Assembly: GCF_017695965.1 (NCBI RefSeq)
Contig: NZ_JAAORM010000005.1
Coordinates: 1 to 64,000, forward strand
From: Prochlorococcus marinus CUG1416
GTDB taxonomy: Bacteria; Cyanobacteriota; Cyanobacteriia; PCC-6307; Cyanobiaceae
Reading direction: 5' to 3'
DNA: 64,000 nucleotides
The position numbers and the translations under genes are program-made. The notes below the pieces were generated by a model. That model did no database searches. It was not told the origin of the DNA and was given only the letters and a program-made list of their open reading frames with translations. Shown piece after piece: positions 1-64,000 of this stretch. The first letter of the stretch is position 1. Each line of letters begins with the position of its first letter.

Positions 1-38
1 GTAACCAGAATCCAACAAAAATTTTGAGGTAATTAATT

Positions 39-203
39 ATGAATTTTAAAAGATCACCATTCGCAATTCAAGATAAAAATAAAAAAGATCTTGATTATGC
101 AAAAGATTATCCAACTATTGCAGATTTAATGCGAGAACAGAATGTCCTAAATAATAAGGAGAATACAGTTCACCATAGAAGAGATTTAGATTCTCTTGGT
201 TAG
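39..203 (+). CDS. small hypothetical protein, 54 aa
   Basis: An ATG-initiated frame of 54 codons, with a GAGG-like Shine-Dalgarno about 10 bases upstream. The product is charged and soluble, beginning MNFKRSPFAIQDKN and ending HHRRDLDSLG. I do not recognise a family. The first 29 bases around its start (38-66) match the start region of the next gene (223-251) at 25 of 29 positions, so the two small genes may share a duplicated 5' end. It lies 20 bp before that gene and could be co-transcribed with it. Confidence 0.5.
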   Translation: MNFKRSPFAIQDKNKKDLDYAKDYPTIADLMREQNVLNNKENTVHHRRDLDSLG

Positions 204-223
204 TTTATGACGAATAGCTAGTT

Positions 224-409
224 ATGAATTCTAAAAAATCACTATTCTCAACCCTCAATAATGAGAGAGGCGAAATGAATTATATAAAGGGAGTTTACAA
301 GAGAAGGATTCAAGCTGAAATTGAATCTTATCAAGATTCTGATGATGAAGATAAGAGAGATACAATTCAAGCTCAAGATATATTGATGCTTGATAAAATC
401 TCATTTTAG
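224..409 (+). CDS. small hypothetical protein, 61 aa
   Basis: Soluble, charged 61-residue product with an acidic patch (DSDDEDKRD) near residue 40. The N-terminus MNSKKSLF resembles MNFKRSPF of the preceding gene, and the similarity is stronger at the DNA level. It is otherwise unrelated to that gene and unknown to me. No membrane segment or signal peptide is visible. Confidence 0.5.
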   Translation: MNSKKSLFSTLNNERGEMNYIKGVYKRRIQAEIESYQDSDDEDKRDTIQAQDILMLDKISF

Positions 410-737
410 TGAACATTTATTGATTGGCGAACCAATATTCATGATACTAATTTAGTAGAGATTAATTTACTGCTTCCATTGCAATTAGTGAATTAATATA
501 TCCTCTTTCTCAAAAAATATATTATCTTAGCATCCTTTTTTTTCTATCTCGGTTAAAACAAGAAACCCCTCCAGAAATTCCAAATACTGAAGGGGTTATA
601 AAATTGACTCGTACTATATAAAGTCAATCTTTCTCTTGGAGTAAACGTAGAGTGTACTCAATGAGGTTTGGCCTCAATTAATTTATAGCAATAAAATTAA
701 AATTTAACGAAAATTGCTGATGAGATTAGCTTTTAAT
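410..737. other. intergenic stretch with one inverted repeat
   Basis: No open frame here that I can support. It contains an inverted repeat at 564-597 (AACCCCT / AGGGGTT, loop 20 nt) followed on the minus strand by TTTCTTGTTTT. That could terminate the minus-strand gene ending at 738. A short IR, TGAGG/CCTCA, lies near 670-685. A small RNA is possible but nothing identifies one. Confidence 0.4.
560..597 (-). terminator. possible minus-strand terminator
   Basis: Seven-base-pair stem AACCCCT/AGGGGTT with a long loop. Read on the minus strand it is followed by a T-rich tail. The long loop and the 140-nt distance from the nearest minus-strand stop keep this tentative. Confidence 0.35.
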
Positions 738-905
738 TCATAAGGTAATATTTTCATCCTCAAGTTTTTTCTTGAGTTCTATAGGCATATAATCAATATC
801 TTTCTTAATTGCATCAATTGCATCTTTATACTTTTCAGGTTCAGCTAAAAGCATTTTTATCAAATTGTATTGACTTTCTATTTCTTGAGAAGAGAATTTT
901 CCCAT
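738..905 (-). CDS. small hypothetical protein, 55 aa
   Basis: ATG-initiated frame of 55 codons ending in TGA. The product is helical and charged (starts MGKFSSQEIESQYNLIK, ends ENITL), with no membrane segment. The amphipathic pattern suggests one or two alpha-helices. Family unknown to me. Coding character (K/E/D/I rich, no long low-complexity run) supports it being real. Confidence 0.5.
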   Translation of the reverse strand: MGKFSSQEIESQYNLIKMLLAEPEKYKDAIDAIKKDIDYMPIELKKKLEDENITL

Positions 906-1071
906 AAAATAAGAGGGTTATATCTCTCAATATTAAATCGACTGTCAATAATTTCAAATGAAAGAATAATTACTATTTTTATCATAGAAAGATCTTCATT
1001 TAATAATTAAGAGAACATATAGATATTGAAAAGCTTCCTCAAAGTTAATTTGAATGTTACACAATTAGAAT

Positions 1072-1218
1072 ATGTCAGATCCAGTTCTCTATCTATCTAT
1101 GGTTTTGGGATTTGGAGGTGTTTATGTATTAATCTCTTCTTTCCATGATGATGATGATGGTGATGATGATGGAGAAAAATATATTTATAATCTCGAACTC
1201 ACCAACTTAGCTAAGTAG
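1072..1218 (+). CDS. small single-pass membrane protein with poly-Asp stretch, 48 aa
   Basis: The product has one hydrophobic helix (about residues 5-22, LYLSMVLGFGGVYVLISSF). Next comes an acidic run, HDDDDGDDDGE, encoded by repeated GATGATGATG, then a short polar tail. Such an acidic stretch beside a membrane anchor could bind cations, but that is inference. No close family is recognised. The trinucleotide tract is a likely site of length variation between strains. Confidence 0.55.
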   Translation: MSDPVLYLSMVLGFGGVYVLISSFHDDDDGDDDGEKYIYNLELTNLAK

Positions 1219-1270
1219 TTGAATATTGGAAAGTGATAAAAGCTAATCTTTCAAATATTAAACCTTTCAT

Positions 1271-1909
1271 CTAGAACAAACTCATTTGATCAGTTTGTTT
1301 TTTATTAACTTGTTCTGATACCCATCCATCTGGTGACCAACCCATCATTATTGGCAGTAAACCTTTTAATTCATAAAAATCTTTTACCTTTTCAGTCCAA
1401 TTTTCCTCATATCCATTTGGCACCACAACAGGCATGCGGTGATGTAAAGGTTTAATTAGATCATTTGGTTCAGTTGTCAAAACACAGCAACTTTCTATTT
1501 CAGCACCATTCTGCGAAGCCCATTTGCTCCAGATTCCTGCCAACCAAAAAGTCTCGTAATTTTCTTTACGAATACGGTATTTTTTCTCGAAAAAACCACT
1601 TGCAGGTATTAAACATCTCTTATATCTCCAACTTCCACTAAATAATTTGTTTTCTTCAACGGTTTCTGATCTTGCATTAAATGGTCTTGTTTTTTTTTCA
1701 TCAAATGGATTTTTAACCCAGGGCGGAATAAAACCCCAAGACATAAAGGTTGTTTTCATTTTGCCCTCATTCTTAATCACGAGAACTGGATCACCTGGTC
1801 TAACTAATTTTTGAGTCTCATATTTAATATCAAGTCCACATGGATAGTCTTGTTTCAAAACTTTAGGCAAATTATTAAATTCGGTATTAAGTTCAAATCT
1901 TCCGCACAT
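1271..1909 (-). CDS. SRAP domain protein (HMCES/YedK family)
   Basis: A 212-residue SOS-response-associated peptidase (SRAP) protein. In this family Cys2 becomes the N-terminus after Met removal and forms a thiazolidine crosslink with abasic sites in single-stranded DNA, shielding them. Seen here: the N-terminal MCGRFEL signature, FNARSE (N78, R80, E82), E108 in PASGFFE, and the HHRMPVV motif with H156/H157. The length is typical of bacterial family members. The residue after Glu108 is Lys where Trp is common (GFFEW). It probably protects DNA in stalled forks. It stands alone, with no SOS neighbours visible. Confidence 0.93.
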   Translation of the reverse strand: MCGRFELNTEFNNLPKVLKQDYPCGLDIKYETQKLVRPGDPVLVIKNEGKMKTTFMSWGFIPPWVKNPFDEKKTRPFNARSETVEENKLFSGSWRYKRCLIPASGFFEKKYRIRKENYETFWLAGIWSKWASQNGAEIESCCVLTTEPNDLIKPLHHRMPVVVPNGYEENWTEKVKDFYELKGLLPIMMGWSPDGWVSEQVNKKQTDQMSLF

Positions 1910-2001
1910 TTTTACAAAAACCCTATTAAAAACTCACTTTTAAAAAACGAGCTAATTTATTCTTATTTTAAATCTAATGTCAATTAAGACTTTTGATATT
2001 T

Positions 2002-2115
2002 TTACTTATTACTAGTTTTAGGTAGTCGGTAAGCATATGCCTCAAATCTAGAAAGAAATATAGGTTCATTTCCTATATTTTCAACTAAATGCTTATAGTT
2101 AATATGACTTTCCAT
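2002..2115 (-). CDS. possible small protein, 37 aa
   Basis: ATG-to-TAA frame of 37 codons between the SRAP and DUF3303 genes, same strand. Product begins MESHINYKHLVENIGN and ends YRLPKTSNK. No motif or membrane segment. It might be a genuine small gene because codon use looks like its neighbours, but length alone cannot separate it from chance. Confidence 0.35.
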   Translation of the reverse strand: MESHINYKHLVENIGNEPIFLSRFEAYAYRLPKTSNK

Positions 2116-2146
2116 AAATGATTAAATCTAAAAATAAATTCTAATT

Positions 2147-2452
2147 CTAGGCTGTTTCAATTTCTTTATGCACAGAAAGAAATTCCTGGTCTGTTAAAAC
2201 AGGTGTGACTTCAATTTCTACTCCAAAATTATCGACCCAGATACTACTCCATTTCCAAATGTTCTGATGGTTTGAAGATTCCACAATCGCCCAACCATTA
2301 GCTCCCTCAGGGTTTACTACACGATTAACAACTTTAAAACCATCAAACTCATCACCTTCGCATCCTCCTTCCACAAAGCCAGCAAAAGCCTCTGCACCTT
2401 GCATATGACTCTCTTGATCTGGGAATTGCCAGTGAACAATGTAAGTTTGCAT
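2147..2452 (-). CDS. DUF3303-like protein, 101 aa
   Basis: A small soluble protein beginning MQTYIVHWQFPDQE, with a central GWAIVES strand and the C-terminal pattern VEIEVTPVL. This matches the ferredoxin-like alpha/beta fold of DUF3303 proteins as I remember them (N-terminal beta strand YxVxW, later G.a.VE, then f.vxPV). Function unknown. The gene is preceded by an A+T-rich leader with no distinctive promoter. I am fairly sure of the family but not of any role. Confidence 0.65.
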   Translation of the reverse strand: MQTYIVHWQFPDQESHMQGAEAFAGFVEGGCEGDEFDGFKVVNRVVNPEGANGWAIVESSNHQNIWKWSSIWVDNFGVEIEVTPVLTDQEFLSVHKEIETA

Positions 2453-2539
2453 AACTAAAATAATTTTTTTTAATTATTAATTATCGAATTTAAAAATTAA
2501 ATAAAAAATCTTTAAACACTAATTTAAAAAAGATATAAG

Positions 2540-2640
2540 CATAAATAGTCAAAAAAAAAGACTCTTGCGAGCCTAGGTGATGGGGATTTCTATCATGACA
2601 AATTAAACTGAAACTAACAACCCCATCAATAGGTAATTTT
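2540..2640 (+). ncRNA. candidate small RNA, copy 1 of a repeated motif
   Basis: The element GGTGATGGGGATT (2576-2588) recurs exactly at 2689-2701. In this copy TGATGGGG (2578-2585) can pair perfectly with CCCCATCA (2621-2628) across a 35-nt loop. No open frame covers it. Boundaries are guessed, and no strong terminator follows, only a short T-run near 2637. Confidence 0.3.
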
Positions 2641-2680
2641 TATTACTTACAAACACCATATGTAGTGCTAGTATTTTAAA

Positions 2681-2743
2681 AAGGGCTGGGTGATGGGGAT
2701 TATCCCGCTTTTTGATTAGGGCGAAGCTTACGCCCTTTTTTTT
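2681..2743 (+). ncRNA. candidate small RNA with its own promoter and terminator
   Basis: An extended -10-like element (TGC TAGTAT, 2666-2674) is followed about 7 nt later by a 63-nt non-coding stretch. It carries GGTGATGGGGATT, a short GGGA/TCCC hairpin (2696-2706), and ends in a G+C-rich stem AGGGCG/CGCCCT with eight T. The promoter-to-terminator layout in an intergenic region with no ORF is typical of a free-standing sRNA. I cannot match it to a named Yfr RNA. Confidence 0.5.
2718..2743 (+). terminator. rho-independent terminator of the 2.68-kb sRNA
   Basis: Stem AGGGCG (2718-2723) / CGCCCT (2731-2736) with loop AAGCTTA, followed by a run of eight T. This is one of the strongest terminators in the window and lies on the plus strand. 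Confidence 0.8.
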
Positions 2744-2853
2744 ATGGAAAAATTTACTTTAATCAATAAAAATAGATCGAGGATAAAAGTATTTGAACCG
2801 TTTGAAGATAGTTCAAATCCTTCACCTATTATTAATCTATTATTAATGCAATT

Positions 2854-3003
2854 ATGATTTCTTATGGTTGTGTTTATAAACGATCAAGTAAGCCAGTTAT
2901 GAAAGGCTCAAGGGTTGAATCTATCGAAGAAGCGAGAAAAGAATATAAAGAACTATTAGTGGAGGGATGGAAGAAAACTTATAGATCCAAGAGTTTTTTT
3001 TAA
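2854..3003 (+). CDS. small basic hypothetical protein, 49 aa
   Basis: The product (starts MISYGCVYKRSSKPVMKGSR, ends KTYRSKSFF) is strongly basic and carries a predicted amphipathic helix ESIEEARKEYKELLVEGWKK. It is soluble, with no signal peptide. A 37-codon ATG frame (2744-2857) ends in an ATGA overlap with this start, but that frame begins right at the upstream terminator T-run, so I do not call it. Family unknown; the helix is compatible with a nucleic-acid or protein-binding peptide. Confidence 0.5.
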   Translation: MISYGCVYKRSSKPVMKGSRVESIEEARKEYKELLVEGWKKTYRSKSFF

Positions 3004-3324
3004 ATGGTTAATAGGTTTACTTTACCTAAAATTTGAAATTATTAAAAAGTAATTGCTATTTTATAAGAATGAATCACTTTTTCTTATTTCTCATTTGATA
3101 TTGCATAGTAGCTTTTAGGTGTTGCAATTCTTTTTCTCAAGTCTAAATTATTTTTTATAATTCTTGATTACTAGCAATATTTTTGGGAGATATATTACTT
3201 GAAATTTATATTATTGAAAAAGCGAACTTTTTAGCAATAGTAAATTACCAATAAGTATTAGCGCCTATTGATGAGGATAATTTATCTAGATAAATTAGGC
3301 AGAATATAAAATTAGGGGGAATTT
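3004..3324. other. intergenic stretch without a supportable gene
   Basis: Very A+T rich. On the minus strand a frame at about 3090-3190 encodes a protein-like string (LDLRKRIATPKSYYAIS) but has no ATG, GTG or TTG start, so it is either a remnant or chance. Near the right end a good Shine-Dalgarno (AGGGGGA, about 3314-3320) serves the next gene. Confidence 0.4.
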
Positions 3325-3468
3325 ATGAGTGGAGATTATGAGACACTAGAAATTAATCAACCAAAAATCTCATATTTTCAGAAAAGATCCGAAAATAATA
3401 CAGAATGGTTAGATGAATTAATCAATAAAATTGAAGACATGAAAAATAACATTTCCAAAGCTGCTTAA
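3325..3468 (+). CDS. small helical protein, 47 aa, possibly a frameshifted longer gene
   Basis: ATG start with a strong AGGGGGA ribosome binding site. The 47-residue product (MSGDYETLEINQPK...) ends in a coiled-coil-like helix, EWLDELINKIEDMKNNISKAA. Immediately after the stop, coding-looking sequence continues in the +1 frame (KLLNERQSAKGIREICKNKIA) and then back in the original frame (YNEELKDLYLREVIDRNKEYK). That last segment stops at 3583-3585 in an ATGA overlap with the next gene. This suggests an ancestral gene of about 85 codons broken by two compensating indels; the inference is moderate because each segment is short. Confidence 0.45.
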   Translation: MSGDYETLEINQPKISYFQKRSENNTEWLDELINKIEDMKNNISKAA

Positions 3469-3581
3469 TGAAAGACAAAGTGCTAAGGGAATAAGAGAAA
3501 TTTGTAAAAATAAAATTGCTACAATGAAGAGCTAAAAGATTTATATTTAAGAGAAGTTATTGACAGAAATAAAGAATACAA

Positions 3582-3800
3582 ATGAGATCAAATATTCGAC
3601 TATCTACAAACATTCTTTTAGTTATTGGTACTTTTGCTATTGCTTTAAAGATTGCTCCAATAGCAGAGGTATATCAGGAAAAAAATTTATGTATTAAATA
3701 TTTAAAACATCAAATAGATCGAGACAAACTTATCAAAAGACTAAAAATAGTCAAACAAGCAAATCCATCTAGTATTTGTGACTCTATCCTTAAAAGTTAA
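3582..3800 (+). CDS. small secreted or membrane-anchored protein, 72 aa
   Basis: N-terminal hydrophobic segment (about residues 9-26, NILLVIGTFAIALKIAPI), then a basic helical domain with two Cys, KNLCIKYLKHQ and SSICDS, in the C-terminal half. The single segment could be a signal anchor, with the Cys pair in the periplasm. The start overlaps the end of coding-like sequence upstream (ATGA). The gene sits 2 bp before the MauE-like pseudogene and heads the metal-handling cluster. Family unknown. Confidence 0.55.
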   Translation: MRSNIRLSTNILLVIGTFAIALKIAPIAEVYQEKNLCIKYLKHQIDRDKLIKRLKIVKQANPSSICDSILKS

Positions 3801-3802
3801 AA

Positions 3803-4257
3803 ATGAAGATTAAGTCATTTACCCCCTTAATTGCAGTCTTTGCTACTTCATTTCTGATAACCATTACATTACTTAAAAGTTTCCAAATTTTTATGGGGAT
3901 ATCAATTTGTCTTTTAGCGATGCTCAAGCTTATGGATATTGAAGCTTTTGGAACAAGTTATAAGAAATATGATTTAATATATTCTAAATTTGATGTCTGG
4001 ATATATATATTTATCCTTTTTGCGAATTATGAATTGGAATAAGTTTTCTTGATTCTTCTCCACCCTCTTTAATTATTTTTATTGCCCTAATTTTAGGAAT
4101 TTCTGGAATTATTTCAGTATTTAAGGCTGTTTATTTGGATAAATTAAAATTAAATTGTGCATGTATTGATGGATATGCAAAAACTCCTTTGGGAATTATT
4201 AGTTTTACCGAAAATCTTTTAATGGCAATTATGAGTGTTTTAATTTTGATTAAATAG
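3803..4257 (+). pseudogene. MauE/DoxX-like redox-associated membrane protein, broken
   Basis: The first 64 codons give an integral membrane protein with the pattern LLAMLKLMDIEAFGTSYKKY, typical of MauE-like proteins (G-K-L-D-x-x-x-F, then KYDL). The reading frame is then lost. If two bases are removed from the ATATATATAT tract at 4001-4010, translation continues as VWIYIYPFCEL, meets TGA at 4030-4032 where GGA (Gly) is expected, and goes on as IGISFLDS. It then runs through two membrane segments to NCACIDGYAKTPLGIISFTENLLMA and a TAG at 4255-4257. The NCAC and SFTENLLMA motifs belong to the same family. So the gene carries both a dinucleotide slip and a nonsense codon. Only residues 1-79 can be made as it stands. 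Confidence 0.75.
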
Positions 4258-4318
4258 CGATTTTATAAATTTTCATTTGTGGTTATTTTAAATATTAAAT
4301 TTAATCGTCGTAATTAGT

Positions 4319-4837
4319 ATGGCACTTAAAGAAATATTTATGAAAAGAGGATTTTTAAATTATCTGATTTTTTCTGGAATTCTTTTTACAAATATAATTA
4401 ATCCAAATAAGAGTATTGCTTTAACTCAAGAAAATACAGATATCCCAAAAGTTGTTTCTTACAGATCAGCATCATGTGGTTGTTGCAAAAAATGGATCAT
4501 TCATTTAAGAGATAATGGATTAGAAGTTCTTGATAATATAGTTGAGGATGTTTCAGTAATTAAAAACCAATATCAAATTCCCAATAATCTGAGATCATGT
4601 CACTCTGCTCAAATAGCTAACTATACGATTGAAGGACATGTCCCGATTGAATCAATCAACAAACTTTTTAGAGATAAACCAAATATCAATGGGATAGCAG
4701 TTCCCGGCATGCCACTTGGCTCTCCAGGGATGGAAATTCATTCTCACGACTCTCACTCTCATGATTATGAGAACTACAAAGTAGTTTCATTTAGTAAAAC
4801 TGGCAAAACAAAAATATTTGATAAAGTCTATCCTTAA
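4319..4837 (+). CDS. DUF411 metal-binding-type exported protein
   Basis: A 172-residue protein with an N-terminal hydrophobic signal (about residues 11-30), then the DUF411 domain. Visible motifs are CGCCKKW (C53, C55, C56), SCHSA (C95, H96), GHVP (H108) and GIAVPGMPLGSPGME, all characteristic of the family. A His-rich segment, EIHSHDSHSHDYE, follows. DUF411 proteins are often found with copper-resistance genes, so periplasmic metal binding is likely. An internal ATG at codon 8 (MKRGFLNYL) is an equally good or better start for a signal peptide. It lies between a MauE-like pseudogene and a DUF3721 gene. Confidence 0.85.
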   Translation: MALKEIFMKRGFLNYLIFSGILFTNIINPNKSIALTQENTDIPKVVSYRSASCGCCKKWIIHLRDNGLEVLDNIVEDVSVIKNQYQIPNNLRSCHSAQIANYTIEGHVPIESINKLFRDKPNINGIAVPGMPLGSPGMEIHSHDSHSHDYENYKVVSFSKTGKTKIFDKVYP

Positions 4838-4859
4838 TACAAATACTTGATTTGAAATA

Positions 4860-5081
4860 ATGCATATTTTTCTTAGAAATTTTAAATTTTTTATTTTTTT
4901 ATACTCCTTATCTCTAAATTTCAATAGTTATTCGCATGCACATATGAGGGGTACATTTCTTTATGCAAAGGACGCCGAAAATAGATCTTTAGAGCTTGGT
5001 TGCGAAGGAATACATAAGAATCAAGATAAATGGATGCCATGCAAAAACGAAAAAGAATTACATATATATTTGAGGAAATAG
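4860..5081 (+). CDS. DUF3721-like exported small protein, 73 aa
   Basis: N-terminal signal peptide (KFFIFLYSLSLNFNSYSHA), followed by a short domain: HMRGTFLYAKDAENRSLELGCEG, then a His (IHKNQDKWMPC) and a final Cys. The pattern of tandem A-E-x-x-x-x-E-L-G-C plus H-x-x-x-x-K-W-M-P-C is how I remember DUF3721, a small family in marine picocyanobacteria. The paired Cys and His residues suggest metal or redox chemistry. The stop TAG is directly followed by the next ATG (5082), which implies translational coupling. Confidence 0.65.
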   Translation: MHIFLRNFKFFIFLYSLSLNFNSYSHAHMRGTFLYAKDAENRSLELGCEGIHKNQDKWMPCKNEKELHIYLRK

Positions 5082-5342
5082 ATGGAAAAATTAAAAACAA
5101 ATCAAAGAAAAATTCACAGAAAAATAACCGCAATTTCAGCAATCCCTTTACTAATTACTATTGTATCTGGGACTATTTATAGTATTCTTCAACCACTAGG
5201 AATAGATGCTTTTTGGTTAATAAAATGGCATACAGGTAATTTTGGCATTATTAATTTGCAACCTTTTTACTCGATATTTCTTGGTATAGCTTCAATAATC
5301 TCAATAATATCTGGCGTTAAACTATTACAAAAAAAATCTTAG
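5082..5342 (+). CDS. small PepSY-like membrane protein, 86 aa
   Basis: Two hydrophobic helices (about residues 17-37 and 60-80) around a polar loop with IKWHTGNFG. The N-terminal RKIHRKITAISAIPLLITIVSG matches the first transmembrane helix of PepSY-associated membrane proteins (often R-K-x-H-R, then G). Such proteins frequently accompany metal or redox genes. It starts immediately after the DUF3721 stop and is probably the last gene of the operon. It is much shorter than full PepSY_TM proteins. Confidence 0.6.
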   Translation: MEKLKTNQRKIHRKITAISAIPLLITIVSGTIYSILQPLGIDAFWLIKWHTGNFGIINLQPFYSIFLGIASIISIISGVKLLQKKS

Positions 5343-5370
5343 ATATATTCTAAGCCTGGCCAAAATCTAA

Positions 5371-5568
5371 CTAATTAATACTATTTGCGCCGCCACTTAC
5401 TAAGAAAATTATCGCTCCTAGTGCCATTGTTGCTACACCCATATAAGGGTATTTCTTAATTCTTGATTTAGTAATTGGAAGCCATGAAAGGTATCTATCA
5501 GACTTATTTAATTCATTTTTTTGTCTAGGTGGCAATCCTAATTCTTCTCTTCTTTTAGCTTCGCCCAT
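5371..5568 (-). CDS. DUF2839 protein, 65 aa
   Basis: The N-terminus MGEAKRREELGLPPRQK is the signature of DUF2839, a small family of cyanobacteria. A polar linker and one C-terminal membrane helix (about residues 42-60, YMGVATMALGAIIFLVSGG) follow. Function unknown. A second member with the same signature lies at 7773-7988. Convergent with the PepSY-like gene, with 28 bp between the stops. Confidence 0.85.
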   Translation of the reverse strand: MGEAKRREELGLPPRQKNELNKSDRYLSWLPITKSRIKKYPYMGVATMALGAIIFLVSGGANSIN

Positions 5569-5674
5569 AATCTTAAATTTGTTTATTTATCAATATTAAA
5601 AATTATGTTCTACACCTGCGAGTTAACTTTATTAAAAACAGAGGTCCTTTATAGATAAACAAATTATTTAAAAT

Positions 5675-5794
5675 TTATTTAGCCTTCTTTAAATATAGAT
5701 TCTTTGTATTTGCCTGATCTGATGTAAATAACAAAATTAAGATGGTTCCAACTAGAAATGAAAAAATCATTGTCAAACCAATAACTTCAACCAT
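5675..5794 (-). CDS. small single-pass membrane protein, 39 aa
   Basis: Begins MVEVIGLTMIFSFLVG with one membrane helix (residues 4-25) and a basic C-terminus, TSDQANTKNLYLKKAK. The size and topology resemble the low-molecular-mass subunits of thylakoid complexes, but I cannot assign it to one. No Shine-Dalgarno stands out. Confidence 0.5.
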   Translation of the reverse strand: MVEVIGLTMIFSFLVGTILILLFTSDQANTKNLYLKKAK

Positions 5795-5977
5795 TTCAAT
5801 AGGCAGATAATTTAGAAACATTAATGAATAGATATCTTATCTTAAAATTAGCAATTGTATTTTTTTATGTAAAGTAAGTATTCCTCCTTAAATTTCGAAA
5901 AGAACTTTCTGAGACTTTTTAATCTTTATTTATTTTTATTTGCGAGATAAATCTAGTTCTAGCCGATCACAATTTTC

Positions 5978-6268
5978 TTACTTAGCTATTCCTATTTTCT
6001 TAAGCAATTTCAGGTAAGGCAAGGTCCAATTACCAAAGGTAAAAGAGATAGTCGTATTTTTTGTAGTTGGTGATAATGACTTAGAACGTCTATGGGCTAA
6101 TTTAGAAAATATCTTAATAGTCTCTGCTTCTAGATTATCCATATACAATTTTTTTTGAACACCTCGATCTTTCTTTTGGGGCAAATAATTTTCTATAAAC
6201 CATAAAACTTGATCTAAATTTGATTTATTGGGTAAGGTTTTAATTTGTTTATTTTTCTTTTTAAACAT
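5978..6268 (-). CDS. hypothetical basic protein, 96 aa
   Basis: Soluble, Lys-rich product with a Trp-containing helix, NLDQVLWFIENYLPQKKDRG, and a C-terminal TFGNWTLPYLKLLKKIGIAK. No signal peptide. Family not recognised. The high Lys content (including MFKKKNKQIK at the start) may indicate nucleic-acid contact, which is inference. Confidence 0.6.
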   Translation of the reverse strand: MFKKKNKQIKTLPNKSNLDQVLWFIENYLPQKKDRGVQKKLYMDNLEAETIKIFSKLAHRRSKSLSPTTKNTTISFTFGNWTLPYLKLLKKIGIAK

Positions 6269-6408
6269 ATTTATTTAACTATTAATTACTGAATTAAATT
6301 TGCCATTTATAAAATTTAAATCAATAGTAAAAGAATCAAAATTATGTTCTTTTTAATAATCGATAATCGAAAAAATAAATTAATAATTACCTTGTTTTTA
6401 TAAAAATA

Positions 6409-6433
6409 AAAAAAGGGGGATAAATCCCCCTCC
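6409..6433 (-). terminator. rho-independent terminator
   Basis: Stem AGGGGGA (6414-6420) / TCCCCCT (6425-6431) with a 4-nt loop. On the minus strand the stem is followed by seven T. It sits 25 bp beyond the stop of the minus-strand gene 6458-6628. Confidence 0.8.
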
Positions 6434-6457
6434 TATTGATCAGTTTAAAAAAAAAAT

Positions 6458-6628
6458 TTAATTTTTTGAGTTTTTAAATTTCATTTCTTTTTGTGTTTTC
6501 TTGATTCTTTCTTCAAAGACGGATCTTCTGTATGGAGTAACTTCTCCACTTTTAGTTGCCAAAAGTTGGGCTTGATATAGCCTATTGGCTTTTTTGATTT
6601 TTTCTCTTATTTGTAAGAGGTTATTCAT
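6458..6628 (-). CDS. small basic helical protein, 56 aa
   Basis: The product MNNLLQIREKIKKANRLYQA... is rich in Lys and Arg and helical throughout, ending EERIKKTQKEMKFKNSKN. A strong terminator follows. The start ATG overlaps the stop of a 31-codon frame upstream (ATGA). Family unknown to me. Confidence 0.6.
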   Translation of the reverse strand: MNNLLQIREKIKKANRLYQAQLLATKSGEVTPYRRSVFEERIKKTQKEMKFKNSKN

Positions 6629-6720
6629 GGTCTTTTGCAGTTAATGAGAATCCCGTTCCCTACTCCCATATCATGCGTCCAGAGATATAAACTTGGATGA
6701 ACGTTAATGAACGATAACAT
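6625..6720 (-). CDS. possible 31-aa upstream peptide
   Basis: ATG frame (MLSFINVHPSLYLWTHDMGV...NCKRP) whose TGA overlaps the next gene's ATG, a layout that would couple translation. Its DNA is locally G+C richer than its surroundings (GGGAGTAGGGAACGGG on this strand), so it could instead be a structured leader RNA. Kept as a low-confidence candidate. Confidence 0.3.
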   Translation of the reverse strand: MLSFINVHPSLYLWTHDMGVGNGILINCKRP

Positions 6721-6815
6721 CTTCAAAAAAATTCCGCGAGAGTAATTTTTACTAATTATTTTCTCAAAATAAGGACTTTATTAATTGGAAAAAAAATATT
6801 TTAATATTTAGTACA

Positions 6816-7091
6816 TTAGGATAAGAAAATAGTCTGAGAGCCATCATTTTTATTCTGAATAACTATTTTTTTATTTGGGAATATATCTGATAATATTTTC
6901 TTCAAATTTGAATCATCTGAAGAAATTTCATTTTCAATGTTTTTTGAATTAATTTTCCAATTTGCATCTACAAATAATTCTTTATCATCATTTTTTTTTA
7001 TCTCAACTGATGTCTTATTTATAATCTTAAGTAACAATTCGGAATCATAATCTTTAAATTCTTCAGGGCTCTCTTTAAAATTTTCAATCAT
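6816..7091 (-). CDS. hypothetical acidic protein, 91 aa
   Basis: Soluble product starting MIENFKESPEEFKDYDSELL. Alternating strand-like (VEIKKND, LFVDANWKI, KIVIQNKNDGSQTIFLS) and helical segments suggest a small alpha/beta fold. No catalytic motif or signal peptide. Family unknown. Confidence 0.6.
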   Translation of the reverse strand: MIENFKESPEEFKDYDSELLLKIINKTSVEIKKNDDKELFVDANWKINSKNIENEISSDDSNLKKILSDIFPNKKIVIQNKNDGSQTIFLS

Positions 7092-7315
7092 TATTTAAAA
7101 ATCTAATGTTTCTAAATCTTGCATGATAAATTTCAAGAATACAAGGTATTAATTACCTAAAAATTTCTTTAAAAATAAATATTCGGATGAAATTAAAATA
7201 TTTTTCTTTAAAAAATTTAATTTCAAAATAGTTAAAGAAAGATATTTAAAAAGATTAATTAACCATTTACAACATTTATTTACTTGTTAATTTGCAAATA
7301 AGAGATTCAGGGAAA

Positions 7316-7447
7316 ATGGCAAGAATAATTAACAAAAAAATTAGACTTTTAAGATGGTTAAACTCAGGCATGATACTACCATTTATCTTTATGGCTGCAT
7401 CCTCATCTATTATTCTTTATGGTGTTTTATTTATCCTAATAAAATAG
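7316..7447 (+). CDS. small single-pass membrane protein, 43 aa
   Basis: Basic N-terminus (MARIINKKIRLLRWLNS) and one helix (about residues 18-41, SGMILPFIFMAASSSIILYG). A GGGA element precedes the ATG by 5 nt. Typical of the many tiny membrane proteins of Prochlorococcus; role unknown. It lies between two minus-strand genes and would be transcribed alone. Confidence 0.5.
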   Translation: MARIINKKIRLLRWLNSGMILPFIFMAASSSIILYGVLFILIK

Positions 7448-7456
7448 CTTTCTAAT

Positions 7457-7591
7457 TTAAGCAGCTAAGTTTTCCTCTGATTCAGACTTAATCATTGCAG
7501 CTTTTTTTAATAAACTAACTACTTCTTTTCTTCCAACCGCATTATCAGCTTGGCGCATAATTTCAGCATATTTTTTATTTATGTTTTTCAT
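7457..7591 (-). CDS. small helical protein, 44 aa
   Basis: Product MKNINKKYAEIMRQADNAVGRKEVVSLLKKAAMIKSESEENLAA: two short amphipathic helices, no membrane segment. The stop lies 9 bp from the stop of the convergent membrane-protein gene. Family unknown. Ala-rich helices and the ordinary codon pattern argue for a real small gene. Confidence 0.5.
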   Translation of the reverse strand: MKNINKKYAEIMRQADNAVGRKEVVSLLKKAAMIKSESEENLAA

Positions 7592-7698
7592 AAATAATTT
7601 TAATTTAATCCAAAATTACAGCACAATAAGATGGTGTCAATCGTAAATAAGTCTCATATATTATTTATTTGATTTTTTTGCATAATAAAAATTTCTCA

Positions 7699-7770
7699 TT
7701 AATTATCCCTCAAAGTTTTTTTAATTGATGGTGCAAAAGATTCATAAATATCAGAATTAAGAACCATCAT
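7699..7770 (-). CDS. possible 23-aa peptide downstream of DUF2839
   Basis: ATGATG start 2 bp after the DUF2839 stop; product MMVLNSDIYESFAPSIKKTL.. ends RDN. Very short, but the tight spacing within a run of minus-strand genes makes translation plausible. Chance cannot be excluded. Confidence 0.25.
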   Translation of the reverse strand: MMVLNSDIYESFAPSIKKTLRDN

Positions 7771-7772
7771 AA

Positions 7773-7988
7773 TTAAGCAATATAAAAGGATTTGAAAACA
7801 TAAAATAAACCCCCAATTAAGATCAATATTGCAACTCCATAAAAAAGAAAAGGGATAATTGGATATTTATATAATGTAGACCTAACTTTTTGTTGTATGG
7901 CTTTTTTATCAAGTTGAGGCAACTTTATATCTTCGGTTTTTTCTCTAGGAGGAATACCTAAATTTTTTCTTCTCTTTGCCTCTCCCAT
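7773..7988 (-). CDS. DUF2839 protein, 71 aa
   Basis: Second member of the family: MGEAKRRKNLGIPPREK at the N-terminus, a basic linker and one C-terminal membrane helix (PIIPFLFYGVAILILIGGLF). I chose the ATG at 7988 because the MGEAKRR signature begins the family; an ATG 27 nt upstream lies inside the previous gene. The start is 2 bp past that gene's TAA, so the two are probably co-transcribed. Confidence 0.8.
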   Translation of the reverse strand: MGEAKRRKNLGIPPREKTEDIKLPQLDKKAIQQKVRSTLYKYPIIPFLFYGVAILILIGGLFYVFKSFYIA

Positions 7989-7990
7989 AA

Positions 7991-8221
7991 TTAATACTGA
8001 GGAATTCCCATACATTTTAAATAATTGTTATCAGCTAAATCTAAATTTTGATTCCATTCTTCATGAGATGTTTCCAAATTATTTTTAAAATCTTTTTCGA
8101 ATTTAAGAATACATCTTTTTTCTATATTTTCTGGAGAATTATAGTTTCTTAAAAAAGTAAAACTCAAATACGATAATGATGAAAAAACTATAATTACTTT
8201 AGCAATTCTAAAATCATTCAT
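7991..8221 (-). CDS. hypothetical protein with N-terminal anchor, 76 aa
   Basis: One hydrophobic segment (residues 7-24, AKVIIVFSSLSYLSFTFL), then a polar region with two Cys (KRCILKFEKDF and YLKCMGIPQY). The Cys pair would lie in the periplasm or lumen if the segment is a signal anchor. Family unknown. First gene of a probable pair with the DUF2839 gene. Confidence 0.55.
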   Translation of the reverse strand: MNDFRIAKVIIVFSSLSYLSFTFLRNYNSPENIEKRCILKFEKDFKNNLETSHEEWNQNLDLADNNYLKCMGIPQY

Positions 8222-8374
8222 ATCTTAGATGATATTTCCTTACAAATAAATAAGTTACTTTATGGTTTTATAATTAATTTAATCTATTTAAAACAATTAT
8301 CAAATGATAAATTCGGTAAATTTTAATCATTTGCCTATTCAGGGTTTGGTCTTTCAGGGCTAATAATCTTTATA

Positions 8375-8470
8375 ATGTCGACGATTATTGGCTATATATA
8401 TGACCCATTATTAGGAATAACTTATCCATTTGGAAATATACTTACTCTTACTTTTTTGAGTTGGTTATAA
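8375..8470 (+). CDS. possible 31-aa membrane peptide
   Basis: Frame MSTIIGYIYDPLLGITYPFG... ends in TAA. Upstream in the same frame is a further 18 codons of hydrophobic coding-like sequence (AYSGFGLSGLIIFI) back to a stop, without an ATG, GTG or TTG. So either the start is here or the 5' part has been lost. Confidence 0.3.
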   Translation: MSTIIGYIYDPLLGITYPFGNILTLTFLSWL

Positions 8471-8529
8471 AAAGAGACTTGGAGTGATCCAAAGAAATAA
8501 ATCAAATTCAAAAAAGATAAATAAAAAAA

Positions 8530-8643
8530 CTACTTCTGTATTTTTAACTTTGAAGAATACTTTAAATTAACAATGTAAGTTGCAACAAGAGATAGTATCA
8601 AAAAAAATAATAAGCTCTCTAAAGTAGATTGAGGCATAACCAT
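8530..8643 (-). CDS. small single-pass membrane protein, 37 aa
   Basis: MVMPQSTLESLLFFLILSLV followed by a short basic tail (KYSSKLKIQK). One transmembrane helix with N-out or N-in undecidable. An alternative start is the second ATG at codon 3. Family unknown; it could belong with the transporter gene that ends upstream on the same strand, since it lies 83 bp beyond that gene's stop. Confidence 0.45.
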   Translation of the reverse strand: MVMPQSTLESLLFFLILSLVATYIVNLKYSSKLKIQK

Positions 8644-8725
8644 AATAAGTACCAAAAAATAATACATTTCTACAAAAACGAATTCTGAAGAAAAATCAAC
8701 CCTTTAATTATTTTTTATTTTCAAA

Positions 8726-10042
8726 TTAATAAATCCCAATCCCAAAGAATGAATTTGCAATAAACAATAAACTAAATAATGTTAAAAAAATTAATCCTAT
8801 CCAACTTATTGTTTTTAGAAAAAATCCATATCTATTTTTAATTGGTACTAATTTGCTATTTATAGTATCCATTGCCATCCATGCAAATAAAGGGGCAGTT
8901 AGAAAACTTCCAGTCATTGCCGCAAATACAAAATCTTTTACTCCTATACCTCCAGACCTTGCAATCAGCAAAGCTATTAATGATGCAAAGATATGTATAA
9001 TCATCCAAAGTTGAAATCTATTTCGCTCTGATTTGGAATCCATGTGTCCAAAATCAGTACCTCTCAATAAACCTTGAATAGCAGAAATACTTCTAGGATA
9101 TGCATCTAGACAAGTAATTGTAGTACTAAACATTGCGGCAAATGCTGCAGGTATAATGATCCATTTAGCCCAATTACCAATGGATTTGGTGTAAAGGAGT
9201 ATTAACTTTTGAGCGAAGGACACTCCACTTCCGGAAAGCATTCCATCGCCAGTACCATACATTGTTATTGCTCCAAGAGTAAGGAAGAAAATTGCCGTAA
9301 CAACAGTTATTAAGTAACCGAGATTAAAGTCAAATTCTGCTTCACTGATATTTGGTTTATAACTTGAATCTTTTGCTCGAGAAAACATCCATAAAGAAGG
9401 CCAAACACATAACTCTACTGGGCAAGGCATCCATCCCATTAAAGGGATCAAAAAAGCTAAATTTGTTAACTTCCATGGGCTTATTTCTGGTTCAAAAAAA
9501 CTCATATTTAGAGACTCATTTATTGAACCTTTGAATAAAAGCGATAAAACTGCAAATAATGTTAAAAAAGTTAGGAGAGATACTAAAAATTTTGAAATCC
9601 TATCAAGGGCTTTATATTTACCAATAATTAATATCATTCCAGAAACAATCAGGATTCCTATAGACAAATCCATGGCTGGAAAAGCTGCGAAAAAGGGAAT
9701 ATTAGTTAAAAGGACACCAGAGACAAAACTTACAGCCGCTATTGTGAAAGTACCTGTAATTAGACTAACTATTAGAAATAAAGGAAGATATAAAGAATTC
9801 CGCTCTTTGAAACCTTCTAATAATGATTTACCAGTACATGCTGTAAATCTAGTCCCAACCAACAAGAATGGATATTTTAAAAGATTAGTAAGAAGGATTA
9901 GGCCAACTAATGAAAATCCAAACCTTGCACCAGCAGTAGTTGATGACAATAAATGAGAACCCCCAATAGCCGCTCCAGCTAGCAAAATTCCTGGACCTAA
10001 ACTTTTTTGTATTCCTTTTGTTAAATTCATGTCTTTAATCAA
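8726..10042 (-). CDS. Nramp-like divalent metal transporter family protein
   Basis: A 438-residue integral membrane protein with about 11 helices and an LeuT-type arrangement. The first helix, SLGPGILLAGAAIGGSHLLSS (residues about 14-34), and the later FAAMFSTTITCLDAYPR align with Nramp (SLC11) proteins. However, the metal-binding DPGN of helix 1 is replaced by AIGG. The MPH motif of helix 6 is replaced by MPCPVELCVW (residues 205-214). It is therefore a divergent branch and the substrate cannot be read from the motifs. A second ATG at codon 5 is also possible. A 38-aa gene with a strong Shine-Dalgarno sits just upstream. Confidence 0.8.
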   Translation of the reverse strand: MIKDMNLTKGIQKSLGPGILLAGAAIGGSHLLSSTTAGARFGFSLVGLILLTNLLKYPFLLVGTRFTACTGKSLLEGFKERNSLYLPLFLIVSLITGTFTIAAVSFVSGVLLTNIPFFAAFPAMDLSIGILIVSGMILIIGKYKALDRISKFLVSLLTFLTLFAVLSLLFKGSINESLNMSFFEPEISPWKLTNLAFLIPLMGWMPCPVELCVWPSLWMFSRAKDSSYKPNISEAEFDFNLGYLITVVTAIFFLTLGAITMYGTGDGMLSGSGVSFAQKLILLYTKSIGNWAKWIIIPAAFAAMFSTTITCLDAYPRSISAIQGLLRGTDFGHMDSKSERNRFQLWMIIHIFASLIALLIARSGGIGVKDFVFAAMTGSFLTAPLFAWMAMDTINSKLVPIKNRYGFFLKTISWIGLIFLTLFSLLFIANSFFGIGIY

Positions 10043-10047
10043 ATGAT

Positions 10048-10164
10048 TTAATTTAATTTTTGAGCCCTTCTAAACTTATTTTTTAATACTCTTTTTTTAA
10101 ATGCAAAATCAGATAACGAGTAAAAAATAAAAAGAATAATTAGTAATCCTATTCGAACTTTCAT
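10048..10164 (-). CDS. small single-pass membrane protein upstream of the transporter, 38 aa
   Basis: Strong ribosome binding site (GAAGGAGATATCTT) before the ATG. The product MKVRIGLLIILFIFYSLSDF has one membrane helix and a very basic tail (FKKRVLKNKFRRAQKLN). It ends 5 bp before the Nramp-like start, so the two genes very likely form an operon and the small protein could be an accessory subunit. That role is inference. Confidence 0.6.
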   Translation of the reverse strand: MKVRIGLLIILFIFYSLSDFAFKKRVLKNKFRRAQKLN

Positions 10165-10191
10165 AAGATATCTCCTTCAAATTTGCTTTTA

Positions 10192-10308
10192 TCAGATATT
10201 TATTTTGTATTCAACCTCTTTTCTCCATAAGATCCTCAAAAACCTATCTAAAACTTCTAATTCCTTTTTATCAAAACTTTTTATTTTCTTTTTATTTTGT
10301 TTTTGCAT
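10192..10308 (-). CDS. small basic protein, 38 aa
   Basis: MQKQNKKKIKSFDKKELEVL..., ending LWRKEVEYKINI. Entirely helical and Lys rich, without a membrane segment. It lies 27 bp before the small membrane protein gene on the same strand and may be in the same transcript. Family unknown. Confidence 0.45.
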   Translation of the reverse strand: MQKQNKKKIKSFDKKELEVLDRFLRILWRKEVEYKINI

Positions 10309-10398
10309 AAATTATTACTTAAGTATTTCAACTTTAAACTGAGCAATAAAAAACACAATAAGCAAAACTTCTTAAAACTCAAGATAGTTTGGATTATT

Positions 10399-10821
10399 TT
10401 AATTTGATAAATATTTTTCTGCCCTTCTTAATGCTTTTATTGCACCTCTATAATCAAGATTTTTTAATTTTTCCTGACTTTTACGTTCCAACATTTTCAC
10501 TATTTCATTTATCTTTATTTCATTAATTTTCAGTTTATGATCGAATATAAGATCAAATTTTGAGCAATACAAACTAGATAATTCTTTTCTATATTCTTGA
10601 ATCATTTTTTCATCATAAGATTTAGATTTCAATATTGCATTAGCTTTAATTTTGTCGTCTAAAGCACCTTTAAAATTACCTAGTTTAAATTTATTTTCAC
10701 TTGATCTAGTTAGCTTAATAAGATTTTCCAATATCAATCGCTCAGAATATTCCATTTTTTTTGATGACCTAAAATCAATCCTATCAAAAAAAGAAAAAAC
10801 GAATTCATTTTTAATAATCAA
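10399..10821 (-). CDS. hypothetical TPR-like helical protein
   Basis: All-helical product. Two segments resemble tetratricopeptide half-repeats: ENKFKLGNFKGALDDKIKAN and EKLKNLDYRGAIKALRRAEK (G-x-x-x-x-A-x-x-x-x-x-x-A pattern). Met23 (MEYSERLIL) is a more likely start than the first ATG, because residues 1-22 (FVFSFFDRIDF) do not resemble the rest. Function unknown; probably protein-protein interaction. Confidence 0.55.
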   Translation of the reverse strand: MIIKNEFVFSFFDRIDFRSSKKMEYSERLILENLIKLTRSSENKFKLGNFKGALDDKIKANAILKSKSYDEKMIQEYRKELSSLYCSKFDLIFDHKLKINEIKINEIVKMLERKSQEKLKNLDYRGAIKALRRAEKYLSN

Positions 10822-10833
10822 ATAAATAATTAA

Positions 10834-11133
10834 TTAGCCAATAACAAGTCCTTTTTCAAGAAGTAAATCGAAAACCTCTACACTTTTCGTTTTCCCAAAT
10901 TGTTTGGACTTATGTAAATCTAATATTTCAGCAAGGCACATTATCCAATAAGTATCTTTTTTTAAATTAAGACCTTCGCAAATATGAGAGGGAGCAGATT
11001 TAAAAAATCCAAATTCTGTTGATATATTAATATTCATGATTTGAGTTTCAAGTTCCAGACTTAAGAGTTGTATTTCTTGCTCAGAAAGGGGTGACCCAAG
11101 AGAATATGATTCAATTAAAAGTTGGTAATTCAT
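10834..11133 (-). CDS. hypothetical protein, 99 aa
   Basis: I start this gene at the ATG at 11133 (MNYQLLIESYSLGSPLSEQE) because the longer frame overlaps the upstream DUF3764 gene. The product is helical (EQEIQLLSLELETQIMNI, YWIMCLAEILDLHKS), with two Cys. It lies 16 bp after the DUF3764 stop and 12 bp before the TPR-like gene, so all three are probably one operon. Family unknown. Confidence 0.6.
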   Translation of the reverse strand: MNYQLLIESYSLGSPLSEQEIQLLSLELETQIMNINISTEFGFFKSAPSHICEGLNLKKDTYWIMCLAEILDLHKSKQFGKTKSVEVFDLLLEKGLVIG

Positions 11134-11149
11134 AAAAAGAATTATTTTT

Positions 11150-11431
11150 TCAAGAAATCCAGCGAGTGATTTTTGTCCCCGCGTAAATATGTCCTGAAGC
11201 TTCAACTATAGGTTTTGTCTCAGGATTCATAAAAATATCATATAAAACATTTTCTGGTCCTTGAAAAATTACTGTCGCCCTTTGAGGATCATCTAATGAT
11301 TTACCAATATAAAATATTTTAACTCCCATTTCTTTAAACATTGTCTGCTGGTCTTTTGCATTCATATATGATTTATACTCCTCATAGGTATTACTTAGTT
11401 GAAAATCTAAAATAGTCGTTTCAATAGTCAT
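11150..11431 (-). CDS. DUF3764 protein, 93 aa
   Basis: A small ferredoxin-like alpha/beta protein with MTIETTILDFQLSNTYEEYK at the start, then VKIFYIGKSLDDPQRATVIF, and ending ASGHIYAGTKITRW. This matches DUF3764, known mainly from cyanobacteria (DDPxxAxVIxQ and SGHIYxxTxITxW). No catalytic residues are known. It heads a three-gene minus-strand operon. Confidence 0.75.
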   Translation of the reverse strand: MTIETTILDFQLSNTYEEYKSYMNAKDQQTMFKEMGVKIFYIGKSLDDPQRATVIFQGPENVLYDIFMNPETKPIVEASGHIYAGTKITRWIS

Positions 11432-11565
11432 AAGAATAATTAAAGTTTTTTAATTCTAAATCTTTATCAAAAAAGTTAATCTAAAAAAATTAGTTTTTAT
11501 TAAGCAAAGTGTTAACTAATTTTCATTTATGAGTTATAAATCAACTATAAAAAACGATTTTAATT

Positions 11566-12909
11566 TTGGACTCAAAAATTTCTCAGAGAGAACAATGGAC
11601 TAGTAAGCTAGGATTCATTCTCGCAGCGGCTGGTAGTGCAGTAGGTCTAGGCAACCTTTGGGGTTTTGCTTATAGAGCATCTCAAGGTGGAGGTGCGGCG
11701 TTTGTACTCTTATATTTATTAATCGTTTTAATTGTATGTCTTCCGGTATTTGTTGCTGAAATGGCTCTAGGAAGAAACGCAATGGCAAGCACATTGCTTG
11801 CTCCAGTTAAGCTGGCTGGTAAGAATTGGTATCCATTAGGAATTCTTTTCTTCATAGCTCCTCTAGGAATAGCATCATATTATTCAGTGATAATGGGATG
11901 GACTGCAGATACCTTATTCCATTCTTTATTTTTTGGATTACCAAAGAATTTAACTGAAGCAGAAACCTTCTTTGGCTCAATTAGTAGTGGCAGCAGTGTT
12001 TTGTTGGGCCACCTATTAAGTCTTGTACTTACAGCAATAATAGTTTCATCAGGTATAAAAAAGGGGATAGAAAAGGTTACTAGATATTTCATGCCAATCC
12101 TTTTCATAATTATTGTGATTCTTGCTATTTGGGCTACTTCACTTTCAGGTGCATGGGAAGGATATAAAACATTTCTACTTAAGTTTGATTTTAATGAATT
12201 GAGAAATCCTCAAACAATAAGAAACGCTTTTACACAAGCATTCTTTTCATTAAGCCTAGGGATTGGAATTATGGTTACCTACGCATCCTATTTAAATAAA
12301 AAAAGTAATCTTCCAAAACTAAGTGTTGGAGTTGCATCATTAGATACTTTGGTTGGACTAATGGCTGGATTTATAACTTTCCCAATAGTTTTAACATTCG
12401 GTTTAAGTGACGCTATTTCTGAATCCACTGTTGGTGCTTTATTTATCTCAATTCCAACAGGTCTAGGTTCATATGGTGCAGCAGGAAGAATTGTAGCTGT
12501 TGCATTTTTTGCACTAGCTTATATCGCAGCCATAACTTCATCTGTTTCATTATTGGAGGTTCCAGTTTCCTCATTAATGGATAAATTCGGCTTTAAAAGA
12601 GAAAAATCGGTTTGGTTGATAACTCTTTTCCTATTCTTAGCAGGCATCCCTTCTGCATTAAATTTAAATATTCTTGGAACAGTTGATTCGATTTTTGGTG
12701 GCGTATTACTGATCTTTGGTGGATTCTTGGTTACTTTCTTTATGGGATGGGTAGTCCCTGGAAAATTTAATGAAGAACTTAGTGATTCAAAAGTTGGAAT
12801 CAAAACGACACGTTATTTGAAATTCATGACAAGATGGGTTGCGCCCCCAATTATTGGTTTTGGACTATTTATTAGTGTTTTTGATTTACTGAAAGGCTGG
12901 GTAAGTTAG
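11566..12909 (+). CDS. sodium-dependent transporter of the NSS/SNF family
   Basis: A 447-residue sodium:neurotransmitter-symporter-type protein with about 11-12 helices, typical for prokaryotic members. The start is TTG, giving DSKISQREQWTSKLGFILAAAGSAVGLGN, which matches helix 1 with its sodium-binding GSAVGLGN. The canonical W-R-F (Arg30 of LeuT, part of the extracellular gate) is W-G-F here, with the Arg four residues later in AYRASQGGG. The substrate is probably an amino acid. It stands alone on the plus strand; a 17-bp tandem repeat lies 36 bp downstream. Confidence 0.9.
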   Translation: MDSKISQREQWTSKLGFILAAAGSAVGLGNLWGFAYRASQGGGAAFVLLYLLIVLIVCLPVFVAEMALGRNAMASTLLAPVKLAGKNWYPLGILFFIAPLGIASYYSVIMGWTADTLFHSLFFGLPKNLTEAETFFGSISSGSSVLLGHLLSLVLTAIIVSSGIKKGIEKVTRYFMPILFIIIVILAIWATSLSGAWEGYKTFLLKFDFNELRNPQTIRNAFTQAFFSLSLGIGIMVTYASYLNKKSNLPKLSVGVASLDTLVGLMAGFITFPIVLTFGLSDAISESTVGALFISIPTGLGSYGAAGRIVAVAFFALAYIAAITSSVSLLEVPVSSLMDKFGFKREKSVWLITLFLFLAGIPSALNLNILGTVDSIFGGVLLIFGGFLVTFFMGWVVPGKFNEELSDSKVGIKTTRYLKFMTRWVAPPIIGFGLFISVFDLLKGWVS

Positions 12910-12945
12910 ACAATATTTTACTGCTGAACTTTTTTTTAAGTAAAT

Positions 12946-12992
12946 ATTAAATTTTAAATTCTATTAAATTTTAAATTCTATTAAATTTTAAA
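12946..12992. repeat. 17-bp tandem repeat, about 2.8 copies
   Basis: The unit attaaattttaaattct occurs at 12946 and 12963, with a partial copy at 12980-12992. All are identical. It lies between the NSS transporter and selO and is A+T only apart from one C per unit. It may be a slippage tract or binding site, and would be expected to vary in copy number among strains. Confidence 0.9.
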
Positions 12993-13093
12993 AGTAACAG
13001 CAGAAACCATCCCTGATAAGAAAATGTATAAGATATATCTAGATGTTGAATTTAAAGAAATTACAACGAAATCAACAATAGATTACAAATTTA

Positions 13094-14797
13094 ATGTCAA
13101 CCAAGTCTAATTCATTAAAAGAAAAGCTTACGGAAAATTTTTCTGATTTTTCTCAATTATCTGACTATTCTTTTATGAATTGTCTCAAAGCAGATCCTCA
13201 ATCAACAAAAGATGGAAATGATCATAAACCGCGTTCAGTATATTCGGGCCATTACGTACCAGTTCTCCCAACTGCTATTCCAGACCCAGAATATATCTCC
13301 CATAGCAAGAAACTTTTTAAAGAACTAGGGCTAAGCTCAGATCTTACTAGAGACAAGAATTTTTGTCGTTTTTTCTCAGGTGATATTACTGTTGCTGATT
13401 ATCCAATGAGTCCTGTTGGTTGGGCAACAGGTTATGCATTATCAATTTACGGTACTGAATATACCCAACAATGTCCCTTTGGCACCGGCAATGGTTATGG
13501 CGATGGCAGAGCAATTTCTGTTTTTGAAGGTTTATTCAATGGAAAAAGAATGGAAATGCAACTTAAAGGAGGAGGTCCAACTCCCTACTGTCGTGGAGCA
13601 GATGGTAGAGCTGTCTTAAGGTCTAGCGTACGAGAATTTCTAGCACAGGAATTAATGGATGCCTTGGGAATCCCTACCTCAAGATCTTTAACACTTTATG
13701 TCTCACGTTCAGAAATAGTTAGAAGACCGTGGTATTCCAAAGGGTCCAAGTATTTTGAACCTGACATCATGATTGATAATCAAGCGGCAATTACAACTAG
13801 GGTCGCTCCATCTTTTGTACGAGTTGGACAGCTTGAACTTTTTGCAAGACGAGTTCGCAATAATGCTCATGATGAAGCTCTTAGTGAACTAAAGATGATA
13901 GTTCAACATCTTATTGATAGAAACTATAAAGATGAAATTGAAAATGAGATTTCACTTGAAAGTAAGGTAATAAAACTTTCTTGCTTATATAGATCGAGAC
14001 TTATATCTCTTGTAACTAAATGGATGCGAGTTGGTTATTGCCAGGGTAATTTCAATAGTGATAATTGTGCTGCTGGTGGCTACACCTTGGACTATGGACC
14101 CTTTGGATTCTGCGAATTATTTGATCCAAGATTTCAACCATGGACAGGTGGAGGTGAGCATTTTTCATTTTTTAACCAACCTTCTGCTGCTGAAATCAAC
14201 TTTAAAACATTTTGTTCCTCTCTTAGTCCGTTACTCTCAGAAAGCAAACATGATTTTGAAAAGCTAGAGCAAATCGAAAAAGACTTTTCTGAATTAATGA
14301 ATAAGGCATTGATGAAAATGTGGGCAAACAAGCTTGGTTTAGAACATTACAATGAAACTCTAATAAATGAATTTTTTAATCTTATGGTCATTTCAAAAGC
14401 AGACTATACAATTTTGTTCCGTAAACTCTCTGAAATACCTGATAACTTAGATTCTTTAAAAGACAGTTTCTATTTACCAATTAATAATGAGCTCAATAAT
14501 AGGTGGGAAGTATGGCTTGAAAACTGGAAATCAGTATTGAAGAAAGAGGGAAATATTAAAGCAAAATCGATATCAATGAAATCCCTTAATCCAGTCTATA
14601 CATGGCGCGAATGGATGGTCGTTACCGCATATGAAGAAGCTGAAAAAGGAAATTACAAAAAAATAAAAGAGTTACAGGATGTCTTTAGCAATCCATATAT
14701 AGAACAACCCTCAGAAATAGATCAAAAATATAATCGACTAAAGCCAATCCAATATTTTAACTATGGAGGAGTATCTCACTACAGCTGTTCTTCATAA
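13094..14797 (+). CDS. selO: SelO protein adenylyltransferase (YdiU family)
   Basis: A 567-residue pseudokinase-fold AMPylase. SelO binds ATP in a flipped orientation and transfers AMP to Ser/Thr/Tyr of target proteins, in redox control. Visible: FGTGNGYGDGRA (the ATP/phosphate loop), KGGGPTPYCRGADGRAVLRS near residue 160, and NFNSDNCAAGGYTLDYGPFG near residue 320. The last holds the metal-ligating Asn-Asp pair and the DYGPFG segment. In E. coli the comparable motif begins HGVMNTDNM; here it is CQGNFNSDNC. Length is normal for the family. Monocistronic; the next gene is convergent. Confidence 0.93.
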   Translation: MSTKSNSLKEKLTENFSDFSQLSDYSFMNCLKADPQSTKDGNDHKPRSVYSGHYVPVLPTAIPDPEYISHSKKLFKELGLSSDLTRDKNFCRFFSGDITVADYPMSPVGWATGYALSIYGTEYTQQCPFGTGNGYGDGRAISVFEGLFNGKRMEMQLKGGGPTPYCRGADGRAVLRSSVREFLAQELMDALGIPTSRSLTLYVSRSEIVRRPWYSKGSKYFEPDIMIDNQAAITTRVAPSFVRVGQLELFARRVRNNAHDEALSELKMIVQHLIDRNYKDEIENEISLESKVIKLSCLYRSRLISLVTKWMRVGYCQGNFNSDNCAAGGYTLDYGPFGFCELFDPRFQPWTGGGEHFSFFNQPSAAEINFKTFCSSLSPLLSESKHDFEKLEQIEKDFSELMNKALMKMWANKLGLEHYNETLINEFFNLMVISKADYTILFRKLSEIPDNLDSLKDSFYLPINNELNNRWEVWLENWKSVLKKEGNIKAKSISMKSLNPVYTWREWMVVTAYEEAEKGNYKKIKELQDVFSNPYIEQPSEIDQKYNRLKPIQYFNYGGVSHYSCSS

Positions 14798-14841
14798 AAG
14801 TTCAATCCTAAAATGAAGATTGAACAACTTTGAGAAAACTC

Positions 14842-15264
14842 TTATTTATTTATGGCCGTTGGCATCCCAACTACTGATACAACTCCTACATGAAGAATAA
14901 CCGGCTTTTTCCCAATGTTTTTCACATAGTGGGCACCCCCGTTATTACTTTCTACAAATGCATCACCTGCCGTAAAGAAAGTAATTTCTTCACCCCTAAC
15001 ATGCTTTAATCTACCTCTTGTGACATGAATCAACATTGGAGAGGGATGCGTATGAATTGGGGTTTCCAACCCTACAGGAATCATCACTTTTAAGAGTCTT
15101 AATTCAGGCTTTCCCTCGAGATAATTAAAATTTTTACCACTTAGACCTTTTGAACTTTGAATAATAGGTATAACTTCAATCTTTTCTTCAGCTAGAGACG
15201 TTTGTGGTGAAACTAAAGTTCCAACAAAAAGGTATATGAATGGAATAATATTTTTTAATTTCAT
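14842..15264 (-). CDS. secreted cupin-domain protein
   Basis: A 140-residue protein with a clear signal peptide (IIPFIYLFVGTLVSPQTSLAEE) and a single cupin core: ETPIHTHPSPMLIHVTRGRLKH, then AGDAFVES, and GGAHYVKNIGKKPVIL. The two motifs contribute His-x-His, Glu/Ser and His positions for a divalent metal. One-domain secreted cupins have many functions and this one is unassigned. It is convergent with selO, with 44 bp between stops. Confidence 0.8.
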   Translation of the reverse strand: MKLKNIIPFIYLFVGTLVSPQTSLAEEKIEVIPIIQSSKGLSGKNFNYLEGKPELRLLKVMIPVGLETPIHTHPSPMLIHVTRGRLKHVRGEEITFFTAGDAFVESNNGGAHYVKNIGKKPVILHVGVVSVVGMPTAINK

Positions 15265-15310
15265 TAGATATTAGTTTTCACTTATGATAATTATTTTAAA
15301 AATAAAATAC

Positions 15311-15472
15311 TTATTTTTTATATAACTTTTCTAATTGCTTTATTTCCTCTCTTAGATCCTTACCTCTCTTATTCAATTTATTATTTTTAATTATTATTGG
15401 GATAATCCACCAAGCTTGAAGACCTAAAAAGATAAATACTAGAATCAATAATTCAAAAGTACCAGGCTGCAT
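15311..15472 (-). CDS. small membrane protein, 53 aa
   Basis: Product MQPGTFELLILVFIFLGLQA...: one long hydrophobic region (residues 6-28), then a basic coiled-coil-like tail (KRGKDLREEIKQLEKLYKK). Topology resembles an N-in membrane anchor with a cytoplasmic helix. Family not recognised. It starts about 75 bp after the broken gene at 15547-15728. Confidence 0.6.
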   Translation of the reverse strand: MQPGTFELLILVFIFLGLQAWWIIPIIIKNNKLNKRGKDLREEIKQLEKLYKK

Positions 15473-15546
15473 TTGATAAATAAACCTTCTTTGTTAATAA
15501 CATTACTCTAAAAGTTATTAGACATTCATGTGATTTTCAAATATTT

Positions 15547-15728
15547 CTAGGCTGCCTCTAATTCAATATTAAGTTCAATACCTTTGGAAATGATTGCTTC
15601 TTTAAAATCTATAAGTGCGTCAATTATTTTTTGTTTCTCCTGATCAGTTTTATAGATATCCTCTAAAACCTCCTGAATAGCAAGTTTTACTTTTGAAGTT
15701 TGATTTCTAAATCTTCCCTGTAATTCAT
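15547..15728 (-). pseudogene. small helical protein with a one-base deletion
   Basis: Starts as MNYREDLEIKLQK and stops after 13 codons. Adding one A to the CAAAAG run restores one open frame of 60 codons. It reads on as KVKLAIQEVLEDIYKTDQEK, then QKIIDALIDFKEAIISKGIE, and ends LNIELEAA before TAG at 15547-15549. The joined product is a plausible two-helix soluble protein. Either the gene has decayed or the sequence has a homopolymer error. Confidence 0.6.
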
Positions 15729-15996
15729 AAGTTCACCGAAATTATCATTTTTATTAAAAAACAAATTATTTAATAGTAAATTAAGTACTTTACCTTAAAA
15801 GGATTTATAGAGGTCTCTTACGACTAAAGACAATGATTACTGTTAAGAGAATGTTCAAAAATTAATTATTTAGGGGTTAAATGCAACGTTAATGATACAG
15901 ATATGTGGTAAATATCTTAAAAATAACTCAATTTAGGCCCATTACTTTACATTTATTAATAGTTATGTTACATTATTTAACAATTACATTACTTCA

Positions 15997-16203
15997 ATGG
16001 CTAATTCAAACGTTACTACTGAATCAGGCGGCAGGCAGAATATGTTTCCTACTGAGACACGTCCTTACATAGATGAGTCAGTTTCATACGGCAGTTACCC
16101 ACAAAATGCAGAAAAAGTTAATGGTCGTTGGGCAATGATCGGGCTTGTTGCACTAGTAGGTGCTTATGTTTCAACTGGACAAATTATTCCTGGCATTTTT
16201 TAA
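15997..16203 (+). CDS. hli: high-light-inducible protein (HLIP), 68 aa
   Basis: One-helix chlorophyll-binding stress protein of the thylakoid membrane. HLIPs quench excess energy and help PSII assembly and repair. The C-terminal part NAEKVNGRWAMIGLVALVGAY has the family's N-G-R-x-A-M-x-G helix, followed by TGQIIPGIF. First of three adjacent hli genes. The upstream region has the heptamer TTACATT three times (15947, 15968, 15984), which may be regulatory. Confidence 0.93.
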   Translation: MANSNVTTESGGRQNMFPTETRPYIDESVSYGSYPQNAEKVNGRWAMIGLVALVGAYVSTGQIIPGIF

Positions 16204-16463
16204 TGAGTCCTCTTTCAGGCTTTTTAGCTGTAATGGTATTCTTTACAGCCATCCTAGTCGCTTATCTAACTAAGCAATTTCAAAACGAAAATTCAAATTA
16301 TTTATCTACCAATCCAATGAAAAACTCAAACGCAAAAGTTAAAACAATCGAAAAAGAAAAAATTGTTGCTGAAACTCTCAACGGCAGATTCGCAATGCTT
16401 GGACTAATCGCTGCTATTGGAGCATATCTAACAACAGGTCAAATAATTCCTGGCTTCGTTTAA
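16203..16463 (+). CDS. hli: high-light-inducible protein, 86 aa
   Basis: I start this gene at the ATG at 16203 (MSPLSGFLAVMVFFTAILVA), overlapping the previous stop (TAATG), so translation is coupled. A first hydrophobic helix (residues 6-24) is unusual for a simple HLIP, because the typical HLIP helix follows later (VAETLNGRFAMLGLIAAIGA) before TTGQIIPGFV. The protein therefore seems to have two membrane helices. A longer frame from 16128 would overlap the first gene entirely and is rejected. Confidence 0.85.
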   Translation: MSPLSGFLAVMVFFTAILVAYLTKQFQNENSNYLSTNPMKNSNAKVKTIEKEKIVAETLNGRFAMLGLIAAIGAYLTTGQIIPGFV

Positions 16464-16491
16464 ATACTTACAAAAAATCAACCAAATAAAA

Positions 16492-16620
16492 ATGGAAAAT
16501 TCAAATCAAACTTATTGGCAAAACGCCGAGAGAACTAACGGAAGAATGGCAATGATGGGGTTATTTGCCTTAGTTGTAAATTATGGATTGTTCGGATGGA
16601 TAATTCCTGGAATCTTTTAA
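16492..16620 (+). CDS. hli: high-light-inducible protein, short type, 42 aa
   Basis: Minimal HLIP: MENSNQTYWQNAERTNGRMA, then a hydrophobic helix and GWIIPGIF. Carries N-G-R-x-A-M-M-G. It lies 28 bp after the second HLIP gene and is probably co-transcribed with it. Very short but unambiguous by motif. Confidence 0.92.
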   Translation: MENSNQTYWQNAERTNGRMAMMGLFALVVNYGLFGWIIPGIF

Positions 16621-16621
16621 A

Positions 16622-16801
16622 ATGAATTTAGGATTACTATTTCTTAAAGTAAATACTTAAGGTGTAATAACTCTATCAGAACTTGATTATATAACTAACC
16701 ATCAATCTGAATTTTCTAGGTTAGATATATCTTTAGTTATTAAGATCGAACTTCTTATGGATTCTGGAATTGTGGAAATTGATAACAGACTAACAATTTA
16801 A
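16622..16801 (+). pseudogene. small conserved-looking protein downstream of hli, interrupted by TAA
   Basis: Frame MNLGLLFLKVNT ends at TAA (16658-16660). The same frame then continues 46 codons as GVITLSELDYITNHQSEFSR, then LDISLVIKIELLMDSGIVEI and DNRLTI. Changing TAA to CAA (Gln) would give one 59-residue protein. A terminator follows at once. The continuous downstream frame with normal codon use suggests a recent nonsense mutation rather than noise. I recall small genes next to hli clusters in other Prochlorococcus, but cannot verify this one. Confidence 0.5.
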
Positions 16802-16825
16802 TTTTTTAAAAGATAGATCGTCATG

Positions 16826-16860
16826 AGTGTTTGCCAATAGGGATACTGGCAAACACTTTT
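16826..16860 (+). terminator. strong terminator of the hli operon
   Basis: Stem AGTGTTTGCCA (16826-16836) / TGGCAAACACT (16847-16857), loop 10 nt, followed by TTTT. A perfect 11-bp stem, ending transcription of the three hli genes and the broken gene after them. Confidence 0.85.
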
Positions 16861-16880
16861 ATGTTAATAAAATCATAAGA

Positions 16881-16924
16881 AAAAAAAAAAAAAGAGATTG
16901 TTTCTTAGCTAAAAACAATCTCTC
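16881..16924 (-). terminator. minus-strand terminator
   Basis: Stem GAGATTGTTT / AAACAATCTC (16894-16903 and 16913-16922), followed on the minus strand by 13 T. It lies downstream of the minus-strand genes 17018-17886. The tail is unusually long. Confidence 0.85.
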
Positions 16925-17017
16925 AATTACCTAATTCTTACATGAAAATTTCAAGTAAGCTCAATGACTATAATTGATTTTTATTTAGTAGTAAATACGT
17001 AAAAATGCTTCCATTGT

Positions 17018-17233
17018 TTATCTTTTTAAACCGCCCCTTTTTATCCATAAAAACCACGTTACCCAAATAGGAGGGAGAAATCTAATTAAAAAAGAAATTT
17101 TATATATATAAAATGGGTCATTTTCACTTTGAAATAAATCTACCAAAAAAGTAGATATAGTTATCCAAAGTAAAATTATTAATACATTCGCTCCTAATAA
17201 TGCGAACTTATTTTGTTTGAATATTTTTGGCAT
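17018..17233 (-). CDS. small membrane protein, 71 aa
   Basis: Two predicted helices (residues 10-32, NKFALLGANVLIILLWITIS, and about 42-63) and a basic C-terminus, WIKRGGLKR. Family unknown. Last of three minus-strand membrane-protein genes. The strong terminator lies 94 bp beyond. Confidence 0.55.
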   Translation of the reverse strand: MPKIFKQNKFALLGANVLIILLWITISTFLVDLFQSENDPFYIYKISFLIRFLPPIWVTWFLWIKRGGLKR

Positions 17234-17290
17234 AAGACAATTTTTTTTATTCTTAATTTTAAATAACCTAAGGTAATTAAATATACTTTT

Positions 17291-17542
17291 TCAAAAAAAC
17301 TTTAAGTTTAAGATCCATATCCAAATAAAAAAAATACTCAATTTTAATCCCTCTCCAAATAATAATCCAAAAGCAATAGGAGGAGAAAAGATTAAAAAAA
17401 GAATAGAGAATAAACTAAACAAAGCAACAATTCCTCTAAGAAAAAAATTCTTTCTTTTTTTTCTTTTTAAATTTTTTAAGATATTCCACTCCCATTCGAT
17501 AAACCTATAGAACTTTTCTGATAATAAAAATAAATACTTCAT
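17291..17542 (-). CDS. small membrane protein, 83 aa
   Basis: N-terminal hydrophobic or amphipathic stretch (MKYLFLLSEKFYRFIEWEWN), a very basic cluster (NLKRKKRKN), then two hydrophobic helices with FSPPIAFGLLFGEG. Orientation by the positive-inside rule would place the KRKKRK segment in the cytoplasm. Family unknown. Confidence 0.5.
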   Translation of the reverse strand: MKYLFLLSEKFYRFIEWEWNILKNLKRKKRKNFFLRGIVALFSLFSILFLIFSPPIAFGLLFGEGLKLSIFFIWIWILNLKFF

Positions 17543-17595
17543 TAATATTATTAATTTCTATGGGCTTTTCTTATTTATAAAATTAATTTCACCTG

Positions 17596-17886
17596 TTAGC
17601 AATAGACTTTATCCCCTTCTTCAGTAAGATAGTAAATTCTTTTTTCTGAACTTACAAAGAAAGTTAATCCCTTATATTGTGATCTTTTAAATTTATCTAA
17701 TCTAAGTTTGTGTAAATCCCAATTATCAGTACTTATGTCAGGATTAAATTCTTGTTCTTTTAAGAAAGGTACATAAGTTGGAATAATTTTTGTTTTTTGG
17801 GCTAACCTTCTTTTTCGTTTTGAATAAAAAAATAATAAAAATAAAATTACAAAAAAAAGAATTAATAATATATTTGTCATTGTCAA
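17596..17886 (-). CDS. membrane-anchored hypothetical protein, 96 aa
   Basis: N-terminal helix (residues 4-21, TNILLILFFVILFLLFFY) followed by KRKRRL, then a soluble domain with DNWDLHKLRLDKFKRSQYKG and a final YYLTEEGDKVYC. Predicted to be anchored with its C-terminus in the cytoplasm. No known family; the last residue is Cys. Confidence 0.6.
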   Translation of the reverse strand: MTMTNILLILFFVILFLLFFYSKRKRRLAQKTKIIPTYVPFLKEQEFNPDISTDNWDLHKLRLDKFKRSQYKGLTFFVSSEKRIYYLTEEGDKVYC

Positions 17887-18041
17887 TTTCTCTAATTTGA
17901 AAAACTTTATTTTGGAGAATCAAGAACTTTTCACAATAAATTTCTTAGTAAGTAAAAAATCCTATTTTTATATTCTTGTATTTTTGAATACTTATCAAGG
18001 GGTTACCTAAATCAGATTATAAAGTAAGTCGCATTTTCAAT

Positions 18042-18185
18042 ATGACTCAAAATTACATGAATACTCCTTATACAAAAAAAGTAGCCGAAAAATTTAGAGA
18101 GGCTCAAAACTATTTAAGAACTAATGGTTTTAGTAGATCAACTAAACATTTACTTGAAGATATTGAAAATTCTGTTGAAAAATAA
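18042..18185 (+). CDS. small helical protein, 47 aa
   Basis: MTQNYMNTPYTKKVAEKFREAQ..., ending TKHLLEDIENSVEK. Soluble, with two short helices. Its stop overlaps the next start (TAATG), so it is coupled to the frameshifted gene that follows. Family unknown. Confidence 0.5.
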   Translation: MTQNYMNTPYTKKVAEKFREAQNYLRTNGFSRSTKHLLEDIENSVEK

Positions 18186-18342
18186 TGCCAATTCCCCCTC
18201 ACTTACCACAATTACAATATGGCTGCGATGATGGCTTTACAACCATTGTTTTGGGTTAATAGGAAGTTGCTTAGGATGTATCTTAATTTTATTAATTTCA
18301 TTTTTTGAATTTAAATATAAAAACCAAAATAGTAAGCCTTAA
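18185..18342 (+). pseudogene. small membrane protein broken at a G-run
   Basis: The frame begins MPIPPHLPQLQYGCDDGFTT and stops at TAA (18257-18259). Adding one G to the TTGGG run just before it yields IVLGLIGSCLGC, then a membrane helix (ILILLISFF) and EFKYKNQNSKP, with TAA at 18340-18342, 52 codons in all. The joined sequence is coherent. Either a one-base loss or a homopolymer sequencing error. Confidence 0.6.
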
Positions 18343-18350
18343 GAGACTTA

Positions 18351-19442
18351 CTAAACATTAAATAAGAACTCCATTACATCACCTTCGTTAACAATATATT
18401 CCTTACCTTCACTTCTTAAAAGACCTTTAGTTTTTGCATTGGCAATTGAACCTGAATCAATTAAATTTTGATATGAAATAGTTTGAGCTCTTATAAATCC
18501 TTTTTCAAAATCAGTATGAATTACGCCTGCAGCCTGTGGCGCAGTCATACCATCTTTTATGGTCCATGCTTTTGTCTCCTTTTCTCCGGTAGTGAAATAA
18601 GTTTTTAATCCCAATAATTTATATGTTGATCTAATTAAAGAACTTAATCCCCCTTCTTCTACTCCTAAACCCATAAGGTAGTCTTTTTTATCTTCTGGTT
18701 CTAACTCTATTAATTCAGATTCGACTTGAGCTGATATTTTTATACATTCTGTATTTTCATTGCTTGCAAAACTCTGAACTTTTGATGAGAAATCATTACC
18801 TTCAGCCAAATCATTTTCATTCAAATTTGTTGCGTAAATAATTGGTTTAGCAGTAAGGAGGCCTAGTTGCTTAATTATTATATTTTCTTCTTCACTCAAA
18901 GATATTGATCTAACTGAAAGGCCTTTCTCTAGCTCTTCTTCAATTTTTTCTAGTAAGGTGTCTTCTTTTGCTGCCTCTTTACTAGTTCTAACCTGTTTTT
19001 TAATTCTTTCTCTTCTTTTTTGGAGTTGAGATAAATCAGCTAAATTCAATTCCAGATTAATTATCTCAATGTCATCCAAGGGATCTACCTTTCCAGAAAC
19101 ATGAATTACATCACTATCTTCAAAGCACCTTACAACATGAACTATTGCATCAACCTCCCTAATATTTGATAAAAATTTATTTCCCAAACCTTCTCCTTTA
19201 CTAGCTCCTTTTACTAGTCCTGCGATATCTACAAATTCAATTTTTGTTGGGATAATATTTTGGCTAGAACTTAAATTACCTAACTCTTGCAACCTTTGAT
19301 CTGGGACTGAAACTATGCCTTTATTAGGTTCTATAGTACAAAAGGGAAAATTAGCCGCTTGGGCCTTAGCATTTTCTACAAGTGCATTAAATAGAGTTGA
19401 TTTTCCAACATTTGGTAATCCAATAATACCTGCTTTTAACAT
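18351..19442 (-). CDS. ychF: YchF GTPase/ATPase
   Basis: A 363-residue member of the Obg-like P-loop family, ATP-binding and ribosome associated, with a role in stress responses. N-terminal GLPNVGKSTLFNAL is the Walker A loop. FVDIAGLVKGASKGEGLGN holds the switch, NLNE is the altered NKxD specificity motif near residue 200, and a C-terminal TGS-type domain follows (GEKETKAWTIKDGMTAPQAA). Full length. Convergent with the broken gene at 18342. Confidence 0.97.
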   Translation of the reverse strand: MLKAGIIGLPNVGKSTLFNALVENAKAQAANFPFCTIEPNKGIVSVPDQRLQELGNLSSSQNIIPTKIEFVDIAGLVKGASKGEGLGNKFLSNIREVDAIVHVVRCFEDSDVIHVSGKVDPLDDIEIINLELNLADLSQLQKRRERIKKQVRTSKEAAKEDTLLEKIEEELEKGLSVRSISLSEEENIIIKQLGLLTAKPIIYATNLNENDLAEGNDFSSKVQSFASNENTECIKISAQVESELIELEPEDKKDYLMGLGVEEGGLSSLIRSTYKLLGLKTYFTTGEKETKAWTIKDGMTAPQAAGVIHTDFEKGFIRAQTISYQNLIDSGSIANAKTKGLLRSEGKEYIVNEGDVMEFLFNV

Positions 19443-19586
19443 TTGAAAAAACTTATGGAAAAATTATCAAGAAAACATCTTCTAGTAATATAGTATTTAC
19501 TTAACCAATCTTGGATAAGTTAATTATAATCGTCTTGATTATTTATTTAGTTCCTAAATATTCACTACTGCTGCTTTTAAAAAGAA

Positions 19587-20648
19587 ATGTTTGATTTAAT
19601 AAAAAGAAATATAAATCTAAAAAGTGGAATTATATTGCTTTCTCTAGCTATATTTTTCGTTTTTATAACCAATTCATTCAAGAAAAATAAGTCAAAAGAT
19701 ATTTCTGATTTTGTAGTTCAAGTAGAAAAAGGAATCCTCTCAGATTCAATTAATACTAGTGGTGAAGTAAAAGCAATAAGGACAAGCAATATTGGGCCTC
19801 GGAAGCAAGGCGTAATAAAAGAAATCAAAGTAGATGAGGGAGATCTTGTAAAAAAAGATCAGGTTTTAGCTTCTCTTGATGATGAAGACTTTATCTATAA
19901 AATTGAAGAACTTGAATTAAATGTAGAAAAACAAAAATCTGAATTTTTAAGAAGAGAATATTTATATCAAGAAGGTGCGGCAAGTAAAGAAGACTATGAA
20001 AGTTATAAAAATAACTACAACATTAGTAGCGCCAAACTTAATGATGCAAAAGCTGAAAAAAGTTTCTATCTAATTAAAGCTCCTTATGGAGGAAAGATAA
20101 CTGCAAAATATGCTGAGATAGGATCTTATGTCACACCAAGTACAAACTTAAGTTCAGACCCTAAAACCAAAAACTTTATTTTTGAACTATCAGAGGGCCT
20201 AGAAATTGTAGCTAAAGTTCCTGAGAGTGACATTGGCAGAATAAAAATAGGTCAAGAAGCCTCAGTAAGAATTGAGGCTTATCCCTCAAAAAAATATAGT
20301 GCCATAGTTAAAAAAATAGCTACAAGAGCTGTAAAAGATAATAATGTAACCTCATTCGATGTAACTTTAAATTTTAAAGATATTTCTGAAGAAATTAAAA
20401 TTGGAATGACTGCAGATCTTGAATTTAGAGTCGAAGGTAACGAAGAAAAAATCTTAGTGCCAACAGTTTCTATTGTCACTAAAAAAGGTGAAAAGGGAAT
20501 TTTGAAAGTTGATAAAAACAATTCTCCCAAATTTGAAAAAATTGAAATTGGTATTAGTAGTGGAAATAAAACTTCAGTAATTGAGGGATTAGAACCTGGA
20601 GAGCAAATCTTTATTGATATTCCACCTTGGGCTAAGAAGAGAAAATGA
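19587..20648 (+). CDS. HlyD/RND-type periplasmic adaptor (membrane fusion) protein
   Basis: N-terminal anchor (residues 12-30), then the biotinyl-lipoyl motif (GVIKEIKVDEGDLVKKDQVL), a coiled-coil hairpin (about residues 105-160), the second half of the lipoyl domain (FYLIKAPYGGKITAKYAEIG), and a beta-barrel domain. Links an inner-membrane ABC or RND transporter to the outer membrane. No transporter gene is adjacent. The stop overlaps the polA start by four bases (ATGA), so it may be coupled to polA. Confidence 0.88.
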   Translation: MFDLIKRNINLKSGIILLSLAIFFVFITNSFKKNKSKDISDFVVQVEKGILSDSINTSGEVKAIRTSNIGPRKQGVIKEIKVDEGDLVKKDQVLASLDDEDFIYKIEELELNVEKQKSEFLRREYLYQEGAASKEDYESYKNNYNISSAKLNDAKAEKSFYLIKAPYGGKITAKYAEIGSYVTPSTNLSSDPKTKNFIFELSEGLEIVAKVPESDIGRIKIGQEASVRIEAYPSKKYSAIVKKIATRAVKDNNVTSFDVTLNFKDISEEIKIGMTADLEFRVEGNEEKILVPTVSIVTKKGEKGILKVDKNNSPKFEKIEIGISSGNKTSVIEGLEPGEQIFIDIPPWAKKRK

Positions 20649-23575
20649 GTTTAAAATCTGAAAACTCTAAAAAACCAATTTTACTTTTAGTCGATGGTCA
20701 TTCACTTGCTTTTAGAAGCTTCTATGCATTTAGCAAAGGGATTGATGGAGGTTTAACAACCAAAGAGGGATTCCCAACAAGTGTGACTTATGGGTTTCTA
20801 AAAAGCCTTCTTGATAATTGCAAAAATATTAGTCCTGAGGGTGTTTGTATTACTTTTGATACCGAAAAACCTACTTTCAGACATGAATTAGATCCAAATT
20901 ATAAGGCCAATAGAGATGTAGCACCAGATGTTTTTTTTCAGGATATTGAACAACTAGAAATCATTTTAGAAGAAAGCCTTAATTTACCAATTTTTAAATC
21001 TCCTGGTTACGAAGCAGATGATCTCCTAGGCACAATTGCAAATGATGCGGCTTCTAAAGGATGGTGCGTGAATATTCTTTCTGGGGATCGGGACTTATTT
21101 CAATTAGTAGATGATCAAAAAGATATTTATGTTCTGTATATGGGTGGTGGTCCATATGCGAAAAGTGGTAATCCAACCCTTATAAATGAAAATGGAGTAA
21201 AAGAAAAATTAGGTGTTGCGCCAGAAAGAGTAGTTGATCTTAAAGCTCTAACTGGTGATAGTTCTGATAATATTCCTGGTATTAAAGGGGTAGGTCCAAA
21301 AACTGCAATTAATCTACTAAAAGAAAACGATACACTTGATGGGATTTATCAGGCTTTGGACAAGATTCAGCAGAACAATGATAAAAAATATAAAGGATTC
21401 ATCAAAGGTTCGGTTATAGAAAAGCTCAGAAATGATAAGCATAATGCTTTTCTTTCCAGGGATTTAGCAAAAATAAATACTGAAGTGCCTTTGATATTAA
21501 GTGATGGTTATGAATTAAAAAATATAAATCAAGAACTTCTATCAGAGTCACTGCAAAAACTTGAATTATCAACACTACTCCGGCAAATTGATATTTTCAA
21601 TTCAACTTTTAGTAAAGGTGGTTTTGACAAAAATAATGAGGCTAAAGTGGAGGAGAAAAATTCAAAAGTCTCTAGTAAAAGTGAATTAGAAAATAGTAAA
21701 AATAAAATTCCTAAAATCAAAGTAACTGTTGTAAATGATTTTGAATTACTTGATAAATTAATTCAAAGATTAGAAAAGACCAATGAGATAGTTTCTTTAG
21801 ATACAGAGACTAATAGTTTAAATCCAATCGATGCGGAACTTGTTGGGATAGGACTATGTCTTGGAGAAGAAACTTATGATTTATTTTATATACCTCTTGG
21901 TCATCAAACAAAAAAAGAGACCCCCAATCAATTATCGATTGAAGATGTTTTCTCAAAACTAAGAACTTGGATAGAAGATCCAAAAAAAGAAAAGGCACTC
22001 CAAAATTCTAAATTTGACAGGCAAATATTTTTTAATCACGGACTTGATCTTAAAGGAGTAACCTTTGACACCTTGTTAGCAGACTATCTTCTAAATAATC
22101 AGGAGAAGCATGGGTTAAGTGAAATTAGTTTTAGATTATTTGGATTTAAGCCTCCTTCATTTAAGGAAACAGTTGGGAAAAATAAAGACTTTTCATTTGT
22201 TGATATTGATGAAGCTAGTATTTACTGCGGCTTTGATGTATTTCTAACTTTTAAGATTGTCAAAATTTTTAAAGAAAGATTTTCAACAGAAAATAATGAA
22301 TTAATCAAATTGTTCGAAGAAATCGAGCTGCCCTTAGAGCCGGTATTGTCTCAAATGGAAATGAATGGAATAACCATCGACATCCCTTATTTAGATAAAC
22401 TCTCAAAAGAACTAAAAAGTACCTTAGAAGATATTGAAAGTAAAGTTTATGAATTAGCAGAGGAGACTTTTAATCTATCTTCACCAAAACAACTTGGTGA
22501 GATCTTGTTTGAAAAATTAAATTTGGATAAGAAAAAATCACGGAAAACAAAAACAGGATGGAGTACAGATGCAGTAGTTCTTGAAAGATTAGTCGTCGAA
22601 CATGAAATAATCCAACATTTAATAAAACACAGAACTCTTAGCAAATTACTTAGCACCTATATTGATGCTCTTCCAAATCTCATAAACGAAAAGACAGGAA
22701 GAGTTCATACAAACTTTAATCAAGCTGCTACAGCGACTGGGAGACTAAGTAGTAGCAATCCTAATCTTCAAAATATCCCGGTTAGGACTGAATTTAGTAG
22801 GAGAATCAGAAAAGCATTCTTGCCTGAAAAAAATTGGAAACTTTTATCAGCTGATTATTCTCAGATCGAATTAAGAATACTTGCTCACTTAGCGGATGAA
22901 GAAATACTAATTAATGCGTTTCATAAAAATGATGACATTCATTCTTTGACTGCAAGATTAATTTTCGAGAAAGAAGAAATATCATCCGACGAAAGGAGAG
23001 TTGGGAAAACAATAAATTTTGGAGTTATCTATGGTATGGGGATAAAAAAGTTTGCCCGTTCAACAGGAGTAAGTACTCCAGAGGCAAAAGAATTCCTAAT
23101 AAAATACAAAGAACGATATTCAAAAATTTTCAAATTTCTTGAACTCCAAGAAAGGCTTGCCTTATCAAAAGGTTATGTTAAAACAATTTTTGGTCGAAAA
23201 AGAGAATTTAAGTTTGATAAAAATGGACTTGGAAGATTAATAGGGAAAGATCCTTACGAAATTGACCTGCAATCTGCAAGAAGGGCTGGCATGGAAGCAC
23301 AGTCATTAAGAGCCGCAGCTAATGCACCAATTCAGGGTTCAAGTGCAGACATTATTAAAATTGCAATGGTTCAACTAAATAAGAAATTCATAGAAATGAA
23401 TGTTCCCGCAAAAATGCTTTTACAAGTACATGATGAATTATTGTTTGAAGTTGAACCAGATTCTTTGGAAATTACTACGAAATTAGTAAAGAAGACTATG
23501 GAAGATTGTGTAAAATTAAATGTGCCTCTTTTAGTTGATATTGGTATTGGAGACAATTGGATGGAGACAAAATAA
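20645..23575 (+). CDS. polA: DNA polymerase I
   Basis: A 976-residue enzyme for gap filling and primer removal. N-terminal 5'-nuclease: LLVDGHSLAFRSFYAF, EADDLLG, LSGDRDLFQL and GDSSDNIPGIKGVGPKTA. A 3'-5' exonuclease follows with intact acidic motifs (SLDTETNSL, NSKFDR, YCGFD), so proofreading is likely active. The polymerase palm has motif A LLSADYSQIELRILAHLADE (in part), motif B RRVGKTINFGVIYG and motif C QVHDELLFEV. Start at ATG, overlapping the adaptor gene. Length normal for proofreading bacterial Pol I. Confidence 0.98.
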   Translation: MSLKSENSKKPILLLVDGHSLAFRSFYAFSKGIDGGLTTKEGFPTSVTYGFLKSLLDNCKNISPEGVCITFDTEKPTFRHELDPNYKANRDVAPDVFFQDIEQLEIILEESLNLPIFKSPGYEADDLLGTIANDAASKGWCVNILSGDRDLFQLVDDQKDIYVLYMGGGPYAKSGNPTLINENGVKEKLGVAPERVVDLKALTGDSSDNIPGIKGVGPKTAINLLKENDTLDGIYQALDKIQQNNDKKYKGFIKGSVIEKLRNDKHNAFLSRDLAKINTEVPLILSDGYELKNINQELLSESLQKLELSTLLRQIDIFNSTFSKGGFDKNNEAKVEEKNSKVSSKSELENSKNKIPKIKVTVVNDFELLDKLIQRLEKTNEIVSLDTETNSLNPIDAELVGIGLCLGEETYDLFYIPLGHQTKKETPNQLSIEDVFSKLRTWIEDPKKEKALQNSKFDRQIFFNHGLDLKGVTFDTLLADYLLNNQEKHGLSEISFRLFGFKPPSFKETVGKNKDFSFVDIDEASIYCGFDVFLTFKIVKIFKERFSTENNELIKLFEEIELPLEPVLSQMEMNGITIDIPYLDKLSKELKSTLEDIESKVYELAEETFNLSSPKQLGEILFEKLNLDKKKSRKTKTGWSTDAVVLERLVVEHEIIQHLIKHRTLSKLLSTYIDALPNLINEKTGRVHTNFNQAATATGRLSSSNPNLQNIPVRTEFSRRIRKAFLPEKNWKLLSADYSQIELRILAHLADEEILINAFHKNDDIHSLTARLIFEKEEISSDERRVGKTINFGVIYGMGIKKFARSTGVSTPEAKEFLIKYKERYSKIFKFLELQERLALSKGYVKTIFGRKREFKFDKNGLGRLIGKDPYEIDLQSARRAGMEAQSLRAAANAPIQGSSADIIKIAMVQLNKKFIEMNVPAKMLLQVHDELLFEVEPDSLEITTKLVKKTMEDCVKLNVPLLVDIGIGDNWMETK

Positions 23576-23599
23576 ACCTTATGAAATACTTAATTTAAG

Positions 23600-25069
23600 A
23601 TGATCAAACTTTTTAATACTTTAAGCAAAAGAGTTGAGGTTTTTAAGCCTATTGACGATGTAGTAAAAATTTATTGTTGTGGAGTAACTGTTTATGATTT
23701 ATGTCATCTTGGTCATGCCAGAAGTTATATAGCTTGGGATGTATTGAGAAGATTTTTAATTTACAGTGATTTCAAAGTGAAGTATGTTCAAAATTTTACA
23801 GATATTGATGACAAGATCTTAAAAAGAGCTAAAGAAGAAAGCAGTTCAATGAAGGAAGTATCTGAAAAAAATATTATTGAATTTCATAAAGATATGGATT
23901 CTCTAGGAATAATGCGTCCGGATAGTATGCCAAGAGCAACGAATCATATATGCAATATCTGCTCCTTCATAACAATCCTTGAGGACAAAGGTTATGCATA
24001 CTCTAGGGATGGAGATGTTTATTATTCTGTTTTTAAAAATAAAAATTATGGAAAGCTGAGTAATCAAAACATAAAAGAACAAAATATCAATCAGCAAGGA
24101 AGAATGGCTAATGAGGAAAATAGTAAAAAACTTAATCCGCAAGATTTTGCACTATGGAAAAAAGCTAAAGATAATGAACCATTTTTTGATTCGCCATGGG
24201 GTAAAGGTAGGCCAGGATGGCATATTGAATGTTCGGCGATGGTTAAAGATGAATTAGGAGATACTATTGATATCCATTTAGGTGGTTCTGATTTGATTTT
24301 CCCACATCATGAGAATGAAATCGCCCAATCAGAAGCAGCCAATGGCAAAAAGCTAGCGAACTATTGGTTACACAATGGGATGGTCAATGTAAATGGACAA
24401 AAGATGAGTAAATCCCTTAAAAATTTTAAAACTATCAGAGAGCTAATTAAGTCAGGTATAAGCCCTATGACTTTGCGATATTTTGTTATGACTGTCAATT
24501 ATAGAAAACCACTTGATTTTACTGAAGAAGCTTTAAGGAGTGCTTCAGAAGCTTGGAAAAACATTAATGTAGCCCTTTCTTTTATGGAACTTACAAAAGG
24601 TGCTTTTAGATCTATTGATAAAAATGAATCTATCGAAGAAGAATATGAAGAGAAAATAAGCTTTGATTTATCTCAAAAAAAGCTTAAATTTTCTGAGGCT
24701 CTGGGAAATGACCTTAATACAGCAGGTGCTATTGCAATTATTTACGATTTAGCAAAACCATTAAAAAACTTTCTAAACCAATTTCAAAGGGTCGAAGGTT
24801 TTGAAATAGACCTAAATGAAAAATTCTTTCTAATTGAGAATTTTAAAACTCTTGAAAAGTTGACTGAGGTACTTGGTCTTAAAAAAGAGGTTTTAGTAAA
24901 AGAAAGTAAAATAACAGAAGCAGAAATATCAACGCTTATTAATGAAAGATTGAAAGCAAAAAAGGAAAAGAATTATACGAAGGCTGATGAAATTAGGAAT
25001 TTGTTAAAAGAAAAAGGTATTGAACTTATTGATCAATCAAAGGAAATAACAACATGGATAAGGATCTAA
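23600..25069 (+). CDS. cysS: cysteinyl-tRNA synthetase
   Basis: Class I aminoacyl-tRNA synthetase of 489 residues. The HIGH-like motif appears in CCGVTVYDLCHLGHARSY, the zinc-site C-S-A pattern in WHIECSAM followed by HHENEIAQSE, and KMSKS in GQKMSKSLKNF. C-terminal anticodon-binding helices end in TTWIRI. Located 24 bp after polA. Confidence 0.98.
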   Translation: MIKLFNTLSKRVEVFKPIDDVVKIYCCGVTVYDLCHLGHARSYIAWDVLRRFLIYSDFKVKYVQNFTDIDDKILKRAKEESSSMKEVSEKNIIEFHKDMDSLGIMRPDSMPRATNHICNICSFITILEDKGYAYSRDGDVYYSVFKNKNYGKLSNQNIKEQNINQQGRMANEENSKKLNPQDFALWKKAKDNEPFFDSPWGKGRPGWHIECSAMVKDELGDTIDIHLGGSDLIFPHHENEIAQSEAANGKKLANYWLHNGMVNVNGQKMSKSLKNFKTIRELIKSGISPMTLRYFVMTVNYRKPLDFTEEALRSASEAWKNINVALSFMELTKGAFRSIDKNESIEEEYEEKISFDLSQKKLKFSEALGNDLNTAGAIAIIYDLAKPLKNFLNQFQRVEGFEIDLNEKFFLIENFKTLEKLTEVLGLKKEVLVKESKITEAEISTLINERLKAKKEKNYTKADEIRNLLKEKGIELIDQSKEITTWIRI

Positions 25070-25151
25070 ATTTTAAGAAAAAAACCAATTTGAAATTTTT
25101 GTTTTTTAAATACACCTTTAAATGGGAAGATATTAGAAATATCAGAGAAAA

Positions 25152-26381
25152 TTGAAATACATTACTGTGCTCGGTTCTACCGGTTCAATTGGGACTCAAA
25201 CTCTCGAAATAGCTAGTGAGCAGCCTGATAAGTTTAAAGCCGTAGCTCTTTCGGCAGGAAGAAATATTAATTTATTAACTGAACAAGTTAAAACACATAA
25301 ACCAGAAGTAGTTGCGATTGAGGATGAAAATCTTATAGAAGATTTAAAAGATAATATTAATAACTTAGATTTGGATAGTGCTCCCTTGGTTTTAAGTGGA
25401 AAGGAGGGGATTAACTCAGTTGCAGCATGGGATAAGGCAGATACTGTGGTTACAGGGATAGTAGGATGTGCAGGATTAATTCCAACAATGTCAGCAATTA
25501 ATGCGGGTAAAAATATTGCACTTGCCAACAAAGAAACTTTAATTGCGGCAGGGCCAATTGTTATTCCTGCATTAAAGAAAAATAATAGTAGGCTTTTACC
25601 TGCAGATTCAGAACACTCTGCTATCTTTCAATGTTTACAAGGATTACCCAATTATGAAAATGCAGATTTTTCAACAGGAGAGATACCTAAAGGTTTAAAA
25701 GCTATACATTTAACAGCTTCTGGTGGTGCTTTCAGAGATTGGGCCGTTGAGGATTTAAAGCATGTCACAGTGGAAGATGCAACTTCACATCCTAATTGGG
25801 ATATGGGGAAAAAAATAACTGTAGATTCTGCAACTCTTATGAATAAAGGATTAGAAGTTATAGAAGCTCATTATTTATTTGGGACCTCTTACGAAAATAT
25901 CGAAATAGTTATCCACCCTCAAAGTATTATTCATTCAATGATTGAGATGGAAGATTCTTCAGTATTAGCTCAATTAGGTTGGCCAGATATGAAACTACCT
26001 ATTTTATATGCGATGAGTTGGCCTGAAAGATTTAAAACAAATTGGAAAAGATTAAACCTAAGTGAAATTGGAAAATTAACTTTTAAAGAGCCAGACGAGT
26101 TTAAATATCCATGCATGGGACTTGCCTATGCCGCAGGAAAATCTTCTGGGACTATGCCTGCAGTCTTAAATGCTGCTAATGAAATGGCTGTTGAACAATT
26201 CCTTAAAGAAAAAATTTCTTTTCAAGAAATTCCAACCTTTATAAGTAAAGCTTGTGAATCACATATGGAGAATTTGAATTTGAGTCCCGAATTGGAGGAT
26301 ATTCTTGAAGTAGACAATTGGGCCAGACTTTTTGTTGAGCAAGAAATTAAAAAAGGGAAAAAATACGTAAGTATTGGATAA
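25152..26381 (+). CDS. dxr: 1-deoxy-D-xylulose 5-phosphate reductoisomerase
   Basis: Second step of the MEP pathway for isoprenoids: DXP plus NADPH to MEP. The start is TTG, giving [20 protein letters not shown], the nucleotide-binding loop. Visible catalytic segments: [35 protein letters not shown] and [15 protein letters not shown]. Full length (409 residues). It shares the plus-strand run with cysS, followed by a ferredoxin-like gene 2 bp downstream. Confidence 0.97.
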
Positions 26382-26383
26382 AA

Positions 26384-26728
26384 GTGAATATTAAAAAGCA
26401 CCTTCTACTATGCGCAACACCCACAAAACAAAAATGCTTTAAAGGCAATGAAGGTCAAAAAACATGGGAATGTCTGAAAAAGACTTTAAAAAAATTTGAG
26501 AATGATCCCTCTACAAAAAACGTTCATATATTAAGATCAAAGGCTGACTGTTTAAGGATATGTAAAAACGGCCCAATTCTTCTTGTTTGGCCAGATGGTA
26601 TTTGGTACGAGAAAGTTTCTCCAGAAAAAATTTCAGAAATTTTTACCTCACATATTATTAACGACAAGCCAATAGAAAAATGGATTTTAAAAAAAACACC
26701 GTTTTTAAATAGTCCTAGATACTTATAA
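26384..26728 (+). CDS. thioredoxin-like [2Fe-2S] ferredoxin protein
   Basis: A 114-residue protein, GTG start 2 bp after the dxr stop, so it is translationally linked to it. Cysteines in LLLCATPTKQKCFKG and ADCLRICKNGPILLVWPDG follow the C-x(n)-C...C-x(3)-C pattern of thioredoxin-like ferredoxins. It probably carries a [2Fe-2S] cluster. Partner unknown; the dxr linkage may reflect electron supply to the MEP pathway iron-sulfur enzymes, but that is inference. The C-terminus overlaps the convergent hydrolase gene by 14 bp. Confidence 0.8.
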   Translation: MNIKKHLLLCATPTKQKCFKGNEGQKTWECLKKTLKKFENDPSTKNVHILRSKADCLRICKNGPILLVWPDGIWYEKVSPEKISEIFTSHIINDKPIEKWILKKTPFLNSPRYL

Positions 26729-27800
26729 ACCAGTTCTTTACGACTTCGTCTGACCAGCAGCCATTAATCGAGTGAAAACCATTATGGCCTCCTTTTTCAG
26801 TTATGAGAATAGTAAATTTATCAATAAGTTCTTTTCTTAAATTCAAAGTATCCTTATATGGAACCCAAGGATCATCCTTGGCATGAATAAAAAGCATTTT
26901 AGGTAATTTTTTTATTGAGTTTTGGACTCTAAATATTGGAGAAGCTTTAAAATAATAATCTTCTAAAGAATCAAATCCCCAAGTAGGAGCTGTAAATTTC
27001 TGATCAAATTCCCTTATGCTTTTTAAACTTCTAATTTTTTTTCTTAATTTCTCGTTATTAAGAAGTTTTCCTTCATCATTAAGTCCGTCCCATAACTGAT
27101 TTTTTAAGCGGTGAAGTAACCATTTTTGATAGATATAATTTCTAGATTTTTCAATACAGAGACTGCATGATGATAAATCTAAAGGGCTACTCACGCAGGC
27201 CAGGCCATCTAAAAGTTTTTCTCCTTTGTTTTCATCGTAATCTAAGCAGGCATTTAAAAGAATTGTTCCCCCTAAAGATAATCCAACTCCGTAAATTGGA
27301 AGATTATTCATCTTAATGAGATCTTTAAACTCTAAATTAATCAATTTTTTAAAACAATTAATTACTGAAATAACATCACTGGAGCATCTAGCACAATAAT
27401 TTCCTTTAGCCAAATATCTTGCAGACCCAGATCCTCTTAGATTTAATTTAAGAACTCCAAAACCATTATTTGCTAATTTCCTAGAGATTCTTCTTAACCC
27501 AAACCGTTTAGTTGATCCCCCTAACCCATGGGTAACTATAACAAAACCCCTAAGAGAGCTTAATTTTTCAGGAAATTCTAAAAGTCCTAGAAGATAATCA
27601 TATTCAAATTTTTCAGGAATAATTTTATTAATAGGAAAGAATATTTTTTTATTTTTTTTTGATTTACCAAAATCAATAACAAAAGTATCTCTCAAAGTTT
27701 GTAAGTCACCTCCTATCCAAGGTAATACTTCTCGAAATGGCTTATTTTTTAAGTAATCTGAAAACCTTGAAGATTTACTATTATTTCTCTCCAACTCCAA
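26715..27800 (-). CDS. alpha/beta hydrolase, YheT-like
   Basis: A 361-residue esterase-like protein. THGLGGSTKRFGLRRISRKL supplies the oxyanion segment, GVGLSLGG holds the nucleophile Ser, HAKDDPWVPY the Asp, and GGHNGF the His. The NLRGSG motif matches the YheT family. Native substrate unknown. The start overlaps the end of pntB by 20 bp on the same strand, suggesting coupling with the transhydrogenase operon, which may be accidental. Confidence 0.85.
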   Translation of the reverse strand: MELERNNSKSSRFSDYLKNKPFREVLPWIGGDLQTLRDTFVIDFGKSKKNKKIFFPINKIIPEKFEYDYLLGLLEFPEKLSSLRGFVIVTHGLGGSTKRFGLRRISRKLANNGFGVLKLNLRGSGSARYLAKGNYCARCSSDVISVINCFKKLINLEFKDLIKMNNLPIYGVGLSLGGTILLNACLDYDENKGEKLLDGLACVSSPLDLSSCSLCIEKSRNYIYQKWLLHRLKNQLWDGLNDEGKLLNNEKLRKKIRSLKSIREFDQKFTAPTWGFDSLEDYYFKASPIFRVQNSIKKLPKMLFIHAKDDPWVPYKDTLNLRKELIDKFTILITEKGGHNGFHSINGCWSDEVVKNWFISI

Positions 27801-29220
27801 GATCCTTTAATTCTCCAATTAGATCATTTAATACCTTCTTTGCATCGCCAAAGACCATAGAAGTATTAGGCAGATCAAATAAATCATTTTTTATTCCGGA
27901 GTAACCTGCACTCATACCTCTTTTAATTACAAACACCGTTCTTGCTTCCTGCACATCAAGAACAGGCATGCCATATAGAGGAGAAGAGGTGTCATTTTTA
28001 GCTTGAGGATTAACCACATCATTTGCTCCTAAAACTAAAACAACATCCGTTGCTGGAAAATCAGGATTTACAACGTCCATCTCTTTAAGTTGTTCGTAAG
28101 GAACATCTGCTTCTGCTAAAAGTACATTCATATGTCCAGGCATCCTCCCTGCTACAGGATGTATTGCATAAACAACTTCAATACCATTTTGTTCTAGTTT
28201 TTTTGTCACTTCCCGTAAAGTATGTTGAGCCTGAGCTACCGCGAGACCATAACCAGGAACAATTATTACCTTGTTTGCTGCTTCTAAAGTCAAGGCACAT
28301 TCTTCAACACTGCAAGAAGTTATATTTGTATATTCTCCTGAACCAGAAGAGGCTGTACTTTGTGCCGATAAGGATCCTCCAAAAAGAACTGAGACCAATG
28401 ATCTATTCATACCCTTGCACATTACTTGAGTAAGTATTAGACCTGCCGCTCCAACCATTGCGCCTGCTACTATTAAAAGCTGACTATCTACAACGAAACC
28501 TGCCGCCGCTGCTGCAATCCCTGAATAACTATTTAATAAAGATATAACTACTGGCATATCGGCTCCACCAATGGGCAAAGTAACTCCAATACCTAATAAA
28601 GAAGAAACTATAACTAAAAGCCAAATAGAACTTGTATTGCCGTTTATCAAATCAAAAAAGGCTATCAAGGAAGCAACTGCAAAAACAATATTTACAAAAT
28701 GTCTAACTTTGCTCTGAGTCCATCCTGGAGTTGACAACCAACCCTGCAACTTTGCCATTGCAACAATTGAACCTGTAAAAGTTATTGCACCAACAAATAT
28801 AGAAACAGATATTGAAACTTCGTTAATCAGTGACTTAAAAATATCAAAATTTTCTTGGCCACCAGATATAGGAAAAATAGCTACTCCCAAGGCCACTAAA
28901 AGTGATGACATTCCTCCACAACCATTGAACAATGCCACTGTCTCAGGCATTGAGGTCATAGGTACTTTTTTTGCAAGTATTGCTCCGAATAAACTACCTA
29001 TGATTGATCCAATTATTATCCAAATCCAAGACTGAATAGCAATTCCAGAAGTACCCAAATAATAAGAAAGTAATCCTACTACTGATAGCGACATTGCAAA
29101 TGCAGCTAATCTATTGGCATCCCTTGCTGATTTAACTTTTGACAATCCTTTTATTCCCAAAGCCAGTAAAAGTACTGCTAGAAGGTCAATAACGAATTTA
29201 ATGATTACAGGTAGATTCAT
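27781..29220 (-). CDS. pntB: NAD(P) transhydrogenase subunit beta
   Basis: Membrane subunit of proton-translocating transhydrogenase (479 residues), moving hydride from NADH to NADP+ using the proton gradient. About nine membrane helices in the first 260 residues, then a soluble NADP-binding domain. There, VIIVPGYGLAVAQAQH, VLLAEADVPY, LVLGANDVVNPQAK and GMSAGYSGIKNDLF are all family hallmarks. Follows the two alpha-subunit genes by 8 bp. Confidence 0.97.
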   Translation of the reverse strand: MNLPVIIKFVIDLLAVLLLALGIKGLSKVKSARDANRLAAFAMSLSVVGLLSYYLGTSGIAIQSWIWIIIGSIIGSLFGAILAKKVPMTSMPETVALFNGCGGMSSLLVALGVAIFPISGGQENFDIFKSLINEVSISVSIFVGAITFTGSIVAMAKLQGWLSTPGWTQSKVRHFVNIVFAVASLIAFFDLINGNTSSIWLLVIVSSLLGIGVTLPIGGADMPVVISLLNSYSGIAAAAAGFVVDSQLLIVAGAMVGAAGLILTQVMCKGMNRSLVSVLFGGSLSAQSTASSGSGEYTNITSCSVEECALTLEAANKVIIVPGYGLAVAQAQHTLREVTKKLEQNGIEVVYAIHPVAGRMPGHMNVLLAEADVPYEQLKEMDVVNPDFPATDVVLVLGANDVVNPQAKNDTSSPLYGMPVLDVQEARTVFVIKRGMSAGYSGIKNDLFDLPNTSMVFGDAKKVLNDLIGELKDLGVGEK

Positions 29221-29228
29221 GTTAAAAA

Positions 29229-29522
29229 TTACTTCTTATTTGATGGTTTACGACTAAACATCGCGAGCATTCGATCAGTTACAAAGAAACCGCCTACAAC
29301 GTTAAAAAGAGCAAATCCAAGAGAAACTGAACCAATGATTAAAAGTGGTACGTTACCTTCTGCTTTTACAATTAAAGTTAATGCTGCCAGCATTGTTATT
29401 CCTGAAATTGCATTTGCTCCGCTCATTAGAGGTGTGTGAAGAGTAGGAGGAACTTTTCCAATTAACTCGAGGCCTAATAAACTGCCAAGTAAAAGAACCC
29501 AAAGAAGACTTATAAAAGACAT
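29229..29522 (-). CDS. pntA2: NAD(P) transhydrogenase subunit alpha part 2
   Basis: A 97-residue membrane subunit with three hydrophobic segments (residues 5-20, 38-58, 66-85), carrying HTPLMSGANAISGI. In organisms with split alpha subunits this piece is a separate gene, as here. Lies 12 bp downstream of alpha part 1 and 8 bp upstream of pntB. Confidence 0.93.
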   Translation of the reverse strand: MSFISLLWVLLLGSLLGLELIGKVPPTLHTPLMSGANAISGITMLAALTLIVKAEGNVPLLIIGSVSLGFALFNVVGGFFVTDRMLAMFSRKPSNKK

Positions 29523-29534
29523 AATTTTAAAACC

Positions 29535-30665
29535 TCAATTTTCAAAAACTTTATTTTGAAGAACAACTCCTTCATCGCTTAATAAACATCCAGAAATGAG
29601 TTCATCCTCTTTATCTAGTTTAATTACACCATCTTTTATAAAAGGTGTAATCAAAGATGTTAAGTTCTTAGCATAAAGTGAACTTGCATCATAAGGAACT
29701 GATGAGGGTAATTCTCCCGCTCCTATAAGTTTTACTCCATCTTTGATAATAGTTTCATTTGATTTTGTTCCTTCGCAGTTACCTCCTTGAGAAACTGCCA
29801 AATCAATCACTACTGCACCAGGCCTCATTTTTTCAATTATTGGAGAGTCTATTAAAACAGGAGCCTTTTTACCTAGAACTTGCGCCGTACAAATAGCAAC
29901 ATCAGCTTCAGATAAATATTTAGTTAAAGTAGCCTTCTGTTTTGTAAGGAATTCAGGAGTTACGGCCTTTGCATAACCTCCTGCCTCTCCTGGTTTTTCG
30001 TCAACTTTAGGAAGTTCTATAAATCTTGCGCCTAGGGACTCTACTTGTTCTTTAACAGCAGGTCTTATATCTGATACAAAAACTATTGCGCCAAGTCTTT
30101 TTGCTGTAGCAACTGCCTGCAATCCTGCAACTCCTCCACCTAGAACAACTACTTTGGCAGGTTGGACTGTGCCTGCTGCAGTCATAAGCATGGGGAAATA
30201 TCTATCTAATTCACTTGCAGCTAAAAGAACTGCTTTATATCCGGCTATATTGGCCTGCGAAGAGAGAACATCAGAAGATTGAGCCCTACTAATTCTCGGA
30301 AGCAACTCTAATGATAAAGCTGAAATCTTATTACTATTTATAATCCTAAGAAGCTCTTTATTACCATATGGGTTAAGAAGACCAAGAAGAACAGAACCTT
30401 TCTTTAATTTATTTAAATTATCTTCAGATGGAGTTTGAACACAAAATACTATGTCCGCTTCACCCCAAATGTTTTGATCTAAGTCACTGATTATTATGCC
30501 ACCGGACTTTTCATATAATAAGTCACTAAATCCTGATAATTTCCCTGCTGAACTTTCAATATAAACATCACATCCAAGACTTTTTAATTTCTTTACTGCT
30601 TCTGGAGTAGCTGAAACTCTCCTTTCACCAGAGGTTGTTTCGGAAGGAATAAGTATCTTTGTCAA
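29535..30665 (-). CDS. pntA1: NAD(P) transhydrogenase subunit alpha part 1
   Basis: Soluble NAD(H)-binding subunit (376 residues). ETTSGERRVSATPEAVKKLK begins the family's N-terminal domain. VVLGGGVAGLQAVATAKRLGA is the Rossmann loop, and RPGAVVIDLAVSQGGNCEGT follows. First gene of the pntA1-pntA2-pntB operon; the hydrolase gene follows. Confidence 0.97.
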   Translation of the reverse strand: MTKILIPSETTSGERRVSATPEAVKKLKSLGCDVYIESSAGKLSGFSDLLYEKSGGIIISDLDQNIWGEADIVFCVQTPSEDNLNKLKKGSVLLGLLNPYGNKELLRIINSNKISALSLELLPRISRAQSSDVLSSQANIAGYKAVLLAASELDRYFPMLMTAAGTVQPAKVVVLGGGVAGLQAVATAKRLGAIVFVSDIRPAVKEQVESLGARFIELPKVDEKPGEAGGYAKAVTPEFLTKQKATLTKYLSEADVAICTAQVLGKKAPVLIDSPIIEKMRPGAVVIDLAVSQGGNCEGTKSNETIIKDGVKLIGAGELPSSVPYDASSLYAKNLTSLITPFIKDGVIKLDKEDELISGCLLSDEGVVLQNKVFEN

Positions 30666-30792
30666 TTTATTTATTTTTTTAACATATTAAATATAAATTG
30701 AAGAAAGTCAAAAGTCTTAGATTTTTGTTAAAAATATATTTTCTTTTCTAGAAAAAATAGCTATGTAGAATATATAGGTACTAAATAATCCA

Positions 30793-31371
30793 ATGAGTAT
30801 AAAAGCAATCGAATGCCCTGACGGAGTATGTCACAGCCATCATGGTGGTCATGCTGTTCCAAGGCAAGCTATGCAGAAAAATCTAGAAAAGCATGGTAAA
30901 GACTGGTGTGAGAAATTAGCAGAGAGAATTTATGAAATGTCAGTTGATACTTATTCACAGACAGTTATGCCCAGTCTCCACTCGGCAGGTTGGCAAAGAA
31001 GACATTTAGATTGGGAATTTAAGCTAGCAGAAAATGATTCTGAACCTGATGAAGCTCTTGTTGAAGGAATTATCAATGCCACAGAAAGCTTTCTAAGGAG
31101 TAGTGAGGTGCATCGATTATTTATTCAGGAATTAGTCCAGGGTACATTTGAGGAAGCAAATGACAAAAAAATAATTTCCAAAGCAATAAAATCTATCATT
31201 GAAGAAGAAGTTGTTAGTTCACTAAGGGAAAAGAAAGAAACTCTTTTAAAGAAAATATCCGCAAAATTAATTTCAGAAGAAAAAGTTAGCGAGGAACTTG
31301 CAATAAATTCAGCTAAAGAGGGTTTTGAGGAAGTTGAAAGGTTACTTGCCAATCACAGCGAGGCAGTTTAA
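30793..31371 (+). CDS. conserved cyanobacterial protein, His-rich N-terminus
   Basis: A 192-residue soluble protein. The N-terminus has a Cys/His-rich segment, CPDGVCHSHHGGHAVPR, that could bind a metal, then an all-helical body with WCEKLAERIYEMSVDTYSQT and GWQRRHLDWEFKLAEND. The C-terminal half is strongly helical and charged. It looks like a conserved cyanobacterial family of unknown function. Divergent from the pntA operon, with an intergenic region of 127 bp. Confidence 0.7.
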   Translation: MSIKAIECPDGVCHSHHGGHAVPRQAMQKNLEKHGKDWCEKLAERIYEMSVDTYSQTVMPSLHSAGWQRRHLDWEFKLAENDSEPDEALVEGIINATESFLRSSEVHRLFIQELVQGTFEEANDKKIISKAIKSIIEEEVVSSLREKKETLLKKISAKLISEEKVSEELAINSAKEGFEEVERLLANHSEAV

Positions 31372-31525
31372 TCTTATTTCTTTATATTTTCTTTATAATC
31401 TTGCCAAAAATTAGCTCAAATATAAATTAAAGATTAAATTATTGTTTTGAAGTACAAAGTTGTAACTTATTAGACATTAAATACATTACTTCATGTGTTT
31501 ATCTATAAACAACTTTTAAGTATCA

Positions 31526-31750
31526 ATGGAAAATTTCATTAGAAAAAGGATCGATATCGCAACCTGTTGGGCTACCAACAGAATTTCTGCAATGGATACT
31601 CTAGAAAGATATGAAGACAGTTATGCAATCGCAGAAGAATTTAGAGAGTGGATACTACATATTGGAGAAAAGAACGAAAATTTAAAAGATTCTGTTTTAA
31701 ACTTACCAAAAGAATTAAAACAATTATTAGACCAAAAAGTAAACGATTAA
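31526..31750 (+). CDS. small conserved-looking soluble protein, 74 aa
   Basis: Helical product with paired acidic and basic residues: RIDIATCWATNRISAMDTLE, then YEDSYAIAEEFREWILHIGE. One Cys. No known family. Ends 79 bp before the NTRC gene on the same strand. Confidence 0.6.
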   Translation: MENFIRKRIDIATCWATNRISAMDTLERYEDSYAIAEEFREWILHIGEKNENLKDSVLNLPKELKQLLDQKVND

Positions 31751-31829
31751 ATAATAAATCGATCGCGTGAAATCCGACCTACATTATTTGGGTTTGTTTA
31801 TTATTATTAGTAGTGAAATTAGTTAATAA

Positions 31830-33206
31830 ATGGAAAATAAAGAAACAATTTCAAACGTAGAAAATGTTGTAATTATAGGTTCAGGCCCTGCAGGTTATAC
31901 AGCTGCAATATATGCAGCAAGAGCAAATCTTCAACCTTTACTCGTAACAGGATTTAATTCTGGTGGAATTCCTGGTGGACAATTAATGACTACAACATTC
32001 GTTGAAAATTATCCAGGTTTCCCTGATGGAGTACTAGGTCCTGAATTAATGGATCTAATGAAGGCTCAAGCAGAAAGGTGGGGTACGAATTTATACGAAA
32101 GTGATGTTGTCTCAATTAATACTGATTTACATCCCTTTGAATTAAAAACTTTAGAAGGGACTATAAAAACTAACTCAATTATTATTGCTACTGGAGCAAG
32201 TGCAAATAGATTAGGCGTGATAAATGAAGATAAATTCTGGAGTAAGGGAATAAGTGCTTGTGCAATTTGTGATGGAGCCACCCCACAATTCAGAGACGAA
32301 GAATTAGCTGTGATAGGAGGAGGGGACTCTGCATGCGAAGAAGCAGCATATCTCACAAAGTATGGCAGCAAAGTACATTTGATTGTTAGATCAGAAAAAT
32401 TAAGGGCTAGCGCAGCAATGGTTGACAGAGTAAACGCTAATCCAAAGATAGAAATCCACTGGAATACAAAAGTAGAGAAAGCTAATGGTTCTGAATGGCT
32501 TGAGAAAATAGAAACTAATCACTCTCAAGAAGGTAAAGGGGAAATCAATATAAAGGGTCTTTTTTACGCTATAGGGCACACACCAAATACAAAGTTCTTA
32601 GGCAACAAAATTGATTTAGATAAAAAAGGATATATTGCTTGCAAATCAGGACGACCAGAGACATCTATTGAAGGCATTTTCGCAGCAGGTGACGTTGTTG
32701 ATTCAGAGTGGAGACAAGGAGTTACCGCTGCAGGGACAGGATGCATGGCAGCATTAGCTACTGAAAGGTGGCTAGCCGAAAAAAACTTAGCAAAAACTAT
32801 AGTCAGAGAAACACCTGAACCAGAAAAAACATTAAATTCCTCAGATTTTAATGAAGAGGAAGTTAATCAAGCGACCTTCGATTCAAATTCAGAATGGCAA
32901 AAAGGTAGTTATGCATTAAGAAAACTTTATCACGAGAGTAAAAAACCTATCTTAGTTATTTTTAGTTCCCCAAGCTGCGGGCCATGTCATGTTTTAAAAC
33001 CTCAGTTAAAAAGAATAATCAAAGAACTAGATGGTGCTGTGCTCGGTGTAGAAATAGATATTGATAAAGATCAAGATATCGCAAAACAAGCTGGTATTAA
33101 CGGAACACCAACAGTTCAACTTTTTAAAGAAAAATTATTAAAACAACAATGGCAAGGTGTTAAACAAAGAAGTGAGTTTAAAGAAGCGATAAAAAATCTT
33201 ATCTAA
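31830..33206 (+). CDS. trxB: NADPH-thioredoxin reductase fused to thioredoxin (NTRC type)
   Basis: A 458-residue fusion. Residues 1-320 form the reductase: IIGSGPAGYTAAIYAARANL for FAD, SACAICDGA with the redox pair C144/C147, GGGDSACEEAAYL for NADPH, and GIFAAGDVVD. Residues about 350-458 are a thioredoxin domain with CGPC (383-386) and GTPTVQLF. In plants and cyanobacteria NTRC passes NADPH electrons to 2-Cys peroxiredoxins and to biosynthetic enzymes, mostly at night. Both active sites are intact. Confidence 0.97.
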   Translation: MENKETISNVENVVIIGSGPAGYTAAIYAARANLQPLLVTGFNSGGIPGGQLMTTTFVENYPGFPDGVLGPELMDLMKAQAERWGTNLYESDVVSINTDLHPFELKTLEGTIKTNSIIIATGASANRLGVINEDKFWSKGISACAICDGATPQFRDEELAVIGGGDSACEEAAYLTKYGSKVHLIVRSEKLRASAAMVDRVNANPKIEIHWNTKVEKANGSEWLEKIETNHSQEGKGEINIKGLFYAIGHTPNTKFLGNKIDLDKKGYIACKSGRPETSIEGIFAAGDVVDSEWRQGVTAAGTGCMAALATERWLAEKNLAKTIVRETPEPEKTLNSSDFNEEEVNQATFDSNSEWQKGSYALRKLYHESKKPILVIFSSPSCGPCHVLKPQLKRIIKELDGAVLGVEIDIDKDQDIAKQAGINGTPTVQLFKEKLLKQQWQGVKQRSEFKEAIKNLI

Positions 33207-33215
33207 AATAAATTT

Positions 33216-33485
33216 TTACTTATTATTCCTCTTAGGATTATTTTTATTAGTTGTAGGTCTTGCACCACCTCCTGCATTCCTTTCTCGATAAGTTATCCTC
33301 CCTCTTGAGAGATCATAAGGACTTATCTCAACTAAAACTTTGTCTCCAGCTAATAATTTAATTCTAAATTTAGTTAATTTACCTGCAGCTCTGCACAAAC
33401 ACTGATGACCTTCAGGTTGCTCTAAAGTAACCAAATAAAAACCATTTCCCTGTTCCTTTTCTATTACACCTGAAGTTTCAATCAT
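33216..33485 (-). CDS. infA: translation initiation factor IF-1
   Basis: S1/OB-fold protein with EKEQGNGFYLVTLEQPEGHQ, then DKVLVEISPYDLSRGRITYR. Binds the ribosomal A site during initiation. The 89 residues include an extra polar C-terminal tail (NAGGGARPTTNKNNPKRNNK), beyond the usual 71-72. The first strand is slightly unusual (CLCRAAGKLTKFRIKLLAGD). Convergent with NTRC. Confidence 0.9.
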   Translation of the reverse strand: MIETSGVIEKEQGNGFYLVTLEQPEGHQCLCRAAGKLTKFRIKLLAGDKVLVEISPYDLSRGRITYRERNAGGGARPTTNKNNPKRNNK

Positions 33486-33576
33486 TAAATAATTATTTTC
33501 TTAATTTATTTTATCAGAAAAAGTTTGGCCAAAATTGATTCAATAAAAATTACTCAATTAAAAAAAGGAATTTAAA

Positions 33577-33789
33577 TTAAATTGAAAATTTTATTTCATT
33601 AATTATTTGAAGTTGTCCATAGTAAAAATTAGCTTTCGCAATTTTCTCAGAATCTTTTAATTGATCAAAAAACACAAAGCCAAGGGTTTCCCATAACGAA
33701 GAACCGCAGACATTATTCAATTCATTTTTTGCTTCTTTTGCAAAATTATCTAGTTTTCGTTCAAGATTTTTAGATTTAGAAACAGACAT
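33577..33789 (-). CDS. small helical protein, 70 aa
   Basis: Product MSVSKSKNLERKLDNFAKEA... with two helices and a Trp-Glu-Thr turn, ending QLQIINEIKFSI. Soluble. Family unknown. Located between infA and ycf39 on the same strand. Confidence 0.55.
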   Translation of the reverse strand: MSVSKSKNLERKLDNFAKEAKNELNNVCGSSLWETLGFVFFDQLKDSEKIAKANFYYGQLQIINEIKFSI

Positions 33790-33841
33790 AATAAATTAAA
33801 TTTATAGTACAAGTATACTACATAATTCTACGAGTGCAATA

Positions 33842-34804
33842 TTAAAAGGGTAATCTCTTTTTTTCCTCAATATTTAGATCTGCTTCCATTTCTCTTAATC
33901 TTTTAAGTATTTGTTGGTAGTAATCCTTGATATAAATCTCTAGTGATGTCATATCTTCTTTTTTAAGATCCAATATTTCGTAGGTTTTACTCATATCAGC
34001 ATCTAATGATTCTCCACTACTGGTTACTTCAGCAAATGCCAATCTTTCAGCAACATTCAAAGAATCCTCGAAAAAAGATACAACTTTTTGCGTGATGGTG
34101 ATAAGAAAAGGTGAAACCCTAAATACCTTTGCTTTTTTTTCACTAAATTTCTCACACAATGAGATCACTTCATCAGAGTTCCAAGAGGAGGGGCCCACTA
34201 ATGGCAATGAAGTTCTATACGTTTTTGGATTATTTACTGACGCAACAATAACTTTTGCCATATCTTGTGTATTCATATAAGCAATTTTTGTTGGAGTCCC
34301 ACTAATCCATACTGCTTGACTATCTAATATTGGGATAGCAAATTGACCTATAACTCCTTGCATAAAAGCTGCACATTTGAAGATTGTATATTCTAGATCC
34401 GATTTTTCAAGAAGTTTTTCTGTACAAAACTTAATATCCATTAATGGAACATTCCTAAATTTCTCAGTTAGTAGTATTGAGAGGAATATTACCCTTTTTA
34501 CATTTAAAGATTCACAAGCATTGAATAAGTTAAGTTTTCCATCCCAATCTATTTCATAAATACTTTTAGGATCATCAGGTCTACTAGTTGCTGCATCAAT
34601 AACTACTTCGATATCTTGCAATGCATACTCAATATCGGAAGAATTTAATAAATTACCTTGTGTTAATTCACATCCCCACTCTTGTAGAAAAGAAGCTTTT
34701 TTTGGGTTTCTAACAAGGCATCTCACTTCATTTCCATCTTCTATAGCTTGCTTTGCTATTTGCCTTCCAAGAGTTCCTGTTGCTCCTACTAAAAGAATCT
34801 TCAT
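33842..34804 (-). CDS. ycf39: Ycf39-like NmrA-family protein
   Basis: A 320-residue atypical SDR with KILLVGATGTLGRQIAKQAI (NAD(P) fold), VRCLVRNPKKA and a CAAFMQGVIGQFAIPIL segment. This matches Ycf39/HCF244, which acts with HLIPs in early PSII assembly and D1 insertion. Length and N-terminus agree with cyanobacterial homologues. The hli cluster and the PSII gene psbD are elsewhere in this window. Confidence 0.9.
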   Translation of the reverse strand: MKILLVGATGTLGRQIAKQAIEDGNEVRCLVRNPKKASFLQEWGCELTQGNLLNSSDIEYALQDIEVVIDAATSRPDDPKSIYEIDWDGKLNLFNACESLNVKRVIFLSILLTEKFRNVPLMDIKFCTEKLLEKSDLEYTIFKCAAFMQGVIGQFAIPILDSQAVWISGTPTKIAYMNTQDMAKVIVASVNNPKTYRTSLPLVGPSSWNSDEVISLCEKFSEKKAKVFRVSPFLITITQKVVSFFEDSLNVAERLAFAEVTSSGESLDADMSKTYEILDLKKEDMTSLEIYIKDYYQQILKRLREMEADLNIEEKKRLPF

Positions 34805-34861
34805 ATTTAAGATTTACTTAACTTGTAGACAATAACTCACTTTGTTATGTATTCGTGAGAA

Positions 34862-34960
34862 TTAATCTCCCTGAAACTTTAATAATAATGCACCACCAAT
34901 CAATCCTATTGGTATCAGTATCCAAAAAACTGCCGCAATACTAAAAATTTCTTTAGCCAT
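34862..34960 (-). CDS. petM: cytochrome b6f subunit PetM
   Basis: The 32-residue product [20 protein letters not shown] plus [12 protein letters not shown] is the PetM subunit of cytochrome b6f, a single transmembrane helix at the edge of the complex. The short size is normal. It sits 57 bp before the ycf39 gene on the same strand. Confidence 0.92.
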
Positions 34961-35053
34961 AGTAAAATTTAATGATTACTATAATTTACATTCAATATAC
35001 ATTTATTTGTTAAAAAAGTAGATAATGCAAATAACTTGAAAATTTTGAATAAT

Positions 35054-35998
35054 ATGAATACCAATTTTAAAGAAGAAAATATTAACAAACCTTATTACTG
35101 GAATTGGAATGGGTTTAAGATTTGTTGGAGTGTTATAGGCGAAGATAATGAAATTCCAATTATCTTCCTCCATGGATTTGGTGCTAGTCGAAAACATTGG
35201 AGAAATAATTTAGAGTATTTTGCAAGAAGGAATTGTGCCTCCTATTCTTTGGATTTAATAGGATTTGGCGATTCGGATCAACCTGGGATAAAAGAAATTG
35301 GAAGATTAAATAATGAGATTTGGGGTAATCAAGTTAAAGACTTTATTGCACAAGTTATAAGACCAAAGAATTCTGGCAAAGTCATTCTTATTGGCAATTC
35401 CCTTGGAGCATTAGTGGCTTTAACCTGCGCTGTTTCATTAGAAGACCAAATTGCAACAGTTATTGCATCACCTCTTCCAGATCAATTTCAGGAAAACAAA
35501 AAGAAAATAACAATTAAACCATTTTTAAAAAAATTCATAGATAGATTCATAGCAATATTTTTTATATTGCTTCCTTTAGAGATTATTTTATTTTTAATAA
35601 CCAAATCAGGGGTTATTAGACTAGGTCTTAATTCTGCATATTTCAAAAAAGATAATATTGATCGCGAACTAATAGAAATAGTAACAAGGCCAGTTCTAAG
35701 GAAAACTTCAGCTAGATCATTAAGAGCAATGTGTATTGGAATGTCTTCAAGAGATCAAAAATTACAAGCCTCTTACCTTTTAACAAAACTTAGCGCTTCA
35801 AAAAAAGTTCCTTTTTTATTAATTTGGGGAGATAAAGATAATTTCATACCTTTGTTTCTTGGTAAAAAGATTGCAAATTTACATAGATGGGTAAAATTAA
35901 AAATAGTATCCAATTTAGGGCATTGCATACATGATGAAGATCCTTCAGTATTCAATAAAATCTCTTATGAATGGATTAAAGATTTAAAAACCTTTTAA
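35054..35998 (+). CDS. alpha/beta hydrolase
   Basis: I start at ATG 35054; a TTG start at 35036 is also open. The protein has the HGFGASRKHWR oxyanion region, GNSLGALVAL (nucleophile Ser), a late Asp in WGDKDNFIP, and a His in GHCIHDEDP. It is an ordinary hydrolase-fold protein, with the middle helices forming a lid (FIDRFIAIFFILLPLEIILF is hydrophobic and may touch the membrane). Substrate unknown. Convergent genes on both sides. Confidence 0.8.
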   Translation: MNTNFKEENINKPYYWNWNGFKICWSVIGEDNEIPIIFLHGFGASRKHWRNNLEYFARRNCASYSLDLIGFGDSDQPGIKEIGRLNNEIWGNQVKDFIAQVIRPKNSGKVILIGNSLGALVALTCAVSLEDQIATVIASPLPDQFQENKKKITIKPFLKKFIDRFIAIFFILLPLEIILFLITKSGVIRLGLNSAYFKKDNIDRELIEIVTRPVLRKTSARSLRAMCIGMSSRDQKLQASYLLTKLSASKKVPFLLIWGDKDNFIPLFLGKKIANLHRWVKLKIVSNLGHCIHDEDPSVFNKISYEWIKDLKTF

Positions 35999-36007
35999 AA
36001 TTAAAAT

Positions 36008-36532
36008 ATGAAACATACATTATCAGTTCTTGTAGAAGACGAATCTGGAGCATTGAGTAGAATCTCAGGCCTCTTTGCTAGAAGGGGATTCAATATAGAT
36101 AGCCTCGCAGTTGGTCCTGCAGAATCCAAAGGGATTTCAAGGTTAACAATGGTCGTAGAAGGTGATGATGAAACTCTTCAACAAATGACGAAGCAACTTA
36201 ATAAGTTATTTAATGTTTTGGGAGTTGTTGATTTTACTAATCTCGCAGCTGTTGAGAGGGAATTAATGTTACTAAAAGTTTCCTCTAAAGAAGATACCCG
36301 AAGCAACATCTTAGATTTAGTTCAGATTTTCCGTGCAAAAGTTGTTGACGTTTCAGATATTGCTTTAACGCTAGAAGTGGTTGGAGATCCTGGGAAGTTA
36401 GTTGCTTTAGAGAAATTACTAGAACCTTACGGCATTCTTGAAATAGCAAGAACTGGCAAGGTAGCTCTAAAACGCTCTTCAGGAGTTAATACAGAAATGT
36501 TAAAAGTCAACAAATATTCTCTAGAAATTTAA
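36008..36532 (+). CDS. ilvH: acetolactate synthase small subunit
   Basis: Regulatory subunit (174 residues) of acetohydroxyacid synthase. [20 protein letters not shown] is the N-terminal ACT domain; [13 protein letters not shown] and the C-terminal domain with [12 protein letters not shown] and [19 protein letters not shown] complete it. It gives valine feedback. Ten bases after the hydrolase stop. Its stop overlaps that of the cyclophilin on the other strand. Confidence 0.96.
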
Positions 36533-37185
36533 TTAGATATCTGGACTTCCTTGATATAGTCTTCTTTCTTAATTCTTTCAAGTACATCTATTCCTTTTAT
36601 AATTCTTCCAAAGATTGAATATCTTCCGTCTAGTTCTGGAATCTTATTAGTTACAAAAAAAAATTCAGTAGAGGAAGACTTATTCTTACCGCTCTTAACC
36701 ATAGCGAGTGAACCATTCTCAAAAGTATTAATTAATTTTTTAGATTCATACGGAGTTTTTATTTCATAGTTATATCTTGGCTTGATTTCTTCTTTAAATT
36801 TTATTTCTAAAGGTATTGAAGGACTGGTCTTATTTAAGGTTTGATTTCTTTCAGCATAAAATTGATTTCCTGGATTAATACCACCGTGAATAAACTTTAT
36901 TTGGGGATAATTTATTATTTTATAAAATTTTTGATTTCTATAAATATTATTATCTATATTTTCTAGAAAGTTAGATACAGTTACTGGGTTATCTTTACCA
37001 AATAATTTAACCTCAATGTCACCTTGTGAAGTTTTAAAGTGAATTATTTTATTATTTTGTGTACAACTAAATTTAAGTTTTTGACAAAAAGAATTTGAAT
37101 CAATCTCATTTTTAAAACTACAAGCTGTCGCAAAAAATAAAACCTGAATGAAAGATATTGCTTTTAAAAAATTATTTTTTTTTAT
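36529..37185 (-). CDS. cyclophilin-type peptidyl-prolyl isomerase lipoprotein, starts at ATA
   Basis: A 218-codon frame with no internal stop encodes a lipoprotein signal ([13 protein letters not shown]; Cys after ATA) and a cyclophilin domain: [20 protein letters not shown], ...[16 protein letters not shown]..., [20 protein letters not shown], and [20 protein letters not shown]. There is no ATG, GTG or TTG before the ATA at 37185-37183. The frame begins in the overlap with ycf4, whose own stop is TAA at 37184-37182. If ATA were ATG the overlap would be the common ATGA, so a G to A change has turned the start into ATA while keeping a stop (TAA) for ycf4. A GGAGGG site lies 7 bp upstream. Functional use of ATA is uncertain. 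Confidence 0.75.
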
Positions 37186-37739
37186 TTTAAACCCTCCAAA
37201 TTAACATTTAAAAATTTAGCTAGCCGAGCCCCTTCTTCTTCAACCTGAAGAAGTGGTTTAAGTTCACCTGCTCCGCTAAGAGGAAGAGGTTTTTTTCTCC
37301 CTTTGAGTACCAAAGCAATCCTTCTTCTAGGATTGAATCCCTCACTAATATCCAACTTAACTGATTTAATTTCATCGAAATTGAATTTAACTTCAATATC
37401 TTTAAATAAGCCTTTTCTTTTTATTTCTACAGATTTTGATGATTTATCAAAAGAATTAATGCCTGAACCAAAGTTAATATAAACCATATACCATAAATAG
37501 AAATTTAATAGATTAGCTATCAAACCATAAGCTCCCATTATTATTCCTTGAGGTATAAACAATAAAGTTGAAGGGTTTCCTAAGGGTAATAAATCCCTTC
37601 CTATGTAGCTAGATATTGAGGCCAAAAGGAAACCAATACCGCCAATCGTAAGCATTCCACCGATGATGTAATTCGAAATTTTTCTTGATCCGCCAATTTT
37701 TTGTTCGATTTTATCGAAAGATGTGAGTTCTGAATTCAT
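37182..37739 (-). CDS. ycf4: photosystem I assembly protein Ycf4
   Basis: A 185-residue protein with two membrane helices (about residues 24-44 and 62-88) and the conserved FIPQGIIMGAYGLIANLLNF and PRRRIALVLKGRKKPLPLSG regions. It assists PSI assembly in thylakoids. The last codons overlap the cyclophilin gene. It is divergent from psbD, so promoter elements for both lie between 37740 and 37920. Confidence 0.95.
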   Translation of the reverse strand: MNSELTSFDKIEQKIGGSRKISNYIIGGMLTIGGIGFLLASISSYIGRDLLPLGNPSTLLFIPQGIIMGAYGLIANLLNFYLWYMVYINFGSGINSFDKSSKSVEIKRKGLFKDIEVKFNFDEIKSVKLDISEGFNPRRRIALVLKGRKKPLPLSGAGELKPLLQVEEEGARLAKFLNVNLEGLK

Positions 37740-37827
37740 TTTTATCTTTTTTTAGAGCGTAATTCAGATAATTTAACAAACTAAGGGAGTATTCTTACCT
37801 AATTTTTAATAAAAAAGTCAGGAAAGC

Positions 37828-37857
37828 TTTACAACGCATTTCAGATATACATATATT
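37828..37857 (+). promoter_or_regulatory. candidate psbD promoter
   Basis: TTTACA (37828-37833) and TATATT (37852-37857), spacer 18 nt, about 63 nt before the psbD ATG. Fits a sigma-70-type promoter in consensus and spacing, but it is unverified and the whole region is A+T rich. Confidence 0.4.
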
Positions 37858-37920
37858 TCCCCACATTACTCTCAATCTTTGTTAAAGTCACTCCGTATCC
37901 CGAAGCTAAAAACGATTCTC

Positions 37921-38997
37921 ATGACGATCGCAGTTGGTAGCGCCCCACAAAGAGGATGGTTTGATGTCCTCGATGATTGGTTGAAGCGCGACCGCTTTGT
38001 ATTTATTGGTTGGTCCGGACTACTTCTACTTCCTTGCGCATATCTTGCGATAGGAGGTTGGTTCGTCGGAACAACATTTGTTACCTCTTGGTACACACAC
38101 GGAGTTGCAAGCTCATACCTAGAAGGTTGCAACTTCCTAACAGCAGCTGTAAGTACCCCTGGAGATGCCATGGGTCACAGTCTTCTTTTATTATGGGGTC
38201 CAGAAGCCCAAGGTAGTTTTGTAAGATGGCTACAACTTGGTGGTCTTTGGAACTTCGTTGCATTACATGGAGTATTTGGCCTTATAGGTTTTATGCTTCG
38301 TCAGTTTGAAATTGCTGGCCTTGTTGGAATTAGACCATACAACGCTTTAGCTTTCTCAGCAGTAATTGCAGTATTCACAAGTATTTTCCTTATTTATCCT
38401 TTAGGACAGCATAGTTGGTTCTTCGCACCTTCATTTGGTGTTGCAGCAATCTTCCGTTATATTCTGTTCATTCAAGGTTTTCATAATATCACTCTTAATC
38501 CTTTCCATATGATGGGAGTAGCTGGGATTCTTGGAGGTGCTCTACTTTGCGCTATCCATGGGGCTACAGTACAAAACACATTATATGAAGATACAAGTAT
38601 CTATACAGATGGCAAGGTTCAAAGTTCAACATTTAGAGCTTTTGACCCAACACAAGAAGAAGAAACCTATTCAATGATTACAGCGAATAGATTCTGGAGT
38701 CAAATCTTTGGTATTGCTTTCTCTAACAAGCGTTTCTTACACTTCTTGATGCTTTTTGTACCTGTTATGGGTATGTGGACATCTTCAATTGGTATTGTCG
38801 GCTTAGCACTAAACTTGAGAGCTTATGATTTTGTAAGCCAAGAGATCCGTGCAGCAGAAGATCCAGAATTTGAAACTTTCTATACAAAGAATATACTTTT
38901 GAACGAAGGTATGCGAGCATGGATGTCTTCTGTGGATCAACCACACGAAAATTTTGTATTCCCTGAGGAGGTTCTTCCACGTGGAAACGCCCTTTAA
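37921..38997 (+). CDS. psbD: photosystem II D2 protein
   Basis: A 358-residue reaction-centre subunit, five helices. I start at the ATG at 37921 ([20 protein letters not shown]), matching D2 proteins. An in-frame ATG-less extension upstream to 37879 is not typical. Visible landmarks: [40 protein letters not shown], and the C-terminal [20 protein letters not shown]. The gene overlaps psbC by 17 bp. Confidence 0.98.
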
Positions 38998-40363
38998 TAA
39001 TTTATTAAGAGCTCCAAACCAAAGTATTGAAGAAACTGGTTATGCCTGGTATGTAGGCAACGCTAGACTAATCAATTTATCTGGACGTTTATTAGGAGCT
39101 CACATCGCTCACGCTGGACTTATAGTCTTCTGGGCAGGTGCAATGATGCTCTTTGAGGTTAATCATTTTACTTTTGATAAACCAATGTGGGAGCAAGCCC
39201 TAATCTGTATGCCGCATGTTGCTATGTTTGGCTATGGGATAGGTCCTGGTGGCGAAGTTACAGATATCATGCCTTTTTTCCAAGTAGGTGTGGTTCATTT
39301 AATAGCTTCTGCAGTCCTTGGATTTGGTGGAATTTACCACTCTTTAGCTGGTCCAGAAAAGCTTGAGCAAGATTTTCCTTTCTTCTCAACTGATTGGAGA
39401 GATAAAAATCAGATGACCAACATTCTTGGTTATCATTTAATAGTCCTAGGTATAGGTTCATTAGCTTGGTCAGTAAACTGGTGTTTTATTGGTGGAGCAT
39501 ATGATACTTGGGCACCTGGTGGCGGAGAAGTACGACTTATTAATCCAACTTTGGATCCAAGGGTAATTTTTGGTTATCTATTTAGATCTCCATGGGGAGG
39601 TGCTGGTTCTCTAATCGGTGTTAACTCAATTGAAGATATCGTTGGTGGCCACGTTTATGTTGGTGTAATAGAAATACTTGGAGGTCTATTCCATGTCTTT
39701 ACAAAACCATTTGGATGGGCAAGAAGAGCATTCATTTGGAACGGTGAAGGTCTACTAAGTTATGCTCTTGGTGGAATTTGTGTAGCAAGTTTTATTGCAT
39801 CCACATTCATCTGGTTTAACAATACTGCTTACCCATCAGAGTTTTACGGTCCTACAAATGCTGAAGCTTCACAGGCCCAAAGCTTTACTTTCCTTGTGAG
39901 AGATCAAAGAATTGGAGCTAACGTAGGTACAACAATGGGACCAACAGGTTTAGGTAAGTATCTCATGAGATCTCCTACAGGTGAAATTATATTTGGTGGT
40001 GAAACAATGAGATTTTGGGATTTCAGAGGACCATGGTTAGAGCCTCTTAGAGGACCTAATGGATTGAGCCTTGAGAAAATTCAAAATGATATTCAGCCTT
40101 GGCAAGTTAGAAGAGCTGCTGAATATATGACTCATGCTCCTAACGCTTCTATCAACTCAGTTGGTGGAATCATTACAGAGCCTAATGCTGTTAACTTTGT
40201 TAACCTAAGACAATGGTTAGCTGCAGCCCAATTCTTCCTAGGATGGTTTACATTTATTGGTCACCTTTGGCATGCTGGACGTGCCAGAGCAGCCGCTGCT
40301 GGTTTCGAAAAAGGAATTGACAGAAAGAGTGAGCCCGCTTTAGAAATGCCTGATTTAGATTAA
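38981..40363 (+). CDS. psbC: photosystem II CP43 protein
   Basis: Core antenna with six membrane helices, 460 residues. The start is GTG at 38981 ([20 protein letters not shown]), preceded by a strong GAGGAGGT at 38965-38972. This overlapping GTG arrangement is common in cyanobacteria. His residues for chlorophyll: [20 protein letters not shown] and [10 protein letters not shown]. Ends with [20 protein letters not shown]. Terminated by the hairpin at 40382. Confidence 0.98.
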
Positions 40364-40381
40364 TCTCTAACTCATATAAAA

Positions 40382-40411
40382 AACCCTATCCTTTGATAGG
40401 GTTTTTTTTTT
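40382..40411 (+). terminator. psbDC terminator
   Basis: Stem AACCCTATC (40382-40390) / GATAGGGTT (40395-40403) with a 4-nt loop and nine further T. The T-run extends almost to the stop of maf on the other strand. Confidence 0.85.
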
Positions 40412-40413
40412 GC

Positions 40414-41034
40414 TCAACTTACTTCTTTATATAAATTTTTTCTTAGCCATGGCAAACTTAATCCCATTACATTACTAAAACAACCTTCTATTTTTTCTAT
40501 ATATTTTCCTCCTATACCCTCCAAAGCAAAGCCTCCAGCGCAGTATAAAGGTTCACGGGTGTCTACATAACTCTTTATTTCCCAATCCTCTAACTTAGAA
40601 AAATAAACTCTTGAACTTACTGTTTCTTTAATTGTTTCAGTGATTTTAAACATATTATAATTAGCATCAAAATTTCCAATTATTAGAGTATGACCAGTAT
40701 GTAAAAAACCAAATTCTCCAGACATTTTTTCCCATCTAATAAATGCCTCTTCTTTATTAGATGGTTTTCCAAAAGCTTTCCCTTTAAATTCAAAGATTGA
40801 ATCACATCCAAGAATTTCCAATAAACCATAATTAAAGTCTTCTGGCAATAATGTTTTTTGAATATTTTGAGATAAACTATGAGCCTTTTGAAAAGATAAT
40901 TCCAAAGCTAAATTAGGTATATTCTCATCTTTGATTAAAGACTCATCAAAATTACTTGAAATTTGAAGGAACTCAATTTGACAATTTTCTAGTAATTTCT
41001 TTCTAGATTGGGAAGCAGAGGCTAGAATTAACAC
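40414..41034 (-). CDS. maf: Maf-like nucleotide pyrophosphatase
   Basis: A 206-residue house-cleaning enzyme that removes modified nucleotides. [12 protein letters not shown] starts the Maf family; [16 protein letters not shown] holds the conserved Asp, and [20 protein letters not shown] the C-terminal motif. Slightly divergent from consensus (family usually R-R-x-L-L) but full length. Convergent with psbC. Confidence 0.92.
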
Positions 41035-41100
41035 AAATTTTTTTTCGAATTATAATTCAATTTACAAATTAATAAATTTCACAATTAATATAAACCACAA

Positions 41101-42630
41101 ATGCAGTTAGAAGCGAAATCATATGCAATAAAGAAACCAATTATGGTCCTAGGCACTTCCAGTGGGGCAGGAAAATCATTAACGGTAACAGCAATTTGCA
41201 GGATTCTTAAAAATTCAGGAGAAGAGCCAATACCCTTTAAAGGACAAAATATGAGTAACAACGCTTGGGTTGATTGGGAAGGGGGAGAGATGGCATATTC
41301 ACAAGCACTTCAAGCATTTGCTTGTGGTATTAATCCTTCCTCAGAAATGAACCCCATTTTATTAAAACCACAAGGAAACTCAATAAGCGAAGTTATTCAC
41401 CTTGGCAAAAGCATAGGAACCACAACCGCAAAATATTACTACAAAGATTGGTTTATTCCAGGATGGGAAATAATTAAAAAAAGTATAAAATCTATTTACA
41501 AAAGAAATCCAAATTGCCGTTTAATTATCGAAGGAGCTGGCAGTCCAGTAGAAATGAATTTAATTCATAGAGACCTTACTAATTTAAGAATTGCAAAGTA
41601 TTTAAAAGCAAATTGTATTTTAGTTACTGATATTGAAAGAGGGGGCATATTTGCACAAATAATCGGAACCCTTGAATTAATGAAACCTGAAGAAAAGAAA
41701 CTTATTAAGGGAATCATTATAAATAGATTTAGAGGAGATCTTTCATTATTTGAAGAAGGTAAAAAATGGATAGAGAATAAAACTCAAATCCCTGTTATTG
41801 GAATCATTCCATGGTTAAATGATTCATTTCCTCCAGAAGATTCTTTAGACTTGTTAGAAAAAAAATCACGTTCCACAAATCATGAGATCAAAGTCGGAAT
41901 TATAAAATTACCATCAATAAGTAATTTTTCAGATTTTGATCCATTAGAAAATGAAGAATCAATATTAATTGAATGGATTGTAGAATCGCAAAACTTGAGT
42001 AAGTATGACTTTATTATTCTGCCCGGTAGTAAACAAACTATTAAAGATCAAATATTTCTTGAAAAGTCTGGTTTGTCTAAGGATATTAGGGAATATTCCA
42101 ATAATAAGGGAAATATTATTGGAATTTGTGGAGGTTTACAAATGTTAGGAACAACTCTTTATGATCCTTTTTTTAAAGAGGGTTCCAAAAGTCAGTCTGA
42201 ACAAACGATTAAAGGCATTGGATTACTACCATTAAAAACAACTTTCTTTGAGAAAAAATTAACACGACGAATCAACTCTGAATCGGTATGGCCATGCCAA
42301 TCAAAAATCAATGGATTTGAAATTCATAATGGGCAAACTGAATTTGATAATAATCAAAGCTCATTAAAGATTAACCCTATTTTTAAAGACTTAGATCTAG
42401 GTTGGTACAAAGAAAATAATAGGGGTGGGACTGTTGCAGGAACTTATATTCATGGAATCTTTGAAAATGATAGCTGGAGAGATCAATATCTTAATTTAAT
42501 AAGGAAGAGTAAAAATTTACCAATATTAAATAAAAAATCAATATCTTATAAAAAGAAGAGAGAATCTATTATTGATAATCTTGCGGATGAATTCAATAAA
42601 CATTTAAATCTCACATCATTTTTAAGTTGA
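41101..42630 (+). CDS. cobQ: cobyric acid synthase
   Basis: A 509-residue amidotransferase of cobalamin synthesis that amidates four side chains of adenosylcobyrinic acid. MVLGTSSGAGKSLTVTAICR is the ATP-binding loop, and GQNMSNNAW follows. The C-terminal glutaminase domain has GICGGLQMLGTTLYDP (nucleophile Cys) and GTYIHGIFEND (His). Complete. The next gene overlaps its stop. Confidence 0.97.
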   Translation: MQLEAKSYAIKKPIMVLGTSSGAGKSLTVTAICRILKNSGEEPIPFKGQNMSNNAWVDWEGGEMAYSQALQAFACGINPSSEMNPILLKPQGNSISEVIHLGKSIGTTTAKYYYKDWFIPGWEIIKKSIKSIYKRNPNCRLIIEGAGSPVEMNLIHRDLTNLRIAKYLKANCILVTDIERGGIFAQIIGTLELMKPEEKKLIKGIIINRFRGDLSLFEEGKKWIENKTQIPVIGIIPWLNDSFPPEDSLDLLEKKSRSTNHEIKVGIIKLPSISNFSDFDPLENEESILIEWIVESQNLSKYDFIILPGSKQTIKDQIFLEKSGLSKDIREYSNNKGNIIGICGGLQMLGTTLYDPFFKEGSKSQSEQTIKGIGLLPLKTTFFEKKLTRRINSESVWPCQSKINGFEIHNGQTEFDNNQSSLKINPIFKDLDLGWYKENNRGGTVAGTYIHGIFENDSWRDQYLNLIRKSKNLPILNKKSISYKKKRESIIDNLADEFNKHLNLTSFLS

Positions 42631-42878
42631 AACAAAAAAAAATAAAAATTATTTGGCCAAATAATAATGAAACATTTGTTTCAGAGGGAGATGATTGGTT
42701 CTCTTCTGCAGAAAAGGCTGGTTTTGAAATTCCAACTGGCTGTCTTACAGGAAGCTGTGGAGCCTGCGAAATAGATGTGAATGGTGCAACAGTAAGAGCA
42801 TGTATAAGTGATATTAAAAGCAATAAAAAATGCTTATTTAAAGTTTCATTAACTACAGACCCATTTTGGGAAATATAA
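42627..42878 (+). CDS. [2Fe-2S] ferredoxin-like protein
   Basis: Starts at TTG, overlapping the cobQ stop by 4 bp (TTGA), so translation is probably coupled. The 83 residues include PTGCLTGSCGACEIDVNGAT and a fourth Cys at VRAC, giving C39-x4-C44-x2-C47-x11-C59. The last spacer is much shorter than the usual x(29) of plant-type ferredoxins. A [2Fe-2S] cluster is likely. The pairing with cobQ raises the possibility of a redox role in corrin metabolism, but this is inference. Confidence 0.85.
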   Translation: MKQKKIKIIWPNNNETFVSEGDDWFSSAEKAGFEIPTGCLTGSCGACEIDVNGATVRACISDIKSNKKCLFKVSLTTDPFWEI

Positions 42879-42892
42879 ACTTTCTTTTTTTA

Positions 42893-44716
42893 TTAATATA
42901 AAAAATTAAACTTAATTCCAAATCTATATTGATTATCTTTCAAAAGTTGTCCAAGGTCTTGAACTCCTGCGGCATTAGAATAATACAAATCTAATGACTT
43001 TTCAGGTGAGAAAGAATATCTCAATGCAAGAGTAGAGTTTAAATCCGAATCTTTTTTAATTGAAGTATTTATTTCTGGGATAAGCATCAAATTATCTGAT
43101 AAATTTATATAACTTGAGAAGCCGATCCCACCAAAACTGTCCACCCCACTAAAAAAGTATTTGGGAGTAATATTAAAGGCCAACCAATTGTTTAATCTAA
43201 AAGTATTCATAAATTCTGTGAATAAATACCCTTGATTAGTATCATCATTTCTTCCTACTGATGCTCTTAATGCAAGCCAATAAAGGTCATCTTTTTGAGG
43301 ACTCAATATTAGAAGCTTACCGCCTAACCTAAAATTAATATTATTTTCACCTAAGTAGGTCGAATATAAATTTGAATTTTTACTTCCGCTAAAGTTTAAA
43401 TCATTAAAACTACCAATATTTAGAAGCTCTAATTGGAATATATTTGATAAAGAATAACCATAAGAGCCAAATAAATTACCTCTACTATCATAGTTAAAAA
43501 GTATTTGTGAAGTTCCAGCTCTTGGTATCAAGGCATTATTTACAGTAATCCCACTATTACTAATAAATCTATCTCTCTCATTTAGAGGATTAAGATATGT
43601 ATCCTCGCCGTGGGGTTTATAAGTAATATTGGCAGAGTAAAGTGGAAGGTTATCTGAGGGAATAGTAAGCAATCCAGTAGAGGGAGAAGCTCCGTATGAG
43701 TTTGTTATTTTTCCTTCAATTCCAATCTTAGAATTAATATCCCATCCCAAACCAAAACTATATATACTCTTTCTAGAGTAGTTTAAATCACTATCAAAAT
43801 AATTATTACCTGGACCTAAAGGAGTCGTATATGAGAAAAGAAGATTAAGATCTTCAGCCGCATTAAAGATAATGCCACTTCCAATATAGAAATTATTACC
43901 ATACGCATTTTTTCCAATTCCTTTGGAACCTAATTTCTCAGGCAAAAATGTGATGCCGGGGACAATTAAAGCAGTAAAGTTTTCATTTAAATTTTTTGAT
44001 ATTGGGAAAGATAAAGCTCCAACTAGATCTTCAAATTTGTCTTTACCAAGTGAACTATCACTTTGATTAAATATACTTTTTGAGGTTTCAGATCCACTAG
44101 CATGTCTCCAATATTCAAGAGTAGATACTAATGACAATCCAAATTCAAAATCTTCCTCATCTATTAATTTTTTCTTAAATGAAAGTCCATAATTTTGCCA
44201 ATAATAGTTAATTTTCTGACCGTCTACTAAGTTATATAGATCATCATCAGCTCCCGTTATATAAAGAGAAAGAAGGGAAGAATCTGAAATTCCGTAATCA
44301 AAAACGAATGAGGGATTTTGCTGCCCAATACCATCCGAGGCACCTCCATCAAAAGATGATTTCCACCTTATAGAGGTTTGAAAATTACCATAGTCAAGGA
44401 AATTATTGAGTGGCAAAAAAGGTTCGAGTTCCGTTATCTGAGGAACTGATATTTTTGAGGATTCATATATTTTTTCTTCGTTTGATGAATTCGTACTATT
44501 TTTTATTAAACCTTGTTTATTTTTATTTCCAAAATAAAATTCATCATTTTTGTAGGATTTCCAGATAATCTTTTGCAATGGTTTAGATTTATTTTCATCT
44601 ACCTTTTTCCAATTAATCGAATTTAATTTAGAAGAATCTTCTTTTGCTTTACCTGCAAAGACTCCCACAAAATTCAATAATTGACTAATTAAAAATATAT
44701 AAAAAACTATCCTCAT
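42893..44716 (-). CDS. large outer-membrane beta-barrel protein
   Basis: A 607-residue product with an N-terminal signal (VFYIFLISQLLNFVGVFA), a linker of about 90 residues rich in Asn/Lys/Ser, and then a long series of alternating amphipathic strands (FGLSLVSTLEYW, YGLSFKKKLI, FRLGGKLLIL, ending YRFGIKFNFLY). This is the layout of a porin-like or assembly-type outer-membrane barrel, but I cannot name the family. Ends 15 bp from the ferredoxin gene. Confidence 0.7.
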   Translation of the reverse strand: MRIVFYIFLISQLLNFVGVFAGKAKEDSSKLNSINWKKVDENKSKPLQKIIWKSYKNDEFYFGNKNKQGLIKNSTNSSNEEKIYESSKISVPQITELEPFLPLNNFLDYGNFQTSIRWKSSFDGGASDGIGQQNPSFVFDYGISDSSLLSLYITGADDDLYNLVDGQKINYYWQNYGLSFKKKLIDEEDFEFGLSLVSTLEYWRHASGSETSKSIFNQSDSSLGKDKFEDLVGALSFPISKNLNENFTALIVPGITFLPEKLGSKGIGKNAYGNNFYIGSGIIFNAAEDLNLLFSYTTPLGPGNNYFDSDLNYSRKSIYSFGLGWDINSKIGIEGKITNSYGASPSTGLLTIPSDNLPLYSANITYKPHGEDTYLNPLNERDRFISNSGITVNNALIPRAGTSQILFNYDSRGNLFGSYGYSLSNIFQLELLNIGSFNDLNFSGSKNSNLYSTYLGENNINFRLGGKLLILSPQKDDLYWLALRASVGRNDDTNQGYLFTEFMNTFRLNNWLAFNITPKYFFSGVDSFGGIGFSSYINLSDNLMLIPEINTSIKKDSDLNSTLALRYSFSPEKSLDLYYSNAAGVQDLGQLLKDNQYRFGIKFNFLY

Positions 44717-44931
44717 ATTAACAAATTCTAAAACTTACCTTCTAACATCCAATTATACAAAAAAAAAACTATAATTATCAATCTTAAATTTCCCAAGATA
44801 ATAATTCACCAGGGTATACAACTAATATTGTAAATAGTTCTATATTTTGGTCTAAACTTATCTACATATAAGTTGGAATAAAATGTAGTTGAAAATTTCA
44901 TAAATTCAATAATACCTAAAGAAAGATTCCA

Positions 44932-45465
44932 CTAAGCATTCCCGATGATTAAATAAAGAAAAATATAATATAAAAATGAACCTAAAAATGTGTTGATTAG
45001 GATAACTTTTTTTTTGATTTTTGAGGAGGCAATAATATAGCTTCCTAAGACGTGAGGTATTATTGGGAAAGATCTTATGATTAAGATATAAAAGGATCTA
45101 AAGGTGACATTTTCAAAAAATTTATAAAAATAATTTTTCTTTGGTTTTTTCAGAAACAATATATTTCCAGAAAATCTGAATTTAATTTTTCTCAAAATAA
45201 GAACCTGAATTACACTTAAAATGGTTAAAGCAGGAGAAAAAAATAAAACATAATATAACCCAAAAAGTTTTACTAATATAAAGTCAAAAATAATCGAAAA
45301 AGGAAGACCTAAAAATATAGAAATTATATTCAAAGCTATCAAATATTTGTATTGAATATTATTTACTATTGATTCAATATCATAGGTATATTTAGATATT
45401 AAAGCCAAAAAATAAACCAATAAATAGGTAAAAAATACTTTAAAAATTACTGACTTAAAATTCAT
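44932..45465 (-). CDS. VTT/TVP38-like membrane protein
   Basis: A 177-residue, five- or six-helix protein with IIRSFPIIPHVLGSYIIASS followed by INTFLGSFLYYIFLY. This matches the R-x-x-P-x-x-P...N-Y motif of VTT-domain (DedA/TVP38) proteins, which act in lipid or membrane homeostasis. Asn of the N-Y motif is Ser here, so the match is partial. Family assignment moderate; function unknown. Confidence 0.6.
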   Translation of the reverse strand: MNFKSVIFKVFFTYLLVYFLALISKYTYDIESIVNNIQYKYLIALNIISIFLGLPFSIIFDFILVKLFGLYYVLFFSPALTILSVIQVLILRKIKFRFSGNILFLKKPKKNYFYKFFENVTFRSFYILIIRSFPIIPHVLGSYIIASSKIKKKVILINTFLGSFLYYIFLYLIIGNA

Positions 45466-45821
45466 ATTTTTTTAACAAATAAGATCAAATATTCCAAATA
45501 ATTATCAAAAATAAGTAATTCAAAAAGATCCCCTTTTTAAGTTAACGCTCATTAAAATATATATGTTAAGGTAGCATCTTTTTTGTTTTTCTTTAATAAA
45601 ATATATCTTGCAAATCTTGAATAAGTTTTCTATCTCTGAAATAGAAATATTTTAATTAATAAAATGAGAGGGTTAAATCCTAGTTGCATACCATCAAGGA
45701 AGATATAGAACTATATATAATTAAAACTTTAACTTTTAATTCATTCCCCGTCACTAAATTCGGTATAGAAAATAACACTTGGAAAGAAATAGGAAAATCA
45801 ATAAAAGTAGTGAGTTTGCAT
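45466..45821. other. intergenic stretch, no supported gene
   Basis: Extremely A+T rich. A plus-strand frame (45684-45896) runs straight through the terminator hairpin of the ncRNA on the minus strand, so it is not believed. The stretch holds no other open frame that I can support. It is bounded on the right by the T-tract of the Yfr2-like RNA. Confidence 0.4.
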
Positions 45822-45914
45822 AAAAAAAGACCTCTATTTCTAGAGGTCTTTCTTGGTGTTACCAAATCAAGTGTTTCCTTGTTTCCACTGTTTTAGTAAA
45901 ACCACTCCTTCACA
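45822..45914 (-). ncRNA. yfr2: Yfr2-family non-coding RNA
   Basis: On the minus strand the segment contains GTGGAAACAAGGAAACAC, two copies of the GGAAACA motif that marks Yfr2-type RNAs. It ends in a terminator stem GACCTCTA / TAGAGGTC (45829-45836 and 45841-45848) plus seven T. A -10-like TATTTT lies at 45927-45922, so the transcript begins near 45914 and is about 93 nt, the size of Yfr2-5. No coding frame. Targets in this window are unknown. Confidence 0.8.
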
Positions 45915-46012
45915 CACTTTTAAAATATGACATTTTTTTCTTTTTCGTGGAAGGGCGAATGGGATATTACTAAACTGTCACATCTACAAGTTGTCTATTG
46001 CAGTATATTTGT

Positions 46013-46048
46013 CATTAAAAACACCCTAATTTAGACAGAAGGGTGTTT
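46013..46048 (-). terminator. minus-strand terminator
   Basis: Stem AAACACCCT (46019-46027) / AGGGTGTTT (46040-46048), followed on the minus strand by TTTTTAATG. Likely ends the gene at 46132-46323, whose stop is 84 bp away. Confidence 0.65.
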
Positions 46049-46131
46049 AGTTATCAAAAATTAGTTTGTGAGCAGTTTCTGATAAATATAATTTAATGGC
46101 AGAAGGTATCAAATATCTACACTATTAATTA

Positions 46132-46323
46132 CTAATTGTTTTCCAAAAATAGATAAAGATTTGAAAACTGGTTTTTAGTATCTACTATTGCGGTACTTGT
46201 TGACATCAACTTCCATCCTGCAGAATTACTTTTTTCATAATTAATGCAATTTCGTTTTCTTGTCTTTGAGTATTTGCATTTCCTACTGCGTAATATATCA
46301 ATATCATTTTCTACTTTTGCCAT
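46132..46323 (-). CDS. small basic Cys-containing protein, 63 aa
   Basis: Product MAKVENDIDILRSRKCKYSK... with Cys in KCKYSKTRKRNCINYEKSN. Strongly basic and soluble. The middle segment, SAGWKLMSTSTAIVDTKN, is less charged. No family recognised. A terminator follows at 46048-46013. Confidence 0.5.
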   Translation of the reverse strand: MAKVENDIDILRSRKCKYSKTRKRNCINYEKSNSAGWKLMSTSTAIVDTKNQFSNLYLFLENN

Positions 46324-46416
46324 TTTTCAAGGTGATGCTTTATTTAGAATTAATATGACTAAACCTTTCATCTTTAATTGGAGAACTTAGGTAGGGTGGT
46401 TGAAAATAATTCTTAT

Positions 46417-46536
46417 ATGGTATTACCTTCTCCTCAGATTGCGATTGGATTACTGCTTATAAGTATTGGAATAGTAGTTACTTTTGATATCAAAATTGAT
46501 TTATTCAAAAGTAAATTAGTTAAAGAAAAAAGTTAG
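46417..46536 (+). CDS. small single-pass membrane protein, 39 aa
   Basis: MVLPSPQIAIGLLLISIGIV followed by VTFDIKIDLFKSKLVKEKS. One helix (residues 6-22) and a charged tail. Comparable to PSII or cytochrome-like small subunits but unassigned. Lies between divergent and convergent genes, alone on its strand. Confidence 0.5.
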   Translation: MVLPSPQIAIGLLLISIGIVVTFDIKIDLFKSKLVKEKS

Positions 46537-46561
46537 ATATCTGGGAAAATAACTATATTAA

Positions 46562-47164
46562 TTAGATTAAGAATAAAAAACATCCTGTAATAAATCCACT
46601 TAAATGACCTAATAAACTTACCCCTGGCAAGAAAGAAAAAATCAACCCTATAAGGCATATTGTCTTTGACATTTTTTGAACTTCATAATTGGATTTAAAA
46701 CCTATTTCTTTACCTAAAAAATAACTCTTTCCATAAAAAGAAGTTAATAGTAGGAATCCAAAAAAAGCATAAATTATTCCACTAAATCCTAAAGCGGCAT
46801 AATTTGGATATATATTAAAATAAGATAAAATCTTTTCGTAAAACCAGATAATAAAAAAATTTAAAAAAGAACAAATTAAAATAAATTTTAAATAAAAAAA
46901 TCTGCTTTTAATTCCGAGTCTCATCAAGAAATATCTAGTGATGATTATTCCACCAAGATTACTTAATAAATGATTTAAATCTGCATGGATTAGAATTGAT
47001 GTGAAAATCCTATGGGGTTGATCACTAATTAATCTTGGTACAAAGTAAAAATATTCTTTATCAATAACACCAATTAAATCTGTAAAAATAAAAACTGAGA
47101 TTAAAAAAAATCCAGTCACAAGAAACTGCCAATCATATTTAAAGATTGAATTATTAAAAGGCAT
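46562..47164 (-). CDS. rhomboid-family intramembrane serine protease
   Basis: A 200-residue membrane protein with HRIFTSILIHADLNHLLSNL (conserved H-x-x-x-x-H-L-x-x-N), ALGFSGIIYAFFGF (GxSG nucleophile Ser) and SLLGHLSGFITG with the catalytic His. Both catalytic residues are present, so it is likely active. Substrates unknown. Confidence 0.88.
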   Translation of the reverse strand: MPFNNSIFKYDWQFLVTGFFLISVFIFTDLIGVIDKEYFYFVPRLISDQPHRIFTSILIHADLNHLLSNLGGIIITRYFLMRLGIKSRFFYLKFILICSFLNFFIIWFYEKILSYFNIYPNYAALGFSGIIYAFFGFLLLTSFYGKSYFLGKEIGFKSNYEVQKMSKTICLIGLIFSFLPGVSLLGHLSGFITGCFLFLI

Positions 47165-47200
47165 TTTTTAGTTTTAAATAAAAAAACATCTTCTTAAATA

Positions 47201-47226
47201 GAAGAAAAGACCCTTGTCAGGGTCTT
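47201..47226 (-). terminator. minus-strand terminator
   Basis: Stem AAGACCC (47207-47213) / GGGTCTT (47220-47226), loop of 6 nt, with TTCTTC on the minus strand. It ends the short gene at 47253-47411. Confidence 0.65.
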
Positions 47227-47252
47227 CATTGATATCTTAATTTATATTACCT

Positions 47253-47411
47253 TTAGTAAACTTTGCAATGAGAACTTGTTGGGTGGTCTATGCATTCTTT
47301 TTCCCAATAATCTTGTCTTTGATCTTTAGGTAGTTGATAATTAAAATCATGCATTCTCCAAATATCTGAAGTTGCATTTCTAAGGGCAGTGAATGGAGTA
47401 GTTAGTCTCAT
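47253..47411 (-). CDS. small soluble protein, 52 aa
   Basis: ATG preceded by a strong AGGAGG site. The product MRLTTPFTALRNATSDIWRM... has a Trp/Tyr-rich middle (HDFNYQLPKDQRQDYWEKEC) and ends with two Cys (EC, HC). Ribosome binding site and terminator both suggest a real gene. Unknown family. Two overlapping palindromes lie 56 bp upstream. Confidence 0.65.
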   Translation of the reverse strand: MRLTTPFTALRNATSDIWRMHDFNYQLPKDQRQDYWEKECIDHPTSSHCKVY

Positions 47412-47466
47412 AAAACCTCCTATATCTCTACTAATTAATTATCCTCCTATTCATTTGAAATTAATA

Positions 47467-47488
47467 GAGTATTAATACTCGAGTATTA
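47467..47488. promoter_or_regulatory. overlapping palindromes, operator-like
   Basis: GAGTATTAATACTC (47467-47480) and TAATACTCGAGTATTA (47473-47488) are both perfect palindromes and share eight bases. The result is a direct repeat, GAGTATTA, 14 bp apart. It lies 56 bp upstream of the 52-aa gene, in the 339-bp gap 47412-47750, which has no supported gene. It looks like a dimer-pair operator. Unverified. Confidence 0.5.
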
Positions 47489-47598
47489 GTGCTTTGTGGA
47501 TGTCTCAACTTTCTATTCCCATTCAGTAGTAGTAGAAATAATTCACTATTCAAAAGCACTTAATCTAATTTGTGGACAGAGAGGTGACTAAGACTAGA

Positions 47599-47630
47599 AG
47601 AGGGGGTTTGTTTGCCCTCTTATTTTTTTT
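47599..47630 (+). terminator. plus-strand terminator of unknown transcript
   Basis: Stem AGAGGG (47599-47604) / CCCTCT (47615-47620) with a 10-nt loop and a T-run interrupted once. No gene lies immediately upstream on this strand, so it may end a small RNA starting in 47490-47598. The region 47581-47592 also resembles the 5' end of tRNA-Ser, weakly. Confidence 0.6.
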
Positions 47631-47750
47631 GAATTTTATTCGTGTTTTTTGCTAAAGGATTAATCTTACAAAGTAAATCATAAAATTTCTTATTCAAAAG
47701 ATAATGATTAAAATCTTTTTGGATGCGTTCAAAAAGTATGTAGGGAAAGT

Positions 47751-47936
47751 ATGAGCACTAAATGGGATGACAAATCTTGGCAGAAAGATTTCTTAAATAT
47801 GAAGTCACATTCCCCCTCAGATGCGAAACTCTTAATGGGAGTTGTAAAAGGATTAAAAGATGCATGGCGTCTAGGTGTTCTGCATGTTGAATACGAAAGA
47901 CTGAAGAAAATTCAGGAGGAACAGCAACAGCAATGA
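47751..47936 (+). CDS. small helical protein, 61 aa, first of a pair
   Basis: Product MSTKWDDKSWQKDFLNMKSH..., then LLMGVVKGLKDAWRLGVLHV and a Gln-rich tail (EEQQQQ). It overlaps the next start by four bases (ATGA). Both genes share the pattern W-Q-K-x-x-L near the start, so they may be related. Function unknown; two amphipathic helices. Confidence 0.6.
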   Translation: MSTKWDDKSWQKDFLNMKSHSPSDAKLLMGVVKGLKDAWRLGVLHVEYERLKKIQEEQQQQ

Positions 47937-48175
47937 AAGAAAAATTTAACTGGCAGAAAGAATTATTAGAAAGTGGAAAATTTAATGATAAATTTTCAAA
48001 AAATCTTCTAGAGCATGGAGCAAAAAACTTTATGCAAGGAATCTATCTTGGATATATGTACTCAAGATGGAGAAAAATAAGAGGTTTAAATAAATATGAT
48101 CCTGTAGAGAATGCAGGTCAAATGCAATCATTATTCAAAGATTTTGAAAAAAAATCAAATGAAGATGATACGTAA
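47933..48175 (+). CDS. small helical protein, 80 aa, second of a pair
   Basis: MKEKFNWQKELLESGKFNDK..., then FMQGIYLGYMYSRWRKIRGL and an acidic tail (KKSNEDDT). Coupled to the 61-aa gene by an ATGA overlap. The shared N-W-Q-K-E-L-L motif supports a common origin. The two proteins may interact. Family unknown. Confidence 0.6.
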   Translation: MKEKFNWQKELLESGKFNDKFSKNLLEHGAKNFMQGIYLGYMYSRWRKIRGLNKYDPVENAGQMQSLFKDFEKKSNEDDT

Positions 48176-48414
48176 TTCCCTATAAAATAATCAGAATCAC
48201 TCATTATTAACAAGAGATCTCAAGGAATCCACCAACACCATATTTCGTCAATCAAATATCCACCAAAACATTAAAGATATCCCCCACCACATCCAACAAA
48301 ACTTATAAAAATAAAAACCAACACTATTTAAACTGATATTTTCTAGAACTCTTCTCTATCATTGCAATTTGAACTAGAACTCAAGAAATCAAGAGTACTA
48401 GTTATCCTATTAAA

Positions 48415-48426
48415 CCGGAGAGGGTG
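48415..48426 (+). repeat. partial copy of tRNA-Ser 3' end (possible att site)
   Basis: CCGGAGAGGGTG, identical to the tRNA-Ser 3' terminal region plus its discriminator side (49249-49260). The two copies are in the same orientation, 834 bp apart, and bracket the 141-aa gene. Integrases that target tRNA genes typically leave this kind of direct repeat. A chance 12-bp match so close by is unlikely. Confidence 0.65.
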
Positions 48427-48446
48427 TTCATAGAGTGATTTTAATA

Positions 48447-48476
48447 TGAACAGTCCTGAACAGGTCTGAACAGGTT
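48447..48476 (+). repeat. three TGAACAG iterons at exact 10-bp spacing
   Basis: TGAACAG occurs at 48447, 48457 and 48467; the second and third copies are followed by G. A reverse-oriented TGTTCA is at 48425-48430, inside the tRNA-like copy. Ten-base spacing puts the sites on one face of the helix. This pattern fits recombination-arm or repressor sites. Confidence 0.6.
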
Positions 48477-48496
48477 TTTAATAAAAAAATTTAAAT

Positions 48497-48568
48497 ATCA
48501 CAAACATATCACAAACACACAACACAAAAATACTTAACTAAAGTCAAACAATATAATTTATTTTTTTG
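48497..48568 (+). repeat. direct repeat, copy A (about 70 bp)
   Basis: Begins ATCACAAACATATCACAAAC and ends in TTTATTTTTTT. Roughly three quarters of its bases match copy B at 49120-49190, including CTTAACTAAAGTCAAA. The two copies flank the minus-strand gene 48589-49014 in the same orientation. Confidence 0.7.
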
Positions 48569-48588
48569 TTTGAAAAAATTTTCAGAAA

Positions 48589-49014
48589 TTATAACTTGTT
48601 GAATTTCTCTGCCGCGATACAAACAGGTTCTCCCATGCCAATTTCTCTAGTCTTTTTTTTACCATTCAGTGCTGAAGCGCAAACATAGGATGATTTATTA
48701 TAAGTATATTTATATCCTGCCAAATTTTTAATAACTCCACTTCCACTGCAATACCACAGGTTCCCATCAGGGTATGATTCTTTCCTACAAGAAACATTTT
48801 CTTTTTTAAATTTTACTGTAGAACCATTTGATAATTTTATCTTTGCTTCACCTCCAAATAAAACTGCATTACCAAGAAAGATAATTATTATTCCTCCTCC
48901 AATTTTAGTAATGTACTTATTTTTATTGTTTCTTCCATACCAAGATAAAAAGTTCTTCTTATATGGATCGATAAACTTGAGTATTTTTTTTAAAGAATCT
49001 TCTATTTCAGACAT
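48589..49014 (-). CDS. hypothetical membrane-anchored protein, 141 aa
   Basis: One hydrophobic helix (about residues 37-54, TKIGGGIIIIFLGNAVLFGG) after a charged N-terminus. The predicted extracellular or lumenal part has four Cys (SCRKES, WYCSGS, YVCASA, PVCIAA). It resembles a small Cys-rich exported domain. No integrase or known phage motif. It lies between the two copies of the 70-bp repeat and the tRNA-like att repeats, so it may be recent cargo. Family unknown. Confidence 0.55.
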   Translation of the reverse strand: MSEIEDSLKKILKFIDPYKKNFLSWYGRNNKNKYITKIGGGIIIIFLGNAVLFGGEAKIKLSNGSTVKFKKENVSCRKESYPDGNLWYCSGSGVIKNLAGYKYTYNKSSYVCASALNGKKKTREIGMGEPVCIAAEKFNKL

Positions 49015-49119
49015 ATAAAATAAATTTTTTAATTAATAATAACTTAATGCTTTCAAAAAATCATCTTTTGTTGGAGAATAAAAAACTAAAATTGGAAATC
49101 ACAAACACTACATTTAGAA

Positions 49120-49190
49120 ATCACAAACATATCACAAACAGACAAAAACCAAAACTTAACTAAAGTCAAAAAAGGTGATTTATTTTTTTT
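49120..49190 (+). repeat. direct repeat, copy B (about 70 bp)
   Basis: ATCACAAACATATCACAAAC, then AGACAAAAACC and AACTTAACTAAAGTCAAA, ending in a T-run. Diverged copy of 48497-48568. It lies 60 bp before the tRNA-Ser gene. A third, shorter ATCACAAAC unit occurs at 49098. Confidence 0.7.
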
Positions 49191-49249
49191 AAAAACATTT
49201 TCGTATAATCATTTCTGGGAGTTTCTACAAAACATAAAATTAGAATATC

Positions 49250-49334
49250 CGGAGAGGGTGGGATTCGAACCCACGAATAGTTACCTATTAAACGATTTCG
49301 AGTCGTTCGCTTTCGACCACTCAGCCACCTCTCC
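49250..49334 (-). tRNA. tRNA-Ser (anticodon CGA)
   Basis: Minus-strand cloverleaf: acceptor GGAGAGG / CCTCTCC, D-arm with GGCTGAGTGGTCGAAAGC, anticodon loop CTCGAAA with CGA, a long variable arm (TTTAATAGGTAACTATTCG) and the T-arm GTGGGTTCGAATCCCAC. CCA is not encoded. The gene reads codon UCG. The 3' end (49250 side) points toward the repeat region. Confidence 0.97.
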
Positions 49335-49398
49335 AGGCTTTATTGATTATCTACAAAATTGAATCAAAAAAATAAGGTCTATTTATTTATCTTAATTA

Positions 49399-50421
49399 TT
49401 AATTCCAACCTGCATCTTTCATCAATTTTATTGCAAGAGAGTTATTAACCCCAAGATCGTATACTGTAACCTCGTCAGGAGTAAATTCTCCAAAATCTTT
49501 GACAATAGGGTTTTGATTAACCTCTTTTAATGGATGTTCAAAAGTAGGATCAGCTAATCCTTTACTACCTCCTGGAGATGCTAAATATTCAAGAAGCTTA
49601 ATAGCTTCGGCTTTATTAGAGGCATATTTAGCAACGCCACCAGCGCTAATATTTACATGAGCAGGACTTGGTGTAAGTACTACTGTTTTTTTTGCATATA
49701 AAGCATCTCTTCTTCCATTAATCCCTGCCAACATCCTTGCTACATAATAATGATTAACTATTCCTATTCCGCACTTTTTCTTAGAAACTGCTCTGATTAT
49801 TGAAATATCTCCTGGGAAGAAAGGTTGAGAAACATTAGATATCATCCCATTAAGCCAAGTTTTTGTTGCCTCTTGACCTTTATTAACAATTTGATTAGCT
49901 ACCAATGATTGATTATATGGACTTTTTCTGTTCCTTAAACATACTTTACCTTTCAAGGATGGATCAGCTAGATCTGTATAGTCATTTATCTTACTCACAT
50001 CTACAACTTTTGGATTAGCGACCATAACTCTTACTCTTCTAGTTAATGCATACCATTGCTTATCCTTATCTTTTAAACCATCTGGTACATCTTTTTCTAA
50101 GGATGAAGATTGAATACTCTGAAGTAATCCAGCTTTTGCAGCATTCGTGATTCTTGCAGCATCAACTAGCAATATTAAATCTGCTTGGGAATTCTTTCCC
50201 TCCCTTTTCAATCTTTCAATTAAAGAAATTCCTGCCGCTTCGATTAACCTAACTTTAATTCCTGTTTCTTCTGCAAATTTTTTGTATATAGCTCTATCAG
50301 TGTTGTAGTGTCTACCCGAATAAACTTTTACTTCTTTTTGTGTTGAATTAGATGGTAAATTAACATTTAATAAAAATGTAAATGTTAGTGCTGAGTAAAA
50401 AATTTTTTTTAGTTTTTGCAC
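49399..50421 (-). CDS. futA: ferric-iron ABC transporter substrate-binding protein
   Basis: A 340-residue periplasmic binding protein of the FutA/IdiA/AfuA type: Sec signal (FYSALTFTFLLNVNLPS), VKVYSGRHYNTDRAIYKKFA, and the Fe-coordinating Tyr pair in IGIVNHYYVARMLAG. It binds Fe(III) for uptake. No permease or ATPase gene is adjacent. It is divergent from the 2OG-oxygenase gene; the shared intergenic region has a small palindrome. Confidence 0.93.
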   Translation of the reverse strand: MQKLKKIFYSALTFTFLLNVNLPSNSTQKEVKVYSGRHYNTDRAIYKKFAEETGIKVRLIEAAGISLIERLKREGKNSQADLILLVDAARITNAAKAGLLQSIQSSSLEKDVPDGLKDKDKQWYALTRRVRVMVANPKVVDVSKINDYTDLADPSLKGKVCLRNRKSPYNQSLVANQIVNKGQEATKTWLNGMISNVSQPFFPGDISIIRAVSKKKCGIGIVNHYYVARMLAGINGRRDALYAKKTVVLTPSPAHVNISAGGVAKYASNKAEAIKLLEYLASPGGSKGLADPTFEHPLKEVNQNPIVKDFGEFTPDEVTVYDLGVNNSLAIKLMKDAGWN

Positions 50422-50490
50422 TTATTCAAATCAGTATCTATGGTTACTTTATACCCATCAAAAGTCTTCGGGCTTTAAAAGCGATCTTCT

Positions 50491-50506
50491 ATACATAAAG
50501 ATGTAT
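50491..50506. promoter_or_regulatory. palindrome between futA and the dioxygenase gene
   Basis: ATACATAAAGATGTAT: inverted repeat ATACAT/ATGTAT with a 4-nt spacer, at the centre of the divergent promoter region of two iron-related genes. Not a match to the consensus Fur box. Could be a control site. Confidence 0.35.
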
Positions 50507-50523
50507 CATTTTTTATATTGCAT

Positions 50524-51189
50524 ATGAATTATTTAACTCATCAGTTACTAAATGCTGAAGAAATAAATTTTATAAAAGAAAAATTAGGTCAAGAAATTGA
50601 AGGTTGGGAGGACGGTAAAAATACTGCAGGAAGCCATGCTTCTAAAGTAAAAAATAATTTGCAACTAAATAGAAAATCAGATATCTCTAAAGAATTATCA
50701 TTGCTAATTAAAAAAAAGATTTTAGATGATAATTTAATCAAAAGTTTTACTTTGCCAAAACATATTCATGGAATCATGTTCACAAAATCCTTAAAAGGGA
50801 TGAGCTATGGTCGTCATATAGATAATGCCTATATGTCATCAGGAAGGGCTGATTTATCATTCACAATTTTCCTTTCAGAAAAGAAACAATATGAAGGTGG
50901 TGAACTATTGATTGAGAATATGACTTCAGAAAGCAAATTTAAACTTAATAGAGGTGAAATTATAATTTATCCAAGCACAAATCTGCATTCCGTTAAAAGT
51001 GTTCTCAATGGAGAAAGAATAGTATGCGTTGGATGGATCGAAAGTTATGTAAAAAGTATTGAGGAGAGAGAATATTTATTTGATTTAGATGCAGGTGCGA
51101 GGAGTCTACTTGCAAAGCATGGCAGATCTGACGAGCTTGATCTTATTTTCAAATCATATTCAAATCTATTAAGAGTTATGGGTGATTAA
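50524..51189 (+). CDS. Fe(II)/2-oxoglutarate dioxygenase (PiuC-like)
   Basis: A 221-residue oxygenase of the P4H-like group. The start is the ATG at 50524, preferred over TTG at 50518. GMSYGRHIDNAYM supplies H-x-D, PSTNLHSVKSV the distal His, and RIVCVGW the 2OG Arg. PiuC homologues are tied to iron uptake in bacteria. The divergent futA supports a similar role here. The exact substrate is unknown. Confidence 0.85.
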   Translation: MNYLTHQLLNAEEINFIKEKLGQEIEGWEDGKNTAGSHASKVKNNLQLNRKSDISKELSLLIKKKILDDNLIKSFTLPKHIHGIMFTKSLKGMSYGRHIDNAYMSSGRADLSFTIFLSEKKQYEGGELLIENMTSESKFKLNRGEIIIYPSTNLHSVKSVLNGERIVCVGWIESYVKSIEEREYLFDLDAGARSLLAKHGRSDELDLIFKSYSNLLRVMGD

Positions 51190-51263
51190 ATATAGATCAT
51201 TTTATACAACAAAAAGAATAATAATTTGAAAATGGTTAACATATTAAAAAAGCAAATTATCTA

Positions 51264-51503
51264 ATGCCAAAAAAAAGTTCAATTGCAATTTTTATTGCAG
51301 CAACAAGCGCACTAGCTATTTCAACTGCAGATACTAACCCAGTTAAATCAGGTGAAAATGATTTAGGAGGATTAAAAGAATGGAATACTGATATGCCTTT
51401 AGACGCAGATTTCAAACTAGATGCAGATGCAAAAAAAATAGCTGACGAAGCAGCAAAATCAAGTGCTTGTATTCCTATTGGAGAAGGGGAGAACTGCTGG
51501 TAA
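51264..51503 (+). CDS. small exported Cys-containing protein, 79 aa
   Basis: N-terminal signal peptide (SIAIFIAATSALAISTADT), then an acidic, Ala- and Asp-rich region (DMPLDADFKLDADAKKIADE) and a C-terminal SACIPIGEGENCW with two Cys. Probably periplasmic. Family not recognised. Terminator follows at 51547. Confidence 0.6.
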   Translation: MPKKSSIAIFIAATSALAISTADTNPVKSGENDLGGLKEWNTDMPLDADFKLDADAKKIADEAAKSSACIPIGEGENCW

Positions 51504-51546
51504 TATTTTTAAATTAAATAAAACCAATTCTTAAATTTAAAATAAA

Positions 51547-51570
51547 AAAAAGCCGGTTAAGGCTTTTTTT
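51547..51570 (+). terminator. terminator of the 79-aa gene
   Basis: Stem AAGCC/GGCTT (51550-51554 and 51561-51565) with flanking A/T and a T-run. It faces the porin terminator 20 bp away. Confidence 0.75.
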
Positions 51571-51584
51571 ATTTATTTAATTAG

Positions 51585-51610
51585 AAAAAAAAACGCTTAT
51601 TAAGGCGTTT
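51585..51610 (-). terminator. terminator of the porin gene
   Basis: Stem AAACGC (51591-51596) / GCGTTT (51605-51610), followed on the minus strand by six more T. Fifteen bases after the porin stop. Confidence 0.8.
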
Positions 51611-51624
51611 TTTAATCGGTAAAA

Positions 51625-52962
51625 TTAAAACTTAAATGTAGTTTCAATTAGTGCACCAGTGAAGTCTTGACCAGTTGTACCGTTTCTATCAGATCCACCA
51701 AATATAGCAGGTGTGATTTCTATTGAATCATTAGGTCTGAATGAATAGTAAACTTCGTACGCGAATGGATCGGTATCGTTATCTTCATTTTTAGTAGGCT
51801 GTCCAAATGCAATACCAATTTTGTCATCTGCCTGGAAAATATCATTCCAATTTAAACCAACAAAATATGCATCAGAGTTTGATGTAGCATTTGTAGCATT
51901 TTCATAACTAGTAGTGTCATAACCAACAGAAATTGCTGGAGTAGCAGTACCTGTTTCTTCTGGTCTCCACCAGCCTCTTAAACCAACTGAAGTGAAGTTA
52001 CCAAGAGTTTTACCTGACTTAGCAGTTCCACCATGGCCACTTGTGTGATAATAAGTATCACTCCAACCATTTGTTTTAACGTTTAGAAGAGCTGATACAG
52101 AATATCTATCCTTTGTATAACCAACTTGGGTAGCCCAACTTGTCTTTGTTTCGTCAGTAAGGAGACCTGAATTTACGTAAGATTTAGTCTTATCAGTACC
52201 ACAAGGATCAAGAGTTTCGTAACAAGATGTATTTGATTTAGTACCTATGTTTGAACTAACTGCAAATCCATTGTCTGCTTTGTAAGCCCAACCAGCACCT
52301 GTATCTGTACTTGCACCATATGCTTCTCCATTACCGCCAAGAGTAAATTGCTTTGTTACTGGCTTATAGATGGAAGGTGTAGTTCCATGCATATAATAGT
52401 TTTCAATTTTTGGACCTACCCAAACTGTGTTTCTCTCACCGAGAGGGAATTCATACCAAATTTTGTCAACTTTTAAAGTATCACCATTCTTGTTAGCTGA
52501 ACTTAAGTAGGTACCATAAGTTTTAGTTTTAGACCAGTCAGCATGATTACCTGTCTTGATTCTTACGTAAAGATTATCATCACCAGTAAAACTTGTATTT
52601 AGGTTCATGGTGTATGTATACATGGCCTGAATAGCTTCAGAAGCTGTTTCAGATGCTAAGTCATAGTCAACACCACCAAGTGTAAATACAGCCTTACCGT
52701 CTAAAGTTGTAGTTTCAGAGAAACTACCAGCCTCAAAATTGTTTTGTCTAGCTTCTAGACCATCTACACGTCCTTTAAGTGTCGCTAAATTTTCATTAAC
52801 TTCGTTAACGAATGATTTGTTATCAATTCTTTTGGATTTAGATTCGCTACGACCGTAGCTACTCATGCCCTCAAGATTGATTGTATCGGAAGCTTGTGCT
52901 GCAATAGGGGAAATTAAACCAACTGCAGTACTAGCAACCAACAATTGTTGGAAGAGTTTCAT
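51625..52962 (-). CDS. iron-uptake-type porin (outer-membrane)
   Basis: A 445-residue secreted barrel: signal peptide (QQLLVASTAVGLISPIAAQA), a helical coiled-coil segment (FVNEVNENLATLKGRVDGLE), then FSETTTLDGKAVFTLGGVDY and a 16-strand-like barrel ending in ALIETTFKF (C-terminal Phe, as in porins). This is the cyanobacterial porin family called SomA-like or iron uptake porin. No SLH domain is visible at the N-terminus. The 5' region includes a hairpin, TTACCCA/TGGGTAA (52980-52999), and a probable Yfr1 pairing site (52967-52974). Confidence 0.85.
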   Translation of the reverse strand: MKLFQQLLVASTAVGLISPIAAQASDTINLEGMSSYGRSESKSKRIDNKSFVNEVNENLATLKGRVDGLEARQNNFEAGSFSETTTLDGKAVFTLGGVDYDLASETASEAIQAMYTYTMNLNTSFTGDDNLYVRIKTGNHADWSKTKTYGTYLSSANKNGDTLKVDKIWYEFPLGERNTVWVGPKIENYYMHGTTPSIYKPVTKQFTLGGNGEAYGASTDTGAGWAYKADNGFAVSSNIGTKSNTSCYETLDPCGTDKTKSYVNSGLLTDETKTSWATQVGYTKDRYSVSALLNVKTNGWSDTYYHTSGHGGTAKSGKTLGNFTSVGLRGWWRPEETGTATPAISVGYDTTSYENATNATSNSDAYFVGLNWNDIFQADDKIGIAFGQPTKNEDNDTDPFAYEVYYSFRPNDSIEITPAIFGGSDRNGTTGQDFTGALIETTFKF

Positions 52963-52966
52963 TGTG

Positions 52967-52974
52967 CCTCACAC
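52967..52974 (-). promoter_or_regulatory. predicted Yfr1 sRNA target in porin leader
   Basis: The minus-strand leader reads GTGTGAGGCACAATG, so the octamer GTGTGAGG (overlapping the ribosome-binding region, 4 nt before the ATG) is the exact complement of CCTCACAC. That octamer is the conserved single-stranded motif of the cyanobacterial sRNA Yfr1. Yfr1 is known from work in MED4 to act on porin-type mRNAs. The yfr1 gene itself is not in the window. Confidence 0.65.
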
Positions 52975-53091
52975 TAAAATTACCCACAAGAATGGGTAAC
53001 TATACTGTATCTGGTGTAACAAAAAACAAAAGAATAATTAGTTGCCTTTTGAAGTATCTTTTTATACAGGACATAAAGATTTAAAGGTTAA

Positions 53092-53961
53092 TTATCTTTT
53101 ATTTAATGGATACATCAATAGTTCTCTTTCTTCAATCCAAGATGATGCAACTTCTCTGGCTAATTTTCTAATCTTTTCAATATATTGAGCACGATCTGTA
53201 ACTGAAATTACTCCTCTTGCATCAAGCAAATTAAATGTATGACTACATTTTAGAACAAAATCAAGGGCAGGGTAAGTTAATTTCTTTTCGATTAAATTAT
53301 TTGCCTCATCCTGATAAATTTCAAATAATTTCCTAAGATTATCAGGATTAGATTCATTAAAATTATATGAGCATTGACTTTTTTCAAATTGAAGCCAAAT
53401 ATCACTATATTTCAAATTTTTGTTCCAATTTAAGTCCCAGATACTTTCCTTATCCTGCAAAAACGTTGCAATCCTCTCTAATCCATAAGTAATTTCAATT
53501 GGGATTGGATTACAATCTAATCCCCCGCATTGTTGGAAATAAGTAAATTGAGTAACTTCCATACCGTCCAACCAAACTTCCCAACCTACTCCCCAAGCTC
53601 CAAGAGTTGGTGACTCCCAATTATCTTCCACAAATCTTATGTCGTGATTTCTAGGATTAATTCCTAGAGATTCTAAAGATGTTAAATATTTTTCTTGAAT
53701 CCCCTCTGGGGAAGGTTTAATTATTACTTGATATTGAAAGTAGTGCTGGGCCCTATTTGGATTATCTCCAAAACGTCCATCTGTGGGTCTTCTACATGGC
53801 TCTGAATATGCGACACTCCAAGGCTCTGGTCCAATTGCCCTTAAAAAAGTATGCGGATTCATTGTTCCAGCACCCTTTTCAGTATCATAAGGTTGCATTA
53901 TTAAACATCCTTCCTCGGACCAAAATTTGTTTAAGTTTTGAATTATGTCCTGAAAAAACAT
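53092..53961 (-). CDS. glyQ: glycyl-tRNA synthetase alpha subunit
   Basis: A 289-residue class II synthetase subunit. [20 protein letters not shown] and [20 protein letters not shown] begin the aminoacylation core; [20 protein letters not shown] and [12 protein letters not shown] carry the other class II elements. It pairs with GlyS (beta), which is not in the window. 130 bp upstream of the porin on the same strand. Confidence 0.96.
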
Positions 53962-54213
53962 CTAATTAAAAAGTTGAGAGATTTAAATCAATTCCATAAG
54001 CAATACTAACAAAGCTTCACACGAAGAAGAACAAAAATAAATTATTAAAATATTAATTGCTCTCAGAAAAGACATATTTTCAAATGTAAAAATAAGAAAT
54101 TTTCAAACTAATAATCACAAAAGTAATTAACAACTCTAATTTCTGAAATGGTTCTCTAGTTAAAAAATTTATTGCCTTAAATATTTTAGATTTAAAAGTA
54201 AATTAAATATTAA

Positions 54214-54600
54214 TTAGTTAAAGAAATCTAATGGCAATGGCCCAAAAGTACTGGCCTCTTTAGATTCATGGTCATACTGACAAGTTAACAAGATTCCTTC
54301 TCCAAGACCATTTTCAGATCTAATAAAAACATTCCCAGTTTTTTGATTACCTTTTAAAAAAACACTTCCATTAGCATTAAGGGATTCTAGATCCTTGAAT
54401 TTAACAGAGGAATATTTTTTGGAAATTGATTTTAATGCCCCAATAGCATCAACATCAGAAGGTGCCATTATTCCTATTGTTATCCAATCAGCATCTATAA
54501 TTTTGGCTTCAAGCTCTTCTAGTAATTGTTTGATTTGTACTTTACTTAATTGAGGAGCTGATCTGAGGCTGTTTAAATCAAATAAGTTATTTATTTCCAT
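54214..54600 (-). CDS. DUF1824 protein
   Basis: A 128-residue soluble protein with ADWITIGIMAPSDVDAIGAL, GSVFLKGNQKTGNVFIRSEN and GEGILLTCQYD..TFGPLPLDFF. These fit DUF1824, a cyanobacterial family. Function unknown. Lies 28 bp after the MIF gene on the same strand. Confidence 0.8.
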   Translation of the reverse strand: MEINNLFDLNSLRSAPQLSKVQIKQLLEELEAKIIDADWITIGIMAPSDVDAIGALKSISKKYSSVKFKDLESLNANGSVFLKGNQKTGNVFIRSENGLGEGILLTCQYDHESKEASTFGPLPLDFFN

Positions 54601-54628
54601 TTAGTGAATTCCTGAACAAAATAAATTG

Positions 54629-54961
54629 TTATCCAAATGTTCTACCATTCCATGCCCACATTGAAGCAGAGACATCCTCGAAAGAAATATAAATCTTATC
54701 TATTGGTATTCCCATTCTCTCATATACAAAATCGGAAATTGGCTTTGCCATATCTGAAGGACTTAAAGAACCTATTGACTTGATTTCTAGAAAGCAACAA
54801 GGGGCTTGATCATTAAAATACATTTCGCAATTATCATCTAATTTTGCCATGACAAATCTTTTTGATTTGTTAGTTAAAGATGAAACTAATGTTGAAATTT
54901 CTTCAAGTAATTTTTTCTTATCCCCTATTTTTGATGATGTTAAAATATTAATATAAGGCAT
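54629..54961 (-). CDS. MIF-family tautomerase-like protein
   Basis: A 110-residue macrophage-migration-inhibitory-factor homologue with the catalytic Pro as residue 2 (MPYINILTSSK), and KIYISFEDVSASMWAWNGRT at the C-terminus. Trimeric fold with keto-enol tautomerase activity on phenylpyruvate-type substrates in homologues. Cyanobacterial and Prochlorococcus MIF proteins have been described. The biological substrate is unknown. Confidence 0.9.
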   Translation of the reverse strand: MPYINILTSSKIGDKKKLLEEISTLVSSLTNKSKRFVMAKLDDNCEMYFNDQAPCCFLEIKSIGSLSPSDMAKPISDFVYERMGIPIDKIYISFEDVSASMWAWNGRTFG

Positions 54962-54963
54962 TT

Positions 54964-55134
54964 TTATGCAGCCATATAATCTTTTTGGGAATCACTTTGT
55001 GAATAAATAGTTTTATTCTTTACCACTCTTTTTGATGATAGATATGCCATATCGTATGAACTTATTCCGTTTTTATAGGGATTGAAAAGAGCATTTCTGG
55101 ATCTACCTTTTTTGCTCCTTTTAAATTTAATCAT
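54964..55134 (-). CDS. small basic protein, 56 aa
   Basis: MIKFKRSKKGRSRNALFNPY, then a Ser/Tyr-rich middle (SSYDMAYLSSKRVV) and KDYMAA at the end. Highly basic N-terminus, soluble. Directly upstream of the MIF gene (2 bp), so likely co-transcribed. Family unknown. Confidence 0.6.
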   Translation of the reverse strand: MIKFKRSKKGRSRNALFNPYKNGISSYDMAYLSSKRVVKNKTIYSQSDSQKDYMAA

Positions 55135-55284
55135 CTTTAATTAAATTATTAATTAATAATTTAACTTTTTCTGAATAGATGTCTAGTTTTTTTAATATTT
55201 TTAATTAATTTATATAGAAAATAGATTTTTAAAACACAACATGTATTCTTATTTATTAAATTCAATATACATTTACTTATTGTT

Positions 55285-55926
55285 TTGGAAGTTTTAAATA
55301 ATTACCAGAGAAAAAAGCTTGATGAGAGTAATGATGAAGAATTTTATTCTGATCCAAAATTTGTCTATCATCTAGATTCAAACTTTAGACAATATCTATC
55401 AGGTGTTTATGAAAATGAAATCGCAGATTTTTCAACAGTACTTGATTTAATGTCCAGTTGGGATAGTTATTTGCCTAAAGGGAAAAAATATAAAAAAGTT
55501 ATTGGGCATGGATTAAACAAACAAGAACTTGAAAAAAACAAGATTTTTGATTCTTATTGGATACAAAATTTCAATTTAAATCAAGAAATTCCTCTTGATA
55601 ATGAAAGTGTGGATTATTGCTTGATGGTGGCAGCATGGCAATATTTACAATATCCAGAAAATTTAACCAAAGAAATCTTGAGAATTTTGAGTGATCAAGG
55701 CAAAATTATAATTGCTTTTTCAAATAGAGCATTTTGGCATAAAGCTCCTTACATATGGACTTCATCTACTGAAGAAGAGAGAGTCAAATATGTTAGAAAA
55801 GTATTAATATCAAATGGATTTAATGAGCCAAGAATTATTAAAAAGTTTAATGAACCAGCTCTTAACATCTTTAATTTTTTAAATAAAGACCCATTTTATT
55901 GTTTAATTGCGACTAAAAATAAATAA
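55285..55926 (+). CDS. class I SAM-dependent methyltransferase-like protein
   Basis: A 213-residue protein, start TTG at 55285. VLDLMSSWDSYLPKG corresponds to motif I (usually V-L-D-L-G-x-G-x-G), but the glycines are missing. The order of later motifs (VDYCLMVAAWQYLQYPENLT, then ILRILSDQGKIIIAFSN) is typical of methyltransferase proteins. A divergent or inactive member is possible. The preceding intergenic DNA is A+T rich, with no clear ribosome binding site. Confidence 0.65.
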   Translation: MEVLNNYQRKKLDESNDEEFYSDPKFVYHLDSNFRQYLSGVYENEIADFSTVLDLMSSWDSYLPKGKKYKKVIGHGLNKQELEKNKIFDSYWIQNFNLNQEIPLDNESVDYCLMVAAWQYLQYPENLTKEILRILSDQGKIIIAFSNRAFWHKAPYIWTSSTEEERVKYVRKVLISNGFNEPRIIKKFNEPALNIFNFLNKDPFYCLIATKNK

Positions 55927-56028
55927 TTCTCTTATTACATTGAGGAACAAGCCATAAAATCTAATAAATATAATCCATAGCCATACTTTTAAATTTTTAC
56001 TACTATTGGATAGTTAAAATTTATAATA

Positions 56029-56274
56029 ATGGGTTCTAAAAGAGAAAAATATCCTGAAAAATGTCCTTGGGATCTTGGACCTAATCAACATTTAGCCAAA
56101 GAAGAGAACTGGACTTTAAGATTAGGCGAAGCAAATGTATGCTTTAGCAAAAACAAGCTTGATAATAATTATTTTCATGTAATTAGTAATGAAAATGAAG
56201 AACAAATTTTAGCTTTCAGAGCAAGAATCCTATATCAAAAACTACTTGATAAAGGTTTCAGATTGGTTGAATAA
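56029..56274 (+). CDS. small conserved-looking protein, 81 aa
   Basis: Soluble product with MGSKREKYPEKCPWDLGPNQ and RLGEANVCFSKN; ends LDKGFRLVE. Two Cys. No known family. Ends 4 bp from the convergent DUF3386 gene. Confidence 0.6.
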   Translation: MGSKREKYPEKCPWDLGPNQHLAKEENWTLRLGEANVCFSKNKLDNNYFHVISNENEEQILAFRARILYQKLLDKGFRLVE

Positions 56275-56278
56275 AAAA

Positions 56279-56932
56279 TTAGTTCAATAAACATATATCC
56301 TCGAAAACAAATTTTTGTATTTCTTCTTCTTGATTTTGGTTTAAGTATTTTATTGTTCTTGAATTTAAAATCCAATAATCCTCATTATCTATATTTATAA
56401 ATTCATCTTTATATTCCAAATTCAAAGAATTTGGTTTGAGAGTGTTTGGATCAATTTGTTGACTTGTATATCTTTTACTTAGAAAGCCACTTTCTGTATC
56501 AATGAATTCATCAACAAAAATTTCAATTATAGTTCCATGAATTTTTCTATAGACCATATTAATATAATTATTTTTAACTCTATATTTATCACCTTCGTTC
56601 TTGCCAGTTACACTCATTTCAATACCGCTTTCAGAACTTTTTACTAAATTAAAATTATTCTCTGAATGCACAGATTGAAATTTTCTCTTTACCCGATGTA
56701 TACATACTTCAAATAATTGAGAGGCAATACTTTTTACAATTTTTTCATCATCTATTTTTTGAATATGTGGTTTAAAATCTTTACCTAATACAAACTCACC
56801 CTCATTAATACTACTATTTTTTGAAAAAATACATTTACCTTTATAACCATTAAATTCATTCTTCCAGGTATACCTATTTTCATAAGCCTCTCTAAAAATC
56901 TCCTTACAATTAATTTCTTTTAGATTCTCCAT
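56279..56932 (-). CDS. DUF3386 protein
   Basis: A 217-residue protein with FREAYENRYTWKNEFNGYKG at the start, HRVKRKFQSVHSENNF in the middle, and GDKYRVKNNYINMVYRKIHG, then SGFLSKRYTSQQIDP. These fit DUF3386, a cyanobacterial family of unknown function. Full-length match. Confidence 0.8.
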   Translation of the reverse strand: MENLKEINCKEIFREAYENRYTWKNEFNGYKGKCIFSKNSSINEGEFVLGKDFKPHIQKIDDEKIVKSIASQLFEVCIHRVKRKFQSVHSENNFNLVKSSESGIEMSVTGKNEGDKYRVKNNYINMVYRKIHGTIIEIFVDEFIDTESGFLSKRYTSQQIDPNTLKPNSLNLEYKDEFINIDNEDYWILNSRTIKYLNQNQEEEIQKFVFEDICLLN

Positions 56933-56966
56933 TAATTTTTAAACTCATAAAAATAATTCTACAAAA

Positions 56967-56997
56967 AAACCTCTCTATTATAAGGAGAGGTTTTTTG
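56967..56997 (-). terminator. terminator of the pcb gene
   Basis: Stem AACCTCTC (56968-56975) / GAGAGGTT (56985-56992) with T-runs on both sides, so it could work in either direction. It lies 11 bp beyond the pcb stop on the minus strand. Confidence 0.8.
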
Positions 56998-57007
56998 ATA
57001 AATTAAA

Positions 57008-58066
57008 CTATTTTTGAGTAATTTTTGCGTTTTCCATATTGTCAAATGCTTGACCAATTTTCTTAAAGTCAAATCCCATTGCTCTTAGAGCATGCCATAA
57101 ATGACCTTGTAAGAAAAAGAATCCCAAATAGAAATGAGAATTTGCAAGCCAGGCTCTTGAGCTATTTAGACTAGAACCTAAATCAACTGTGTCAATAAAA
57201 TAAGGAGCGAACTCAAATTGAAGTTTTAAAGGTTCCCCATAAAGATCAACTGGGTATATTGTTGTGTTTGAAGCACACCAGAATGCCGCTACAAAAGCCA
57301 TATAGGAAACGCCTACTACTGAGTAAGACAAAATAGCCTCAGCACCTAGTAAACCTTTACCTTTGAATTCTGTATATTCTCCAACTTGCTTAGTAAAAAT
57401 GTGGAAAATTCCACCAATAATTTCTAAAAAGGCTAGAAATGCATGACCTCCCAAAACATCTTCTAGACTATCTATTTTTAGAAAATCAAATTGATGATTC
57501 CATATATGTGACAAATTCAAATCATATTCAACTTGTCTTACTGCTCCAAGAGCTGGGTCATAAATACCATGCCATTTAGCCCATTCTACGAACCAAATAG
57601 CTCCTATACCTAAAAAGATTAAATGATGGCCAAGAATAAAAGTTAATTTATCTGGATCATCCCATTCAAAGTCGAATTTTCTTGGCTTACTGGTTTCAGG
57701 ATAATCTGCAAGATCCCCAGCAAATTTAGTGGAATGTAATAATCCCCCAGCACCCAAAACAGCAGAAAAGATTAGATGCAATGTACTAATTACAACAATT
57801 CCATATGTTTCAGTAATAACTCCATTTTCAATACCACCAATCCCAAGACCTGCGAGGTGAGGTAAACAAATTAAGTTTTGTGCCCCCATTGGAATACTGG
57901 CGTCGTAACGAGCCAACTCAAATAATCCAAAAGCACCTGCCCAGAACATCATAAGTCCTGCATGAGCAGCGTGAGAAGCTATGAATTTACCTGAACGGCC
58001 AACAACACCAGAATTCCCTGCGTACCAGTCATAGGTGACATCAGATTTTCCGTAAGTTTGTAACAC
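57008..58066 (-). CDS. pcb: Pcb chlorophyll a/b-binding antenna protein (IsiA-like)
   Basis: A 352-residue six-helix antenna protein related to CP43. The start is GTG (58066), giving MLQTYGKSDVTYDWYAGNSG. Helix 1 has the pigment-ligating pair in SHAAHAGLMMFWAGAFGLFE. Others are FILGHHLIFLGIG and GGHAFLAFLEIIGGIFH. It binds divinyl chlorophylls around PSI or PSII. Unlike the main pcbA of high-light strains, this copy sits just upstream or downstream of flavodoxin (144 bp away on the same strand), as in isiAB. It is therefore probably the iron-stress copy (PcbD-like), but this is inference. Confidence 0.92.
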   Translation of the reverse strand: MLQTYGKSDVTYDWYAGNSGVVGRSGKFIASHAAHAGLMMFWAGAFGLFELARYDASIPMGAQNLICLPHLAGLGIGGIENGVITETYGIVVISTLHLIFSAVLGAGGLLHSTKFAGDLADYPETSKPRKFDFEWDDPDKLTFILGHHLIFLGIGAIWFVEWAKWHGIYDPALGAVRQVEYDLNLSHIWNHQFDFLKIDSLEDVLGGHAFLAFLEIIGGIFHIFTKQVGEYTEFKGKGLLGAEAILSYSVVGVSYMAFVAAFWCASNTTIYPVDLYGEPLKLQFEFAPYFIDTVDLGSSLNSSRAWLANSHFYLGFFFLQGHLWHALRAMGFDFKKIGQAFDNMENAKITQK

Positions 58067-58210
58067 TTGATTTAAATAAACAGCATGTTGAGCATATTGT
58101 TAATCAGTATGAGTTTTTACATGTTCTTTACAGATTTAATTACTTATGTAAAAAAAACATATTGTTAAAGAACAAATGTTACAAATTTAGGAAGTAATAT
58201 ATTCAATAGC

Positions 58211-58735
58211 TTATGCCAATGAGGGAATTTCTCCCTTTAGCTGAGAAGCCCATGCTTCAAGACGTGAATCAGTTAAATCAGATTCACTATCCTCATCAAG
58301 AGGTAATCCACAAAAGGTTTCTCCAATTACGCTTTTAGACTCATCAAATGTATAAGAAGATTTATCTACGTAACCGACCATTTCGGCGCCTGCTTTAGTG
58401 AAGTAGCTATGAAGTTCTTCCATGGCATCACAGTAATTTTCTGTATAGGTAGAAGAATCTCCTAAACCAAAAATTGCAACCTTTTTCCCTGATAAACTTA
58501 GTTCACCAATATCCTCTAGGATTGAATCCCATGCAGTTCCTGATCTTTCTTCATCTGCTCCGGTATTCCAAGTAGGTATCCCACAGATAATTCCATCAAG
58601 GCCTTCAAATTCTGAAAGATCATCTACATCAGATACATCTTTAGGTGCTTCCGCTGAAGAAAAAAAGTTGTGAAGACGATCCGCCACATCTTCAGTTTTT
58701 CCAGTTGTAGTTGCGTAATAAATTCCTACAGTCAT
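58211..58735 (-). CDS. isiB: flavodoxin
   Basis: A 174-residue long-chain flavodoxin: YYATTTGKTEDVADRL is the phosphate-binding loop for FMN, GIPTWNTGADEERSG holds the first aromatic residue, and GLGDSSTYTENYCDAMEELH the second loop with Tyr. It replaces ferredoxin at PSI when iron is scarce. Transcribed toward the pcb gene, with 144 bp between. Confidence 0.97.
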   Translation of the reverse strand: MTVGIYYATTTGKTEDVADRLHNFFSSAEAPKDVSDVDDLSEFEGLDGIICGIPTWNTGADEERSGTAWDSILEDIGELSLSGKKVAIFGLGDSSTYTENYCDAMEELHSYFTKAGAEMVGYVDKSSYTFDESKSVIGETFCGLPLDEDSESDLTDSRLEAWASQLKGEIPSLA

Positions 58736-58878
58736 AACTTCAAAATGTTTACCTTAAAATAATAAAATCTAAAAACGTTAAATTAATTTCTTTAAAAACT
58801 TTTTCATGTAAAATTTTATACTAATTAAAGTAAGAAAATTTTTTTGAGAATAATTCATAAAAAAACATTTCAAGCATC

Positions 58879-59613
58879 ATGACTAATAAATTTCAAAATG
58901 ATATAAATAATCTTGTTGAAGAATTTAACTTTAAAGGTAGGGGGGGGTTTAAATTAATTGTTTTATTTGGTTTATTGGGAGATTTTGATAGCTTTGAATA
59001 TGCAATAAATTTGAAAAATTTTATCGATAATCATCAAGATAACAATTTAGATGTTTTTGCTATAGCTATTGGCAATCAAAATGGCAAAGAAAAATTCTGT
59101 AACTTTACTGGCTTTAGTAAAGAAAATTTAATGGTTGTTTCTGATAACCAAATTCATAATAATCTAAAAGTCTCAAGAGGATTAGATATAGGTTTAGGAG
59201 GTTGGATAAATATGCTTTTGATGCTATCTGGAATAAATTCTTTTAAAACAATACAAGAAGTTTTTAGAGGTTACACAGGAGACAGTAAAGCAAAACAAAT
59301 CTATTCAGAACTCGACAATATTGACGTTTTAAAATTTCTAAAATTTTCTGGTAATTCTTTCAGACAGGTTTTCGGGGATGGTTATTTAAGACCATTTGAA
59401 TTGGCAACATTTAGATTGAATAATATGAATGAAATAATTCAAAATTGGAGTGATTATATACTTAATGAAAAATACCTTCCTCAAAGAGGGGCTTCTTTTT
59501 TATTAAATGAAAAAAATCAAATTATTTATAAATTTTTTTCGAGGGATGTTCTTGGATATTCATCAAACATGAGAGATCCTTTAGGATTTTTATCTAATTT
59601 AATTAAAGAATAG
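58879..59613 (+). CDS. peroxiredoxin-like (AhpC/TSA family 2) protein
   Basis: A 244-residue thioredoxin-fold protein. LIVLFGLLGDFDSFEYAINL is the first strand/helix, KEKFCNFTGFSKENLMVVSD and EVFRGYTGD follow, and QRGASFLLNEKNQIIYKFFS is the C-terminal part of the fold. The usual N-terminal CxxC is not seen, so a catalytic Cys is doubtful. It carries a run of eight G at 58940-58947 within codons Arg-Gly-Gly, a likely slippage site. Divergent from isiB. Confidence 0.65.
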   Translation: MTNKFQNDINNLVEEFNFKGRGGFKLIVLFGLLGDFDSFEYAINLKNFIDNHQDNNLDVFAIAIGNQNGKEKFCNFTGFSKENLMVVSDNQIHNNLKVSRGLDIGLGGWINMLLMLSGINSFKTIQEVFRGYTGDSKAKQIYSELDNIDVLKFLKFSGNSFRQVFGDGYLRPFELATFRLNNMNEIIQNWSDYILNEKYLPQRGASFLLNEKNQIIYKFFSRDVLGYSSNMRDPLGFLSNLIKE

Positions 59614-59629
59614 TTTTTAAAACCTTTTT

Positions 59630-59887
59630 ATGAATATAGACATATTTGGTTATTTTGCAGCGATTCTAACAACAGCTGCATTTTTACCTCAATTGATAAA
59701 AACTTTAAGAACGAAAAAGGCAGATGATGTTTCTTTGACAACTTTAGTAATGTTTATTATCGGGGTATTGTCTTGGATTATTTACGGTTATAAGATTTCA
59801 TCTACACCAATACTGATAGCTAATTTAATTACCTTAATCTTAAATCTATTGATATTAATCTCAAAGATATATTTTTCAAAAAACTAA
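59630..59887 (+). CDS. SemiSWEET-type PQ-loop transporter
   Basis: An 85-residue three-helix protein with FLPQLIKTLRTKKADDVSLT, the PQ-loop motif, and a third helix (ILIANLITLILNLLILISKI). SemiSWEETs act as dimers and carry sugars. Directly follows the Prx-like gene (16 bp). Confidence 0.88.
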   Translation: MNIDIFGYFAAILTTAAFLPQLIKTLRTKKADDVSLTTLVMFIIGVLSWIIYGYKISSTPILIANLITLILNLLILISKIYFSKN

Positions 59888-59971
59888 AGACAGCAATAGT
59901 AGCTCTAATAGTATTAAAGTATTTCTATTTTACTTAAAAAGTAATTATTATAGAATTAAAATTTACTGATC

Positions 59972-60196
59972 TTGAAAACTTCAAAATGCTGGGTTTGGTT
60001 TAAAGGAAGCCTTAACAATAGTGGTTTTTGGAAAGAAGGGTTTACATGCACTTTTGACGAGAAACCGGGGGTTTTAATAGAAAGTCCTGCTTACGTAACT
60101 TGTAGAGTTCCAACTTGGAGAGTTTCGACTAGAGAACCAGAAAATTTATATAAATCTCCGATAATCCCAGATAAAGCATTATGGAAAATAATTTAA
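59972..60196 (+). CDS. small conserved-looking protein, 74 aa
   Basis: Start TTG. Product has Trp-rich patches (KCWVWFKGSLNNSGFWKEGF, TCRVPTWRVSTREP) and ends IIPDKALWKII. Four Cys/Trp clusters suggest a compact beta domain. No known family. It precedes the AEC transporter. Confidence 0.55.
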   Translation: MKTSKCWVWFKGSLNNSGFWKEGFTCTFDEKPGVLIESPAYVTCRVPTWRVSTREPENLYKSPIIPDKALWKII

Positions 60197-60255
60197 ATAA
60201 TCCATACCAAAAAAAACTTTTTTTTACTGCACTCCGGCAAGTTAATATTACTTTA

Positions 60256-61205
60256 ATGAATATTTAATTAATACCATCTACTCTCTTTTTATAAATATTA
60301 TCCCTTTCTTAATTTTTGGTTTTTTTCTTGGTAAAAAGAACCCAAAGATTTCTGAAAATATTGCAAGACCTTTAATAAGATTTGGCATTCCATTAAGTGT
60401 AATGGGTCTTTTATTAAAAGAGGGTATAGATATAAACCTAATTAAAAGTGCAATATTGGCATTTTCTATAATTGGATTTTTATTAATTTTAATAAACATA
60501 TTCCCAATATTTAAAAACAGACTTCCAAATTACAGCTTGCAGCTGGCAGGCCTAATAGGTAATACATCATTTCTTGGAATACCAATTGCAATAGCTCTTC
60601 TCCCTTCAAAAACCATAAACTTTACTATAGGATTTGATTTAGGGACAACACTATTCGCTTGGATATTTGGACCTTTTTTTCTACAAAAAAAATCTCAAAA
60701 AAATAATATCCCATATATCAAAGGATTATTAAATGCATTGATAAATAGTCCTGCATCAAGAGGGATAATTGGTGTACTTTTAGCATACCTTTTCCAAATA
60801 GATGGGGCCTTAGGTAATTATCTTTGGGTCCCTGCAAGAATAGTTATTGCTTTGGCAATAATTACTGTAGGAACAAGACTTGGATTAATAACAAATCAAA
60901 AGGATAAGATTCTTGATCTAAATGAAGAAATTAAATTTTCCATTTTATTAAAGTTATTTATTCTTCCTTTTATTATTTTTTTAGCAAGCAAATTTCTAAA
61001 TTTTGACTTCTATCAATCAGCAGCAGTAATTCTTCAGGCAGGAACTCCAACGGCAATATCAACAATTTTAATGGCAGAGGCTTATGGAGTGAGACAAAAG
61101 ATCGCTTCAAAAATTCTTTTTTCCACAACTTTAATTTCAATAGTTACAATTCCTCTTTTAACAATTTGCATAAAAGCAGTCAATGAAACGACTTACAAAG
61201 GTTAG
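60256..61205 (+). CDS. AEC-family auxin-efflux-type permease, 5' end frameshifted or start unclear
   Basis: The body (60402-61205) has eight or more helices with IGNTSFLGIPIAIALLPSKT, GTPTAISTILMAEAY and GIIGVLLAYLF. These are hallmarks of the AEC family (malonate or auxin carriers). Upstream of 60402 the frame is open to 60249 but has no ATG, GTG or TTG. An ATG at 60256 is one base out of frame. Adding an A to ATGAA gives MKYLINTIYSLFINIIPFLI in frame with the rest, matching the expected N-terminal helix. Either a one-base loss, an error, or a non-standard start. The shorter start at 60402 would omit a helix. Confidence 0.7.
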
Positions 61206-61272
61206 ACGCATGGTTAATGAATATTGTAAAGATAATATCCGGATAACTACATAATGTCTTAAGATTTAGGTT

Positions 61273-61524
61273 ATGAAGTCAGCAAGCCCTGAAAATGAAT
61301 ATATTCCTTTAAATCTCAGGATTTCTTTGAGGAAGGATACTCTAAGGCTTATAACAGAGATGGCTCAAGATATGGGAATAAGCATTAATGAAGTTTTTAG
61401 TTTTTTAGCTGAAGATTCTGTAATTGATCTCGAATTACTCGAAGATTTGCATCAAATTGAAATTCCAAATAAGTGCAGCCTTGATGACCTGAAAAAAGCT
61501 ATTCTTAAAAAAAGGCTTTGTTAA
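61273..61524 (+). CDS. small protein with ribbon-helix-helix-like pattern, 83 aa
   Basis: An N-terminal strand (IPLNLRISLRKDT) followed by two helices (LRLITEMAQDMG, INEVFSFLAEDSV) resembles a CopG/Arc-type DNA-binding fold. The rest is acidic. No toxin gene lies next to it. It overlaps the end of the ArnT-like gene by 4 bp. Role unknown. Confidence 0.5.
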   Translation: MKSASPENEYIPLNLRISLRKDTLRLITEMAQDMGISINEVFSFLAEDSVIDLELLEDLHQIEIPNKCSLDDLKKAILKKRLC

Positions 61525-63326
61525 AATTTCTCAACTTTTCTATTTTTCCAGTCAGATTTATAACCACTTTTAACTAAAAAATCAGAAAACTTATTTAAAT
61601 CACTTTTCTGAATACGCCATAAATTATAAATCCCATATTGGCCCAATTTTTGATGATTAATTTTTGACCAATGAGGTTCTTGGGAAGAATAATCGTCTAT
61701 AACAACCAATAAAGATTTGTATTCATAATCAGGTTGATCCTTATAATTTTTTCGCCTGTCAGTATTTATTCTGTCTGACAGGTTAATTAATCCTTCTTTA
61801 GTATTTGGCTCATAAAAAACTATTTGTCTCGAATAATAATGTAAAGACGGTTTTCTTATCCCAATCATTGCTAGAGTTTCCTTCCCATCACGAATACCTA
61901 AAATTAATTTTGAGATATTCCTTAAAGGTAATTGCCTTGAAGTATCTGCTAATTTTCTTATTGGCGACATCAAAAAAGTTTGTCCAATTAGGAGCAAAAT
62001 TTGAAGATAAAGAAAGATATCTTTGGCTTTTAAAGAAAATAAAATTATTGCAAGAACAGTAAATAAAGAGAAAAATAATTTGGCTTTAAAAATTATCCCA
62101 TAACTTATTAGATCAGATGCAAGATTAGGCATTTCAGGATCATTTATTGAACCTAACCAAATATTTGAGAAAAAGAATGCTATTGAAAGTCCAAACAAAA
62201 TTAAAATATTAATAATCCATAAATATACATAAGTTTTATTTCGATCTTTTAAGTTTATAAAGCTATTACTGATTAAAATTGCAGCCGCTGGAATTGCTGG
62301 CAACCAATAGCTTGGCAGTTTCGTAGCAGAAATACTAAAGAAGATTAAAACTGATGTTAACCAGCATAGGGAATATGTATAAAGGGTTTCAGAAACCTTG
62401 CAACTTTCTTTTAAACTTTTCGAGAAATCCTTAAAAGCTTCAAATACACCGTGATATAAAAAAGGGGTGAATGGTAATGAAGCCAATATCATTATGTAGA
62501 GAAAAAACCAGAACGGCTCAGCATGATTATTGACAACTGATGTATATCTTTGAAAATTATGATAACCAAAAAAATTGTCCCAAAAAGGCTTTCCTTCTTT
62601 AATCAGTTCTAAGATATACCATGGAACACTTATTAGAATTGTTATTAATAAACCTTTCTTAGGGTTTATCTTGCAAAGCAAACTTCTCCAATCTTTCTGA
62701 ATAAATAAAAATGATGTAATAGTAAGTGTTGCTAAAACAAATGCAACAGGTCCTTTCGTTAAAATTGCTAACCCCAAAAATACCCATGCTGAGATGCATT
62801 TATCATTATTCTCACTTGCCATTCTTCTCCAAAATAAAAGCAGGCTAATTCCTAAAGTTCCAGTTAATAGAGAATCACTCACAGCAGTTCTACTCCAGAT
62901 GATTATTAATGGAGACAGAGCAAAACCTAATGATGCAACTATTGGAGTGAGGAAATACTTATCACCTTTCTGTGGCCAACAACACAAGGTATCTCCAATC
63001 ATCAGCATTAAAAATAATGAGCCTAAAGCCGAAGGAAGTCTGGCTGAGAGTGTCCCGAAACTATCCCAAATCTCATTTTTTGGTAATGAGTAAAAAAAAC
63101 CCATTAGCCAATATATTAGTGGAGGCTTATCAAAACGGAAAATTCCATTGACTTTTGGCGTTAACCAATCCCCAGATTCACTCATTGCCCGTGCAGCAGC
63201 GGCAAATAAAGGTGGGGTTTCATCCACCAGTCCTGTTTTCCCTAAATCTAAAATAAATAAAATAATCCCAGAAACTAAAACTATTAATAAGGTTATAATC
63301 CTTTTTTTTGAATTTAGAAGAATCAT
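61521..63326 (-). CDS. ArnT/PMT-like glycosyltransferase (GT39/GT83)
   Basis: A 601-residue membrane protein with about 12 helices. GLVDETPPLFAAAARAM is the acidic loop of the active site (D-E motif) after helix 1; FRFDKPPLIYWLMGFFYSL follows. The C-terminal soluble part (about residues 470-601) ends FLVKSGYKSDWKNRKVEKF. It transfers a sugar from a polyprenyl phosphate to a lipid or protein acceptor. The companion GT4 gene suggests cell-surface glycan work. Confidence 0.88.
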   Translation of the reverse strand: MILLNSKKRIITLLIVLVSGIILFILDLGKTGLVDETPPLFAAAARAMSESGDWLTPKVNGIFRFDKPPLIYWLMGFFYSLPKNEIWDSFGTLSARLPSALGSLFLMLMIGDTLCCWPQKGDKYFLTPIVASLGFALSPLIIIWSRTAVSDSLLTGTLGISLLLFWRRMASENNDKCISAWVFLGLAILTKGPVAFVLATLTITSFLFIQKDWRSLLCKINPKKGLLITILISVPWYILELIKEGKPFWDNFFGYHNFQRYTSVVNNHAEPFWFFLYIMILASLPFTPFLYHGVFEAFKDFSKSLKESCKVSETLYTYSLCWLTSVLIFFSISATKLPSYWLPAIPAAAILISNSFINLKDRNKTYVYLWIINILILFGLSIAFFFSNIWLGSINDPEMPNLASDLISYGIIFKAKLFFSLFTVLAIILFSLKAKDIFLYLQILLLIGQTFLMSPIRKLADTSRQLPLRNISKLILGIRDGKETLAMIGIRKPSLHYYSRQIVFYEPNTKEGLINLSDRINTDRRKNYKDQPDYEYKSLLVVIDDYSSQEPHWSKINHQKLGQYGIYNLWRIQKSDLNKFSDFLVKSGYKSDWKNRKVEKF

Positions 63327-63340
63327 TTACTATATTAATT

Positions 63341-64000
63341 TTACTTATATTCGTTGATTACCTTATTAAGCCAGTTCATAACCTTGTTAGCAAATATATC
63401 TGTGGAAGCATTTTTTTCTACCCATTCTCTACAATTTTTACGCTTTATTTTTTCAATAATCTCTACATAGGAAAGAAGACTTTCTTTATCATCAGGATCG
63501 GCAAGATAACCTGTTTGCCCGTGCTGAATAATTTCACTAGGTCCTCCCCTTTTATATGCTATAACTGGCACTCCACAAGCTAAAGCTTCAACAACAACGT
63601 TTCCATATGCCTCATTCCATTTCGGAGTATTTAGCAAAACTCTGCATTTACCAAGTTCTTTTTGTAATTCATCGGTTGTCAAGAAACCCATCCAATCTAT
63701 AGTTCCTTGAGGAAATGATTGTTCTATCTTTGATGCGTAGGTCTCATCTTCTATAACTCCCCAAACATTTAGTTTCTCGCCAAGTTGATTTGCTGCAAAA
63801 ACCGCATCCTCTAAACCTTTCTCCGGTGCCACTCTTCCAACCCAAGCCAAGGGTCCCTTCGATGAATCTTGGAAAATATAATTATCTAATTTAAAACCGT
63901 TCCCAATAATTGTTGGTTTTTTTATAAATGGATAATCACTAGCTTGTATTTTTGAATGAAAAGCAAAATTGTTTGGATGTCTAGCATATACCTTGGAGAT
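63341..64000 (-). CDS. glycosyltransferase family 4, cut by the window edge
   Basis: The frame stays open up to the window edge, so the N-terminus lies outside. Visible: LAWVGRVAPEKGLEDAVFAA (C-terminal domain start), FLTTDELQKELGKCRVLLNT, EAYGNVVVEALACGVPVIAY and RGGPSEIIQHGQTGYLADPD. These are the E-x(7)-E UDP/GDP-sugar-binding region and terminal motifs. Stop at 63341. The next gene downstream on the strand is the ArnT-like enzyme, 14 bp further. Confidence 0.92.
   Translation of the reverse strand: MSKVYARHPNNFAFHSKIQASDYPFIKKPTIIGNGFKLDNYIFQDSSKGPLAWVGRVAPEKGLEDAVFAANQLGEKLNVWGVIEDETYASKIEQSFPQGTIDWMGFLTTDELQKELGKCRVLLNTPKWNEAYGNVVVEALACGVPVIAYKRGGPSEIIQHGQTGYLADPDDKESLLSYVEIIEKIKRKNCREWVEKNASTDIFANKVMNWLNKVINEYK

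Follow-up and report, generated by a model that had tools for sequence, protein, structure and literature searches.

A putative one-gene, integrase-less element with a phased-box left end at tRNA-Ser(CGA) of Prochlorococcus marinus CUG1416

Introduction

Hackl et al. 2023 reportedly described tycheposons as elements of Prochlorococcus that target tRNA genes and possess a tyrosine recombinase of their own. Integron cassettes are one-gene units that lie in arrays, are separated by recombination sites, and have their recombinase elsewhere. A size of 4-200 kb is quoted for tycheposons (PMC10872708), and integron gene cassettes are also described in PMC4119200. CIMEs keep attL and attR, lack genes for integration, are found in tandem arrangement with elements related to them, and are described as decayed ICEs or IMEs (PMC5704250). 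The ssrA islands of Dehalococcoides are likewise tandem, and their boundaries are direct repeats, 20 bp long, of the 3' end of the RNA gene; 15 of these islands are without an integration module (PMC3146451). In Methylopumilus, repeats of the last tRNA bases lie beside a variable island (330 bp to 42 kb), and in Alteromonas cassettes are added at a tRNA (PMC10872708 and PMC4119200, on additive islands). The att sites of the lambda integrase combine a core with distant arm-type sites and involve the accessory protein Xis (PMC4880445).

Prochlorococcus genomes are small, yet they gain and lose genes constantly. We analyzed a stretch of 64,000 nucleotides (the window; positions 1 to 64,000 of the forward strand of contig NZ_JAAORM010000005.1) from the genome of P. 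marinus CUG1416, whose assembly comprises 1,672,347 bases in 5 contigs with a completeness of 100. Below, G000 denotes the window's genome, the other G-numbers the compared genomes of the genus (mostly drafts, one per species, all from species other than that of the window), C-numbers contigs and L-numbers fetched loci. Our literature search, beyond the reach of which the original tycheposon description lay, found no paper on phased boxes at tRNA-Ser in Prochlorococcus. We consider it likely, with a probability of roughly 0.8, that positions 48415-49260 are a non-autonomous integrative element of 834 bp with one gene, which may in principle be moved by the integrases of related elements.

Results

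A first-pass annotation made from the letters of the window alone had pointed to a direct repeat of CCGGAGAGGGTG at 48415 and at the 3' end of tRNA-Ser(CGA), 834 bp apart, and to three TGAACAG boxes at exact 10-bp spacing. Both were recovered without a mismatch, the repeat at 48415-48426 and 49249-49260 and the boxes at 48447, 48457, and 48467. The two cores lie on the same strand and are the sole matches in the window when up to two mismatches are allowed. The features of the locus and of the unit upstream of it are the following.

47577..47586, + strand: possible degenerate core of the upstream unit; a weak match with one substitution and one deletion, one of two such matches in 4.4 kb
47751..48175, + strand: two small ORFs, of 61 and 80 aa, that make up the cargo of the upstream unit; in G013 and G042, homologous stretches serve as unit cargo
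48291..48414, + strand: right end of the upstream unit, with homology to sequence that flanks distal cores in G042 and G002
48415..48426, + strand: distal attachment core CCGGAGAGGGTG, an exact copy of the 3' end of tRNA-Ser(CGA)
48447..48473, + strand: the three TGAACAG boxes, proposed arm-type sites of an integrase
48489..48567, + strand: copy 1 of a direct repeat of about 80 bp that flanks the gene; spacing to copy 2, 622-623
48497..48517, + strand: two ATCACAAACA repeats of the left end (48497, 48508), proposed sites of an AlpA-type accessory factor
48589..49014, - strand: cargo ORF, 141 aa
49098..49140, + strand: three ATCACAAACA repeats (49098, 49120, 49131), 5' of the cargo gene and partly within the right-end module
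49112..49189, + strand: copy 2 of the repeat of about 80 bp, the right-end module, common to G042 and, by eye, to AG-355-N16
49190..49248, + strand: tRNA-proximal (right) end of the element, in which no TGAACA boxes were found
49249..49260, + strand: tRNA-proximal core CCGGAGAGGGTG, an exact match within the intact tRNA gene
49249..49335, - strand: tRNA-Ser(CGA), the integration target; the second core is the complement of its 3' end

The two copies of the 80-bp repeat match in two blocks that are 87-91% identical. As annotated, 48415-49260 contains no integrase gene (the genome has two PF00589 matches, both on other contigs) and one cargo gene, the single ORF of 141 aa; no product could be assigned to it, nothing having matched in Pfam, PADLOC, or PHROGs. 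Besides itself, the 141-aa protein has two weak relatives in 200 genomes of the genus, in G238 (26% identity) and G061 (35% identity), and no Ser-type core was present in the stretches of about 3 kb scanned at these two loci. The inverted box copy that had also been annotated is there as a hexamer only: TGTTCA at 48425-48430 overlaps the end of the core and is constant in four homologous left ends. It is absent from that position in the TGAACAG-box elements of MIT 9107 and AG-436-C13, so that we do not regard it as a general, functional part of the design.

To judge the core repeat against chance, the whole-genome count is decisive. The pattern CGGAGRGGGWG occurs six times in the genome, and these six occurrences pair off three times, a tRNA-Ser gene each time having a single direct copy; the copies lie 834, 9251, and 1466 bp from tRNA-Ser(CGA), tRNA-Ser(TGA), and tRNA-Ser(GCT), respectively; the fourth tRNA-Ser of the genome, GGA, has a different 3' end. 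A chance origin of the pair is excluded by this complete pairing. Shuffles of the window are not decisive by themselves for a 12-mer at two mismatches, as 14 of 100 gave at least two matches; the observed pair is exact. We then used positions 48380-49340 to search 119 genomes for tRNA-Ser(CGA) loci and fetched 58 stretches, 57 of which, that of G000 included, held the gene. In the 655,196 bases to the left of the tRNA, exact direct copies of the 11-bp core were found 23 times, in 21 of the 57 loci, against an expectation of 0.011 from base composition, and exact inverted copies were not found at all; at one mismatch, the counts were 31 direct and 2 inverted. These data bear out the annotated site-specific integration at the tRNA 3' end. 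No exact copy was present on the left side, within at most 12.5 kb, in 36 of the 57 loci, a number that may include missed copies because contig ends shorten several of the stretches. Neighboring cores (31 intervals, one mismatch allowed) are spaced 58 to 7497 bp apart. The comparison across genomes that the first-pass annotation had proposed as a check revealed alternative junctions at the same cores, not one unvarying sequence.

Most copies have the same left-end design: the core is followed after roughly 20 nt by three boxes of 7 bp at a pitch of one helical turn (10 bp), and these in turn by repeats of about 11 bp. The left end of the element has the layout of a lambda-type att site, an array of helically phased boxes at a set distance from the core. 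The box sequence itself varies from element to element (TGAACAG in the window; AGACACT, TGTCCAG, ATGAATA, and others elsewhere). Averaged over 24 non-redundant units, the self-match at lag 10 reached 13.8, versus 9.0 +/- 0.4 in shuffles. Under a stricter redundancy filter, with random places in the same loci as the control, 21 cores scored 13.1 versus 8.2 +/- 0.5 (largest of 300 controls: 9.7), and the score did not rise at lags 8, 9, 11, or 12 in this set. A further 28 non-redundant cores, taken from other tRNA-Ser genes and named records and in part related to units of the first set, scored 13.96 versus 8.0 +/- 0.4; removal of the four that had been found via the TGAACA pattern (L217:2579, L219:122, L220:6441, and L223:3593) left 24 cores with a mean of 13.3. 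Units without clear boxes (score of 10 or less) made up 7 of 31 rows in the first set and 4 of 28 in the further loci. The triple TGAACA pattern occurs, at one mismatch, in just three of 76 genomes of the genus (G000, G042 twice, and G071 once); we therefore discarded TGAACA as a genus-wide motif, the general feature being the spacing. Where the left end is common to four genomes, 76 of 106 columns are constant and the boxes are among the most constant ones. The inner repeats of about 11 bp are present in many units (ATCACAAACA in the window, CCCCCAACA and others elsewhere); their statistic was clearly raised at lag 12 (6.7 versus 5.1 +/- 0.3), slightly raised at lag 11 (5.7; largest of 200 controls 5.5), and within the control range at lag 10.

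The boxes of a unit tend to be matched at its other end. Across 27 units whose left triple is clear, the unit's own right end fitted its boxes better than the right ends of other units did (9.9 versus 8.7; 0 of 5000 permutations), in a set that included the MIT 9107 unit with overlapping ends (97 bp) and a chimeric G042 interval (1082 bp). The test without those two, from which the window's unit had been dropped as redundant with the G042 unit, gave 9.8 versus 8.8 (26 units; 2 of 20000 permutations), and 32 of 20000 permutations resulted when one of three AGACACT units was kept (24 units). Ranked against the other right ends, the own one came first in 4 of 26 units and within the top three in 11 of 26. 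When the ends were compared, the right end of the window's element showed no boxes that match (score 7, rank 17 of 27), and the right end of the homologous G042 unit, which has 83% identity to that of the window's element over 160 bp, reached a score of 8 (rank 10 of 26).

The stretches between the common ends differ in what they carry. Next to the common left end lies the gene for 141 aa in the window, no gene in G042, where the cargo-less unit measures 213 bp from core to core, and a gene for 272 aa in AG-355-N16 and AG-442-B03 (in the latter, the far end of the unit lies outside the compared stretch). To the left of tRNA-Ser(CGA), G050 and G008 have both ends in common (96% over 116 bp and 88% over 787 bp, the latter including the tRNA), with type III restriction-modification genes between them in G050 and type I genes in G008. 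We also noted that two like small ORFs surround the differing restriction-modification systems in these loci (L059, L086). The order of units varies as well. The window-type unit adjoins the tRNA in G000, and an 869-bp unit separates it from the tRNA in G042; the two small ORFs of the upstream unit lie to the left of the common flank in G000, their homologues to the right of it in G042. Both ORFs match phrog_16908, a family of unknown function. The repeat of about 80 bp on either side of the window's gene is the counterpart of the right-end module. Two units may therefore have fused to give that of the window; alternatively, the G042 unit may have lost its gene through recombination between these repeats.

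What the first-pass annotation took for a likely integration scar does not stand alone, since the genus has many such units. Short ones that possess both ends were found repeatedly (213, 261, 263, and 281 bp), and a 97-bp unit of box arrays alone lies in MIT 9107 at 1.8 kb from tRNA-Ser(CGA), with another unit between. AG-363-O16 (L217) has six Ser-type cores in a 7.2-kb contig without a tRNA, and tandem units are found both there and in G042. An AlpA-type gene (PF05930, 67 bits) follows the last core of AG-363-O16. A second one-gene cassette of the same design was seen in G000 itself at tRNA-Ser(GCT) (C5:416803-418269, L003; 1466 bp), with the boxes TTGGACA / TGGGATG / TGGGACA on the left and TTGGACA / TTGGACT on the right and, as cargo, a 288-aa protein without a Pfam match. 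At tRNA-Ser(TGA) of G000, a partial tRNA copy lies 9.25 kb from the intact gene (C2:378783-388044; L214, L005, L006); we assign this pair to a different integration class because the copy continues as a partial tRNA to about the anticodon. This partial-tRNA class is present at tRNA-Ser(TGA) and tRNA-Pro. Searches of viral contigs for packaged or circular forms came back empty: three DNA patterns and one protein profile yielded nothing (in one of these searches 28 stretches fit a peptide pattern, none of them encoding a relative), so that no excised or packaged form was seen.

Tyrosine recombinases (PF00589) were listed in 68 of 76 genomes of the genus by a search that missed some recombinases found with the profile described below. 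At the 57 tRNA-Ser(CGA) loci, neither PF00589 nor this profile gave a recombinase on the same contig at less than 70 kb from the tRNA. The profile was built from six related recombinases of 426-437 aa (alignment A1); in each case a Ser-type core and its boxes lie 0.5-1.7 kb ahead of the gene. The profile matched 24 of 200 genomes. In 19 of these it found full-length genes, 21 in all; a further genome has a broken fragment, and the remaining four gave weak matches, which fell on a different recombinase. The window's genome gave no A1 match. Against solved structures, the A1 profile hit a XerC-like recombinase (4a8e, E 0.0004) and lambda Int (1z1g, E 0.0063), and one of five A1 proteins scanned had a sub-threshold match to Arm-DNA-bind_3 (22.2 of 27 bits). 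Around the A1 genes, elements bounded by Ser-type cores lie at tRNA-Ser(GCT) and tRNA-Ser(TGA), and others near tRNA-Asn. G187 has an autonomous element at tRNA-Ser(CGA) itself, with cores 5016 bp apart and an integrase start 177 nt from the tRNA; its phased boxes score 18 of 21 at the distal end and are matched fairly well at the tRNA end (rank 3 of 27), and repeats containing ACATGT lie at the distal end and before the integrase gene. Arrays of the same pitch sit at a fixed core distance beside the integrase genes of relatives, which is why we read the boxes as arm-type integrase sites and not as the iterons that had been annotated.

In a tree of 21 integrases (without G029, which hardly differs from G025), with several open forks and two long branches, all enzymes from tRNA-Ser(GCT) fall into one starred clade, and the other half holds the tRNA-Asn enzymes, G050 (tRNA-Ser(TGA)), G027, and AG-412-P08. 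Enzymes with a CGA-type core do not form one group, as G187 and G221, both with a tRNA-Ser(CGA) core, join the GCT half. An AlpA-type gene (PF05930) precedes the integrase in 15 of the 21 full-length A1 genes, within 100 nt in 13 and at 471 and 1237 nt in two; in G187 it lies 427 nt behind the integrase and in G235 4.4 kb away, and no PF05930 match was found by the A1 genes of G225, G221, G064, and G128. PF05930 matches 29 of 121 genomes of the genus and is absent from that of the window.

A scan of the genome collection with the TGAACA pattern gave 10 records, 6 of them Prochlorococcus. In AG-412-P08, a core (GGAGAGGGTG) is accompanied by two phased TGAACA boxes; this genome also encodes an AlpA-type protein that scores above the PF05930 cut-off and an integrase of the A1 type, with 47% identity to the G050 enzyme across 403 residues. 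The analyzed stretch contains no tRNA. An element of the AG-412-P08 type is the best candidate helper for the window's element. The first-pass annotation had suggested looking elsewhere in the genome for a recombinase with matching arm sites. The second recombinase of G000, a tyrosine recombinase of 425 aa (C4:143635-144912, L131), has three boxes at 10-bp pitch 97 bp before its start, but they read GACTGCA and the enzyme belongs to another family; we do not favor it as the helper. The 16.5 kb around this gene contain no tRNA. Relatives with 91-95% identity occur in G050 (two identical copies 200 kb apart), G061, and G070 (partial). In five genomes (L130, L132, L133, L134, L149), a gene for a recombinase of 390-405 aa was observed 5' of tRNA-Ser(TGA), divergent from the tRNA.

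Discussion

The comparison of genomes supports insertion of the element by a tyrosine recombinase at the 3' end of tRNA-Ser(CGA), by which the core was duplicated and a 12-bp copy came to lie on the distal side. The three TGAACAG boxes, 20 nt from the core, would act as arm-type sites for the integrase; their pattern is plain and their binding is proposed from it. The repeats of about 11 bp are probably sites of an AlpA-type excisionase or regulator, and the gene of unknown function between the ends would be swappable cargo. The element may have been placed, and might in principle still be moved, by integrases acting in trans from autonomous relatives that possess the core, the boxes, the repeats, alpA, and int. 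From the arrangement of units, newer elements appear to insert at the tRNA and push older ones outward, which would yield arrays that differ in order between genomes.

A serious possibility, if one slightly against the odds, is that the element has this same origin and is now dead, a fossil no longer mobile in the absence of right-end arm sites and a helper. The mismatch between its right end and its boxes points that way, as do the lack of an A1 integrase and of AlpA in the genome and the duplicated segment of about 80 bp, which suggests an internal rearrangement. The core is nevertheless identical to that of the tRNA, the boxes are perfect and stand among the most constant columns of the four left ends, and the right end, common as it is to G042, looks like the family's own rather than a product of fresh decay. 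That the element is the remnant of a tycheposon in the strict sense, i.e., of a large tRNA-anchored transposon stripped of its own genes, strikes us as unlikely. Named Prochlorococcus records do have the same ends, the target is a tRNA, and relatives carry tyrosine recombinases; against this reading, no recombinase lies inside the element, and the recurring short two-ended units make small size look like a way of life and not like one loss. The partial-tRNA copies at tRNA-Ser(TGA) and tRNA-Pro, a class apart, also speak against it.

We give very little credence to a role of the boxes outside recombination, whether as replication iterons or as operators bound by a transcription factor. Tandem phased boxes are typical of regulators too, and the triple GACTGCA before the 425-aa recombinase gene of G000 would fit such a role; yet the distance to the core is nearly constant across many dissimilar units while the box sequence varies, and the boxes match the other end of the same unit better than random. 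Duplication of the tRNA tail by homologous recombination or slippage, without any site-specific recombinase, is hardly credible: it would suit a repeat of just 12 bp and a locus devoid of an integrase, but the same boundary returns in 21 of 57 loci, is never inverted when exact, and is also used by integrase-bearing versions.

Our preferred reading remains that of a non-autonomous integrative element, and the window's element belongs to a set of cassettes that is widespread, anchored at tRNA genes, free of integrases and uniform in the design of the ends. The presence of related stretches with other cargo at like spots in sister genomes suggests that the cassettes are moved by enzymes borrowed from other elements. 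A broader picture can be offered tentatively, and we regard it as possible yet rather doubtful: a genus-wide, integron-like cassette system on tRNA-Ser, in which one-gene or empty cassettes with their own ends lie in arrays, a three-box address, with one box per helical turn, picks the AlpA-Int module that acts in trans, and cargo ranging from orphan small proteins to whole restriction systems is swapped between constant ends. Elements without an integrase escape searches for integrase genes, and this route of gene exchange would consequently be undercounted. By their core-plus-box layout, such elements can be searched for and matched to their helpers, and the layout leads to a testable prediction of which integrase moves which cassette.

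The element resembles tycheposons in its insertion at a tRNA gene in Prochlorococcus and differs from them in its size of 834 bp and in having no recombinase within 48415-49260. In the islands at ssrA, a serine recombinase system is at work, and the consulted part of the source describes a conserved 15-bp motif by the repeat and no phased boxes (PMC3146451). For the additive flexible genomic islands, the consulted parts of the accounts describe no end structure, box arrays, or helper integrase (PMC10872708, PMC4119200). With lambda att sites, the left end shares a core accompanied by boxes in helical phase, which are presumed to bind an integrase. Integrons differ in that the recombination site here is the 3' end of a tRNA with phased boxes. 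The likeness to CIMEs lies in the retention of attL and attR, i.e., two direct cores, one of them in an intact tRNA, and in the lack of integration genes. Autonomous relatives of the element carry alpA and int. The difference from CIMEs is that here short units, with one gene or empty, have recurring ends that are found across species. The element can be described as a CIME-like, tRNA-anchored additive island.
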